A stretch of 64,000 bases of DNA from Zygnema cylindricum. Lineage: Eukaryota > Streptophyta > Zygnematophyceae > Zygnematales > Zygnemataceae. Shown in pieces: positions 1 through 64,000 of the stretch. Under the pieces are notes generated by a model, which searched no databases, had not been told where the DNA came from, and worked only from the letters and a program-made list of their open reading frames with translations. Made by a program: the position numbers and the translations under genes. Position 1 is the first letter of the stretch. The number at the start of each line of letters is the position of its first letter. Location: assembly GCA_037447655.1 (NCBI GenBank), contig JBBHKE010001118.1:1-64000 (forward strand). The letters run 5' to 3'.

Positions 1-414
1 TTTGTTCGAATACTCAGCCATTGTACCCCCAGTGTACTTATAGTCACAAATTTTTCCAGCCAATAGAAGCTCTTCTTAGACATTAGCCTTTTCATAATCA
101 TTTTTAAGGGATATCCAAATATCAACTGTTTTTTTCATTTTAATATGAGACATAACTAAGTCCTCAGATATACATAATTTCAGAATAGCATAAGCCTGCA
201 TATTTTTCTTAGACCATGATGGATCATATTCATCTAGCGAACCATCCAATATATCCAAAAGATTAACATTCTCAAAATGTGTCTCCACCATATCTGCTCT
301 GTAAACATACTTTTACCCGGAAAAGATAGGAATTCTTGATGATACGCCCATAACCTGTTGTTCTACAACCACCGGTGCAAGTGAAGGAGCAGCAGTAGTT
401 GTAGAAGTAGATAT
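1..414 (-). pseudogene. Family C unit C0: gag N-terminal remnant
   Basis: Minus-strand coding remnant of the Gag N-terminus of copia family C, entering from the left edge. The peptide VETHFENVNLLDILDGSLDE is legible between about 76 and 291 and matches intact C gag starts at 43286 and 17215. The expected start codon at 412-414 has changed from ATG to ATA, and the frame carries a stop near 291-300, so it is not translatable. Upstream sequence (356-437) is the end of its LTR. The rest of this unit lies outside the window to the left. The call rests on colinearity with five other C units in the window. Confidence 0.8.
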
Positions 415-437
415 GATACACTCTCAGAAGCTATCAA
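356..437 (-). repeat. Family C LTR, last ~80 bp (unit C0)
   Basis: The final part of a family C LTR in minus orientation, ending in ACA at 356 next to the primer site 346-355. It breaks at 436-438, where family A LTR sequence begins at a point about 390 bp into that LTR. The junction has 2-3 bp of shared sequence, consistent with a deletion that removed the rest of this LTR and the head of the A1 LTR. Confidence 0.75.
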
Positions 438-1158
438 ATTTAACGTTGCGATCGACGGTTCGCAAAGGAGAACGAATTTCAAGCAGTAAACACGGAATGT
501 TGACCGTCGAAAATCAACCGTCAACACGAAACTTTGACCGGTGAAATTCAACGGTCAATATTTATTCGGCGCACCGTGAGATCCAACGGCTGAAATCGAT
601 CGCCGTTAAACAAACGAACGGCATGCATGAGTGCCGGTATGCCGAAACTACTATATGGGAGCAGTTCGGCGAAATGGGAGGAAATGACACGTGGCATCAT
701 CCTATTGGATGCCGGAAGAGAAAAGGGAAAGAATGACGTTGACCTATTTGCCACGTGGCAGACCAAGAGTGGTGCCGAATATATCCGTATATAAAGTACG
801 GCGACTTCTGTACTTTATTTGTACGATAGTTAGGGTACTCTATTTTGATTGGTTTAGAATAGCTATTAGGAGTTTTTCAGGACTTAGAAAAATATTGAAA
901 AGTCCTCTCTCTCCTAGAGGCCATCTGTACAAATATGTTGTCTTTGAACAGCCATAAGTTAATGCTTAGGTGAGCAAATTCAGTGATTCTTTTTGCAGCG
1001 GACTCAGGGGAGTCCACACTACACAAAGGTGTATTTAGTAAGTGTTTTGCGTCTCAGGGTGGGACTTCTTCATTGTCAAATTCAAAAGTGCATATACTAT
1101 ACTAAAGGTTTCATATAAGCTGGACATTCTGTGTACCAATGGAGGTCACAGAATTACA
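436..1158 (+). repeat. A1 5' LTR (truncated)
   Basis: Matches A2 5' LTR from 22420 onward and ends in ATTACA directly before the primer site. It retains the promoter portion: paired G-boxes, TATA, GTAC cluster and CCAAT box. The gag ATG (1139) lies 20 nt inside its 3' end. The tRNA-like module present in the full LTR is in the missing part. Confidence 0.85.
688..854 (+). promoter_or_regulatory. Family A U3 promoter motifs
   Basis: Seen in order: CACGTGGC (688-695), GCCACGTGGC (750-759), TATATAAA (788-795), four GTAC cores (796, 810, 821, 835), and TTGATTGGTT (845-854), an inverted CCAAT box. The same order of G-box, GTAC cluster and CCAAT box recurs in B and F LTRs. Plant bZIP proteins bind ACGTGGC and SBP-domain proteins bind GTAC. 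Use of these sites here is inference. Confidence 0.55.
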
Positions 1159-2280
1159 GGTTATGGGCCCACCCTCTAGGGAACCCATTTTTAATGGAAG
1201 AAGGTTCATTTATTGGGAAACCATGATGAAGGGTGCATTGTTTGAAAAACGGATCTGGGGCATTGTGAGTGGCTGTGTGCGTCGGCCATCCGCTAAAATG
1301 GGAGTTCCACCAGGGTTTGGAGGATCTCGGTTCACTGAAGGATTTGCAAGGGCACAGGGGGTGGAGGATGTTGCTGAAAGCACCATGTCGGACAAATGGA
1401 AGGAGAAAATCACACCGATGGCTAGTGGAACGGCTCCAGTAGCACGTGTTCAGAAAATAGAGGCAAATAATACTGAAATATGTGATTTCAACAATACCGT
1501 GGCAACTCATTTTATTATCGGGCGTCTCACTGAGGGAGTGGGTACACCTCATCTTCATGTGGAGAGGGCAAACGAGTTGTGGGAAGCCCTTGTCGACATT
1601 TACAAGAGCTGTACGATTCAGCAGCAGAAGCAGGCAGATCAGAAGGTACAGGCATATGTGTACAAAGAGGGAAGATGTTAGATTTCTGTAATGATTTGGC
1701 TGGGTTATTCATGGAGTTAGAAAGTGTAGGAAAAAGGGAGACTCAGAAAGAGAAGGTGAAACTTTGCTAATGAAACTCCCAGATGATTATGAGAACATGG
1801 TTAACACGGTCCACGATTTGTCAGATCATCAATGGATCTAGAATTCTGTTGTGGGGATGATTTTGGTTCGGGAAATCACAATTGAGATTCGTAGGGGAGG
1901 AAAGAGTGTTCAAGCATTGGCTACTAGTACTGACTGGGGGGATAAGGATTCCAAGAAACCTTATGGGAACTTTGGTGGAGGAGGAAGAGGAAACCATGAC
2001 GGATCTACACCAAGGGCTTCGAAGGGGCTTTGCCATTCTTGTAAGAAGCCGGGACACTACATGGCGGAGTGCACTAAGTTGACGGAGTTGAGATTGAAGG
2101 AGGAATAGACTGGAAAACCATCCGGAAGGAAAAAGATGGCGTTCGTTGCTTCACAATTCGTGGAAGAGGATGCCGATGATGACGATGGAGAACTTCTTCT
2201 CAATGAAGAGTTGGAGGTGAAAGGTGAGCCGGAGATTCCAAGAAGGCAAAAGTGTGCTTTTGGTGGAGTGAAACAAGCTC
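1139..2280 (+). pseudogene. A1 gag (capsid and nucleocapsid), broken
   Basis: The start codon at 1139 lies inside the 5' LTR. The N-terminal region reads MEVTELQVMGPPS followed by FIYWETMM, resembling the FDG-x-xYxxW start of copia Gag. A C-terminal CCHC zinc knuckle, CHSCKKPGHYMAEC, is at 2031-2072. A frameshift near 1676, a stop near 1840 and TAG at 2106-2108 divide it. A serine- and acid-rich linker follows to about 2280 before protease. A2 carries the same breaks. The intact protein would package element RNA into virus-like particles in the cytoplasm. Confidence 0.8.
1159..1171 (+). promoter_or_regulatory. Primer binding site, initiator tRNA-Met anticodon-arm type (A1)
   Basis: GGTTATGGGCCCA begins at the first base after the LTR. 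It is the reverse complement of the universal initiator tRNA-Met anticodon stem-loop (TGGGCCCATAACC), not of a tRNA 3' end. That matches the half-tRNA priming of Drosophila copia and yeast Ty5. It is also translated as part of Gag (V-M-G-P). Confidence 0.8.
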
Positions 2281-3900
2281 CTGAAGAAGGATGGATCATT
2301 GATTCAGGGGCCACTTTGCATATGTGTAGAGAAAAAACATTGTTTACCAAAATGAGAAAGATCCCTACTGTAGAGATAAAGTATGGAGATGGGAGGATAG
2401 TGACTACTAATTCAGTGGGATCAGTAGATCTGAGGGTCCTAGTTGATGGAAAGACATCTATCGTCACTTTCTCTGATGTTATTTTTATTCCGGAGCTGAA
2501 CTAAAATCTTATCTCTACGTCGGTCTTAAATGATAAAGGCTTTGAGTCTAGTACTAAGAAAGGAGTCTTTCTTGCTAGCTATGAGAAGAAAGTGTACTTC
2601 ACAGCTGAAAAAGGTAGCCAAGGAATGTTTAGGCTAAATTTGAGTAATGGAAAGGCGGGAGTTTACTATGCTGGCGTAAGTGATTTGATGATGTGGCACA
2701 AAATATTGGGACATGTGAATCTAGATAGATTGAAAGAAATGAAGAAAATGGGTATAGTTGAGGGAATACATTTTGAGGATAATGAGACTTTGGATGATTT
2801 TAGTGGGTGCGCACAAGGAAAAGCCCACAGATTGCCTTTTCCAAAGGTTACAACATATAAGGGTGAAAAGGTTTTAGATTTGGTTCACACTGACATGTGG
2901 GACCGGCCAAAGTGCTATCAGTTAGAGGGAAAAGATTTACGCTACCTATCACTGATTATTTGTCTAGATACTCTAGAGTATATTCTTGAAAAACAAATTT
3001 GAGGCTTCGGCTTATTTTAAAGAGTATAAAGCATGGAGTGAAAAGCTCCATGAGACACGTATAAAAAGAGTGAAGAGTGATAATGGGGGGGAATTCACTT
3101 CTAATGAGTTTGAGGATTATTTGAAAGAGGAAGGGGTTCAACACCAAAAGACTGTCCCAAAGAATCCAGAACAAAACGGTGTAGCTGAGAGACTAAATCG
3201 GACTCTAAGTGATAGTGCCCGTAGTATGTTGACGGATAAAAAGATAAAGAAATTTTTTTGGGCAAAAGCTATGAATTGTGCTAACTATCTCAAAAATAGA
3301 GTCCTTACTTCGGCTATAAAAGGCCAAACACCTTATGAAAGATGGACCGGAAGAAAACCAAATATTTCACATTTAAAGGTGTTTGGAAGTCAAGTGTTTA
3401 GTCTAAACACAGAAAAATCTGATTGGAAGTTAGATGTTAGAGGAAAGCCGGGATACTTACTTGGATATGATGTAAATGTAAAGGGATATAGAGTTTATGA
3501 TCTCGGAAGAGAAGACATAATTCTAGTAAAACACCTGGTAGTTATGGATGAGGGAAAGTCCATAGATCCCTTTAAGTACACCAAATCGGTGAGGATTAGA
3601 ATTGAATCCGAAAATGAGTTAGATTCAGATTCTTATAATCGAACTCAAGTTCAGCCTGACCTTGCAGAAGAAGAGGAAAAATTGACCAAGAGTGACTCTC
3701 TCTTGGAGCCACAACATCCGGTTCAAACCGAGGAAGAACCGAGGAAAGACCAGGAATGGATGATGAACGTCCTGAGATGGACTCCACGGATAGTGGAGAA
3801 GGTGAAGTTATTCGGAGAATCCCAAGATTACCCTCTATCCCAGCGTCGGAGTTTGAAAGAGGAAGGAGAAGCAGTAAGAGACTTTGAGAGAGACAAGTGA
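2280..3900 (+). pseudogene. A1 protease and integrase, broken
   Basis: The aspartic protease motif is WIIDSGATLHMC, with catalytic DSG at 2301-2309. TAA at 2502-2504 ends this piece. The GAG-pre-integrase HHCC zinc domain is at about 2690-2840 (HKILGHVN, then CAQGKAH). Around 2890-3000 a frame change garbles the segment between the first catalytic Asp (HTDMW) and the core. The core then continues with SDNGGEFTSNEF and PEQNGVAERLNRTL (about 3076-3210), giving the second D and the E of D,D-35-E. The C-terminal GYxxxxKGYRVYDL segment follows and TGA closes at 3898-3900. Shared with A2. Confidence 0.82.
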
Positions 3901-5516
3901 ACAACAAGGTAACTAAGCTGTCACATTTGAGTGAACCCCAGACTCACTCGGAAGCAGTTAATAGTCTAGAAGGTGATAGATGGGTGATAGTTATTAATGA
4001 TGAGATGGCTTCTATTATGGAAGCAAACACATGGGAGTTGGTGGATTGTCCTCCAGATAGAAAGCCGATAAGATGCAAGTGGGTATTTAAGTTATAGCTC
4101 AACCCAGATAACACTATCAAGCGATACAAGGCCAGATAAGTGGCAAAGGGGTTCACACAGAAGGAGGGGATTGATTATGAGGAGACTTTTGCTCCGGTTG
4201 TTAGATTCCCCTCTGTTCGGATTCTACTTAGTCTCGCGGCAGCGGAAAACATGGAGGTGCACCAGATGGACATCAAAACTGCTTTCTTACATAGAGAATT
4301 GGAAGAAGAGATCTTCATGCGACAACCAGAAGGATTTGTGGAGAAAGGCGAGGAAAGCAAGGTGTGCAGATTGATAAAGTCCCTTTATGGACTAAAGCAA
4401 GCTCCACGCCAATGGAACAAAAACTGGACGAGTTTTTGACGAGTTTGGGATATATTCGAATCAGTTCGGATCATTCTATCTACTTATTTGAGGATGAGGA
4501 AGGTATAATTTTCATTGCCATATATGTTGATGATTTGCTTGTTTTGAGTAAATCAATGGAGAAAATAAATAGATTGAATAAGGATCTAAAATGTAGATTT
4601 GAAATGAAAGATTTGGGAGGGGCAAAGTACATCTTGGGAATTCAAATGGAGAGATATAGAGAAAAGAAAACAATTAGACTAACTCAAAAGAAAGCAATTG
4701 GGAATATGCTTGAAAAATTTCAAATGGAAAAAGCAAATAGTTGTACGACTCCAATGGACTTACAGAAGGGAAATGAGGGGAGCTCAGAAGAGGGGGTCTC
4801 GATCCTAGATAACGAGCTAGGACCTGAGGAAAGGAAGTTCATGCAAACTATTCTGTACAGAAAAGTTGTCGGTAGTTTGATCTACTTTATGAATTGTACG
4901 CGTCTCGTATAGTTGCAGCTGTGGGAGTATTAAGTAGGAGTCTGAATGATCCTGGGAAGAAAGATTGGGAAGCCGCCAAAGGGTCATGCAATACTTGATA
5001 GGAACGAGAGATCTATGTTTGCATTTGGCAGGGGATAATACTAACATCACCACTTGGAGTGATGCTAGTTATAGGGATGCTCCGATGAGGAGGTGTACTT
5101 CTGGGTATGTGTTGTAAGCTGGGAATAAGGCTTACTGTAGGAGCAGTAAGCAACAAAAGGTGATTGCTCAGTCCACCATGGAGGCTGAGTATATGGTCTC
5201 TTGTTCGGCTGTGAAAGAATTGATGTGGCTAAAATCTTTGCTTCAACAATTAGGATATATGAAGAGCGAAGTGCAAAAAATATTTTGTGACAATCAAGCT
5301 GCGATTGCAATTGCAGCAAACCCTAAGCATCACTTTAAAGCAAAGCATATGGATATTCGTTTGAGCTTTGTTAGAGAGAAGGTTGAGAATAAAATAATTA
5401 GTTTGGAATATAGACCGGATGGAGAGATGGTAGCAGATATGATGACTAAGCCGGTTCCTTCTCCCAAATTAAAATTTTGTAGGGAGAGGTGTGGACTGAA
5501 AGAAAAGCTAGACTAG
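3897..5516 (+). pseudogene. A1 reverse transcriptase and RNase H, broken
   Basis: RT begins with WELVDCPPDRKPI and CKWVFKL, is stopped by TAG at 4095-4097 and TAA at 4138-4140, and resumes with [18 protein letters not shown] and MDIKTAFLH. The catalytic YVDDLL is intact (4523-4540). RNase H carries AQSTMEAEYM, FCDNQAAIAIAANPKHH and MDIRLSFVREKV. Frameshift near 4437 and stops at 4911 and about 5115 break it. The C-terminus ADMMTKPVPSPKLKFC is typical of copia RNase H tails. Residue conservation is high despite the stops, suggesting recent decay or amplification of an already broken copy. Confidence 0.85.
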
Positions 5517-5529
5517 AAAATAAAGGGAG
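5517..5529 (+). other. Polypurine tract (A1)
   Basis: AAAATAAAGGGAG immediately before the 3' LTR; the A2 and B1 counterparts are AAAATAAGGGGAG. It would prime plus-strand DNA synthesis. Confidence 0.7.
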
Positions 5530-6643
5530 GGTTGAAAAATAGATATTTTATGTTCTATCTTTTTGGGTCCTGCAGTTCTCATACTTGTCGTAGTCACTGA
5601 GAATTGGCAGGCAGCCATGTCTGCCTTACACAGATGAGAAGATAGAAAGAAGATTAGGCTCATGCAAAAGAAATATTGCCACAATCAGGAATTGATCCTT
5701 AACCTCCGGACAACAACCGTACGATGATGTCGCTTGCTTTAACCAAAAGGTCTTGATGAATCGTGACATTCATTGTATTTGATATATATTTAAACTCATA
5801 TCTACAGCACATTCCATTTAACATCCTACGAAACGAAACGCAACATAGAACGTATGGTACCGCACAAAATGCAGTACCGCACGAAATTAATGAAACAAAC
5901 ATTTAATTTCGATGGACGAAATAAAAATGTCGCGATCGACGGTTCGCAAAGTGAGAACAAATTTCAAGCGGTAAACACGGAATGTTGACCGTCGAAATTC
6001 AACGGTCAACACGGAACTTTGACCGGTGAAATTCAATGGTCAACATTTATTCGGCGCACCGTGAGATCCAACGGCTGAAATCGATCGCCGTAAAACGAAC
6101 GAACGGCATGCATGAGTGCCGGTATGCCGGAACTACTATATGGGAGCAGTTCGGCAAAATGGGAGGAAATGACACGTGGCATCATCCTATTGGATGACGG
6201 AAGAGAAAAGGGACAGAATGACGTTGACCTATTTGCCACGTGGCAGACCAAGAGTGGTGCCGAATATTTCCGTACATAAAGTACAGCGGCTTTTGTACTT
6301 TATTTGTATGATAGTTAGGGTACTCTACTTTGATTGGTTTAGAATAGCTATTAGGAGTTTTTCAGGAGTTAGAAAAATATTGAAAAGTCCTCTCTCTCCT
6401 AGAGGCCATCTGTAGAAATATGTTGTCTTTGAACAGCCATAAGTTAATGCTCAGGTGAGCAAATTCAGTGATTCTTTTTGCAGCGGACTCAGGGGAGTCC
6501 AAGCTACACAACGGTGTAGTCAGTCAGATTTTTGCGTCCCAGTGTGGGACTTATTGATTGTCAAAGTCAAAAGTGCATATACTATCCTTGAGGCTTCATA
6601 TAAGCTGGACATTCTCTGTACCAATGGAGGTCAAAATATTACA
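5530..6643 (+). repeat. A1 3' LTR (full, 1114 bp)
   Basis: Begins GGTTGAAAAATAG (TGTTGAAAAATAG in A2, first base mutated) and ends ATTACA. Modules in order are the conserved head box CTTGTCGTAGTCACTGAG (about 5585), an antisense tRNA-like block (5685-5753), paired CACGTGGC boxes, a GTAC cluster with CCAAT box, and the gag start region at the end. The last ~25 bp encode the first Gag residues in the 5' copy. Confidence 0.9.
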
Positions 6644-6747
6644 CAAAATACCTGTAATATGCTGTAAGTGACGAGGAGTGTCCTTGTAGATCCATGTTCG
6701 GTTCATCACAATAATTTACTGAGGCTTAAAGCTTTCCAAAGTCAACA
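6644..6747 (-). repeat. Family C LTR head fragment beside A1 (unit C1 3' LTR)
   Basis: The first ~100 bp of a family C LTR in minus orientation, starting (read leftward) TGTTGACTTTGGAAAGC at 6747. CAAAA at 6644-6648 is the right target duplication of the A insertion. The uninterrupted equivalent is at 36352-36454. Confidence 0.8.
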
Positions 6748-6890
6748 CTCTCCTAAAGCTTTAACTTAGTGTATCGACGCAGCTGCGATGTCAAAGTAGC
6801 GCAGCTGCGATGTCACACTAGCGCAACATAGTAACATATTAGCGCAGAATGGCAGTATCGCAGTGTAGCAACCCAATTATTCACCCTATC
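6748..6890 (-). repeat. C1 polypurine tract and palindrome-rich pre-PPT spacer
   Basis: Reading leftward, the pol stop region is followed by about 130 bp of noncoding spacer and then the purine tract AAAGCTTTAGGAGAG ending at 6748. The spacer holds two perfect copies of the palindrome CGCAGCTGCG (6778-6787, 6800-6809), each followed by ATGTCA. Equivalent spacers precede C4 and C6 (palindrome at 50078-50087). Confidence 0.6.
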
Positions 6891-9420
6891 CCAGTGCATC
6901 CCTAAAGTACTTCAACTTGGGAGCAGGAAGAGCTTTAGTAAGCATATCAACAATCATTCTTGGTCTGACTGATAACATAGATTAATCACCCTAGAGAACA
7001 CTTTTTCTCTTACAGAGTGTAATCTTATATCCATGTGCTCACTCTTGAAGTGATGACTTAGGTTAGAGGCAATGTCAATGGCAGCTTGGTTATCACACCA
7101 GATTAACTGTGGACACACCTGCATGTATCTTAGTTCTTTTATCATGGATTTTACCCATAAGAGTTATTTAAAGGTCGAGCTTGCTTCCAAATATTTTGAC
7201 TCCATTGTTGACTGTGCTACAACCTTTTAAAGTTTGCTGCTCGAGCATTAAGTCCCATTCCAAATTTGTAGAACAAATCCCGTGGTGGATTTCTGGCTTG
7301 GCATGTAGCCATAGCTTGCATCACTCCACGTTTGCAACTTCACTTCTCCTTTGCCTAGTATGAGTTGAGGTCTTTGGTTCTTGCCAAATATCTTAAGACT
7401 CTCCTTGGTGCATCAAAATCAGATTTTCTCGGATTCTCTAGACTTTTGCTTAGTACCCCAATTGCTACAACAATGTCAGGACGGGTACAGTTCATGAAAT
7501 ATATTAAGCTTCCCACTATATGTCTGTATGGTATTTGTGACATAAAATAAATCTCCCGTGACTCTAAATACTTGATAACAATGAAACATGGTGTTGTCTC
7601 TTCTCCCTCTAACTTTTGCCGAAACTCCATTGGAGTTAGACATCCTTTTGCCCCTCGCATTCCATACTTATCTAGCATGTTTCCAATAGCCTCATTTTGA
7701 GCTAGTTTTATTAATTTTTTATTTTTGTCCTTTCTACATGGATACCCAAAATATATTTTGCCTCACCGAGGTCTTTCACGTCGAATCGTGAACTTAGAGC
7801 AGTTTTGATTTTGGTAATTTTAGCCATTGATTTGCTAATTAATAGTAAATCATCTACCTACACCGCTATATACACTATCTCATCCTCACCCTTTATAACA
7901 TAGACAAAGTGATCAGAACTTATCCTTTGAAATCTTAGACTAGTGAAGAATTCATCAAGCTTCAGATTCCATTGCCTAGGTGCCTGTTTTAGGCCGTACA
8001 AAGATTTTAGCAATTTGCATACTAAGTGCTCTTTTCTTGGTTTTGCATACATTTCAAATTGTTGCATGTAAATGGTCTCCTCTTGTTCTCCATGCAAAAA
8101 TGATGTCTTTATATCCATCTGATGTACTTCCATATTTTCTATACCAGCTAAGGACAGCAAAATCCTAACTGTCAAAAATCGTACAATCGGAAAAAATGTT
8201 TCTTCTAAATCAATTCCTTCGTTTTTATTATACCCCTTTGCCTTAAGTCTAGCCTTGTATCGTTCAATGTTGTTATCCGGATTTAACTTCACCTTGAATA
8301 CCCATTTTCTGTTGATCGCTTTTCGGTTTGGGAGAAGGTCGATAAGCTCCCATGTTTGAGCCTCCATGATGGACTTCATTTCATTGTTTGATGCCTCGAT
8401 CTAGTGATTACGCTCTGGTGATGAGAAGGCCTCTCAGATGGTTAGAGGCTCCCTTGAGGCTGTCGAGTAGTTAAAGTGAGAGTTTGCTTGCATGCAGTTG
8501 TTGGATCTTTTTCCCCCCGAAAATTTTGAGGCTGAGATCGACGTATGCCGCGCATTGCGTTGATGTGGTGATTGCCATTTGTGGGCATTGACCGCTGTTG
8601 GTTAGGTTGGTACTAAACTTGTTGATGAACTCGGAGAATTTCAGACTCCTGAGCCAACAATGGAGAATTCGGCATCATGGGACAATTTCTTGCATGCAAT
8701 CTAAAATGACATACTCTTGTACTTTTTGTTGCTTTTGTTGCTCTGTCATTTGAAATGAATCTATCGAGTCTAGTTTATTTTTGACAATGATGTTTCTTGT
8801 TTCAATTATTTTTTGCGTCTCAATCACAAAAGCCTTATAACCTTTTGAGTGATCATCATATCCTAACAAAATACCAGGTCATCCCTTCGGTTCCATTTTC
8901 CATCTAATAGTAGATGTATCCAAGAAAAAGCATTGACTACCAAAGACTTTGAAATGGCTATCATCTGGTTTGCTACATGTCCAAATCTCGTTAGGAGTAG
9001 TATTTACCAATCTTGATCCTATCCTATTTTTAATTAAAGCTGCACAATTTAGAGCATTAGCCCATAATTTCGGTTCCACATTTGTATCTGCGAGCATCGA
9101 CATAGAGCTCTCAGTGAGAGTTCTATTTAACCTCTACAACTCCCCATTTTGTTCAAATTAATATAGAAGAGTCAACAGTTGACATATACCTTCCTCGAGT
9201 AAACAGGTTACAAATTCCTTCGATGTTTATTCACCACCATTGTCTGATTTAAGCTCCAAAATAGCTAAATTATGAAGTTTTTCAACTCATGCCTTATAGT
9301 GTTTGAAGTGACCAAACACTTAGCCCTTTTTCTTCATGAAGTAAACTTTTGTAAACCAGGAGAAATCATCTGTGAAGGTGACCATATATTTCATCCTCCC
9401 GGCAGATGGAACCTTGGGAG
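6890..9420 (-). pseudogene. C1 pol: RNase H, RT, integrase C-part (minus), broken
   Basis: From right to left this holds integrase residues (KSDNGGE near 9233-9250; the FKVFGSQCFFLDTS segment near 8920), then RT ([47 protein letters not shown] at 8379-7860), then RNase H (WCDNQAAIDIASNLSHH, MDIRLHSVREKV at about 7145-6960). The RT active site is preceded by TAG at 7856-7858, where Tyr of YVDD is expected; C3 has the same stop. Many further stops occur. B1 is inserted at 9421-9425, splitting this unit from its gag/protease half at 15831-17215. Confidence 0.82.
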
Positions 9421-9425
9421 GTCTA

Positions 9426-10467
9426 TGTTGAAATATGTAGTTTTTATTATATTTTCTAGGTCTAAATTTATTAGAAAAGAAAAAGTAGGCAGCTTGCCTC
9501 TATCTCTTCTCTCTCTCTCGCCCCCATACTTGTTGTAGTCACTGAAGGAGAGAGAGAGAGAGAGCAATGGAGCCATGGCTGCGTCAACTCCATAGGAAGG
9601 ACTAAAGAGTGGCTTAAGCCACTCTCAACAAAAGGTTGAGTCCAGAAGGACTCGAACCCCCGACCGGTAGAGAGCGGCGTAGCCGTTAGCTCTAACCAGT
9701 CTGTCGTAGAAGTCCGTTAGGTGATATAGGGTTTCATTAGTATTTAAACTATTGTAATGTACTAGATTCATTTAACTGAAACCCTCAACGCCACACATAG
9801 ATACAGTTCTACGAAATACGAAGTACTGTACTTGTTTGAAATGGATATCGTGCATTTTGTTTGGAAAGCGAAACAAATATCGCGCAAGTATTTATTACGG
9901 CCGAGATTGAATTTCACGTCAAATCTAACGGCGCACATTATCGCCGAAATCCCGGAATGGTCATTTTGGCATTTAGTGACGTGGCATGACCTCGCGCCAC
10001 GTGGGAAGACATCATTCGGTCGCGGGAATTCCGAGGAACGTACGGACGAGTGGAAAGTGGACAAGCGTCCACTTAATGGCCTTGTCGTACAGAGGCCGTA
10101 CAGAAAATACATCGGCAGTAGTACTTTCTTGTACTATACAGTTTTTGATTGGTTCGTACAGGCAGTAGATAGAAGCTATGAGAGGGAAGTAGGAAAAACT
10201 AGGACTTAGGAAAATTTAGGTAGATAGTCCTCTCTCTGAGAGTTTGTATAAATTGGCATCTTTGCCACCCTATAACTTATCGCGTGGTTGGCCTTTTTCA
10301 GTGATTCTTTTTTCTACGGACTTAGGGGAGTCCAAGCTACACAGGGGTGCAGTCAAATTGTCAGTTTGCCTTCTTGGGGAGCAGTGGTTGTGGCTTAAAG
10401 TGGGTTAGTTAAATATTATCTAAAGGCTTCCTATATTCAGTGGTCCAATGGAGGACACAAAATTGCA
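9426..10467 (+). repeat. B1 5' LTR
   Basis: Begins TGTTGAAATATGTAG and ends GAATTGCA. Contains the head box CTTGTTGTAGTCACTGA, (AG)n tract (about 9547-9563), antisense tRNA-like block (9646-9712, with T-arm-like GACTCGAACCCCCGACC and D-arm-like TTAGCTCTAACCAGT), ACGTGGC boxes (about 9979-10004), five GTAC cores in 73 bp (10087-10159), and TTGATTGGTT (10145-10154). The gag ATG at 10448 is 20 nt inside its end. Confidence 0.9.
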
Positions 10468-11560
10468 GGTTATGGGCCCACCCTCTAGGGTGCCCACCTT
10501 CAATGGATCTGGGTTCATCTATTGGGAAGCCATGATGATGGGAGCTTTGTGTGAAAAACGATACTGGGGTATCGTCAGTGGACAAGTGAAACGTCCACCT
10601 TCGGGAACTCCACCAGGATTTGGGGGAGTAAGGTTTCCTGCAACAACGGCTGCCTCGGCGGAGGAGGCAGATGATGGGGATAACAGTGTGTCCGAAAAGG
10701 GGAAAGGGAAGGAGACACCCCTCACTCCTATTGCCACAGTATCGGGAGCGGCAATCGTGAAGACCATGGAGAACGATACTCAAATGTGGGAGGATGTAAA
10801 CATGGCTGCCAAGAACTTCATTCTGAGGCACCTCACTCAAGGTTTGGCCACTTCTCATCTTCACATTTAGAAGGCCGAGGAGTTGTGGGTGAGTTTGGTG
10901 GAAATTTATAGAGCTGGAACTATACAGGAGCTCCAGTTGGCTGAGCAAAAGCTACTGAGTTACACTTACAAAGGAGGAAAGATGTTAGATTACAGTAATG
11001 ATCTTTCTTGTTTGTATACGGAAATGGAAAGTGCCGGGTGGAAAGGTACAATGAAAATGAAAGTTAACACCCTTATCATGAAATTACCAAATGAGTTCGA
11101 AAACTTAGTGTACCGAGTACACTGAATGCCTGATAGTTCATGGAAATGGAAAACAGTAGTCAGGATGATACTTGTGCAGGAAAACACAATGGAGATTAGG
11201 AGAGGAGGAAAGAGCATTCAAGCTCTAGCAGTAGGAGGGGACCGATGGGGGAAGGACCCGAAGAAACCATATAGAGGGGAAAGAGATCATTCTGGGGGAC
11301 AGAGGCCCCCAAAGGGTCTTTGTCATTATTGCAAAAAGCCGGGACACTTTATTGCAAATTGTGTCAAGCTATCAGAGCTGAGGCTCCAAGAGAACCGTGG
11401 AGGGGGTTCTTCCGGAGGGAAGAAAAGGCACTTGTGGTAACAAAAGTGTCAGGAGAAACCAAGGATGAGTCCTCTGAGGAGGATGGGGAGCTTCTTCTTG
11501 ACGAGAGTTTGCAGAGAGAAGGAGATTCCTCGGAGGCAGAAGTGTGCCCTTGGAGCCATC
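10448..11560 (+). pseudogene. B1 gag, broken
   Basis: Starts at 10448 inside the LTR with MEDTKLQVMGPPSRVP, passes through the primer site (GGTTATGGGCCCA, 10468-10480), then FIYWEAMMMGALCEKRYWGIVSG. TAG at 10868 and TGA at 11123 interrupt it. The zinc knuckle CHYCKKPGHFIANC lies at about 11323-11364. A frame change near 11420-11465 leads into the acidic linker. The family relation to A gag is clear along its length. Upstream half is capsid-like and downstream half nucleocapsid. Confidence 0.83.
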
Positions 11561-13076
11561 CGGGAAGCTCCACAGGAAGGATGGATCATCGACTCAGGTG
11601 CATCCATGCATATGTGTCGTGATAAAGAACTCTTCACTAAGTTAAGAAAGATTCCTACTGTAGAGATAGAGTATGGGGATGGGAGAGTGGTTACTACAAA
11701 TCTAGTGGAATCAGTAGATCTGAAAGTCTTAGTGGAGGGTAAGACTTCTATACTTACATCCCAGATGTACTTTACATTCCTCAGCTGAGTAAAAATCTTG
11801 TCTCTACGTCTGTGTTAGATGACAAAGAGTTTGATACCTTCACCAGAAAGGGAGTCTTTACAGCTAAGTATGGGAATGAAGTTTACTTCACATCACATAA
11901 GGGTAGCCAAGGAATGTTTAGGCTTAACTTGAGTAATGAAAAGAAGAATGCTTACTATATTGGTGTTCCTAAGGTGATGATTTGGCATAAGCGGTTGGGG
12001 CATGTACATTTTGATAGGTTAAGGGAAATGAAAAAACTTGGGGTAGTAGATGGCATTGAGTTTGGGGATAATGAAATGATGGATGATTGTAGTGGTTGTG
12101 CTCAAGGTAAGGCTCACAGACTTCCCTTTCCCAAAGCCGCCACATATAGAGGTGAGAAAGTATTAGATTTAGTCCACACAGATATTTGGGGGCAAGCAAA
12201 AGTACCTTCGGTTGGAGGAAAGAGGTTTATGATGACAATAACTGATGACTGGTCTAGATACTCTAGAGTCTACTTTCTGAAAACAAAGTCTGAAGCATCA
12301 ACTTACTTCAAATAATATAAAGCTTGGAGTGAGAAGTTGCATGAAACCCCCATTAAGAGGATAACGAGTGATAATGGGGGGGAATATACCTCTAACAAGT
12401 TTGAGGAATATTTGAGAGATGAGGGAGTGCAGCACCAGAAAACAGTACCATATAACCCAGAACAAAATGGGGTAGCTGAGAGGTTGAATAGAACACTAGG
12501 AGATAGTGCATGCAGTATGTTGGCAGACAAGAAAATAGGAAAGAGATTTTGGGCAGAGGCAATGAACTGTGCTAACTATATTAAAAATAGAGTCCTTACC
12601 TCAGCTGTAAAGGGAGTGACACCTTATGAGAGATGGGTTGGAAGGAAACCAGATATCTCACACCTTAAGGTATTTGGTAGCCAAGTTTACAGTCTTGACA
12701 CGGATAGGAAAAACTGGAAACTAGATGCTAAGCGAAAACCTGGATACTTTGTGGGATATGATGAGGATGTTAAGGGATATACAGTCTATGACTTAGCAAA
12801 GAAAGATATCATTCTGGTCAAACACTTAGTTGTCATGGATAAAGGGAAGTCATTTGACCCCTTCAAATATACAAAGAAGATAAGGATCAGATTTGAGTCC
12901 GAAAGTGATGAGAATTTGGTAGTTCGCGAAAGGGACATGAGTGAAACTGTGATTACAGATTCAGGGGAGATCGAAGATACAAGAGACTCACCGGAAACCT
13001 CACATACTCCTATGGACTTCGAGGAGATAGAAGAAGCGGGACAAGAACCGGTTTTCATGGACAGGGGAGCCGATTA
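11465..13076 (+). pseudogene. B1 protease and integrase, nearly intact
   Basis: Protease WIIDSGASMHMC lies at about 11582-11617, read in the frame of the 11465-11788 segment. The HHCC zinc domain (HKRLGHVHFDRLREM, CSGCAQGKAHRLPF) lies within 11812-12315. The integrase core has HTDIWG, then SDNGGEYTSNKFEEYL and PEQNGVAERLNRTLGDS, so the D,D,E triad is present. Only a TAA at 12313-12315 separates the first Asp half from the rest, and TAG at 13074 ends it. The C-terminal segment GYFVGYDEDVKGYTVYDL matches the copia integrase tail. Confidence 0.87.
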
Positions 13077-13087
13077 GACAGCGAGAA

Positions 13088-14765
13088 GAAATCCAAGACT
13101 TCCATCCATTCCAGCTTCGGAGTTTGAGGGAGGAAGGAGGAGCAGCAAAAGGATACAGGAAAAACAAGCTGCCCATAAGGTTCCTAAGCTATCCCACCAA
13201 GATGAGCCTTAGTTTTACTTAGAGGCAGTGAATAGTCCAGAGAAAGAAAGATGGATTAGAGCCATAAATGATGAGATGGCTTCTATCATGGAAGCAAATA
13301 CTTGGGAACTAGCGGATTGCCCTCCAGACAGAAAACCTATTGGATGTAAATGGGTATTTAAACTAAAACTGAACCCAGATAATACAATTGAGAGGTATAA
13401 GGCTCGATTGGTAGCGAAGGGGTTCACCCAAAAAGAGGGGATTGACTATGAGGAGACCTTTGCTCCAGTTGTTGGGTTCCCATCGGTAAGGATTCTCCTC
13501 AGTGTGGCCGCAGCGGAAGACATGGAAATTCACCAGATGGATATTAAGACTGCTTTTCTTAATGGTGAGTTAGAGGAAGAAATTTTTATGAGGCAACCCG
13601 AGGGGTTTGTGGAAGAAGGAGAAGAGAGCAAAGTGTGCAGGCTCATAAAGTCCTTATATGGACTGAAACAGGCTCCCCGACAGTGGAATAAGAAACTAGA
13701 TGAGTTTCTCACCGATCAGGGATACATCCGGATCAGCTTTGACCATTCTATCTATATGTTTGAAGATGAGAATGGTGTCATTTTTATTGCAATTTATGTG
13801 GATGATCTGCTAGTGTTAAGTAAGTCTTTAGAGAATATCAATAGGCTAAAGGAAAATCTTAGGGGCAAATTTGATATGAAGGATTTAGGGGAGGCAAAAT
13901 ATATTTTGGGGATCCAAATGGAGAGAGATAGGGGGAAGAAGATTATCAGACTTACTCAGAAAGAAGCAATAGCTAATATGCTTGAGAAATTCCAGATGGA
14001 AAATGCTAACAGTTGTACCACTCCCATGGACTTGAAGAAAGGAAGTGATGGGAGTGTAGAAGGAGGAGTGATGATCTTAGACGATCAGATGAGTCCAGAG
14101 GAGAGAGAGTTCATGAAGTCTCTTAATCTATTTTATGAATTGTACCAGGCTGAACATAGTGGCGGCAGTTGGTGTACTCAGTAGGAGTCTTAATGATCCT
14201 AGGAAGAGGGATTGGGAGGCAGCCAAGAGAGTCATGAAATATCTGGTGGGAACTAGAGAGTTATGGTTGCATTTGGGAGGGGAGCACACTGACATCACTA
14301 CTTGGAGTGATACCAGTTATGGGGACGCACCTATGAGACGATGCACTTCTGGGTATGTGTTGCATGTTGGGGAAGGTGCTTGCTGTTGGAGCAGTAAGCA
14401 ACAAAAGGTGGTTGCTCAGTCTACTATGGAGGCTGAGTATATGGCGTCTTGTTCTGCTGTGAAAGAACTAATGTGGGTAAAGTCATTATTGCAAGAACTG
14501 GGATATATGAAGGAGGGAGTGCATGAAATCTTTTGCGATAATCAAGCTGCAATCGCAATCGTAGCCAATCCAAAACATCATTTCAAAGCAAAACATATGG
14601 ACATAAGATTAAGCTTCGTAAGAGAAAAAGTTGAAAATAAAATTTTAAATCTTGTGTATAGAGAGTTGATGAAGAAATGGTGGCTGACATGATGACCAAA
14701 CCTGTGCCCTCTCCTAAATTAAAATATTGTTGGGAGAAATGCGGGTTAAAAGAAAAATTAAAATT
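13088..14765 (+). pseudogene. B1 reverse transcriptase and RNase H
   Basis: A 318-codon open stretch (13228-14184) holds [80 protein letters not shown] and YVDDLL (YVDD 13795-13806). A small deletion/frameshift at about 14115-14135 drops the PYRxxVGSLIYF segment. RNase H continues in another frame (14135-14692): TTWSDTSYGDAP, AQSTMEAEYMAS, FCDNQAAIAIVANPKHH, MDIRLSFVREKV. One more frame change near 14665 precedes MMTKPVPSPKLKYC. Catalytic residues of RT and RNase H are retained. Confidence 0.87.
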
Positions 14766-14785
14766 TGACTAGAAAATAAGGGGAG

Positions 14786-15825
14786 TGTTGAAATAAGTAG
14801 TTTTTAATATATTTTCTAGGTCTAAATTTATTAGAAAAGAAAAAGTAGGCAGCCTGCCTCTATCTCTTCTCTCTCTCTCGCCCCCATACTTGTTGTAGTC
14901 ACTGAAGGAGAGAGAGAGAGAGCAATGGAGCCATGGCTGCCTCAACTCCATAGGAAGGACTAAAGAGTGGCTTAAGCCACTCTCAACAAAAGGTTGAGTC
15001 CGGAAGGACTCGAACCCCCGACCGGTAGAGCGCGGCGTAGCCGTTAGCTCTAACCAGTCTGTCGTAGAAGTCCGTTAGGTGATATAGGGTTTCATTAGTA
15101 TTTAAACTATTGTAATGTACTAGATTCATTTAACTGAAACCCTCAACCCACACATAGATACAGTTCTACGAAATACGAAGTACTGTACTTGTTTGAAATG
15201 GATATCGCACATTTTGTTTCGAAAGCGAAACAAATATCGCGCAAGTATTTATTACGGCCGAGATTGAATTTCACGTCAAATCTAACGGCGCACTTTATCC
15301 CCGAAATCGCGAAATGGTCATTTTGGCATTTAGTGACGTGGCATGACCTCGCGCCACGTGGGAAGACATCATTCGGTCGCGGGAATTCCGAGGAACGTAC
15401 GGACGAGTGGAAAGTGGACACGCGTCCACTTAATGGCCTTGTCGTACAGAGGCCGTACAGAAAGTACATCGGCAGTAGTACTTTCTTGTACTATACAGTT
15501 TTTGATTGGTTTGTACAAGCAGTAAATAGGAGTTGTGAGAGGGAAGTAGGAAAAAACTAGGACTTAGGAAAATTTAGGTAGATAGTCCTCTCTCTGAGAG
15601 TTTGTATAAATTGGCATCTTTGCCACCCTATAACTTATCGCCTGGTTGGCCTTTTTCAGTGATTCTTTTTTCTACAGACTCAGGGGAGTTCAGGCTACAC
15701 AGGGGTGCAGTCAAATTGTCAGTTTGCCTTCTTGGGCAGCAGTGGTTGTGGCTTAAAGTGGGTTGGTTAAATACTATCTAGAGGCTTCCTGTATTCTGTG
15801 GTCCAATGGAGGACACAGAATTGCA
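14786..15825 (+). repeat. B1 3' LTR, with PPT at 14773-14785
   Basis: Begins TGTTGAAATAAGTAG after AAAATAAGGGGAG and ends GAATTGCA, followed by target duplication GTCTA. Same modules as the 5' copy, with scattered single-base differences. Confidence 0.92.
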
Positions 15826-15830
15826 GTCTA

Positions 15831-17215
15831 AAAACATCTGAATGAATTCGTTGTAAAATTTTTGTTCACCGATGCTTAGACTCTTTAGGAAATGGCAGCT
15901 TGTGGATTTTGCCTAAGGTGCAGCCATCACATGTTCTTACCAGCTGATCTGTGAGGGATGTACCCTCTATTTTTCTAGCAAGTGCCATTTTTCTCAAACT
16001 ATCATAGTTTATATGGCCTAATCGTTTATGCCACAACTCATAAAAATGCAAAACACTGGAGTACAGAACATCTTTCTCCTTGGTATTAGCAATATCCATG
16101 CGGTACATCTTGCTATTATCTCTAGTACCTGTAACCGGAACCTTTCCATTTTTGTTGACAACCTGCCTACCATTTTTCAAATTTACCTCAAAGCCTTTAC
16201 TTTCTACCAAAGACGTGGAAAACATATTTTTCTTAGTCGGGTACAAATAAGACATTGTGAAGAGTTCATTCAGTTGCCTTCCCCTCTACATCAACTAGCA
16301 AAGACACATCACCTACAACACGAGTTTGAACACTCATTCCACAAGCATAATAAATATTTTTCTCCGGCGTTGTTTTCATATTTTTGAAGATGGCTTTGTT
16401 CTAGCACATGTGGGCTGACGCTCCTGTATCCATCATCCATACAGGGTCCTTCTCGCCCTCCATTGGTGTCACCATAGCGAAAACATCTGATTCATCCTTC
16501 TCAAAAAATTTCAGTGTCTTGTCCAACTGTCTGTAATGATTAAACTGATGTCTTTGGTGATTAAACTATCTTTTCCTCTCAAATTATGAATTAAAAGACT
16601 TTACCTTCTCAACATTGAGAATATTAGATATAGCTTCCTCTTGTAGTAAAATATTGATAGCTAACTATAAAGTCCAGCTAGTTTTATCTTTTTGTTTGAG
16701 CATATCAGATGCTCCTTTCATATTACGAGGGAGACCCCTCATGAGCAATGTTGCCTATTGAAATTGAGGAAACACCCCACCTGCACAAGCATGTGCATCT
16801 ACAAAGATGCGAAATTTGTTCGAATACTCAGCCATTGTACCCCCAGTGTACTTATATTCACAAATTTTTCATGCATTACAAGCTCTTCTTGGACATTTGC
16901 CTTTTCATAATCAATTTTTAAAGATATCTAGATATCAATTTCTTTTTTCATTATAACTAAGTCCTCAAATATACAAAATTTCCGAATAGCACAAGCCTGC
17001 GTATTTTTCTTAGAACATGACAGATTAGATTCATCTAGCAAACCATCCAATATATCCAAAAGATTAACATTCTCAAAATGAGTCTCCACCATATCCGCTC
17101 TGTAAACATACTTTTCCTTGGAAAAGATAGAAATTCTTGATGATAGGCTCATAACCTGTTGTTTTACGACCACCGGTGTAGGTGGAGGAGCAACAATAGT
17201 TGTAGAAGTAAACAT
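15831..17215 (-). pseudogene. C1 gag, protease, pre-integrase half (minus), broken
   Basis: Right-hand half of unit C1 after the B1 insertion. From right to left: gag start (ATG 17213-17215), primer site 17147-17156 (one change, GGTTATGAGC), VETHFENVNLLDILDGLLDES. A deletion of about 200 bp near 16520 removes the zinc-knuckle region still present in C3. Protease MDTGASAHMC is followed at once by TAG (16401-16403 on the plus-strand scale). A second stop TGA interrupts near 16275. The HHCC domain HKRLGHINYDSL with CDGCTLGKIHKLPF lies near 15870-16040. Both stops recur in C3 and C4. Confidence 0.82.
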
Positions 17216-17571
17216 GATACACTCTCAGAAGCTACCAAGAATCTTACCAAACAACTGTTTTAAAATAATCACTAAATCTTATATAATCATCAAAACCTTG
17301 GAAAGCTCTATCAAAATATAGAGTAGAATAAACAGTGACAACTCCCTAAGTTTCACCACAATTCACTTGACAACACTCAAGATATAATACTCACAAGTTT
17401 CCCAAAAACTTTTTGCATTTTTACTACTTGGAAACCAAGATACATTTTGTGTTGTGAGTCCTAAGTATTATACTTCTGTTGTAAGAACGATACCAGTGTA
17501 CCTAAGAGCTAAGTTAACCCACCAAGCTAACACTAATGTGTTAAGCTACCACTGAGCTACCACTAAGCTAA
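17157..17571 (-). repeat. Family C LTR, 3' part (unit C1 5' LTR), cut by F1
   Basis: Minus-oriented C LTR from its ACA end at 17157 to the F1 insertion. It continues at 21770-22030 on the other side of F1, where A2 interrupts it again. It contains the run of GCTACCACTGAGCT-like repeats into which F1 inserted, and the uninterrupted GATACCAGTGTACC (about 17489) that serves as the empty site for CX. Confidence 0.78.
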
Positions 17572-18741
17572 TGAAACTCTCTGTGCTCCATTGCCTACAC
17601 AAATCGCAGATCCAAAAGAAGCTTATCTAGATAGTGCCGACTCCAAGTTGATATAAACCCAAATGACTGACCCCTTCACAAAATCAAACCCATTATAGCT
17701 TCACCCTTGTGAAATAAGACTTTGTGTGTGCTTAATTCTAGCATAGAATGCAAAGTTAGAATATGAGTTTTGGACACATTCACCCATTTTGAATTTCCCT
17801 TAGAACTGCAACCACCCTAGCAGGCAAAAAATCTGACCGATTACACCCCTGTGTAGCTTGGACTCCCCTGAGTCCACAACAAAAAGAATCATGAAAATGG
17901 TCAAGTAAATTGATCGTTATGGCTGGCCAAAGTTTGCTATTTATACAAGGTGCTCTCTAGGAGAGGCAGCTACCTACCCAAAATATTTGAAGTCCTATTC
18001 CCCCTCTAAAACTCTATCTACTAAAGTACGGAACCAATCAAATTACTATGTCGTACAAGAAGAACAGGTGCCGGTGTACTTTATGTACGGCCATTGTACA
18101 ACATGGCCAAAATGTTGACACGGGTCAAATTAGGATTTGTTCCTGTATTCTCCGGAGTTCTCGTAATCCAATGTTATCACGCCACGTGTCATGTGACGTG
18201 GAAAATACCGTAAAACGCCAAAAATACCTCTTCTATGATCGCGGCGCCTATCGCGGCCGTCCGATCAAAACCGGTTATAATCCTAGCCGCTGAAATTCGA
18301 CGCGCGCTATTTGTTTCGCTATCGAAACAAATGCGCGGTATCCGTTCCATCACTATACGGTACTCTGTACTAAATAAAATTGTATTTATGCACTAAATAT
18401 CCATTATCCGTTAAACGAATTAATCTACGTGTAATAGTTTATTTATTTATCAAACACCACATATTCTAATATTATTCCTAGACTTAACTGTTAGAGCTAA
18501 TGGCTACGCCAATTTGAGGGACAGCAAGTACCAGGATCAATTCCTGGGTCCGTCAAGTACATTTTGGTAAATCTAGCTAATCCACCCCTTGTCTTCTTTA
18601 GTGAGCTTAGATGCCATTGCTCTAGCTCCCTATCAAGCCTTTAGTGACTACAACAAGTGTGGGGGCTTGGAGAAGGGAGTCACGAACAAACTACCTTTGC
18701 TCTTTTTCTATAAAGACCTAGAAAATACTCAAATATCAACA
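17572..18741 (-). repeat. F1 3' LTR (left copy)
   Basis: Read on the minus strand it begins TGTTGATATTTGAG at 18741, preceded by purine tract TAAAATTAGGGGAG (18742-18755), and ends GTTTCA at 17572. It carries the head box (near 18650), the tRNA-like block (about 18485-18560), ACGTGG boxes near 18185-18200, a GTAC cluster and CCAAT box near 18030-18100. Confidence 0.88.
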
Positions 18742-18806
18742 CTCCCCTAATTTTATAGTCTACTTCCTTTCAACTCTTACAAACAAATAAACAAACACTC
18801 CTTCCC

Positions 18807-19922
18807 TTATTTCCTTTTTCTTTTTAATTTTCCTTTATAAAACTTAAGAAAAATACTCTCGTATTTAAAACAATGCATTAGATGAACTGAAATAATAATT
18901 ACATCACACATTTCATTTAGCACCCCACTTATCATAAATCCGATCAAAGATTTTATCCACCTCCTCCCCTTTTCATCCAACCAGAATCTACTTTCCCTTT
19001 TGCATTTCCAACAGTCAGCCCCATCCCTAACTTGCAACACATACCCGGATGATAACCCTTTTACAGGCACATCTTCACAAGCGACATCACACCAAGTAGT
19101 GATGTCAAATCCATCCACCCCCAAATATTCCCAAAAAACACTAGTCCCCACTAAGTTCCTCATAAGATCTACATCTTCCGTACTCATATTTTTATCCATG
19201 ATAATTACCCCATTTTCTGAACTTCCCTCACTCTCTCCCATGGAATTCTTTCCACTATCACTTTCTATTTTAATTCCCAATAAATATTTTTTCTCCCCTA
19301 AACCTTTAGTCAAATATTTCTCTTCTCCCCTATCCTTTAAAAACCCCTCTAGAATTAATTCTCCCCTTTCCTCGGAATCCGTTGAAGTCTCCCTTTCCGA
19401 CCAGTTTTCTGTTTCCAAAATATCTATGAAACAATCCTCAATATTTTGAACTCCCTCAAGTATCTCCTCTCTCTTTACTTCCCTTATACCTCCAAAAGCA
19501 CACTGTTGCTTTCGTGGAATTTCTGTGTGCTTTTCTCTCTTCCCCATACTACTAATCCGGAGAAGCTCTAAAATATCTTCATCCTCTTTCTCCTCTTCCC
19601 CTTCTTCCTCCTCATCCACATTCCAACTTCTAAGTTTTTCCAAACAAGGGCATTCCTCCATATAATGACCCGGTTCCCTACAAAAGAAGCAAACCCCCTT
19701 TTTCAAAGCTCCCCTTTCTTTTCCTCTCCGTCTCTTTCTACCAAAGTTCCGATAAGGTTTACCTTTGTCTTTCTTCCTCTCGTCACGCTTCCGCCAATCA
19801 CCACCAGCTTTAAATGCATTCACTCTGTCACTTCCCCTACGAAGCTCCAAAGTGCTTTCCCTCACAAGAATTATCCCAAGGGTAAAGCTCCAAGTCCACG
19901 AGGAGACATCGATTGCTTGCAT
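18807..19922 (-). CDS. F1 ORF2: nucleocapsid fused to RT/RNase H remnants (371 aa)
   Basis: Open for 371 codons from ATG at 19922, two codons after a stop. The N-terminus matches the Gag midsection of A and B (ILVRESTLELRRG). A basic stretch and zinc knuckle CFFCREPGHYMEEC follow at about residues 78-91. After the linker IPRKQQCAFGGIRE, where A and B go on into protease, it jumps to acidic sequence and then to recognisable pieces: GEKKYLLGIKIESDSGK (end of RT), ITTWCDVACEDVPV and SSGYVLQV (RNase H start), then a garbled RNase H end rich in K/R. Catalytic residues of protease, integrase and RT are absent. Staying open across several deletion joints is unusual in a window where larger copies are full of stops. 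It may act as an RNA-binding Gag piece; expression is not shown. Confidence 0.65.
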   Translation of the reverse strand: MQAIDVSSWTWSFTLGIILVRESTLELRRGSDRVNAFKAGGDWRKRDERKKDKGKPYRNFGRKRRRGKERGALKKGVCFFCREPGHYMEECPCLEKLRSWNVDEEEEGEEEKEDEDILELLRISSMGKREKHTEIPRKQQCAFGGIREVKREEILEGVQNIEDCFIDILETENWSERETSTDSEERGELILEGFLKDRGEEKYLTKGLGEKKYLLGIKIESDSGKNSMGESEGSSENGVIIMDKNMSTEDVDLMRNLVGTSVFWEYLGVDGFDITTWCDVACEDVPVKGLSSGYVLQVRDGADCWKCKRESRFWLDEKGRRWIKSLIGFMISGVLNEMCDVIIISVHLMHCFKYESIFLKFYKGKLKRKRK

Positions 19923-19925
19923 ACG

Positions 19926-20618
19926 TCAAATGATGTTTTCGTACTCATCTGGGAGTTTCATAAATAGTGTATTAATCTTCCTCTCCTCGGATTCTACATA
20001 TCCCGCACTAGCAAGCTCAACATATAGCGCAGCAATATCATTGCAAAACTCTATCATGCTACCGCCTTTATAAACATAGGCATCTATTTCTTGTTTTACT
20101 AATTGCTGCCTCTAATTAGTCTCACTCTTATAAATCTGACTTACTGCTTCCCATATCTCTAAAGACTTCATAAAGTTTATAAGAGTGATAACTATGGACT
20201 TAGACACGTTTCTAAGTATGAGATGCTTTGCTACAGTGTTTATATATTCCCATATTTTCCTGTCATTTTCTTCAGTTTTAATCCCTACAATTGGAACCAT
20301 ACCTGAGAGCCTAGCTCCCCTCACCATAGGTGTCTCTTTTTCCTTCTCCCCTATTTCCCCATCCACGGAAAGATTTTTCCTTTAACCTTCCGTTGCATCT
20401 GAACTCTTGTTGATATTCTGGGCAGCCTTAGATGATCCTCCATAATAAGCTCCTCCAAAGCTACGTGGCGGACATCTCAGTTGTCCCGAAACAATTCCCC
20501 ATAAGTGCTTCTCGAAAAGCAATCCCTCTATTGTAAACTCCCAAAAAGTGAAGTCTATTCCACCGAACATAGGCAACCTAGATGGTGGGCCCATAACCTG
20601 AAACTTTGTGTGCTCCAT
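19926..20618 (-). pseudogene. F1 gag N-terminal half
   Basis: Starts at ATG 20616-20618 inside the LTR: MEHTKFQVMGPPSRLPMFGG, then FTFWEFTIEGLLFEKHLWGIVSG, clearly the A/B gag start. The primer site GGTTATGGGCCCA is at 20586-20598. A stop near 20382 and others near 20112 and 19935 split it into open pieces of about 80 codons (KIWEYINTVAKHLILRN; IWEAVSQIYKSE). The reading frame upstream of the ATG also stays open for ~68 codons into the LTR, probably by chance. Confidence 0.75.
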
Positions 20619-21769
20619 TGCCCACAGAAATCGCAGATCCAAAAGAAGCTTATCTAGATAGTGCTGACTCCAAGTTGATATAAACCCAAATGATTGACCC
20701 CTTGACAAAATCAAACCCATTATAGCTTCACCCCTATGAAATAAGACTTTCTGTGTGCTCAGTTCCACCATAGAATGCAAAGTTAGAATATGAGTTTTGG
20801 ACACATTCACCCAATTTGACATTCCCTTAGAACTGCAACCACCCTAGCAGGCAAAAAATCTGACCGACTACACCCCTATGTAGTCTGGACTCCCTTCAGT
20901 CTGCAGCAAAAACAATCATTGAAATTGGTCAAGTAAATTGATGGTTATGGGTGGCCAAAGTTCGCCATTTATACGAGGTGCTCTCTCGGAGAGGCAGCTA
21001 CCTACCCAAAATATTTGAAGTCCTATTCCCCCTCTAAAACTCTATCTACTAAAGTACGGAACCAATCAAATTATTATGTCGTACAAGAAGAACAGGTGCC
21101 GGTGTACTTTATGTACGGCCATTGTACAACATGGCCAAAATGTTGACACGGGTCAAATTAGGATTTGTTCCCGTAATCTTTGGAGTTCTCGTAATCCAAT
21201 GTTATCACGCCACGTGTCATATGACGTGGCAAATACCGTAAAACGCCAAAAATACCTCTTCCATGATCGCGGCGCCTATCGCGGCCGTCCGATCAAAACC
21301 GGTTATAATCCTAGCCGCTGAAATTCGACGTGTGGTATTTGTTTCGCTATCGAAACAAATCCGCGGTATCCATTCTGTCCTCATACCATACTCTGTACTA
21401 AATAAAACTATATCAATGCACTAAATATCTATTCTCCATTAAAGAATTAATCTACGTGTAACAATTTATTAATTTATCAAACACCACATATTCTAATATT
21501 ATTCATAGACTTAACGGTTAGAGCTAACGGCTACGCCAATTTGACAGACGGCAGGTACCACGATTAAATTCCTGGGTCCGTCAAGTACATTTTGTTAAAT
21601 CTAGCTAATCCACCCTTTCTCTTCTCTAGTGAGCTTAGGCAGCCATGGCTCTAGCTCCCCATCAAGCCTTAAATGACTACAACAACTGTGGGGGCTTAGA
21701 GAAGGGAGTCAAGGACAAACAACCTTTGTCTTTTTCTATAAAGACCTAGAAAATACTCAAATATCAACA
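20599..21769 (-). repeat. F1 5' LTR (right copy)
   Basis: Minus-oriented; starts TGTTGATATTTGAG at 21769 and ends GTTTCA at 20599 beside the primer site. Holds the tRNA-like block (about 21509-21583), ACGTGG boxes (near 21208-21230), GTAC cores at 21054, 21081, 21104, 21113 and 21124, and AACCAATCAA (21060-21069). Confidence 0.88.
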
Positions 21770-22030
21770 ACTACCACTGAGCTAACAAGATTCGTAACTA
21801 TCGCAGCTGCTCTCTACAAAACTAAATCATTTAGAATATCCGCAATTGCGGTGTCCATACGGACCATATCAAATGTAATCATAGTTGCGTTGCCTTAACT
21901 TAGTCACAACTACGTTTTTGTGACGGGTTCGCAGTTGCGTTGCTTCATCGCAGTCGCGTTGATGCATCGTTACTGCATTGTTCCACCTTATGTGTGATAT
22001 ATGTATGTGGGTGTAATTGCCACTCTAAAA
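21770..22030 (-). repeat. Family C LTR middle piece between F1 and A2
   Basis: Continuation of the C1 LTR after F1, rich in GCAGTTGCGTTG-like units (21855-21975). It ends CACTCTAAAA, where A2 begins; TAAAA (22026-22030) is the left target site of the A insertion, matching CAAAA at the right end of A1 and at the empty site 36352-36356. Confidence 0.75.
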
Positions 22031-23142
22031 TGTTGAAAAATAGATATTTTATCTTCTATCTTTTTGGGTCCTGCAGTTCTCATACTTAACGTAGTCACTG
22101 AGAATTGCCATGCAGCCATGTCTGCCTTACACAGATGAGGAGATAGGCAGAAGATTAGGCTCTTGCAAAAGAAATATTGCCACAGTCAGGAATTGATCCC
22201 TAACCTCCGGACAACAACCGTACGATGATGTGGCTCGCTTTAACCGTCAGGTCTTAATGAATCGTGACATTCATTGTATCTGATATATATTTAAACTCAT
22301 ATCTACGGCACATTCCATTTAACATCATACGAAACGAAACGCAACATGGAACGTATGGTACCGCACAAAATGCAGTACCGCATGAAATTAATGAAACAAA
22401 CATTTAATTTCGACGGACCAAATTTAATGTTGCGATTGACGGTTCGCAAAGGAGAACAAATTTCAAGCGGTAAACATGGAATGTTGACCGTCGAAATTCA
22501 ACCGTCAACACGGAACTTTGACCGGTGAAATTCAACGGTCAATATTTATTCGGCGCACCGTGTGATCCAACGGCTGAAATCGATCGCAGTAAAACAAACG
22601 AACGGCATGCATGAGTGCCGGTATGCCGGAACTACTATATGGGAGCAGTTCGGCGAAATGGGAGGAAATGACACGTGGCATCATCCTATTGGATGCCGGA
22701 AGAGAAAAGGGAAAGAATGACGTTGACCTATTTGCCACGTGGCAGACCGGAGTGGTGCCGAATATATCCGTATATAAAGTACGGCGGCTTCTATACTTTA
22801 TTTGTACGATAGTTAGGGTACTGTATTTTGATTGGTTTAGGATAGCTATTTGGATTTTTTCAGGACTTAGAAAAATATTGAAAAGTCCTCTCTCTCCCAG
22901 AGGCCATCTGTACAAATATGTTGTCTTTGAAAAGCCATAACTTAATGCTCAGGTGAGCAAATTCAATGATTCTTTTTGCAGCGGACTCAAGGGAGTCCAC
23001 ACTACACAAGGGTGTATTTAGTAAGTGTTTTTGCGTCTCAGGGTGGGACTTCTTCATTGTCAAATTCAAAAGTGCATATACTATCCTAAAGGCTTCATAT
23101 AAGCTGGACATTTTGTGTACCAATGGAGGTCACAGAATTACA
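22031..23142 (+). repeat. A2 5' LTR (1112 bp)
   Basis: Begins TGTTGAAAAATAG and ends GAATTACA, followed by the primer site (23143-23155). Holds head box, tRNA-like block (22187-22253), paired G-boxes (near 22673 and 22737), TATATAAAG near 22773 and the GTAC/CCAAT group. Gag ATG at 23123. Confidence 0.92.
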
Positions 23143-24270
23143 GGTTATGGGCCCACCCTCTAGGGAACCCATTTTTAATGGAAGAAGGTTCATTTATTGG
23201 GAAACCATGATGAAGGGTGCATTGTTTGAAAAACGGCTCTGGGGCATTGTGAGTGGCTCTCTGCGTCAGCCATCCGCTAAATTGGGAGTTCCACCAGGGT
23301 TTGGAGGATCTCGGTTCACTTGAGGATTTGCAAGGGCACAGGTGGTGGAGGATGTTGCAGAAAGCACCATGTCGGACAAAGGGAAGGAGAAAATCACACC
23401 GATGGCTAGTGGAACGGCTCCAGTAGCACCTGTTCAGCAAAATAGAGGCAAATGATACTGAAATCTGTGATTTCAACAATACCGTGGCAACTCATTTTAT
23501 TCTCGGCCATCTCACTCTGAGAGTGGGTACACCTCATCTTCATGTGGAGAGGGCAAACGAGTTGTGGGAAGCTCTTGTCGACATTTACAAGAGCTGTACG
23601 ATTCAGCAGCAGAAGCAGGCAGATCAGAAGGTATAGGCATATGTGTACAAAGGGGGAAGATGTTAGATTTCTGTAATGATTTGGCTGGGTTATTCATGGA
23701 GTTAGAAAGTGCAGGAAAAAGGGAGACTGAGAAAGAGAAGGTGAAACTTTGCTAATGAAACTCCCAGATGATTATGAGAACATGGTTAACACGGTCCATG
23801 ATTTGTCAGATCATCAATGGATCTAGAATTCTGTTGTGGGGATGATTTTGGTTTGGGAAAGCACAATTGAGATTTGTAGGGGAGGAAAGAGTGTTCAAGC
23901 ATTGGCTTTTAGTACTGAATGGGGGGATAAGGATTCCAAGAAACCTTATGGGAACTTTGGTGGAGGAGGAAGAGGAAACCATGACGGATCTACACCAAGG
24001 GCTTCGAAGGGGCTTTGCCATTCTTGTAAGAAGCCGGGACACTACATGGCGGAGTGCACTAAGTTGACGGAGTTGAGATTGAAGGAGGAATAGACTGGAA
24101 AACCATCCGGAAGGAAAAAGATGGCGTTCGTTGCTTCACAATTCGTGGAAGAGGATGCCGATGATGACGATGGAGAACTTCTTCTCAATGAAGAGTTGGA
24201 GGTGAAAGGTGAGCCGGAGATTCCAAGAAGGCAAAAGTGTGCTTTTGGTGGAGTGAAACAAGCTCCTGAA
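23123..24270 (+). pseudogene. A2 gag, broken
   Basis: Same domain order as A1 gag: MEVTELQVMGPPS start in the LTR, capsid-like region, zinc knuckle CHSCKKPGHYMAEC (about 24016-24057), acidic linker. Beyond the lesions shared with A1 it has private ones: an early stop at 23321-23323, a 1-base insertion near 23445 and TAG near 23635. Confidence 0.8.
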
Positions 24271-25885
24271 GAAGGATGGATCATTGATTCAGGGGCCACT
24301 TTGCATATGTGTAGAGAAAAAACATTGTTTACCAAAATGAGAAAGATCCCTACTGTAGAGATAAAGTATGGAGATGGGAGGATAGTGACTACTAATTCAG
24401 TGGGATCAGTAGATCTGAGGGTCCTAGTTGATGGAAAGACATCTATCGTCACTTTCTCTGATGTTATTTTTATTCCGGAGCTGAACTAAAATCTTATCTC
24501 TACGTCGGTCTTAAATGATAAAGGCTTTGAGTCTAGTACTAAGAAAGGAGTCTTTCTTGCTAGCTATGAGAAGAAAGTGTACTTCACAGCTGAAAAAGGT
24601 AGCCAAGGAATGTTTAGGCTAAATTTGAGTAATGGAAAGGCGGGAGTTTACTATGCTGGTGTAAGTGATTTGATGATGTGGCACAAAATATTGGGACATG
24701 TGAATCTAGATAGATTGAAAGAAATGAAGAAAATGGGTGTAGTTGAGGGAATACATTTTGAGGATAATGAGACTTTGGATGATTTTAGTGGGTGCGCACA
24801 AGGAAAAGCCCACAGATTGCCTTTTCCAAAGGTTACAACATATAAGGGTGAAAAGGTTTTAGATTTGGTTCACACTGACATGTGGGACCGGCCAAAGTGC
24901 TATCAGTTAGAGGGAAAAGATTTACGCTACCTATCACTGATTATTTGTCTAGATACTCTAGAGTATATTCTTGAAAAACAAATTTGAGGCTTCGGCTTAT
25001 TTTAAAGAGTATAAAGCATGGAGTGAAAAGCTCCATGAGACACGTATAAAAAGAGTGAAGAGTGATAATGGGGGGGAATTCACTTCTAATGAGTTTGAGG
25101 ATTATTTGAAAGAGGAAGGGGTTCAACACCAAAAGACTGTCCCAAAGAATCCAGAACAAAACGGTGTAGCTGAGAGACTAAATCGGACTCTAAGTGATAG
25201 TGCCCGTAGTATGTTGACGGATAAAAAGATAAAGAAATTTTTTTGGGCAGAAGCTATTAATTGTGCTAACTATCTCAAAAATAGAGTCCTTACTTCGGCT
25301 ATAAAAGGCCAAACACCTTATGAAAGATGGACCGGAAGAAAACCAAATATTTCACACTTAAAGGTGTTTGGAAGTCAAGTGTTTAGTCTAAACACAAAAA
25401 AATCTGATTGGAAGTTAGATGCTAGAGGAAAGCCGGGATACTTACTTGGATATGATGTAAATGTAACTGGATATAGAGTTTATGATCTCGGAAGAGAAGA
25501 CATAATTCTAGTAAAACACCTGGTAGTTATGGATGAGGGAAAGTCCATAGATCCCTTTAAGTACACCAAATCGGTGAGGATTAGAATTGAATCCGAAAAT
25601 GAGTTAGATTCAGATTCTTCTAATCGAACTCAAGTTCAGTCTGACCTTGCAGAAGAAGAGGAAAAATTGACCAAGAGTGACTCTCTCTTGGAGCCACAAC
25701 ATCCGGTTCAAACCGAGGAAGAACCGAGGAAAGACCAGGAATGGATGATGAACGTCCTGAGATGGACTCCACGGATAGTGGAGAAGGTGAAGTTATTCGG
25801 AGAATCCCAAGATTACCCTCTATCCCAGCGTCGGAGTTTGAAGGAGGAAGGAGAAGCAGTAAGAGACTTTGAGAGAGACAAGTGA
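24270..25885 (+). pseudogene. A2 protease and integrase, broken
   Basis: Protease WIIDSGATLHMC (DSG about 24286-24294), stop at 24487-24489, HHCC domain, garbled segment near 24890-24985, integrase core SDNGGEFTSNEF and PEQNGVAERLNRTL, and tail GYLLGYDVNVTGYRVYDL, ending at TGA 25883-25885. All main breaks sit at A1 positions plus 21,985. Confidence 0.82.
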
Positions 25886-27501
25886 ACAACAAGGTAACTA
25901 AGCTGTCACATTTGAGTGAACCCCAGACTTACTCGGAAGCAGTTAATAGTCTAGAAGGTGATAGATGGGTGATAGTTATTAATGATGAGATGGCTTCTAT
26001 TATGGAAGCAAACACATGGGAGTTGGTGGATTGTCCTCCAGATAGAAAGCCGATAGGATGCAAGTGGGTATTTAAGTTATAGCTCAACCCAGATAACACT
26101 ATCAAGCGATACAAGGCCAGATAAGTGGCAAAGGGGTTCACACAGAAGGAGGGGATTGATTATGAGGAGACTTTTGCTCCAGTTGTTAGATTCCCCTCCG
26201 TTCGGATTCTACTTAGTCTCGCGGCAGCGGAAAACATGGAGGTGCACCAGATGGACATCAAAACTGCTTTCTTACACGGAGAATTGGAAGAAGAGATCTT
26301 CATGCGACAACCAGAAGGATTTGTGGAGAAAGGCGAGGAAAGCAAGGTGTGCAGATTGATAAAGTCCCTTTATGGACTAAAGCAAGCTCCACGCCAATGG
26401 AACAAAAACAGGACGAGTTTTTGACGAGTTTGGGATATATTCGAATCATTTCGGATCATTCTATCTACTTATTTGAGGATGAGGAAGGTATAATTTTCAT
26501 TGCCATATATGTTGATGATTTGCTTGTTTTGAGTAAATCAATGGAGAAAATAAAAAGATTGAATAAGGATCTAAAATGTAGATTTGAAATGAAAGATTTG
26601 GGAGGGGCAAAGTACATCTTGGGAATTCAAATGGAGAGATATAGAGAAAAGAAAACAATTAGACTAACTCAAAAGGAAGCAATTGGGAATATGCTTGAAA
26701 AATTTCAAATGGAAAAAGCAAATAGTTGTACGACTCCAATGGACTTAAAGAAGGGAAATGAGGGGAGCTCAGAAGAGGGGGTCTCGATCCTAGATAACGA
26801 GCTAGGACCTGAGGAAAGAAAATTCATGCAAACTATTCCGTACAGACAAGTTGTCGGTAGTTTGATCTACTTTATAAATTGTACGCGTCTCGTATAGTTG
26901 CAGCAGTGGGAGTCTTAAGTAGGAGTCTGAATGATCCTAGGAAGAAAGATTGGGAAGCCGCCAAAGGGTCATGCAATACTTGATAGGAACGAGAGATCTA
27001 TGTTTGCATTTGGCAGAGGATAATACTAACATCGCCACTTGGAGTGATGCTAGTTATGGGGATGCTCCGATGAGGAGGTGTACTTCTGGATATGTGTTGT
27101 AAGCTGGGAATAAGGCTTACTGTAGGAGCAGTAAGCAACAAAAGGTGATTGCTCAGTCCACCATGGAGGCTGAGTATATGGCCTTTTGTTCGGATGTGAA
27201 AGAATTGATGTGGCTAAAATCTTTGCTTCAACAATTAGGATATATGAAGAGCGAAGTGCAAAAAATATTTTGTGACAATCAAGCTGCGATTGTGATTGCA
27301 ACAAATCCAAAACATCACTTTAAAGCAAAGCATATGGATATTTGTTTGAGCTTTGTTAGAGAGAAGGTTGAGAATAAAATAATTAGTTTGGAATATAGAC
27401 CGGATGGAGAGATGGTAGCAGATATGATGACTAAGCCAGTTACTTCTCCCAAATTTAAATTTTGTAGGGAGAGGTGTGGACTGAAAGAAAAGCTAGACTA
27501 G
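25882..27501 (+). pseudogene. A2 reverse transcriptase and RNase H, broken
   Basis: RT with WELVDCPPDRKPIGCKWVFKL, TAG at 26080-26082, [36 protein letters not shown], and YVDDLL near 26508-26525. RNase H has AQSTMEAEYMAF, FCDNQAAIVIATNPKHH and MDICLSFVREKV (R to C in the MDIR motif). Stops and frameshifts match A1. Purine tract AAAATAAGGGGAG at 27502-27514. Confidence 0.84.
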
Positions 27502-27514
27502 AAAATAAGGGGAG

Positions 27515-28623
27515 TGTTGAAAAATAGATATTTTATGTTCTATCTTTTGTTTTTGGGTCATGCAGTTCTCATACATGTCGTAGTCACTGAGAATTAGCAT
27601 GCAGCCATGTCTGCCTTAGACAGATGAGGAGATAGGTAGAAGATTAGGCTCCTGCAAAAGTAGTGTTGCCACAGTCAGGAATTGATCCAAAAACTTCAAG
27701 ACAACAGCCGTACGATCTTGGCGCCCGCCTTATCCGTCAGGTTTTGATGAATCGTTACATACATAGTATCTGATATTTATTTAAAGTCATATCTACGACA
27801 CATTCCATTTAACATCGTACGAAACGAAACGCAACAAGGAACGTATGGTACCGCACAAAATGCAGTACCGCACGAAATTAATGAAACAAACATTTAATTT
27901 CGACGGACGAAGTTAAATGTCGCGATCGACGGTTCGCAAAGCCATAACGAATTTCAAGCGGTAACACGGAATGTTGACCGTCGAAATTCAACGGTCAACA
28001 CGAAACTTTGACCGGTGAAATTCAACGGTCAACATTTATTCGGCGCGCCGTCAGATCCAACGGTTGAAATTGATCTCCGTAAAAAGAACGAACGGCACAC
28101 ATGAGTGCCAGTATGTCGGAACTACTATATGGGAGAAGGTATGCGAAGTGGGAGGAAATGACACGTGGCATCATCTTATTGGATGCCGGAAGAGGAAAGG
28201 GACAGAATGACGATGACCTATTTGCCACGTGGTAGACCGGGAGTGGTGCCGAATATATTCGTACATAAAAGTATGGCGTCTTTTGTACTTTATATGTACG
28301 ATAGTTAGGGTACTCTATTTTGATTGGTTTAGAATAGCTATTAGGAGTTTTTAGGACTTGAGAAAGTCCTCTCTCTCTCAGAGGCCATCTGTACAAATAT
28401 ATTGTCTTTGAACATCCATAACTTAATGCTCACGAGAGCAAATTCAGTGATTCTTTTTGCACCAGACTCAAGGGAGTCCAGGCTACACAAAGGTGTAGTC
28501 AGTCAAAGATTTTGCGTCCTAGGGTGAGACTTATTCATTGTCAAAGTCAAAAGTAAATATACTATCCTAGAGGCTTCATATAAGCTGGACATTCTGTGTA
28601 CCAATGGAGGTCACAAAATTACA
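27515..28623 (+). repeat. A2 3' LTR, shared with A3 as 5' LTR
   Basis: Begins TGTTGAAAAATAG and ends AAATTACA at 28623, followed directly by a primer site and gag of A3 instead of target DNA. It differs visibly from the A2 5' LTR, more than the two B1 LTRs differ from each other. Confidence 0.88.
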
Positions 28624-29072
28624 GGTTATGGGCCTACCCTCTAGGGTGCCCATTTTTAATGGAGCAGGGTTCATTTATTAGGAAATAATGATGAGAGGTG
28701 TATTGTTTGAAAAACGGCTATGGGGCGTTGTGAGTGGCCTTGTGCGTCGGCCATCCGCTAAATTGGGAGTTCCATCAGGGTTTGGAGGATTGCGGTTCAC
28801 TGGAGGATCTGCAGGGGCAGAGGGGATGGAGGATGTTGCACAAAGCACCATGTCGGACAAAGGGAAGGAGAAAATAACACCGATGGCTAGTGGATCGGCT
28901 CCTGTAGCACCTGTTCAAAAAACAGAGGCGAATGATACTGAAATCTGGGATTTCAACAATACCGTGGCAACTCATTTTATTCTCGGGCGTCTCACTCAAG
29001 GAGTGGCTACACCTCATCTTCATGTGGAGAGGGCAAACGAGTGGTGGGAAGCTCTTGTCGACATTTACAAGA
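28604..29072 (+). pseudogene. A3 gag fragment in tandem behind A2
   Basis: Family A gag starting at ATG 28604 in the shared LTR: MEVTKLQVMGLPSRVP, FEKRLWGVVSG, and ATPHLHVERANEWWEAL. Only one stop (TAG at 28679) interrupts ~155 codons, so it is less decayed than A1 or A2 gag. It breaks at 29071-29075 (shared GAACA) into C3 RNase H sequence in the opposite orientation. Confidence 0.82.
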
Positions 29073-32000
29073 ACAGTTTTTCTCTTACAGAGTGTAATCT
29101 TATATCCATGTGCTCACTCTTGAAGTGATGACTTAGGTTAGAGGCAATGTCAATGGCAGCTTGGTTATCACACCAGATTAACTGTGGACACACCTGCATG
29201 TATCTTAGTTCTTTTATCATGGATTTTACCCATAAGAGTTATTTAAAGGTCGAGCTTGCTTCCAAATATTTTGACTCCATTGTTGACTGTGCTACAACCT
29301 TTTAAAGTTGGTGCTCCAGCATTAAGTCTCATTCCAAATTTGTAGAACAAATCCCGTGGTGGATTTCTGGCTTGGCATTTAGCCATAGCTTGCATCACTC
29401 CACGTTTGCAACTTCACTTCTCCTTTGCCTAGTATGAGTTGAGGTCTTTGGTTCTTGCCAAAATATCTTAAGACTCTCCTTGGTGCATCAAAATCAGATT
29501 TTCTCGGATTCTCTACACTTTTGCTTAGTACCCCAATTGCTACAACAATGTCAGGACGGGTACAGTTCATGAAATATATTAAGCTTCCCACTATCTTTCT
29601 GTATGGTATTTGTGACATAAAATAAATCTCCCGTGACTCTGAATACTTGATAACAATGAAACATGGTGTTGTCTCTTCTCCCTCTAACTTTTGCCGAAAC
29701 TCCATTGGAGTTAGACATCCTTTTGCCCCTCGCATTCCATACTTATCTAGCATGTTTCCAATAGCCTCATTTTGAGCTAGTTTTATTAATTTTTTATTTT
29801 TGTCCTTTCTACATGGATACCCAAAATATATTTTGCCTCACCGAGGTCTTTCACGTCGAATCGTGAACTTAGAGCAGTTTTGATTTTGGTAATTTTAGCC
29901 ATTGATTTGCTAATTAATAGTAAATCAACTACCTACACCGCTATATACACTATCTCATCCTCACCCTTTATAACATAGACAAAGTGATCAAAACTTATCC
30001 TTTGAAATCTTAGACTAGTGAAGAATTCATCAACATACATTTTAATTAAATATATAAACCCTAATATAAAATTCCCGTAAACCTCAGGATAGCCAAGGTA
30101 GCCATGGCTCTAGCTTCCTCTCCAATTTCTCAGTGACTGCGACAAGTTTGAGAGTTGGAAAGAGAAGTTAGAGATAGACTGCCTCGACTTCTATATTTCT
30201 TTTCAGACCTAGAAAATACTAATAAAACCATTAGTTTCTACAAAACCATTAGTTTCTACACTAAGGAAAGCAAAATCCTAACTGTCGGAATCGTACAACC
30301 GGAAAAAATGTTTTTCTAAATCAATTCCTTCCTTTTTATTATACCCATTTGCCGCAAGTCTAGCCTTATATCGTTCAATGTTATTACCTAGATTTAACTT
30401 CACCTTGAATACCCAATTGCTGCCGATCGCTTTTCGGTCCGGAGAAAGGTCCACAAGCTCCCATGTTTGAGCCTCCATGATAGACTTCATTTCGTTGTTT
30501 GCTGCCTCGATCTAGTGTTTACGCTCCAGTGATGAGAAGACCTCTCGGATGGTTAGAGGCTCCCCTATGGTTGTGGAGTAGGCAAATTGAGAGTTTGCTT
30601 GCATGCGGCTGCTGGATCTTTTTCCCCCGAAAATTGTGAGGTTGAGATTGACGGATGCAGCGCATTGCGCTAATGTGGTGATTGCCATCCGTGGGCATTG
30701 ACCGCTGTTGATTCGGTTGGAACTAAACTTGTTGATGAACTCGGAGAATATCAGACTCTTGAGCCATCAATAGAGAATTTGGCATCCGTGAAACAATTTC
30801 TTCATGCAGTCTAAAATGACTCACTCTTGTACTTTTTGTTGATTTTGGTGCTCTCTCATTTGAAATGAATCTATTAAGTCTAGTTTATTTTTGACAATGA
30901 TGTTTTTTGCTTCAACTATTTTTTGCTTCTCAATCACAAAGACCCTATAACCTTTTGAGTGATCATCATATCCTAACAAAATACCAGGTAATCCATTCGG
31001 TTCTATTTTCCATCTAGTAGTAGATGTATCCAAGATAAAGCATTGACTACCAAAGACTTTGAAATGGCTAACATCTGGTTTGCTACCTGTCCAGATATCG
31101 TAAGGTGTGGTCTTTACCGATCTTGATCTATCCTATTTTTAATTTAAAATGCACAATTTACAGCCTTAGCCCACAATTTCAGTTCCACATTTGTATCTGC
31201 GAGCATCTACTTAGAGCTCTCCGTGAGAGTTCTATTTAACCTCTCCGACTCCCTATTTTGATCTGATGAATATAGAACAATCAACAGATGACATATACCT
31301 TCCTCGAGTAAACAGGTTTCAAATTCCTTCGATGTTTTTTCACCACCATTGTCCGATCTAAGCTCAAAAATAGCTAAACTATGAATTATTTAAACCCATG
31401 CCTTATAGTGTTTAAAGTGACCAAACACTTCGCCCTTTTTATTCATGAAGTAAACTTTTGTAAACCTAGAGAAATCATCTGTGAAGGTGACCATATATTT
31501 CATCCCCCCGGCAGATGGAACCTTTGCAGGTGCAAAAACATCTGAATGAATTCGTTGTAAAATTTTTGTTCACCGATGCTTAGACTCTTTAGGAAATGGC
31601 AGCCTGTGGATTTTGCCTAAGGTGCAGCCATCACATGTTCTTACCAGCTGATCTGTGAGGGATATACCCTCTATTTTTCTAGCAAGTGCCATTTTTCTCA
31701 AACTATCATAGTTTATATGGCCTAATCGTTTATGCCACAACTCATCAAAATGCAAAACATTGGAGTATAGAACATCTTTCTCCTTGGTATTAGCAATATC
31801 CATGAGGTACATCTTGCTATTATCTCTAGTACCTGTAACTGGAACCTTTCCATTTTTGTTGACAACCTGCCTACCATTTTTCAAATTTACCTCAAAGCCT
31901 TTACTTTCTACCAAAGACGTGGAAAACATATTTTTTTTAAAGTCGGGTACAAATAAGACATTGTGAAGAGTTCATTCAGTTGCCTTCCCCTCTACATCAA

Positions 32001-32752
32001 CTAGCAAAGACACATCACCTACAACACGAGTTTGAACACTCATTCCACAAGCATAATAAATATTTTTTTCTGACGTTGTTTTCATATTTTTGAAGATGGC
32101 TTTGTTCTAGCACATGTGGGCTGACGCTCCTGTATCCATTATCCATACAGGGTCCTTCTCGCCCTTCATTGGTGCCACCATAGTGAAAACATCTGATTCA
32201 TCCTTCTCAAAAAATTTCAGTGTCTCGTCCTAGAGTGATGAAAAAGATGAAAACAAGGCATTTCCACAATGTGTAGGCCCCGTTAAGTTTGTGTAAAACT
32301 GACTTTCTTCCCATCTTGGCCTATATAAACCTGTATCGTTAGCTTTTTTAAGCTTAGGAAAGAATTTGTATCCATGACCTTTCTCACTACAATAGAAACA
32401 TACCTTGTTGGATTGTCTATTTCCACCTTGATTAAACTGTCTGTAATGATTAAACTGATGTCTTTGCTGATTAAACTATCTTTTCCTCTCAAATTATGAA
32501 TTAAAAGACTTTACCTTCTCAACATTGAGAATATTAGATATGGCTTCCTCTTGTAGTAAAATATTGATAGCTAACTATAAAGTCCAGCTAGTTTTATCTT
32601 TTTGTTTGAGCATATCAGATGCTCCTTTCATATTACGAGGGAGACCCCTAATGAGCAATGCTGCCTGTTGAAATTGAGGAAACACCCCACCTGCACAAGC
32701 ATGTGCATCTACAAAGATGCGAAATTTGTTCGAATACTCAGCCATTGTACCC
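29073..32752 (-). pseudogene. Unit C3: RNase H to gag (minus), broken
   Basis: Family C internal region lacking its 3' LTR. Very similar to C1 with a constant offset near 22,075 bp at its left end. Contains RNase H and RT pieces (29750-29380, PYRKIVGSLIYFMNCTRPD), integrase tail (31033-30821), HHCC domain (31929-31570), protease MDTGASAHMC followed by TAG (32107-32109), and zinc knuckle region (CFYCSERGHGYKF near 32370-32410). The YVDD site is lost: TAG for Tyr plus Asp to Val (about 29928-29940). A 228-bp LTR fragment replaces part of RT at 30033-30260. The unit is cut at 32752 by Gypsy-like sequence. Confidence 0.82.
30033..30260 (-). repeat. LTR head fragment H replacing RT sequence in C3
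   Basis: Read leftward from 30260 it begins TGTAGAAACTAATGG, with that 17-bp unit repeated twice (30225-30260), then TTTTCTAGGTC and the head-box motif CAGTGACTGCGACAAGT (plus strand, about 30131), so it is the start of an A/B/F-like LTR. About 190 bp of C3 RT is missing at this point relative to C1. Confidence 0.65.
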
Positions 32753-33105
32753 AAAGGTGGATTAACGGGTCGCAGCGTTATGGTTAACCCGCCGCCGAAG
32801 CGCATCATAGTCACGCTACCGTCAAAGGATCGTTGCGTCATGGCTCCGCTGACAAGAAATCGCAATGGCGCAGTTGTGTTTCACCACATTGTTAACGACA
32901 ACTCCTCGGTTTAATTGCAGCAGCGCACTTTATTAAATGTTGGATGCTGCGATACCCTCTCACGCTGAGACGGTTGGAAAAGTCCAAAAAAAAATCCCTC
33001 AACCCTCGCGGTTAAGACTTCCACCAACCTTCAAGAACTCCCTAGTCGAAGTAGTTCGACAGCCTTTCACTCTGTACAGCCACCTTACCTTCCGTTCTCA
33101 AACTA
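32753..33105 (+). other. Unassigned sequence at left edge of Gypsy-like piece
   Basis: No convincing coding region. GC-richer than the copia sequence around it (CGCAGCG and GCCGCCG words). It probably belongs to the same inserted element as the ORF and LTR to its right, because sequence on both outer sides is copia (C3 left, F2 right). Confidence 0.4.
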
Positions 33106-34405
33106 TTGGAATTATCTAGCACAATAGTATCCTTGGCGTCGTCGTCCTCTCCACCACCAAAAAGAAGGATACTTGTACGGGAAGGGCTAGAAGATGTGCC
33201 CCGTCTAGATAGATTGCTAGTGGCGGCAGAAGCCATGGTGGAGGCAGACCAGAGGAGGGAGGTAGAAGCAAGACCAAAAGCGGAAGAGACACCAAGTAGC
33301 GAGGCAAGGCCGGCGGAGACAAGTTGAGGTGTCACAAAATTCACAAGACCCCAGGTACAACCTAATTTAAGAGGGGGATCAAGAGGATGAAGAGGATCAT
33401 GAAATTTCGGACACTGAAGAGCCGAAACTTGACCCGACACCCACGCCATTTGAGGAGCATGCTTTTGATCTAGAGGTGATGAGGGACCCCAATAAGGAGA
33501 GTACCGCGGCCGAGTTGTCCTCATAAATCTTGGAAAATAAGGTTAAAGCGCAGAACCTCAACGTAGACGATGTATTTCTTCTTTAAGGGAAAAAAGGGGG
33601 CACGGATGAGGAGAGTGAAAAGGAAGAAGAGGTTCACAGGTACCTCTTTCAACTCCTTATCGACACACAGCATTTGGACCTTACCTTCGGCTTTGCCAAG
33701 CATTTTTATTGGGATTCTTCAGAGTGGCCCGCTACGTGGTGCACCGGAAAACTTGGGGACCATATTAACATCCCCGCCGACGTGTCACCACACCCGCCAT
33801 GGAATTTCATGAGAAGGAAGGACTTGGGGAATAATCACAATGGATATGTGCACTTAACCCTTATGCCCTACCACTCGTGGAAGTACTCGAAGACAACTAT
33901 CGATACAGGGTATATGTTCCCATATTGCTCCGCCATTATCACCCGTGGGATGTTTGTCTTCATAACATCATCTCTCGGGCACAGGGCACAACGGAGGTAC
34001 GGGCACTTAAGTTGGCCCTGAAGAACGCTTTGCAGCGTGCTCGACCTGCCAAAAAACACGTTTCCTTCAAACTAAGGAAGGTACCTCAGTAGGAACTGGC
34101 CGACGAGGTGGCAGAAGAAGCACGACAGATTGAGGAGCCCGAAGCTCCTCAAGTTTCGGTACTTGAAGAACGTGCACCGGCGGCCACTCCGCAGCAATCC
34201 GAAGCATCAGCGGAGCACCGGAGGGAGGGGAGGACCAAGTTTGGGAGCAGATCACTCAAAGACGCTTGGCAACGACGGACCATCATATTGCGCTGTTGGA
34301 GACTTGATGTGAGCAGCTCCAAAATCAACTTGACACTCTACAACAGGAATTCGAGGAGTACCGTGAAGTAACATACGGCAAACTCCGTCAACTTCATTCT
34401 CTCTA
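33106..34405 (+). pseudogene. Unrecognised 3' ORF of Gypsy-like element, frameshifted
   Basis: Three successive frames make one protein-like stretch. First a Ser/Pro-rich then charged N-part (33106-33327). Then an acidic region (EEPKLDPTPTPFEEHAFD) running into an aromatic-rich domain (33371 to about 33890) with motifs such as HFYWDSSEWPATWC and LTLMPYHSW. Then, after a frameshift near 33880, YRYRVYVPILLRHYHPWDVC, a basic segment (KNALQRARPAKKH), a Glu/Pro/Ala-rich linker, and a heptad-like coiled coil (LETxCEQLQNQLDTLQQEFEEY) up to about 34405. Several stops. I do not recognise the family; no RT, integrase or protease motif is visible. Its position just before a purine tract and LTR suggests an extra 3' ORF of a Tat/Athila-like Gypsy element (inference). 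Confidence 0.4.
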
Positions 34406-34450
34406 AGTAAATAAGGTTTAGCGGGACGCTAAATCCTTAGTGGGAGGCAT

Positions 34451-34939
34451 TGTAACAAGATTACAAAAATTTGTACAGTTTATTTAGAGGCGAGGCTGCT
34501 GTGGTTGCGATTTCACAGCAACGCAGCTGCGACTCCAGTGAAGGGCAGCAGCGCAACGTAGCAACATAGTAGCGTATTATAGCAATGCAGCTTAGCAGCA
34601 TAGCAACGTCGCAAAATGTATATTGAACTTTATAGTTCTAGAAGGATAGTTTGGAAAGATCTCGGTTGACCGTGAAGGTCCACGTGTACATCTGTATAGT
34701 ACTGGGTTCACTAGCGGATGGATAGTTTAAATAGTAAATTGGACTTAGTCAGAAGTAGACTCTTTTAGTAGACCTTCGCAGCGAGCATTCAACTTTGTAA
34801 TCTGCTCTTGATTAGTAAAGCTCAACATTTCTCTGTGATTGGTGTGTACCTCTGCTGTTGTTACGGGGAGATCCTTTGAGCTATCCGTTATGCATTGTGG
34901 TGTGTGAAACTTTGAGACCTCCATTGTTCCTCAGAGTAA
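34451..34939 (+). repeat. Gypsy-like LTR, with PPT at 34439-34450
   Basis: TAGTGGGAGGCAT precedes TGTAACAAGATTAC, a purine tract/LTR junction of the kind common in plant Gypsy elements. The ~490-bp LTR has CGCAGCTGCG at 34522-34531, a TTTAAATAG TATA-like site near 34729, and joins F2 LTR sequence at about 34940. No target duplication could be verified because both flanks are truncated. Confidence 0.5.
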
Positions 34940-36077
34940 GCAGATCCAAAAGAAGCTTATCTAGATTGTGCCGACTCCAAGTTGATATAAACCCAAATGA
35001 CTGACCCCTTGACAATCACAAACCCATTATAGCTTCACCCCTATGAAATAAGACTTTCTGTGTGCTCAGTTCCACCAAAGAATGCAAAGTTAGAATATGA
35101 GTTTTGGACACATTCACCCACTTTGACTTTCCCTTAGAACTGCAGCCACCCTAGCAAGCAAAAAATCTGACCGGCTATACCCTTGTGTAGCCTAGACTCT
35201 CTTGAGTACGCAACAAAAAGAATCATTGAAAATGGTCAAGTAAATTGATGGTTATGGGTGGCCAAAGTTCGCCACTTATACAAGGTGCTCTTTGGGAGAG
35301 GCAGCTACCTACCCAAAAATTTCTAAGTCCTATTCCCCCTCTAAAACACTATCTACTGAAGTACGACACTAATCAAATTACTGTGTCGTACAAAAAGTAC
35401 AGGTGCCGGTGTACTTTATGTACGGCCATTGTACAACATGGCCAAAATGTCGACACGTGTCAAATCAGGATTTGTTCCCGTAACCTCCGGAGTTCCTGTA
35501 ATCCAATGTTATCACGCCATGTGTCAAATGACGTGGCAAAGACCGTAAAACTCCAAAAATACCTTTTCCGTGATCGCGGCGCCTATCGCAACCGTTCCGA
35601 TCAAAACCAGCTATAATCCTAGCCGCTGAAATTCGACGCGCGGTATTGTTTCGCTATCGAAACAAATGCGCGGTATCCGTTGCGTCCCCATACCATACTC
35701 CATACTAAATAAAACTATATCTATGCACTAAATATGTATTCTCTATTAAACAAATTAATCTACGTGTAACAATTTAGTTATTTATCAAACACCACATATT
35801 CTAATATTATTCCTTGACTTAATGGTTAGAGCTAACGGCTATGCCAATTTGACGGACGGCAGGTACCAGGATGAATTCCTGGGTCCGTCAAGTACATTTT
35901 GGTAAATCTAGCTAATCCACCCCTTGTCTTCTCTAGTGAGCTTAGGCAGCCATGGCTCTAGCTCCCTATTAAGCCTTTAGTGACTACAACAAGTGTGAGG
36001 GCTTGGAGAAGGAAGTCAAGGACAAACAACCTTTACTCTTTTTCTATATAGACCTAGAAAATACTCAAATATCAACA
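34940..36077 (-). repeat. F2 LTR (5' copy of a second F element, end truncated)
   Basis: Matches the F1 5' LTR but lacks its last ~34 bp at the Gypsy-like junction. Begins TGTTGATATTTGAG read leftward from 36077. The right flank GCTACCACTGTGCTAAC is the same C LTR position as the right flank of F1, so F1 and F2 mark one insertion event duplicated with the array. Confidence 0.82.
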
Positions 36078-36454
36078 GCTACCACTGTGCTAACTAGATT
36101 CGTATTTATCGCAGCTGCTCTCTACAAAACTGAATTATTTAGAATCTCCGCAGTTGCGTCGTCTGTATGGACCATATAAAATGTAATCATAGTTGCGTTG
36201 TCTTAACTTAGTCACAACTACGTTGTTCTGACTGGGTCAAGCTGCGTTGATGTATCGCAGTTGCGTTGTTTCATCGCAGTTGCGTAGCTGGATCGTAGCT
36301 GCATTGTCCCACCTTATGTGTGATATATGTATGTGGGTGTAAGTGACACTCCAAAATACCTCTAATATGCTTTAAGTGACGACAAGTTTCCTTGTAGATC
36401 CATGTTTTGTTCATCACACTAATTTATGAGGCTTAAAGCTTTCCAAAATCAACA
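36078..36454 (-). repeat. Family C LTR part, with empty A insertion site (unit C4)
   Basis: Minus-oriented C LTR from the F2 junction to its start TGTTGATTTTGGAAAGC at 36454, rich in GCAGTTGCGTTG-like units. CAAAA at 36352-36356 is uninterrupted here and shows the pre-insertion state for A1/A2. Confidence 0.8.
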
Positions 36455-39400
36455 CTCTCCTAAAGCTTTAACTTAGTGTATCGACGCAACTGCGATGTCA
36501 AAGTTGCGCAGGTGCAATGTCACACTAGCGCAGCATAGTAATATAGTAGCGCAGAATGGCAGTATAGCAGTGTAGCAACCCAATTATTCACCCAATCCCA
36601 CAGCATCCCTAGAATACTTAATTTTGGGAGCAGGAAGAGCTTTAGTTAAGATATCAACAATCATTCTTGCGTCTAACAGATAGCATAGTTAAATCACCCT
36701 AGAGAACACTTTTTCTCTTACAAAATGTAATCTTACATCCATGTGCTTACTCTTGAAGTGATGACTTAGGTTAGAGGCAAGGGCAATGGCAGCTTGGTTA
36801 TCACACCAGATTAACTGTGGACCAACCAAATGTTTCTTAGTTTTTGCAACATGGATTTTACCCCTAAGAGTTCTTTGAGGGCCGAGCTTGGTGCCATATA
36901 TTCTGACTCCATTGTTGACTGTGTTGTAACCTTTTGAAGTTTGTTGCTCCAGTAGCAAGTCCCATTCCCAATTTGTAGAACAAATCGTGTGGTGGATTTC
37001 CGGCTTGGCATGTCGCCATAGCTTGCATCACTCCACGTTTGCAGCTTCACTTCTCCTCCGTTTAGTGTGAGTTTGAGGTCTTTCGTTCCTTCCGAATATC
37101 TTAAGACTCTCCTTGCTGCATCAAAATCAGATTTTCTCGGATTCTCTAGACTTATGCTCAGTACCGTAACTGCTGCAGCAATATCAAGACGGGTACAGTT
37201 TATAAAATATATAAAGCTTCCCACTATCTGACTGTATGGTATGTGTGTCATAAAATCATTCTCCCCTGACTCTAATTACTTGCTAACAGTAACACCTGAC
37301 TTTGTCTCTTCTCCCTCTACCTTCTGCCGAAACTCCATTGGAGATAGACATCCTTTTGCCCCCCGCATTCCATACTCATCTAGCATGTTTCCATTAGCCT
37401 CTTTTTGAGTTAGTTTTATTAGTTTCTTATTTTAGTCCTTTTTACCTGAATACCCAAAATATATTTTGCCTCACCGAGGTCTTTCATCTCGAACCGTGAA
37501 TTTAGAGCAGTTTTGATTTTGGTAATTTTAGCCATTGATTTGCTAATTAGTAGTAAATCATCTACATACACCGTTATATATACTATCCCATCCTCACCCT
37601 TTATAACATAGACAAAGTTATCAGAACTTATCCTTTGAAATCCTAGGCTAGTTAAGAATTCTTCAAGCTTCAGATTCCATTCCGTAGGGGTCCGTTTTAG
37701 GCCATACAAAGATTTTAGCAATTTGCATACTAAGTGCACTTTTCTTTGTTCAACATACATTTTAGGCTGCTACATGTAAATGGTCTCCTGTAATTCTCCA
37801 TGCAAAAATGGTTTCTTTACATCCATCTAATATACTTCCTTATCTTATATACCAGCTAAGAATAGCCAAATCCTATCTGTTGGAAATCGTAGAACCAGAG
37901 AAATGTTTCTTCAAATGAATTCGTTCCTTGTGATTATACCCTTTTGCCTGAAGTCTAACCTTGTATCGTTCAATGTTGTTTTACGGATTTAACTTCACCT
38001 TGAATACCCATTTTCTGCTGATCGCTTTTTCGTTTTGAGGAAGGTCCACAAGCTCCCGTGTTTGAGCTTCCATGATGGACTTCATTTCGTTGTTTGCTGC
38101 CTCGATCCACTTGTTACGCTCCGCTGATGAGAAGGCGACTCGGATGGACAGAGGCTCCCTTGAGGCTGCCAAGTAGGCAAAGTGAGAGCTTGCTTGCAGG
38201 CAGCTCCTAGATCTTCTTCCCCCCCAAAATTGTGTGGTTGAGTACGACGTATGCCGCGCATTGCGCTGGTTATGCTGATTGCAATTCCTGGGCATTGACC
38301 GTTGCTCGTTCAGTTGGAACTGAACTTGTTGATAAAATCGGAGTATTGCAGACTCATGAGCCATCACTGGAGAATTTGGCATCCGCAAAACAATTTCTTG
38401 CATGCAATCTAAGATGACATACTCTTGTACTTTTTGTTGCTTTTGCTGCTCTGTCATTTGAAACAAATCTATCGAGTCTAGTTCATTTTTGACAATGATG
38501 TTTCTTGCCATAACTATTTTTTGCTTCTCAAACACAAAGACCTTACAACCTTTTGAGTGATCATCATATCTTAACAAAATACCAGGTAAACCGTTTGGTT
38601 CCATGTTCCATCAGGTATTAGACGTATTCAAGATAAAGCATGGACTACTAAAGACTTTGAAATGGCTAACATCTAGTTTGCTACCTGTCCAAATCTCGTA
38701 AGGAGTAGTCTTTAGTGATCTTGATCCTATCCTATTTTTAATATAAACTGCACAATTTAGAGCCTCAGCCCAAAATTTCGGTTCCACATTTGTATCTGCG
38801 AGCATCGACCTAGAGCTCTGTCTGAGAGTTTTATTGAACCTCTCCGACTCCACATTTTGTTCTGAATAATATGGAAAAGTCAACAGATGACATATACCTT
38901 CTTCGAGTACATAGGTTTCAAATTTCTTCAATGTTTAATCACCACCATTGTCCGATCTAAGCTCCAAAATAGCTAAATAAAGAAGTTTTTCAACCCATGA
39001 CTTATAGTGTTTGAAGTGACCAAACACTTCACCCTTTTTCTTTATGAAATAACTTTTTGTAAACCCAGAGAAGTCATTTGTGAAGGTGACCATGTATTTC
39101 ATCCCCCCAGCAGATGGAACCTTTCCAAGTCTAAAAACATTGAATGAATTCGTTGTAAAAGTTTTGTTAGCTGATGCTTAGACTCTTTAAAAAATGGTAG
39201 GCTATGGATTTTGCCTAAAGCGTTGCCATCACATGTTTTGCCCGGCTAATCTGTGAGGGATATACACTCTATTTTTGTAGCAAGTACCATATTTCTCAAA
39301 CTATCATAGTATATATGGCCTAATCATTTATGTTACAACTCATCTGATTGCAAAACACCGCAGTACAAAACATTATCCTCCTTCGTATTAGCCCTATCCA

Positions 39401-40745
39401 TGCGGTACGTCTTTCTATTATCTGTAGTACCTGTAACCACAACCTTTCTTACAACCTTTCTTTTTTTGCTGACAATCTGCCTACCATTTTTCAAATTAAC
39501 CTCAAAGCCTTTACATTCAACCAAAGACGTGGAAAACATATTTTTCTTAAATTCATGTACAAATAAGACATTGTGAAGAGTTCATTCAGTTGCCTTCCCC
39601 TCTACATCAACTAGCAAAGACACATCACCTACAACACGAGTGTGAACACTCATTCCACAAGCATAATAAATATTTTTCTCCGGCGTTGTTTTCATATTTT
39701 TGAAGATGGCTTTGTTCTAGCACATGTGGGCTGACGCTCCTGTATCCATTATCCATACAGGGTCCTTCTCGCCCTCCATTGGTGCCACCATAGCGAAAAC
39801 ATCTGATTCATCCTTCTCAAAAAATGTTAGAGTCTCGTCCTAGAGTGATGAAGAAGCTGAAAATAGGGCATTTCCACGATGTGTAGGCCCCGTTAAGTTT
39901 GTGTAAAATTGACATTGTTGCCATCTTGGCCCATTTAAACCTGTATCCATAGCTTTTTAAAGCTTAGGAAAGAATTTGTATCCATGACCTTTCTCACTTT
40001 AATAGAAACATACATTGTTGGATTGTCTATTTACACCTTGATTAAACTGTCAATAAGGATAAAATTGATTTCTTTGCTGAGTAAACTGTCCTTTCTTCTC
40101 AAATTCTGAATTAAAGCCTCTACTTGCTCAACATTGAGAATATTAGATGTAGCTTCCTCCTTTAGTAAAATATTGATAGCTAACTGTAAAGTTCAACTAG
40201 TTTTATCTTTTTGTTTGAGCATATCAGATGCTAGTTTTATATTACGAGGGAGACTCCTCATGAGCAATGCTGCTTGTTGAAACCGAGGAAACGCCTAACC
40301 TGCACAAGAATGTGAATATAGAAGGCTGAAAATTTGTTAAAATACTCAGCCATTGTACCCCCAGTGTACTTAGAGTCCCAAATTTTTCCAGCCTATAGAA
40401 GCTCTTATTAGACATTAGCCTTTTCATAATCATTTTTAAGAGATATCCAAATATCAATTCCTTTTTTCATTTTAATCCGAGACATAACTAAGTCCTCAGA
40501 TATATAGAATTTCAGAATAGCACAAGCCTGCGTATTTTTCTTAGACCATGAATGATCAAATTCATCTAGCGAACCATCCAATATACCAAAAGATTAACAT
40601 TTTCAAAATGAGTCTCAACCATATCTGCTATGTAAACATACTTTTCCTTGGAAAAGATAGGAATTCTTGATGATAGGCCCATAACCTGTTGTTTTACGAC
40701 CACCGGTGCAAATGGAGGAGAAACAGTAGTTGTAGAAGTAGACAT
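36455..40745 (-). pseudogene. Unit C4: full internal region gag to RNase H (minus), broken
   Basis: The most complete uninterrupted C internal region. From right to left: gag ATG (40743-40745), primer site 40677-40686, zinc-knuckle region near 39970-40030, protease MDTGASAHMC followed by TAG (39718-39720), TGA near 39580, HHCC domain near 39200-39350, integrase core (EEGICHLLTFPYYSEQN; ADTNVEPKFWAEALNC), RT (KWVFKVKLNP near 37990; LYGLK near 37690; YVDDLL with YVDD at 37557-37568), RNase H (WCDNQAAIALASNLSHH, MDVRLHFVREKV). The RT active site is intact, unlike C1 and C3, but stops are frequent. Confidence 0.84.
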
Positions 40746-40802
40746 GATACACTCTCAGAAGCTATCAAGAATTGTATCAAACAACTATTTTCAAATGCTC
40801 AC
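40687..40802 (-). repeat. Family C LTR end (unit C4 5' LTR), cut by B2
   Basis: Last ~116 bp of a C LTR; ends at CTCAC (40798-40802), where a B-type LTR begins. Confidence 0.75.
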
Positions 40803-41651
40803 TGTTGAAATTTATAGATTTCTAGAGTATTTTCTAGGTTTAAATATGTTTTTATAAAAGGAAAAGGAAAAGGACGGACGACCTGCCTCCACCTCCGCTC
40901 TCTAGCTCCCATACTTGTTGTAGTCACTGAAGCTAAGAGAGAGAGGTTGATCCATGGCTGCCTTAGTTCAACAGACAGCTATTTTTAGTAGGTTACTAAA
41001 AATATACTTGACGGACCAGAGATTTGATCCCGGTACCTGCGGTTCGTCAAGTTGACCGGTAGTGGTCAGCTTTATCCTAATAGACTAGGACCAATGCTAA
41101 GTGCTATAGTATGTGATAGATATATATTTAGTTCGAGTGGATAAATTCATTTAACTAGAACTGTATACGACGTACATAGATTCTGTTTCATAAAGTACGT
41201 CGTACGACGCTAATTCAAAATGGATACCACGCATTTTATTTTGACATCGGAACAAATGTCGCACAAGTATTTATTACGGCTAAGATTGCGTTTCGCATAA
41301 AATCCAACGGCGCACATCATCGTCGAAATCTCGGAGTGGTCACTTTGGGGTTTTGTGACGTGGCATGACCTGGAGCCACGTGGAGAGATGACATTCGGTC
41401 ATAGGAATTCCGAGGAACGTACGGACGAGTGAAAAGCGGACACGCGTCCACTTAATAGCCTTGTCGTACATAGGCCGTACAAAAGGTACATCGGCAGTAG
41501 TACTTTTGTGTACGATACAGTAATCTGATTGGACCGTACTTCAGTAGATAGGAGTTATTAGAGAGAATCAGGACTTAGAAAATTTTGGTAGGTAGTCACC
41601 TCTCCCTTTGAGAGTTTGTACAAATTGGCATTTTTGCAGCCTCATAACTTA
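40803..41651 (+). repeat. B2 LTR (B-related), truncated by assembly gap
   Basis: Begins TGTTGAAATTTATAG. Carries the head box CTTGTTGTAGTCACTGA (40914-40930), tRNA-like block (about 41011-41090), ACGTGGC boxes (near 41358-41385) and the GTAC/ATTGG group (near 41465-41530), all aligning with B1 but well diverged. The last ~190 bp are lost at the N run. Confidence 0.8.
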
Positions 41652-41661
41652 NNNNNNNNNN
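41652..41661. other. Assembly gap (10 N)
   Basis: Ten N bases. A B2 internal region and second LTR may be missing here, since B2 LTR sequence stops at the gap and unrelated sequence follows. Confidence 0.99.
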
Positions 41662-41870
41662 CTATTACCTATGCCCTCGCAGTCGAGTGTACACAACCTT
41701 GTTTTGATAGAAGTTTTTATACTTTTGTTGCAGCCTCTTTTAATAAATAATACGAACATCCTACTCACAGGTTTGTGCACAACACCCACTACATAGAAAC
41801 GATCAATTACATCTTCGTTTTTGTTAACTTTCCTGGTAAGTGTTACAGGAGAAACAGGAACTCAATCTCT
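41662..41870. other. Unassigned sequence between gap and C5
   Basis: About 209 bp with no match to other families in the window and no reading frame longer than a few dozen codons. It joins C5 within the segment coding for the pre-integrase domain (TTTTGCCACAACTC). Confidence 0.5.
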
Positions 41871-43286
41871 TTTGCCACAACTCATCTAAATGCAAAACAC
41901 CGGAGTACATAACATCATTCTCCTTAGTATTAGCCATATCTATGCGGTACATCTTGCTAATATCTCTAGTACCTGTAACTGCAACCTTGCCATTCTTGCT
42001 TACATCCTGCCGGCCATTTTTCAATTTGACCTTAAAACCTTTACTCTCTACCAAAGACGTAGAAAACATATTTTTCTCTAACTCAAGGACAAAGAGGACA
42101 TTGTGAATGGTCCTTTCAATTGTTTTTGCTTCTACATTAACTAGCAAAGATACATCACCCACAACACGTGTTTGGACACTCATCCTACAAGCATAATAAA
42201 TAATTTTCTCCGACGTTGTTTTCATATTTTTGAAGATAGTTTTGTTCCAACACATGTGAGCTGACGCTCCCGTATCCATTATCCATCCATTGTCTTTCGG
42301 GCCCTTCATTGCCGCCGCCATAGCAAATAGGTCCGTGTCATCCTCCTCCGAAAATGGCCAAGTCTTGTCTTGGAGAGACGAAGAAGCCGAAAAGAGTGCA
42401 TTTCCACAAGGTGTAGGCCCCGTGAAGCTTTTATAAAACTGACTTTGTTGCCATCCCGGTCTATATAAACCTGTTTCGTTAGCCTTTTTAAGCTTAGACA
42501 GATCTTATATCAATGACCTCTCTCACTACAATAAAAACATGCAGTGTTGGATTGTCTAATTCCACCCTGATTAAATTGTTTGAACTGATTTTGTGAATAA
42601 AACTGATTTCTTTGCTGATTAAACTGTCCTTTCCTCTCAAAGTCTGAATTGAACGCCTCTACTTGCTCAACATTGAGAATATTCGATGTAGCTTCCTCCT
42701 CTAGTAAAATATTAATTGCTAACTGTAAAGTCCAGCTAGCCTTATATTTCTGTTTGAGCATATCATACGTTCCTTTCATACTACAAGGGAGACGGCGCAT
42801 TAGCAATGCTGCCTGTTGAAACTAAGGAAACACCCCGCCTGCAAAAGCATGTGCATCTACAAGGATGACCATTTTGTTAGCATATTCAGCCATGGTACTG
42901 CCAGTGTACTTAAAGTCCCAAAAATTTCCACCCAATAGAAGCTCTTCTTGGTCATTAGCTTTTTTATAATCATTTTTAAGAGATTTCTAGATATCAAGTG
43001 CTTGTTTTATTTTTATCCGAGACATAGCTAAGTCCTCAGATATAGAAAATTTCAGAATAGAACGAGCCTGAGTATTTTTCTTTGACCAGGTTGGATCAGA
43101 TTCATCCAGCGAACCATCCAATATATCCAAAAGATTAACATTCTCAAAGTGAGTCTCCACCATATCCGCCCAGTAAACATATTTCTCCCTGGAAAAGATA
43201 GGATTTCTTGATGACAAACCCATAACCTGTTGTTCTACAACCGCTGGTGTAGGTGGAGGAGCAGCAGTAGTAGTAGAAGTAGACAT
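41871..43286 (-). pseudogene. Unit C5: gag and protease part (minus)
   Basis: From the right: gag ATG 43284-43286, MSTSTTTAAPPPTPAVVEQQVMGLS, YVYWADMVETHFENVNLLDILDGSLDES, open for 99 codons to a stop at 42987. Primer site 43218-43227 carries one change. The zinc-knuckle region is CFYCSERGH near 42510-42540. Protease reads GWIMDTGASAHMCWNK and stays open for 165 codons (42321-41824), without the TAG and TGA shared by C1, C3 and C4. The unit is truncated at 41870 inside the HHCC domain, so integrase, RT and RNase H are absent. Confidence 0.84.
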
Positions 43287-43564
43287 GATACACTCTCAGA
43301 AGCTATCAAGAATCCTACCAAACAGATTTTTTCAAGTGCTCACCAAATCTTATACAAGCATTCAAACTTCACAAAGCTCTAAAAAAATATAGAGCAGCAT
43401 AATCACTGACAACTCCTAAAGTCTCAGCACAATTGACGTGACAACACTCAAGATATAACACTCAGAAGTTTCCCAAAAATTGTTCGCAGTTTTACTACTA
43501 GGAAGGCTGGATACATAAAATGTTCTACGTCCTAGTTCTTATACCTGTGTTGTACCGACGATAC
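43228..43564 (-). repeat. Family C LTR right of C5, split by CX
   Basis: C LTR from its end at 43228 to the CX insertion at GATAC (43560-43564); the rest is 49528-50024. Together they form one LTR serving as 5' LTR of C5 and 3' LTR of C6, the clearest case of LTR sharing in the array. Confidence 0.82.
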
Positions 43565-44261
43565 TGTTGTTTTTGGAAAGCTTTAAGTCTCAACAAATTA
43601 GTATGAGGACACTGGTCATCAATTAAAGCATTGTTTCATGTATCTTGGTTTGACACTTACATCCACGCCACACATCAAGGGATGACAACGACGCTGCGAT
43701 ACAGCAACGGAGTTGCGACAAATTCAGGACAACGCAACCGCGATTACATTTGATACGATCTATACGAAAGACGCAACTGCGGATATTTTAATATGAGTCA
43801 GTTTAGTATAGAGCAACTGCGATAGATATGAATCTAGTTAGATCAGCGTTAGCTTAGTGGTCGCTCAATGGTAGCTTGATAGATTAGTATTAGCTTGGCA
43901 GTTTGACGTACCTCTCACGTACACTGATATCATCGGTACAACACAAGTATAAGACTTAGGACTTAGAACACAAAACGTATCCAGACTTCCAATTAGTAAA
44001 CTGCAGACAGTTTAAGGGAAACATCTGAGTATTATATCTTGAGTGTTGTCGAGTAAATTGTGCTGAAACTTTGGGAGTTGTCAGTGTTTATGCTACTCTA
44101 CATTCTGATAGAGTTTTGTGAGGTTTGGATGCTTTTATAATATTCGGTGAGCACTTTAAACAGTTGTTTGATAGGATTCTTGATAGCTTCTGAGAGTGTA
44201 TCATGTCTACTTCTACTACTACTGCTGCTCCTCCACTTGCACCGGTGGTTGTAGAACATTA
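43565..44261 (+). repeat. CX 5' LTR (697 bp, family C type)
   Basis: Begins TGTTGTTTTTGGAAAGC like other C LTRs and ends at 44261 before GGTTATGGGC (44262-44271). The gag ATG at 44203 lies 59 nt inside. It contains degenerate GCAACTGCGAT units (43690-43815). The gag frame has TAG at the LTR/primer-site junction (44260-44262). Confidence 0.85.
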
Positions 44262-45180
44262 GGTTATGGGCTTGTCATCGATAATTCCTATCTTTTCCGA
44301 GAAAAAGTATGTTTACTGGGCGGATATGGTGGAGACACACTTCGAGAATGTCAATCTTTTGGACATATTAGATGGTTCGCTGGATGAATCTGATCCGTCA
44401 TGGTCTAAGAAAAATACGCAAGCTCGCTCTATTCTAAAATTATGTATATCTGAGGGCTTAGCTATGTCTCGGCTAAAAATGAAAAAAGCGATTGATATGT
44501 GGAAATCTCTTAAAATTGATTATGAAAAAGCTAATGTCCAAGAAGAACTCCTATTGGCTGGAAATATTTAGGACTATAAATACACTGGCGATACAATGGC
44601 TGAATATTCTACCACGTTTCGCATACTTGTAGATGCACATGCTTGCGCAAGTGGGGAGTTTCCTCAGTTCCTACAGGCAGCATTGCTCATGTGGGGTCTC
44701 CCTCATAGTATGAAAGGAGCATATTATATGCTCAAACAGAAGGATAAAGCTAGCTGGACTTTACAGTTAGCCATCAATATTTTACTAGAGGAGGAAGCTA
44801 CATCTTATATTCTCAATGTTGAGCAGGTGGAGGCTATTAATTCAGACTTTGAGAGGAAAGGACAGTTTAATCAGCAAAGAAATCAATTTAATCAGCTCAG
44901 ACAGTTTAATCAGGGTGGTAATAGACAATCACACAATGCATGTTTTTATTGTAGTGAGAGGGGTCATGGATACAAATTTTGTCCTAAGCTTAAAAAAGCT
45001 AACAATACAGGTTTATACAGGCCGGGGTGGCAACAAAGTCAGTTTTACAAAAACTTCATGGGGCCTTTACCTCGTGGAAATGCACTGTTTTCAGCATCTT
45101 CATCACTCCAAAACGAGCCTGTGACATTTTCCGAGGAGGATGAAACGGATCTATTTGCTATGGCGGCAGCGATAGAGGGC
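44203..45180 (+). pseudogene. CX gag
   Basis: MSTSTTTAAPPLAPVVVEH, TAG, then VMGLSSIIPIF and YVYWADMVETHFENVNLLDILDGSLDES (open 44266-44571). A stop near 44569 separates the second part (44596 onward): MAEYSTTFRILVDAHAC, LPHSMKGAYYMLKQKDKASWTLQLAINILLEEEA (a UBN2-like Gag segment), a Gln/Asn-rich spacer (QFNQQRNQFNQ), and CCHC zinc knuckle CFYCSERGHGYKFC at about 44938-44982. Two stops break an otherwise complete family C Gag. Confidence 0.82.
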
Positions 45181-46480
45181 GCGAAAGACTCTGGATGGAT
45201 AATAAATACTGGAGCGTAAGCCCACATGTGCTTGAACAAAGCCATCTTCAAAAATCTGAAAACAACGCGGAAGAAAAACATTTATTATGCTTGTGGAATG
45301 AGTGTTCAAACTCGTGCTATGGGTGATGTGTCTTTGCTAGTGGATGTGGAGGGCAAAGCAACTGAAAGAACTTTTCACGATGTCTTATTCGTGCCTGACT
45401 TTAAGAAAAATTTGTTTTCTCGTCCTTCATCGAAAGTAAAGGCTTTGAGGTTAATTTGAAAAATGGTAGGCAAGTTGTTAGCAAAAATGGCAAAGTCGCA
45501 GTTACAAGTACTAGAGATAATAGCAAGATGTTCCCAATGGATATGGCTAATACCAAGGAGAATGATGTTCTGTATTCTGGTGTTTTGCATTCGGGTGAGT
45601 TGTGGTATAAAATATTAGGCTATGTAAACTATGATAGTTTGAGAAAAATGGTCCTTGCTGGAAAAATAGAGGGTGTATCAATCACAGATCAACCGGTCAA
45701 AACATGTGATGGCTGCGCTTTGGTTTAAATCCACAAACTACAATTTCCTAAAAAGTCTGAGCATCGGTCCACAAAAATTTCACAACAAGTTCATTCAGAT
45801 GTTTTTGGTCCTGCGAAGGTTTCATCTGCTGGGGGAATGAAATATATGGTCACCTTCATTGATGATTTCTCCAGGTTTACAAAAGTTTACTTTATGAAGG
45901 AGAAGAGTGAAGTGTTTGGTCACTTCAAACACTATAAAGCATATGTTGAAAAACTTCATGATTTACCTATTTTGCAGCTCAGATTAGACAATGGTGGTGA
46001 ACATACATCGAAGGAATTTGAAACCTTTTTACTCGACGAAGGTATATGTCATCTACTGACTGTGCCATATTCCCCAGAACAAAATGGGGTGTCAGAGAGA
46101 TTAAATAAAACTCTCATTGAAAGCTCCAGATCGATGCTCGCTGATAAAAATGTGGATCCGAAATTCTAGGCTGAGGCTCTAAATTGTGCAGTTTATATTA
46201 AGAATAGGATAGGATCAATATCAGTGGACTCTACTCCTTACGAGATCTAGACAGGTAGCAAACTAGATGTTAGCCACTTCAAAGTCTTTGGTAGTCAATG
46301 CTTTATATTGGATACGTCTACGGACAAATGGAAAATGGAACCAAATGGTTTACCGAGTATCTTGTTAGGATATGATGATCACTCAAAAGGTTACAGAGTC
46401 TTTATGTTTGAGAGGCAGAAAATGATTGTAGCGAGGAGCATCATTGTCAAAGATGAACTAGACTCGATAGATTTATTCAA
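45181..46480 (+). pseudogene. CX protease and integrase, broken
   Basis: Protease reads WIINTGA, stop at 45217, AHMC: the catalytic DTG is changed to NTG, so this copy is inactive. C6 has a stop at the same residue. A frameshift near 45440 precedes ENDVLYSGVLHSGELW and the HHCC zinc domain (GYVNYDSLRKMV, CDGCA). The integrase core (45837-46169) has FIDDFSRFTKVYF, LDNGGEHTSKEFETFL and PEQNGVSERLNKTLIESSRSML, with D and E of the triad. TAG at 46168 replaces Trp of KFWAEA. Tail: LGYDDHSKGYRVF. Confidence 0.82.
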
Positions 46481-46530
46481 ATGACAGAGCAGCAAAATCA
46501 GCAAAATGTCCAGAAGTATGTCATCTTAGA

Positions 46531-47508
46531 TTGCATGAAAGAAATTGTTCCGCAGGTGCAACATTCTCCGATTGTGGCTCCGAAGTCAGACTCTCTCCGA
46601 ATTCCTCAACAAGTTCAGTTCCAACCGGACCAACAACAGTCAATACACACGGATCGCAACTAGCGCAATCAGCGCAATGCGCGGCATCTGACGATCTCAG
46701 CCTCAGAATTTCCGAGGGAAGAACATCCAGCAGCCGCTTGCAAGCAAGCTCTCACTTTGCCTACTCGGTAGCCTCAAGGGAGCCCTTGACCATCCAAGAG
46801 GCCTTCTCATCACCAGAGCGGAATCATTGGATCGAGGCAGCAAACGACGAAATGAAGTCGATCATGGAGGCTCAAACATGGGAGCTTGTGGAACTTCCTC
46901 CGGACCGAAAAGGGATCGGCAGCAAATGGGTATTCAAGGTGAAGTTTAATCCCGATAACACCATTGAACCATATAATGCCAGACTTGTTGCGAAGGGTTG
47001 TAATCAAAAGGAAGGAATCGATTTTGAAGAAACATTCTCTCCGGTCGTAAGATTTTCAACAGTTATGATTTTGTTGTCCCTAACTACTATAAAAGATAAA
47101 GAAATACATCAGATGGATGTTAAGACAGCATTTTTGCATGGAGAACTAGAGGATACTATTTACATGCAGCAGCCTAAAAAATATGCAGAACCAGGAAAAA
47201 AACACTTAGTATGCAAGTTGCTAAAATCTCTATATGGCCTAAAACAGGCCCTTAGGCAATGGAATCTGAAGCTTGATGAATTTTTGACTAGCCTAGGATT
47301 TCAAAGGATAAGTTCTGTTCACTTTGTCTACGTTCTGAAAGGTGAAAATGGGATAGTGTGTATAGCGGTGTATGTAGATGATTTGTTATTAATTAGCAAA
47401 TCAATGGCTGAAATTAACAAAATCAAAACTACTCTAAACTCACGATTCGAGATGAAAGATCTCGGTGAGGCAAAATATATTTTCGGTATTCAAGTAGAGA
47501 GGGACTGA
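46531..47508 (+). CDS. CX reverse transcriptase open frame (325 codons)
   Basis: Longest open reading stretch in the family C material. It begins with linker sequence, then SRLQASSHFAYSVASREPLTIQEAF, WIEAANDEMKSIMEAQTWELVELPPDRKGIGSKWVFK (RT start, about residue 105), [61 protein letters not shown], and the active site YVDDLL (YVDD 47371-47382), ending GIQVERD with TGA at 47506-47508. All RT catalytic aspartates are present. As part of a Gag-Pol polyprotein it would need upstream readthrough, so it is a preserved domain rather than a stand-alone gene. Confidence 0.8.
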   Translation: MHERNCSAGATFSDCGSEVRLSPNSSTSSVPTGPTTVNTHGSQLAQSAQCAASDDLSLRISEGRTSSSRLQASSHFAYSVASREPLTIQEAFSSPERNHWIEAANDEMKSIMEAQTWELVELPPDRKGIGSKWVFKVKFNPDNTIEPYNARLVAKGCNQKEGIDFEETFSPVVRFSTVMILLSLTTIKDKEIHQMDVKTAFLHGELEDTIYMQQPKKYAEPGKKHLVCKLLKSLYGLKQALRQWNLKLDEFLTSLGFQRISSVHFVYVLKGENGIVCIAVYVDDLLLISKSMAEINKIKTTLNSRFEMKDLGEAKYIFGIQVERD

Positions 47509-48333
47509 AATAAGAAAGTAATAAAATTGACTGAAAAAGAGGCTATCGGTAATATGCTAGAAAAATTTCAGATGGAAAAAGCAAACGGATGTACTACTCC
47601 CATGGATCTGAAAAAAGTGTTTGAGGGGAGTGAAGAGAGAGGAATATTGATCATTAATGATGAGATGGATGAGATAGAAAGAAAATTTATAGAATATATC
47701 CCTTATCGACAAATTGTAGGAAGTTTAATCTATTTTATGAACTGTACCCGTACGGATATAGCTGCAGCTGTAGGGGTCTTTAGTAAAAGTCCAAATGAAA
47801 AAAGAAAGAGAGACTGGGAGGCTACCAAAAGGGTGATGAGGTATCTGGTGGGGACAAAGGAATTGTGGTTGCATTTGGGAGGGGAGCACACTGACATCAT
47901 CACTTGGAGTGATGCCAAATATGGAGATGTGCCTTTAAGACGGTGTACGACTGGATATGTGTTACAAGTTGGATCTGGTCCATGTTGTTGGAGTAGCAAG
48001 CAACAAAAAGTAGTTGCTCAGTCCACTATCGAGGCTGAATACATGGCTTCCTTTGCTGCCACCAAAGAATTAATGTGGGTTAAATATCTTCTAAAAGAAC
48101 TTGGGTTCATGAATTCTGGAACTCAAAATGGTTTTTGTGATAATCAAACTGTTATCTCTATTGCAGCTAATCCGAAACATCACTTCAAAGCTAAGCATAT
48201 GGATATTAGACTAAGCTATGTCAGAGAAAAGGTTGAAAATAAAATCATTAAACTGGTTCATAAAATTGATAGAGAAATGATTGCAGACATGATGACAAAA
48301 GCAGTGCCTTCCCCTAAGCTTGTTTATTGCTGA
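47509..48333 (+). CDS. CX RT connection and RNase H, A/B-type
   Basis: Open from 47527 for 268 codons: KEAIGNMLEKFQMEKANGCTTPMDLKK, PYRQIVGSLIYFMNCTRTDIAAAVGV, WLHLGGEHTDIITWSDAKYGD (RNase H first Asp), AQSTIEAEYMAS (Glu), FCDNQTVISIAANPKHH (Asp), MDIRLSYVREKV, MMTKAVPSPKL. Words such as MLEKFQMEKAN, TPMDLKK and NPKHHFKAKHMDIR are those of A and B; family C has MLDEYGMRGAKGC, PMEFRQK and SHHFKSKHMD. The switch falls at about 47527-47565. Only one stop (47506) separates it from RT. Confidence 0.83.
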   Translation, partial: NKKVIKLTEKEAIGNMLEKFQMEKANGCTTPMDLKKVFEGSEERGILIINDEMDEIERKFIEYIPYRQIVGSLIYFMNCTRTDIAAAVGVFSKSPNEKRKRDWEATKRVMRYLVGTKELWLHLGGEHTDIITWSDAKYGDVPLRRCTTGYVLQVGSGPCCWSSKQQKVVAQSTIEAEYMASFAATKELMWVKYLLKELGFMNSGTQNGFCDNQTVISIAANPKHHFKAKHMDIRLSYVREKVENKIIKLVHKIDREMIADMMTKAVPSPKLVYC

Positions 48334-48379
48334 GAAAACTGTGCATTAAAATTGAAAAGTGACTAAGAATTAAGGGGAG

Positions 48380-49527
48380 TGTTGAAAAGAGGTAATTAAT
48401 AGTTCACTTGTCTCTTTTCGTTATACTTTAAAGAGAAAGAGTGAGGATCAAAAGCACGCCATGGGTGCCGCTATATTTAGAAAGTGGCAGAATTTGAAGT
48501 TGATGATATTTTACCAAAATGTTGCCTATGTCCAGATTTGAACATGGGTCTGTGGTTCACTATGTAGACATTAGCCTTATCCACTAAGGCATTACCGAAA
48601 CGATACATGTGACGGATTTCAAAGGTATATAAGCATTACCACGATGGCTAGTTAACACCAATTTAACGAAGAGGAACAATTCATGCACGTACGCGAATCT
48701 GAACAGTGTAATATATGTTTTGATCGGACGACCAGCATTCTAGCCGCCACTTGAAGTGAGCTTTTGGCGACTTTTGGAGATTGCGTCACGCGGTGCCACA
48801 TGGTGCCGCATTATTTGATACCGGAGAAGATGGGAGGAGGATAGTATGAGGATAGTGGTCATCAACTAAAGCACTGTTTCATGTATCTTGGTTTGACACT
48901 TACATCCACGCCACACATCAAGGGATGACAACGCATCTGCGATACAGCAACGCAGCTGCGATACAGCAACGCAGCTGCGATACAACAATGTAGTTGCGAC
49001 GAAGTCATGACAACGCAATTGCGATTACATTTGATATGATCCGTACGGACGACGCAGCTGCGGATATTTTAATATGAGTCAGTTTAGTATACAGCAACTG
49101 CGATAGATATGAATCTAGTTAGATCAACGGTAGCTTAGTGGTAGCTCAGTGGTAGCTTTTTAGATTATTATTAGCTTGGCGGTTTGACGTACCTCTCACG
49201 TACGCTGGTATCATCTGTAGAACACAAGTATAAGACACAAATGTATCCAGACTTCCAAGTAGTAAACTGCAGACAATTTTTGGGAAACATCTAAGTATTA
49301 TATCTTGAGTGTTGTCGGGTCAATTGAGCTCAAACTTTGGGAGTTGTCAATTTTTATGCTACTTTATATTCAGGTAGATTTTTGTGAGGTTTGGATGCTT
49401 ATATAAGATTTGGTGAGCACTCTAAACGGCTGTTTGATAGGATTCTCGATAGCTTCTGATAGTGTATCATGTCTACTTCTACTACTACTGCTGCTCCTCC
49501 ACCTGCACCGGTGGTTGTATAAAAACA
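48380..49527 (+). repeat. CX 3' LTR (1148 bp, hybrid U3), PPT 48368-48379
   Basis: After AATTAAGGGGAG it begins TGTTGAAAAGAGG, an A/B-like head with an antisense tRNA-like block (48531-48590). At about 48842 it changes to sequence matching the 5' LTR (GTATGAGGA onward) and runs to 49527. The family C part has perfect CGCAGCTGCG at 48951-48960 and 48970-48979. It ends TAAAAACA before GATAC. Confidence 0.85.
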
Positions 49528-50024
49528 GATACAAGTGAACCTGAGAGGTATGTCAAACAACCAAGCTAACACTAATATGTGAAGCTACGGCTGAGCTACC
49601 ACTAAGCTAATCAGCACTACTCAGAATCTATACTAAGTAATCGTATGATATATTTGGTCGCTAAGTCCAACGTGATCATCCTATGAATCTCATTCGTTGA
49701 CTAGATTCAAATCTATCGCAGTTGCTTTGTACTGTACTGAATCACATTATAATATCCGCGATTGCGTTGTCCGTACTAACCATATCAATAGTAATCGCAG
49801 TTGCGTTGTACTGTCTGTATCCTAGTTGCGTCGTCTTCACTGCGTCGCAGTTGCGTTGCTACATCACAGCTGCGTTGTCCCACCCGATGTGTGACATGTG
49901 TATGTGGATGTGAGTGCCTTTCCATAACTTGTAATGAGCTTTAAGTGACGACGGGTGTCCTTGTAGATTTGTCTTCATGTCGTCACACTAATTTACTGAT
50001 ACTTAAAGCTTTCCAAAATCAACA
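49528..50024 (-). repeat. Family C LTR, 5' part (3' LTR of C6)
   Basis: Continuation of the LTR at 43228-43564 after CX. Starts TGTTGATTTTGGAAAGC read leftward from 50024. Holds GCAGTTGCGTTG-like units at about 49720-49880. Confidence 0.82.
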
Positions 50025-53000
50025 CTCCTCTAATGCTTTAAACTCAGTGTATCAATGCGGCTGCGATGTCAGAGCCACGCAGCTGCGATGTCACACTTAG
50101 CGCAGCATGGCAGTATAGCAGCGCAGCATGGCAACATAGCAGCGCAGAAAAATCAACTAGTCACCTAGTCCCACTACACCTTGATTGTGGACTAGCGCAA
50201 CATGGCAGTATTGCACTGTAGCAACTCAGATATTCACCCAATCCTACTGCATCCCTACAATACTTCAGCTTGGGAGCAGGAAGAGCTTTAGTAAGCATAT
50301 CACCAATTATTCTTCCGTCTGCCAGATAGCATAATTTAATCACCCCAGAAAACACTTATTCTCTTACAAAGTGTAATCTTACATCCATGGGCTTACTCTT
50401 GAAGTGGTGACTTGGGTTAGAAGCAATGGCAATGGCAGCCTGGTTATCACACCAGATCACCTGTAGACTAACCTGCATGTATCCTAGTTCTTGCAACATG
50501 GATTTTACCCATAAGAGTTCTTTGAAGGTCGAGCTTGCTGCCATATATATTCTGACTCCATTGTGGACTGTGCTGTAACCTTTAGAAGTTTGCTGCTCCA
50601 GCAGCAAGTCCCATTCCCAATTTGTAGATGGAATCCCGTGGTGGATTTACAGCTTGGCATGTGGTCATAGCTTGCATCACTCCACGTTTGCAGCTTTACT
50701 TCTCCTCTGCCAAGTGTGAGTTTGAAGTATTTGGTTCCTGCCAAATATCTTAAGACTCTCTTTGCTGCATCAAGATCAGATTTTCTCGGATTATCTAGAC
50801 TTCTGCTGAGTACCCCAACTGCTGCAGCAATGTCAAGATGGGTACGGTTCATGAAATATATTAAGCTTCCCTCTATCTTTCTGTAAGGTATTAGTGTCAT
50901 AGGATCATTCTCCCTTGACTCTAAATACTCGCTAATTATGACACCCGGTTCTGTCTATTCTCCCTCTAACTTCTGCCAAAACTCCATTGGAGTTAGACAT
51001 CCTTTTGCCCCCCGCATTCCGTACTAATCTAACATGTTTCCAATAGCCTCTTCTTGACTCATTTTTATTACTTTCTTATTTCTGTCCCTCTCTACCTGGA
51101 TACCCAAAATATATTTTCCTCACCGAGGTCTTTCATCTCGAACCGTGAATTTAGAGCAATTTTGATTTTGTTAACTTCAGCCATTGATTTGCTAATATAT
51201 AGTAAATCATCTACATATACACTATTCCATCCTCACCCTTTTGAACGTACCCAGAGTGATCAGAACTTATCCTTTGAAATCCTTGGCTAGTTAAAAATTC
51301 ATCAAGCTTCAGATTCCATTGCTTATGGGCATGTTTTAGGCGGTACAAAGATTTTAACAATTTGCATACTAAGTGCTCTTTTCCTAGTTTTGCATATTTT
51401 TCAGGCTGCTGCATGTAAATAGTCTCCTCTAGTTCTCCATGCAAAAATGTTGTCTTAACATCCATCTGATGTATTTCCAAATCTTCTATTGCAGCTAGGG
51501 TCAGCAAAATCCTAACTGTCGAAAATCTTACAACCGGAGAAAATGTTTCTTCAAAATCAATTCCCTCCTTTTCATTATACCCATTTGCCACAAGTTTGGC
51601 CTTATATCGTTCAATGGTATTATCAGGATTTAACTTCACCTTGAATATCATTTGCTGCCGTCGTTTTTCGGTCCAGAGGAAGGTCCAAAAGCTTCGATGT
51701 CTAAGCCTCCATGATCGACTTCATTTCATCGTTTGCTGCCTCGATCTAGTGGTTTTTCTTTGGTGATGAGAAGGCCTCTCGGATGGTTAGAGGCTCCCCT
51801 AAGGCTGCCGAATAGGCGAAGTAAGAACTTGCTTGCAGGCGGCTACTGGATCTTCTTCCCCACGGAAATTATAAAGCTGAAATTGTCGGATCCCTTGCAT
51901 TGCGTTTGTTGCGCTGGTTGGGATCAGTAGGCTTTGACCGTAGTATGTCTGGTTGGAACTAAACTTGTTGAAGAACATGGAGAATGTCAGACTCCCTTGT
52001 TCCCACCGTTGAAATTTGCATCTGTGGGACAATTTCATGGATACAATCTAAAATAACATATTCTTGTATTTTTTGCTGTTTTTCCTGCTCTGTCATTTCA
52101 AATAAATCTATCGAGTCTAGCTCATCCTAAACAATGATGTTTCTCGCTACAATTATTTTTTGCTTCTCAAACACAAAAACTCTATAACCCTTTGAGTGAT
52201 CATCATATCCTAACAGAATACCTGGTAATCCTTTCTGTTCCATTTTCCATCTATCATTAGATTTATCCACGATAAAACATTTTTTGTTCCATTTTCCATC
52301 TATCATTAGATTTATCCACGATAAAACATTTACTGCCAAAGACTTTGAAGTGACTGAATCTAGATTTCTACCTATCCAGATCTCGTAAGGAGAAGTCTCT
52401 TCCGATCTTGATCCTAACCTATTCTTAATATAAACTCCACAATTTAGAGCCTCATCCCAGAATTTCGGATCCACATTTTTTTCTGCAAGCATCGACCTAG
52501 AGCTCTCCGTGAGGGTTCTATTTAATCTTTCCAAAACCCCATTTTGTTTTGGTGAATATGGAACAGTCAAATGATGACTTATACCATCATCAAGTACAAA
52601 TAATTCAAATTCCTTCGAGGTATATTCCCCACCATTGTCCGATCTGAACTCCAAAATTGGTAAATTATAGAGTTTTTCAACCCATGTTTAACAGTGTTTG
52701 AAGTGAACAAACACTTCGCTCTTTTCTTTCATGAAGTAAACTTTTGTAAACTTGGAAAATTCATCTGTGAAGGTGACCATATATTTCATCCCCCCTGCAG
52801 ACGGTACCTTTGCTGGACGAAAAACATCAGAGTGAATTTGTTGTAACAGTCTTGTTGATTGATGTTCAGACTCTTTAGGGAATGGCAGTTTGTGGATTTT
52901 GCCTATAGCGGAGCCATCACATGTTTTAACCGGCTGATCTGTTATGGATATACCTTCTGTTTTTCCAGCAAGTACCATTTTTTTCAAACTATCATAGTTT

Positions 53001-53985
53001 ACATGGCCTAATCTTTTATGCCACAACTCATCTGAATTCAAAACACCGGAGTACAAAATATCATTCTCCTTGGTATTAGCCATGTCCATGTGTTACATCT
53101 TGTTATTATCTCTAGTACCTATAACTCCAACCTTGCCATTCTTGCTAACAACCTGTCAACCATTTTTCAAATTGACCTCAAAACCTTTACTCTCTACCAA
53201 AGACGTAGAAAACAGATTTTTCTTAAAGTCAGGGACAAAGAGGACATTGTGAAGTGTCCTTTCAATTGCGTTTATTTCTACATCAACTAGCAAAGATACA
53301 TCACCCACAGCACGTGTCTGGACACTCACCCCACAAGCATAATAAGTATTTTTCTCCGGCGTTGTTTTCAGATTTTTGAATGTAACTTTGTTCCAGCATA
53401 TGTGAGCTTACGCTCCCGTATCCATTATCCATCTAGTGTCCTTCGGGCCCTCTATTGCCGCCGCCATAGCAAAGAGATGCGTGACATCCTCCTCTGAAAA
53501 TGTCAAAGTCTCGTCTTGGAGAGACCAAGAAGCCGAAAACAGTGTATCTCTACGAGGTGAAGGCCACGTGAAGCTTTTGTAAAACTGACTTTGTTGCCAT
53601 CCCGGCCTATATAAACCTGTTTCGTTATCCTTTCTAAGCTTAGGAAAGGACTTATATCCATGACCTCTCTTAGTATAATAAAAACATGCAGTGTTGAATT
53701 GTCTGTTTCCACCTTGATTAAACTGTCTGAACTGATTTTGTGAATAAAATTGATTTTTTTGCTGATTAAATTGTCTTTTCCTCTCAAAGTCTGAATTGAA
53801 CGCCTCTACTTGCTCAACATTAAGAACATTAGATGTAGCTTCCTCTTCTAGTAAAAAAATAATTGCAAAGTGTAAAGTCCAGCTAGCCTTATCTTTCTGT
53901 TTGAGCACAACAGACCCTCCTTTCATACTACAAGGGAGACCCCGCATTAGCAATGCTACCAGTTGAAACTGAGGAAACACGCCAC
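50025..53985 (-). pseudogene. Unit C6: RNase H to gag (minus), broken
   Basis: From right to left: gag zinc-knuckle part (53980-53408, MKGGSVVLKQKDKASWTLHFAI; the knuckle reads CFYYTKRGH with a Cys lost), protease with a stop in place of Ser in DTGAS (near 53410), HHCC domain and integrase (53089-52127: HKRLGHVNYDSL, CDGSAIGKIHKLPF, RSDNGGEYTSKEFE, QNGVLERLNRTLTESSRSML), RT (51651-51211: [42 protein letters not shown]), RNase H (50900-50356: LQTWSDASYDHMP, AQSTMESEY, WCDNQAAIAIASNPSHH). A 49-bp tandem duplication at about 52237-52334 disrupts integrase. Gag N-terminus is lost at 53985. Confidence 0.84.
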
Positions 53986-54830
53986 TTAGCCGTACCGTAA
54001 CCGTGTCATTTGTACGAAATGCGACGTGTCACATGAAAAGTACGCGTCATTTGGGACAAATGCCGCCTGTCGCAAATAAAGTACAACAATCCAAATATGA
54101 CGTTCCGTACCGTCGGCGTACAATTCAAATATTTCAAACATTTCATATCGGATCGCTTCGCGATCCGCCGTACATTTTTAAATGTTTGTTCGCGCCACTC
54201 ACACGTCACTTTGATTTTGCTCGTACACTTACTCCCCAATCCGCAAATCCTTTAGAACCTCCACAGTATATCACGTAAATGCGTACGCACGAAACATCGC
54301 GTACGCACGAAACTCCGTGTTCGCACGAAACTAACTTTTCAAAAACAACATTCCATTAATCTGGTTTTTAGAAAATAGTAATTAGGGTTTTTGAGGTATA
54401 GTGACGTACGTGTAGGATGCTTTGTCGTTAGTCAGGATAATAACCGTAATAACGATTACCCAAATCAGTGTAGATCAGTAGATACACACTGTGAGTATAA
54501 AACGTAGAACTTAGCCAATTTTGTAGCATCCAGTTTTGGGAATATGATATTCTAAGGGCACTTTTTGGGAAACTACCAAACATCATATCTTTTTGTTTAC
54601 TTGGTCATTTGGGCTGCAATTTTGGGACTTGTCAATTTACTGAATTATGTAACACTGTGGCAAATTTGAAGCATATTGGCAATTTGAAGCATATTGGCTT
54701 TCTGAGTCATATTTTGTGTCAATTCTAAGTCGGCTGTTGAGTAGGTACTTTGATAGTTTCTGTTGTTTTTCATGTCTACTTCAACTACTACTGCTGGTTC
54801 TCCGCCTGCAACGGTGGTTGTAGAACAACA
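53986..54830 (+). repeat. C2 LTR fragment (C-related, solo, 5'-truncated)
   Basis: Ends with ATG at 54772 opening MSTSTTTAGSPPATVVVEQQ and the LTR terminus TAGAACAACA (54830), just like C LTRs. No primer site follows, so this is a 3' or solo LTR. The upstream part is unlike other C LTRs: three copies of GCACGAAAC at 18-19 bp spacing (54283-54331), and a perfect 7-bp stem hairpin GGATCGC/GCGATCC (54150-54166). Confidence 0.7.
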
Positions 54831-55179
54831 ATTGTCGTATGTTCACTGGTTGTAAAGCGCAATTTGATAGAATATAGCGTGGGTATTTTTTTAAGTAAAA
54901 TTTCAGTCCTTATATCAATATCGATCCATCTACAACCCAGTAGATAATGCGGACGACTACGTATGATCCTTAAAAACCTAGGATCAACTCTAAGTTGACA
55001 TAACTTTTGGATGTAGTCCATTCTAACTCTTTCTTCATTAGCTCTGGCTCTTATGGATAGCCATGGCTTCTCTTCTTCTACAGCTTCTATATCTCTGTAC
55101 TCTATGAACTACAAGTTGGATAAGAATTACCTTTTTCCTATTTTCAATTGTCTTGATAGCAAAAACGTTATTGAAAACA
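54831..55179 (-). repeat. LTR fragment G (A/B/F-like head, minus)
   Basis: Read leftward from 55179 it begins TGTTTTCAATAACG and includes a CCATGGCT word (near 55060) as in A/B/F heads, and a degraded tRNA-like block near 54950. Its other end abuts the C2 LTR terminus at 54830. Confidence 0.5.
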
Positions 55180-55916
55180 GCAGAGCGTGATAGCTATTAG
55201 TGTTCGAAACACTGTCATGCCGTAAGACGTCGGCGGGTGTGGTGATTAAATCGTGTACTAATTGAGGTTTCGGTGACGTGACAGGTACTTATCCGAGAGT
55301 ACACCTAGAGATTTGTACGGGACAAAGGTCGAAATATACTCTCGTACGGCACCACAAGAACACGATGTGAAATCAGCGTGGAACTGGACCACAGTACGAC
55401 ATCAGACGTCAGGAATTTAAACGGCTACTAACCTGACAGGTGTCTGAAGTCATGAACCCTTGGAGGTTCATGCATCATTTTGCTTAGCTTAGGGAGGGTT
55501 TTTATCCTCGAGGTGTAGATGTAAGGCAGTCTGAGGCGGCCACGCAGCGGTCGTCTCTTGAAACTGGCAGTATTTTAACATAGAAACCTGCCTGCTCAGA
55601 GACATGTAGGAATTAGTGTAGCCGTACGGATTAGTGAGAGCATAGGATAAATGCCATTTGGCGAGATAACAACTTTTGCAAATTAAGTACGGGAATCCAA
55701 CATTGGAAGGTTGTCGTTTTTTGACAAGCATTGGAATTACATCCTTACTTACCTGATCTTGTCTTGTCTTTTATTTTTTTGCTAAGTCCATGTGTTCGGA
55801 ATAATTTGTTTCTTTGAGCATATTCATTTATTATTTCTTGCAGTATATATTCTTTGTCCTCCGATTGTGGTCACAAATACTGTACATATGTAATGGTCAT
55901 TCATTTCTGGTGTTTT
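55180..55916. other. Possible 5' LTR of the DNMT-bearing retroelement
   Basis: Noncoding, unlike any copia LTR in the window; contains several GTAC and CGTACGG words and an AT-rich stretch (55740-55850). Its position directly left of a putative primer site and Gag-like coding sequence suggests an LTR or leader, but the second LTR is outside the window and the boundaries cannot be set. Confidence 0.3.
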
Positions 55917-55937
55917 TCGGCGACCCACGCGGGATGT
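55917..55937 (+). promoter_or_regulatory. Tentative primer site (tRNA 3'-end type)
   Basis: TTCGGCGACCCACGCGGGA resembles primer sites of the TGGCGACC type (arginine-tRNA 3' end) with mismatches, and differs from the half-tRNA sites of all copia elements here. Weak evidence by itself. Confidence 0.25.
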
Positions 55938-55942
55938 GATGC

Positions 55943-56330
55943 ATGCCATTCACGGTTGTACTGTCATGCACGACAGCGCAACCCGGAACTGGCAAGACCC
56001 CTCTCGGTATCAAACAACCACAATTCCCAAACCACCCAAAAAGGAAAGATGGTGCCAACTACCCAACCGAACTACAATTTCCAAAAAGGACAAAGGCAAA
56101 CCAAGATGGCAGTAGGGTCCCAATCAAATAACAAACAAAAGTTCTCCAAAAGAAGTTTTCTCGAATTTTCTAAGGGTTTTCTCAGGAGAAAGTATTGAAA
56201 AGCAACCTGTCTCCTTCGGCCCCAAGTGCCTTATACATTAAAGTTTGTGTAGAAATCAAAGCAAGGCTTTCAACCAATCAGCGACAAAGGATGATAACAA
56301 AACTGAAATAGGACAAATTGATCTGTACTA
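55943..56330 (+). pseudogene. Gag-like fragment upstream of D insertion
   Basis: One frame reads a basic, Pro/Asn-rich segment (TGKTPLGIKQPQFPNHPKRKDG), then stops, then SQEKVLKSNLSPSAPSALYIKVCVEIKARLSTNQRQR, a helix-like stretch. No known domain recognised. It ends a little before the D insertion at 56443; sequence after D (from 61945) is the continuation of the same host element. Confidence 0.35.
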
Positions 56331-56443
56331 CACTTGAGGCAAAAAGTTATGCTTTTGATTGCGGCTAGATCTGCGATCGAAAGTTATTATTTGTTCCACT
56401 ATGATTAGACAAAGTACTGAGAAGGGCACGAACGTACCAAATT

Positions 56444-57141
56444 TCTTGAAAAGGAAACTTTAGTAAGTCTTATAAATTTTAGTCCGACTTAGAATATTTT
56501 TGGAATACCAACTATTCAATATTGACCAAATTTAGTGTGGATTTTTTGTAATGCCTACTCGAATAGTTATCTTAAAGTAAATTAGTGTGAAGGGCCCCAA
56601 TAAATGTGGACGTGATAAGAATCACCCGGATTTTTAGGGTATACAATTCTTAGTGGACAATTCTGGTCCAAGCAATTAGATTTTTGTTAGTAAGTTGTTT
56701 GGTGAACCCTGTACATACGTTTTGGATATTTTGAGGATCTTTAGAGTATTTAATTCAATTAGGAATGATTTGTTTGACACAGAATGTACATTCTACACAG
56801 AGTTAAGGAAATAAGAGCACTAAAGCCTGTTTAAGGTGATTTGTGTTATATTCTCCTTGATTTGCTTGTTGTATATGTTTGTCAGGTTGAAAGACCTCTT
56901 TCATTTGTAGTTACGTATCTTACAGTTTTAAGCTAGTCTGATAGGTATTTTTCTTTGGATTTGCTTCCACTAATATGTATGATAATGGCATGTCGGATAA
57001 TGGTTCAGCTCTTGTTGGAAGTGCTCCTATTAGCTCTGGTGCTCCACCTGCTCCTTTAGGGACGAATATCCCATCTGGTGCAAGTGTGACTCCTAGTGGG
57101 AGTGGATCACAACCGAGTCTATATGCCCATGACCTTCAACA
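56444..57141 (+). repeat. D 5' LTR
   Basis: Begins TCTTGAAAAGG and ends CTTCAACA. Gag ATGs at 56975 and 56990 lie about 150-165 nt inside the LTR, so some 50 Gag codons (Ser/Gly/Pro-rich, SGAPPAPLG) are LTR-encoded. No tRNA-like block or G-box pair was seen, unlike A/B/F. Confidence 0.85.
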
Positions 57142-57870
57142 GGTTATAGGCCCACCGCCCAAATTGCCTATTTTTGATGGATCGGACTACCTGTACTGGG
57201 AAGATATGCTGAGCTCCTATTTTGAATAGAGGGACTTCTCATCCATTGTGGATGGGACTTCTGATGAGACTGCACCGGATTGGAGAAATAAAAATCTCCA
57301 CTGCCTCAATGTCTTTAAGCAGTCTATGACAAAAGAATTGGTAATCACTTACCATAAGATAAAAAAGGCTTCTCTAATCTAGTTTAGTGTACATGCTATG
57401 TATGTTCAGCTAGATGTCATTGTTCAAACTAATATAGCAACAAAAATCTTTGAATTTAGATATTTTGGAGGTAGTATGTCAGACCACTGTCATGCTATGA
57501 AAAGGATGTTTCTCCAGAAAACTAGTGCAAGTGGTGACTGGTGGTGACTTTTCACCACCTCAGCAGGCTATGTTTTAGATGAGAACTTTACCAGGTGATT
57601 ATAAGGGAGCCATGGATAGGCTTAGAGCTCTTCAACAACATCAGTGGAACATAACGTTAGCAATGCAGTTTATTTTGAGTGAAGAAGCTAACCAAATTTC
57701 ACAAGAAGGTAATACTAAGTCTCTTCAAGCATTAGCAAATCAATTTTCTGATTCTAAGATAGGTAGTGGCAGTGGTAGAGGTAGTGGTCCTAGAAGGCCA
57801 CCTTTAAAATGATATTACAGTGATGAGAAAGGCCATGTTTTCACTCTTTGTAATGCATATAAGAGAGCAA
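56975..57870 (+). pseudogene. D gag, broken
   Basis: MYDNGMSDNGSALVGSAPISS, then DLQQVIGPPPKLPIFDGSDYLYWEDMLSSYFE, stop at 57227. Continues in pieces with further stops: SIVDGTSDETAPDWRNKN, KGAMDRLRALQQHQWNITLAMQFILSEEA (open 57579-57812). The zinc knuckle is destroyed: its first Cys is a stop (TGA, 57810-57812) and the second is Ser, leaving GHVFTLC. Confidence 0.8.
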
Positions 57871-57886
57871 AAGCTACAAGAAATTT

Positions 57887-59620
57887 TTGCTCTCTAGTTA
57901 TGATGAAAGCCAAGTTCCATCTCAATCAGGTGGATGTCCAACAACATATTCCAACGTTCTTCAAGAGGAGGACGTGAGCAGCTTTCCCGACAACAGCGAA
58001 AAGAAATACTTTGCGATGGCACAAGCAACGGAAAGCGTGGAGGAAGACGAATGGATAATGGACTCCGGTGCATCTGCCCACATGTGTTGCAATCGCCATC
58101 TGTTTGAGAGTATTCAATCTATTTTACCCATCAAAATTTATTTTAGTGATGAAATGTTTGTTGAGTCGAAAGCAAAAGGGAGGGTGTCACTTATGTTGAA
58201 TGTAGATGGAAAACCTATGAAAAGGGTCTTGGAAGATGTGTTATATGTTCCAACTTTTAAAAGAAACTTTTTCTCTACGTTAGTGGCAAAAAAGAAAGGT
58301 TTAAAGACTATATCTGAGAATGGAAAGAAAACACTGAGTAAGAATGGGAAAATAGCTGTAGAGAGATTTGCTAGAGGAAACAATTCGTATTTGTTGAGAC
58401 TTGCAAATGATAATGACAATGATCTTATGTACTCAAGTGTAATCACTGATTGTGATTTATGGCATAAACGTTTAGGACATGTGAATTATAATAGATTATA
58501 AAAGATGGTAAATCAAAAAATGGTTGAAAGTGTAAAAATTAGTCAAAAACCAACATCAAATGTATGTGATGGTTGTGCAATGGGAAAAATTCATAAGTTG
58601 CCTTTCCTTTCGCAAACTGATCATAAAAGTAGCAGGGTGCTAGAACTAATTTATTCAGATGTATGGGGGCCATCTAGGTATCCATCGATGGAGGTGCTAA
58701 GTTTATGCTTAACTTTACTAAAGACTATAGAAGATTTACTACAATATACTTTTTGAAAATTAAGGATGAAGTCTTTTCAAAATTTAAGGAGTATAAGGCT
58801 TCGGTTGAAAATCTGCATGAGAGAAAACTAACGAGATTTGGATCTGATAATGGAGAGGAGTACATTTTTAATGAGTTTGGAGAATTCCTAAATTTGCATG
58901 GAATCTCACGTTAGCTAACAGTTCCTTATTCTCTGGAACAAAACGGTGTTTCACAAAGGATGAATAGGACCATATAAGAGTGTGCTATGAAAATGATGGC
59001 TGATATGGACATAGATTTCAAATTTTGGGCTGAGGTTATGAATTGTGTAGCTTATGTGAGAAACAGGCTAGAAACAAAGGCAATAAAAGATAAAACTCCC
59101 TACGAAATGTGGAGAGGACACAAACCAGATCTAAGTCACTTCAAAGTTTTTGGAAATAAGATAGTCTTGCTAGATAATGATCCAGATAAATTGAAATTAG
59201 AGCCAAAAAGCATACCAGGGATATTTTTGGGGTATGATGATCATGCAAAAGGTTATAAAGTATATGACATTAAGATGAATAGATATGTGGTAGCTAGAAA
59301 CATCATAGTGAAGGATGAGAGAAAATAAGTAGATGTATTTAGTCAACGTACAGATGAAAAGAAAGATCGAAGTGTTGATTATATCTTTTTAGAGGAGAAT
59401 CCTATGTTTTTTAAAAAAAATATAGAAAATGCATCTACATCCACTCAAAGTGACTTGCAATCATCTACTCCACCAAAAAGAAGAAGTGTTATGCCTGAAA
59501 GAGTTGCAGACTCTCCTCTATCTCAAGCCGAAACTGAATCACAAGAAGAATCACAAGTATCGTGGAGGAGGACCCAACCATCTATACCAGCGACCAAATT
59601 TCCAGGTAGATTTAGGTGAA
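57887..59620 (+). pseudogene. D protease and integrase, broken
   Basis: Open 57887-58501: protease WIMDSGASAHMC (DSG 58061-58069), then FLxDVLYVPTFKRNFFS-type region and HHCC start HKRLGHVNYNRL. After a stop at 58499, CDGCAMGKIHKLPF. Integrase core: IYSDVWGPSRYPS, then a small frame change near 58700, FGSDNGEEYIFNEFGEFL, TAG at 58912, PYSLEQNGVSQRMNRTI, another stop at 58975. C-part (58987-59328): FWAEVMNCVAYVRNRL, FKVFGNK and LGYDDHAKGYKVYDI. D,D,E residues remain readable. Confidence 0.82.
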
Positions 59621-59689
59621 GTGCGCGACTCAGGGGAGAAATTGCAGCCTTTGCTCAATCAGCACACACAAAAGAGACTCTAACGCTGA

Positions 59690-61246
59690 CGGAAGATTTT
59701 TCAAGTAATGAAAGGGAACACTGGGTGGAAGCCGTCAATGAAAAAATGAAGTCCATCATGGAGGCCTAAGCATGGGATCTGGTGGAACCTCCTCAAGGAA
59801 GAGAGGCTATTGGAAGTAAATGGGCGTTTAATTAGAAATTGAACCCAGATAATACCATAGATTGGTATTTAGGCTCGCTTGGTTGTTAAGGGATATAATA
59901 AAAAGGAGGGGATATATTATAAAGAATCTTTTCCCCGATTGTAAGGTTTCCATTTGTCTGCATCTTACTTACATGAGCTGCCATAGAGGATTTTGACATC
60001 CACCAAATAAATGTAAAAACTGCCTTTTTGCATAGTGAATTAGATGAGGTCATTTATATGAAGCAGCCTGAGGGTTATGGGGAAGCAGGAAAAGAAAATC
60101 TTGTGTGCAAACTTTTAAAATATTTGTATGGCCTAAAACAGGCCCCTATGCAATGGAACGGAAAGTTAGATAAGTTCTTGACAGGATTTGGATTTACTAA
60201 AATTAGCTCAGATTATTTCAGTATATGTGATGTGTGGTGATAATCGCGATGAGGTGATATTCATTGCTGTGTATGCTGATGATATGCTGCTAATTAGAAG
60301 GAACAAAGGAATCGCTAGAGTAAAAAATGCGCTTAATTCATAGATTGAAATGAAAGATTTGGGTGAGGCAAAATTTATCCTTGGCATACAAGTTGAAAAA
60401 GATAGCTAACTAAAAAAGAAGCGATAGGAAACATGATGGAAAAATTTGGCTAAGCTGATGCCAAAGGTTGTGCAACTCCTATGGAGTTTAAGCAAAAACT
60501 TCAAGGAATGGGGCATGAGTTTGGAGTCATACTAGATGAGGAACTCAGTGCAGAAGAGCAAAAATTTATGTCCCAAGTACCCTATAGACAAGTAGTAGGA
60601 ATTCTGATTTACTTCATGAATTGTACTAGGCCCGATATAGCAACAGCTGTTGGTGTGTTGAGCCAAAGTGTGCAAAATCCTCGAAAGAGAGACTAGGAAG
60701 CATCAAAAAGGGTCTTAAGGTATCTTGTTGGGACTAGAAATATTTGGTTTACTTTGGGAGGGGACAAGGTTGGCAGTAATACTTGGAGTGATGCTACCTA
60801 TGGTGATGTGCCTAGTAGGAAGTCTACAAATGGGTATGTCATTCAGATAGGAAGTGGAACTTGTAGTTGGAATAATAAACTTCAAAATTTCACGGCTCAA
60901 TCTACAATAAGAGTGAAATACATGGCTGCGAGTGCAGCCTTGAGCTGCTATCGATTAAGGCATTTCTTCAAGAATTGGGTTTACGCAACACGGGACACAA
61001 ATAATGTGGTACGACAATGAAGCAGCCATTTCTGTGGCTACAAACCCAAGTCACCATTTTAAGAGTAAACATATAGACATTCGGCTACATTTGGTACGAG
61101 AGAAAGTATTTGCAAAAGTGGTCAAACTTTGTTATTTGCCTGATGAGAAAATGGTTGCGGACATGTTGACAAAAGCCCTTCCCGCTCCTAAGTTGGAGTA
61201 TTGCAAAAAAGCATGTGGTCTAGTGAGTAAGTCTTCTAAAACTTAA
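59690..61246 (+). pseudogene. D reverse transcriptase and RNase H, broken
   Basis: RT begins HWVEAVNEKMKSIMEA and GREAIGSKWAF, with stops near 59767 and 59833. [44 protein letters not shown] is open at 60028-60240. The active site reads YADD (60272-60283) instead of YVDD. RNase H: LIYFMNCTRPDIATAVGVLSQS (60481-60696), NTWSDATYGDVPSRKS, AQSTIRVKYMAAS (catalytic Glu region altered), WYDNEAAISVATNPSHH, IDIRLHLVREKV, ADMLTKALPAPKLEYC to TAA 61244-61246. Several frameshifts in between. Confidence 0.82.
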
Positions 61247-61252
61247 GGGGAG

Positions 61253-61939
61253 TATTGAAAAGTCAGCTTTATTAAATCTTGGAAATTTGAGTCTAAGAAT
61301 TAAAATATTTTTGGAATACCAACTATTCAATATTGACCAAATTTAGTGTGGATTTTTTGTAGTACCTACACGAATAGCTTTCTTTAAGTAAATTGGTGTG
61401 AAGGGCCGCTAATGAATGTGGACGTGATAAGAATTACCCGAATTTTTAGGGTATAGACATTGTTACAGGATAATACTGGTCCAAACAATTAGATTTTTGT
61501 TAGTAGGTTGGCTGGTGAACCCTCTACATATGTTTTAGATATTTTGAGGATCTTTATAGTATTTAATTCAATTAGGAATGATCAGTTTGACACAGAATGT
61601 ACATTCTACACAGAGTTAAGGAAATGAGAGCACTAAGTGCAGTTTAAGGTGATTTGTGTTCTATTGTCCTTGATTTGCTTGTTGTATATGTTTGTCAGGT
61701 TGAAAGACCTCTTTCATTTGTAGTTACATATCTTACAGTTTTAAACTAGTCTGATAGGTATTCCTCTTTGGGTTTACTTTTGCTAATATGTCGGATAACA
61801 GCTCAGCTCCTGTTGCAAGTGCTCCTATTAGCTCTAGTGCTCCACCTGCTCCTTTAGGGACGAATATCCCAGCGGATGCAAGAGTTACTCTTAGTGGGAG
61901 TGGATCACAACAGAGTTTATATGCCAATGACATTCAACA
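61253..61939 (+). repeat. D 3' LTR, PPT 61239-61252
   Basis: After AAACTTAAGGGGAG it begins TATTGAAAAGTCAG (second base changed from G to A) and ends ATTCAACA, followed by AAATT. Aligns with the 5' LTR throughout, with visible scattered differences, pointing to an older insertion than B1. Confidence 0.87.
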
Positions 61940-61960
61940 AAATTTGACCTAAGGTAATTA

Positions 61961-62629
61961 ATGGAATATGAGTCAGTTGAGTCTGAACTGAATTTCTACA
62001 GACAGCTAAAAGCATAATCTAGACGACAATCCGAAAAGTTACGTGGCAATCCACAATGTACCCCCCACTAGGGTTGGCAGTAATGGGTCCCATGTAACGG
62101 AATTGCAATTTTTGAGACGGTAAAACTTCGTTGTCCGGCCTCCGTTAGGCGCGAATTAAAGCGCGTTCTGCTCAGTTTAGGAAATACAAGATATCGCCCG
62201 GCTGGGTGCACCCCCTCCTCTGTACTCTGATGACCGTACAAGTGGGAAATGCTCGGAAATCCTTGGTGGTATTAAGGTGTGCTGAAAACGCACACAAACT
62301 TCACAAGCTTGAACAAGAAACCACTGCGGGTGGTGATGACAATGATATCATGGGGTAGGATATGGAGCCTCCAAAGGCCCACCATGCACGAACTTTTGCC
62401 TCAGGTTGGGAATGTAGGAATTGGGGACAACCGTCGTCAGTTACGTACCACCACCTCGGAGCGAAGGAAGGAAAATCTGAAAATAGACCAAAGAGACCAT
62501 AGCCGAAAAGTTACTACACCCATATCTTTTACTCCTCGGGGCATGATGCTTAATAGGGCATTAGGCCTCGGATTAAAGCTAACCCAACTGCCTCCACCTC
62601 GCAAAAAGAAACTGCCCCCAGGTTTCTAA
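61961..62629 (+). pseudogene. Gag-like region of the DNMT-bearing element
   Basis: A single frame from ATG 61961 to TAA 62627 with several stops in its first half and 116 open codons at the end (62279-62629). Charged and basic composition: SVESELNFYRQLKA, SERRKENLKIDQRDHSRK, LPPPRKKKLPPGF. It lies directly upstream of a retropepsin, the position of Gag in LTR retrotransposons. No recognised domain or zinc knuckle. The 61945-61960 bases are D-flank sequence. Confidence 0.4.
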
Positions 62630-62879
62630 AATTATCAGACAGATAAATAGAAACAGTTGGAAAAGGAGGCCATAGACATGTGGTTTGAGAAATACATAGC
62701 TAAACAACTTGATGACACACCACCTGGCACTCCGTGATCGCATATTCAAGTGACGAGAAAAAATAGACAAGGGAGGACACCACAAAAACTCAACCTCTAT
62801 CCTCGAAACCACAGGTAATGTTAGTACGGCACCTGATGCCGTTGGCAATTACAAACGTAAAAACACTCGCCTCCTCCCA

Positions 62880-63428
62880 TAATCAGCCAGAAGATATGTT
62901 GATTTAGGCCTTGGGGAAGAAATTCATATGAAAAAGGAAAAAGTAGCACTAGCAAAGCCGGCTAGTAAAGCCTTCTTATCCTCGGAACCCAAAACCCCTA
63001 TATTGGATAGGGATTATAAAAAGATATCCTTGGCACTCATCCTCAACCGGACGCAAAATTTCAAGGTAAATGGATAAAGAGGATACCAAGACGACGTAGT
63101 CGATACCGGATTACTACCCAATCTGATCACCACATCCGCTATACAACAGATGCATAAAGAACTCTAGTCAAAAATCAGATCCAATAACATTTGCGTGAGT
63201 ACGGTCTGCAGTAGCAACCACCCGGTGCACGGGATCATCGAAGAGATGACCATTGAATTTTTCGATGACGCGGGTCAACAAGTCCGGATCCATTTTCCCT
63301 TCCTGGTGGTGGAAGGTAAGCAGTTTGAAATTCTGGTAGGCATGGACACTTGGACACGGCTAAATATGAAATTAAGTGTGTGGAAAGAACAATTTACTAT
63401 TACGGATCCTAAAAATCTGGAAGGATGA
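62880..63428 (+). pseudogene. Retropepsin-like aspartic protease, with in-frame stops
   Basis: In one frame: a lead-in (RYVDLGLGEEIHMKKEK, ILDRDYKKISLALILN), TAA at 63075-63077, DDVVDTGLLPNLITTSAI with the catalytic DTG at 63102-63110, TAG at 63165-63167, then CVSTVCSSNHPVHGIIEEMTIEFF, FPFLVVEGKQFEILVGMDTW (the psi-loop/ILG-like end of retropepsins near 63330-63356), WKEQFTITDP, TGA at 63426. The order flap region then hydrophobic-G-x-D is that of retroelement proteases, but the sequence is unlike the copia proteases (DSG/DTGASAHMC) in this window, so the element belongs to another class, probably Gypsy-like. It would process the polyprotein. Confidence 0.65.
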
Positions 63429-64000
63429 AGGGTTGTAATACCCTTAGACTTATGGAATAGGGGAAGGATAAATGTTGTGGTTTCCAAATGTTACGCTGTA
63501 TACACAACCAGAACTTCAGAACTATTCGCCAATGCCTCAGATATTGCAAAAACAATCTAGCAATTCTCAATTTCCAAGCGGTGGGAAGAAGGATAACAAA
63601 AAAGATTACTGCAGATTTCCCAACTTCGGCAGGAAGTGGCACATACATTTTCAGCTATTGTAATAAGACAACAGAATACAACACTTTGACCGAAAACTTT
63701 ACAAGATCTATCTGACAAAGTTCAATTAAACTGACAATTAGTGTCATTAACGATTCCAAAGACAGGAATCCTGATATTATCTCTCTTTTCCGGCATCGGT
63801 TCTTATTTAGAAGCGGTTTTGAAAGCAAGATACCACGTGGAAACCTATACAACCGTGGAAATCTTACCAGAAGCCCAAACTACCAGCGAACACCGCTTGC
63901 AACAGCTTCATTGACTCTATCCTCAACAACTTCTTGTGTCCTCGATATTCGAAGCCCACTTAAATCTACCGCAGAACATAGACAACATCACAGCAAACCA
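63429..64000 (+). pseudogene. C5-cytosine DNA methyltransferase-like domain (N-part) in a retroelement ORF
   Basis: The protease frame continues without a frameshift: linker RVVIPLDLWNRGRINVVVSKCY and a helical QLRQEVAHTFSAIVIRQQN segment, then from about 63753 IPKTGILILSLFSGIGSYLE. SLFSGIG (63780-63800) is the SAM-binding motif I of C5-cytosine methyltransferases. VEILPEAQ (63855-63878) fits motif II, with the acidic residue that binds the SAM ribose. Spacing between the two motifs is as expected. Stops at 63558, 63594, 63687, 63732 and 63912 make this copy dead. The catalytic PCQ (motif IV) and ENV (motif VI) would lie beyond 64000. If intact it would methylate DNA cytosines. Closeness to DNMT3-type versus other DNMTs cannot be judged by eye. 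Linkage to retropepsin argues for capture by a retrotransposon. Confidence 0.62.

Follow-up and report, generated by a model that had tools for sequence, protein, structure and literature searches.

The right end of the stretch of Zygnema cylindricum DNA analysed here (64,000 nucleotides, hereafter the window; positions 1-64000 of the contig called C836) raises a question of gene content and one of gene expression. Motifs of a retropepsin and of a C5-cytosine DNA methyltransferase (DNMT) follow each other there in a frame that is interrupted by stop codons. Do the two belong to one mobile element, and are all of these stops marks of decay?

Protease and methyltransferase motifs at the window end

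The features of the region are listed below; all lie on the forward strand.

61255..61939, +, left neighbour, outside the element: second copia LTR copy, truncated, with adjoining sequence (87% match to 56446-57141)
62284..62734, +, C-terminal part of gag, frameshifted and decayed, approximately residues 1310-1467 of ORF1 of the relative C549 (tblastn of C549 ORF1, 45-49% identity)
62800..63557, +, end of ORF1 with the retropepsin (tblastn, 65-79% to C549 ORF1; weak Pfam matches to RVP_2 and Asp_protease_2)
63099-63122, +, VDTGLLPN, retropepsin DTG motif (translation of 61501-64000)
63330-63347, +, ILVGMD, retropepsin motif in the same frame as DTG (translation)
63558..63566, +, UAG CAA UUC, probable site of readthrough at the conserved stop that separates protease and DNMT (conservation in genome copies)
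63561..64000, +, start of ORF2 (linker and DNMT), continuing past the window end as far as about position 64449 of the contig (tblastn)
63780..63800, +, SLFSGIG, DNMT motif I (methyltransferase profile match in a six-frame window search, E 1.8e-5)
63855..63878, +, VEILPEAQ, DNMT motif II region (within the same profile alignment as SLFSGIG)

The preliminary description of this DNA had placed DTG protease motifs and then SLFSGIG and VEILPEAQ in one frame, and translation reproduced both the single frame and the positions. For the methyltransferase motifs, a pairwise comparison of the window piece with DNMT3A was suggestive but weak (score 48, with 3 of 5,000 shuffles equally high), and a profile was therefore built from human DNMT3A and 14 phage C5-methyltransferases, covering motif I to the PCQ region in 82 positions. 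When the six frames of the window were searched with filters off, the SLFSGIG site was the top match at 21.0 bits, its alignment spanning 44 of the 82 positions (motifs I and II only). The next unrelated site reached 2.2 bits (E 13), and the claim that the motifs exceed chance was thus borne out.

Direct database searches with the window pieces returned little. The protease piece matched RVP_2 (E 0.02), Asp_protease_2 (E 0.034), and gag-asp_proteas in Pfam, all below the cut-offs, and the protease of better-preserved relatives likewise stayed under the Pfam cut-off (Asp_protease_2, E 0.012). The window piece had only a chance match in PDB (Tim9, E 0.63) and no match in IMG/VR, where DNMT3A and ORF2 of the relative C1374 also found none.

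The window copy is an internal, frameshifted fragment that runs from ORF1 residue 1310 to ORF2 residue 287, approximately C836:62284-64449. Its right part was delimited with C1374 ORF2, residues 1-287 of which aligned to C836:63561-64449 in two frames (57% and 39%, tblastn). In-frame stops occupy 9 of 373 codons counted from 62880, or 7 of 307 from 63078. Beyond the window end, WPYQ stands at the PCQ position and is followed by ENV, with a frameshift before motif VIII. The frame first described, from 62880 to the window end without a frameshift, is real, but it does not give the limits of the element, which begins at about 62284, in other frames after frameshifts, and ends at about 64449.

To the left, similarity to copia stops at 61939. 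The repeat pair 56446-57141 and 61255-61939 flanks the last copia element and includes an open frame that begins with MSDNSSAPV and is taken as the start of gag; a second copy of the LTR and gag start would thus lie head to tail after the first copia element and break off at 61939. Positions 1-62000 of the window hold many nested, partly inverted copia copies, two of which (435-6643 and 22419-28623) share 96% identity across 6.2 kb. A 372-codon open frame on the minus strand, at 18807-19925, lies among decayed elements; by eye, it contains a CCHC-like knuckle and pieces resembling copia.

A multicopy family with Gypsy-type domains

The assembled genome (352.8 Mb in 2,689 contigs) was searched with a 189-amino-acid stretch across the stop and the start of the DNMT. 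It yielded 1,147 candidates, and all of the 150 that were scored matched (E at most 4e-49). One of these is the window copy, and the other 149 are 49-60% identical to the window stretch. Another count came from a signature of 24 bases around the stop, in which three free bases replaced the stop codon: with at most two mismatches, it matched 524 sites, and its reversed control matched 6.

Nine relatives and C836 itself were extracted as stretches of 19 to 20 kb. Better-preserved copies have the order gag, protease, UAG, DNMT, RT, RNase H, integrase, and PHD-like finger. ORF1, measured from stop to stop, is longest in C549 (1,754 codons) and has 1,625 codons in C1527, with the DTG protease inside it. 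The whole C1527 ORF1 had no match in Pfam; searched in pieces, it gave a weak protease match, and its knuckle piece gave weak, unrelated matches only (C1_1, E 0.016; HIPIP, E 0.38). The assignment as gag therefore rests on two CCHC knuckles read by eye. ORF2 has 1,520 codons in C1374 and 1,525 in C544 and holds the DNMT and RT in the same Pol frame.

The domain scan of ORF2 covered C1374. In order along the protein, it found DNA_methylase PF00145 (8.2e-13, above the cut-off), RVT_1 (1.3e-28), RT_RNaseH (6.5e-36), Integrase_H2C2 (6.6e-15), rve (6.1e-12), and a C-terminal PHD-like finger, the last with a match of 0.0044, below the Pfam cut-off (17.5 versus 24 bits). The finger is present in eight copies from two subfamilies, among which C746 has lost cysteines; in C1042, the match stops before the finger. 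No tyrosine recombinase is among the nine families listed for C1374 ORF2, and none is listed for C1527 ORF1. By its predicted domains, the family is a DNMT-carrying Gypsy-type retrotransposon. Two subfamilies can be told apart among the nine relatives: over the first part of ORF1, identity to C549 is 56-59% for C1374, C544, and C1920 and at least 77% for the others. Most of the nine carry frameshifts or stops. In the 19-kb stretch extracted for C161, a second, distant Gypsy-like match lies downstream at 18349-19429, with 32-35% identity to ORF2.

Could SLFSGIG and DTG still be chance strings or parts of an unrelated fold, or could an old nested insertion have brought a protease gene and a methyltransferase gene side by side? 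The searches with the window itself would suit such an origin: the 83-amino-acid DNMT piece alone found no match in Pfam, and the decayed window translation found no relative among about 5.8 billion proteins in either of two length ranges (E up to 1; up to 10). However, the profile match in the window, the recurrence of the segment that joins the protease end to the DNMT start at 149 other scored places, and the complete PF00145 domain with PCQ and ENV at the corresponding place in better copies all speak against it. A coincidence is refuted by the multicopy family, and we give it hardly any credence. The identity of the DNMT is firm because of the better-preserved relatives in the same genome.

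The window thus ends in a decayed and truncated member of a Gypsy-type LTR retrotransposon family that carries a DNMT and has hundreds of copies in the genome. This agrees with the class that the preliminary description had assigned, since the relatives carry gag, protease, a full predicted C5-methyltransferase, RT, RNase H, and integrase. That description had also proposed to look to the right for an RT, whose absence within a few kilobases would have spoken against the assignment. The window copy indeed has none there, because it ends at about 64449, while the relatives have it. Of the further motifs expected to the right, ENV is present in the window copy and PCQ is not, and most relatives compared have them; similarly, the proposed PF00145 match was obtained with C1374 ORF2 and not with the window piece alone.

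A conserved UAG between the protease and the methyltransferase

The stop at 63558 is conserved among the copies. When copies not selected by their stop were aligned by the flanking protein, TAG stood at the boundary of protease and DNMT in 34 of 34 distinct copies, a nonrandom sample consisting of the window copy, nine long copies, and 24 others high in the similarity ranking. The context was TAG CAA TTC in 32 of them, and TAG CAA TTT and TAG TAA TTC in one each. In the table of all 150 scored rows, 144 show one or more in-frame TAG codons somewhere in the stretch, which may lie elsewhere than at the conserved site. Among the 100 listed of the 524 signature sites, which are exact matches of the flanks, the free codon was TAG in 92, TAA in 5, and TAC, TCG, and CAG in one each.

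In the 240 columns around the stop, which hold 80 codons, full invariance is confined to two codons, the stop itself and one TGG; mean pairwise identity over positions -60 to +120 is 0.789. In the 30 nucleotides that begin at the stop, third-position conservation reaches 0.92, compared with 0.65-0.81 in the other bins. The type I leaky stop motif is UAG CAR YYA (PMC3542737). The full CARYYA hexamer is not present: CAA UUC, found in 32 of 34 copies, fits five of its six positions and ends in C instead of A. Downstream of the UAG, a short TTCCC/GGGAA hairpin is marginal (RNAalifold z of -2.1 to -2.4, with 4 to 8 of 200 shuffles as low, in a fold that is blind to pseudoknots).

A UAG shared by nearly all copies examined, mostly in the context UAG CAA UUC and close to the leaky context of tobacco mosaic virus, suggests programmed readthrough. 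Most ribosomes would stop at the UAG and produce Gag-Pro, and a minority would read through to give Gag-Pro-DNMT-RT-IN, so that the methyltransferase would be made and packaged at the same low ratio as the polymerase. Judging from the conservation of the codon and its context, such dosing of the DNMT together with the polymerase is the reading that we strongly favor.

The UAG might instead be no readthrough signal, if the host decoded it as an amino acid or if an intron or an internal start yielded ORF2. In favor of this, five copies selected for rows without TAG (three without any stop and two with TAA only) have TAC (3) or TTG (2) at the site, and one listed signature site has CAG; the linker after the UAG is open, which is compatible with internal initiation or splicing. 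However, no TAG occurs inside ORF1 of C549 and C1527 or inside ORF2 of C1374 and C544. Long open frames free of TAG on both sides show that it is no common sense codon and argue against a general reassignment of UAG. In addition, conservation covers the stop together with the bases that follow, as is the case in readthrough contexts. We therefore consider the alternatives to readthrough unlikely.

With readthrough as the preferred reading, the in-frame UAG before the DNMT is, on the strength of the aligned copies, not a product of decay. Among the in-frame stops named in the preliminary description, the one at 63558 is thus a conserved and probably leaky codon. The proposed in-frame fusion holds as far as the shared frame is concerned; rather than a single fused ORF, there are two, split by one conserved UAG.

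Selection on the methyltransferase and its relationships

Among 29 copies, PCQ is kept in 24, ENV in 25, and RAHR[LV]RAYW in 17. We take these to be C5-methyltransferase motifs and place the conserved R of the last one in motif VIII. The better copies thus carry a complete predicted C5-cytosine methyltransferase (PF00145).

Selection was assessed with dN/dS, a ratio that here mixes selection before insertion with decay after insertion. For the DNMT (29 copies), the median was 0.164 over the 123 pairs with dS>0.5, and 0.269 over all unsaturated pairs (400 pairs had dS above 0.05, and 86 were saturated). At dS>0.5, the linker before the DNMT had a value of 0.378 and the spacer after it 0.308. 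The corresponding values in eight or nine copies were 0.174 for the PHD-like finger, 0.029 for the integrase, and 0.021 for the RT. The DNMT is under purifying selection that is less strict than that on RT and integrase. With an RT under so much tighter constraint, the DNMT may be of lesser importance.

The best relatives of the C1374 DNMT domain in PDB were DNMT3A (1.1e-14), HhaI (3.5e-5), tobacco DRM (9.6e-4), and DRM2 (1.3e-3). Its motifs, read by eye, follow the order I-IV-VI-VIII-X and are not rearranged. In a tree of motifs I to VI, the five retrotransposon copies included form one clade (support 100), and backbone nodes near this clade have support of 13 to 41, which gives it no firm position among the methyltransferases.

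The genome also holds DRM-like exons at C2414:27597-27944 and C2414:41546-41893, 14 kb apart, with 49% and 46% identity to the DRM query. The first lies in a 382-codon open frame (L080), in which, by eye, motifs VI and IX-X precede motif I, the DRM order. The host DRM groups with plant DRMs in the tree (support 99), and DRM is stated to be restricted to streptophytes in the available text of PMC12344493; the gene thus points to a streptophyte host.

With such a gene at hand, the element might owe its DNMT to capture of the host DRM, as opposed to a DNMT3 or an enzyme of bacteria or viruses; the long spacing between motifs II and III, read by eye, also resembles DRM. However, the motif order is that of DNMT3 without the DRM rearrangement, DNMT3A is the best solved relative, ahead of both DRM enzymes, and the tree does not place the element DNMT with DRM, the nearby backbone being poorly supported. 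We regard capture from the host DRM as improbable.

Element ends, repeats, and target duplications

The element begins with TGTCAAGC and ends with CACGCTCGACA, which are ends of the TG...CA type. Exact 4-bp target duplications were found in three of nine copies in which both ends were read (C549, CCCT; C161, CAGG; C746, TCCT) and not found in the other six. Such ends and 4-bp duplications fit a DDE integrase and not a tyrosine recombinase. Membership in the DIRS order was considered and rejected, as ORF2 has the rve domain in place of a tyrosine recombinase.

Three copies, C746, C1527, and C1156, have all four repeats of an A-coding-B-GC-A-B arrangement. The two A repeats are 98.0, 89.6, and 90.5% identical in these copies, respectively, and the two B repeats are 98.2, 98.2, and 97.2% identical. 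The joint between the second A and the second B varies among the three, as would be expected if deletions had arisen independently in the second A-B unit. Six copies (C549, C1374, C544, C1042, C1920, and C161) stop after the first B and have no second A or B. In six further copies examined at their predicted ends, three B ends were readable, and all three had the B-GC-A junction, one of them altered. Overall, a B end was readable in 12 copies; the junction is present in 6 of them and absent from the other 6. It forms the palindrome GACA-GC-TGTC and occurs at 348 genome sites with at most two mismatches, compared with 0 in the control.

The repeat-less copies may be recombinants between the first and second B or unit-length insertions. 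An alternative that we hold to be possible, though with less than even chances, is that insertion from a circular DNA intermediate first yields A-coding-B without repeats and that the split-repeat form derives from this product. C549 and C161 lack a second A or B and yet have TG...CA ends with 4-bp duplications, and the palindromic junction looks like that of a circle with joined ends. However, recombination between the two B repeats of the split-repeat form would leave the same product with the same flanks, and the B-GC-A junction is common in the genome.

A tentative life cycle

If the DNMT is packaged with the polymerase, it could methylate the cDNA of the element before or during integration, and the new copy would then arrive marked as host-like or silent DNA. 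This step is tentative and has less support than the readthrough itself. The observed/expected CpG ratio is 0.70-0.81 in the decayed window copy (61940-64000), compared with 0.39 in the adjacent copia element, which does not favor heavy methylation of the window copy. The DNMT of KnitGypsy, a similar element described below, had no activity in yeast, a result that de Mendoza et al. called inconclusive (PMC5890265). Both points count against strong self-methylation.

The PHD-like finger, for its part, might steer integration by reading a histone tail, although we are somewhat more doubtful of this. The full sequence of events is more speculative still: a DNMT dosed by the leaky UAG and packaged would methylate the element's own cDNA, perhaps on a circle joined through GACA-GC-TGTC, and integration would follow at sites read by the PHD-like finger. 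If this were true, the element would place a silencing mark on its own DNA in the course of its life cycle.

Comparison with known systems

In KnitGypsy-Dnmt3, described earlier from the charophyte Klebsormidium nitens (de Mendoza et al. 2018, PMC5890265), the Pol ORF of a Gypsy element encodes a DNMT of the Dnmt3 type, and the repeats resemble those of DIRS. According to the main text of that study, it shares with the present family a nonrearranged C5-DNMT in the Gypsy Pol frame, a DIRS-type repeat structure despite Gypsy domains, and several copies in a streptophyte with the DNMT under purifying selection, for which the threshold used there was a Ka/Ks of <0.2. By analogy, the architecture found here is that of KnitGypsy-Dnmt3 and hence of a known kind; the family, with its 524 signature sites in a 352.8-Mb genome, is likened to it by architecture and not by sequence kinship. 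Unlike KnitGypsy-Dnmt3 as described, it has a conserved UAG that splits Gag-Pro from DNMT-Pol and a PHD-like finger at the end of Pol. The words "PHD" and "readthrough" are absent from the main text of PMC5890265.

SymbioDIRS-Dnmt3 and SymbioLINE-Dnmt of Symbiodinium are likewise retrotransposons with a DNMT, and the former shares the A-coding-B-A-B repeats (PMC5890265). In contrast to the tyrosine recombinase or LINE endonuclease given for these elements in that text, the integrase of the present family is of the DDE type (rve), and the element ends are TG...CA. The same study treats the acquisitions in dinoflagellates and in charophytes as independent. In the literature searched, as far as its text was available, a primary description of DNMT-carrying retrotransposons was found only in PMC5890265, with mentions in PMC12344493 and PMC6338049; according to the latter, in the part available, land plants lack transposons that carry a methylase. 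Among the titles and abstracts listed in a search of mainly open-access literature, none combined LTR readthrough, a PHD on a Gypsy integrase, and Gypsy split repeats.

The arrangement of the stop also has partial counterparts in viruses. In the available accounts, type I readthrough in tobacco mosaic virus uses UAG, CAA, and two pyrimidines, and the UAG precedes the polymerase part, as it does here (PMC3542737). The present family differs in that the hexamer ends in C and not in A, the carrier is a retrotransposon, and the codon separates the protease from the DNMT. With the Gag-Pol of murine leukemia virus, the family shares a single in-frame UAG before the Pol of a retroelement. However, the stop of that virus lies between gag and pol and needs a 3' pseudoknot (PMC4178896, PMC3542737), whereas here it follows the protease and has only a marginal minihairpin. 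Set against these systems, the candidate readthrough codon before a DNMT appears to be new.

Retrotransposons that carry a host silencing enzyme are rare, and the present family is another large one with that architecture. Its conserved UAG offers a direct handle on how an element may dose such an enzyme, and its many copies make it testable whether the DNMT aids transposition, hides the element, or restrains it.
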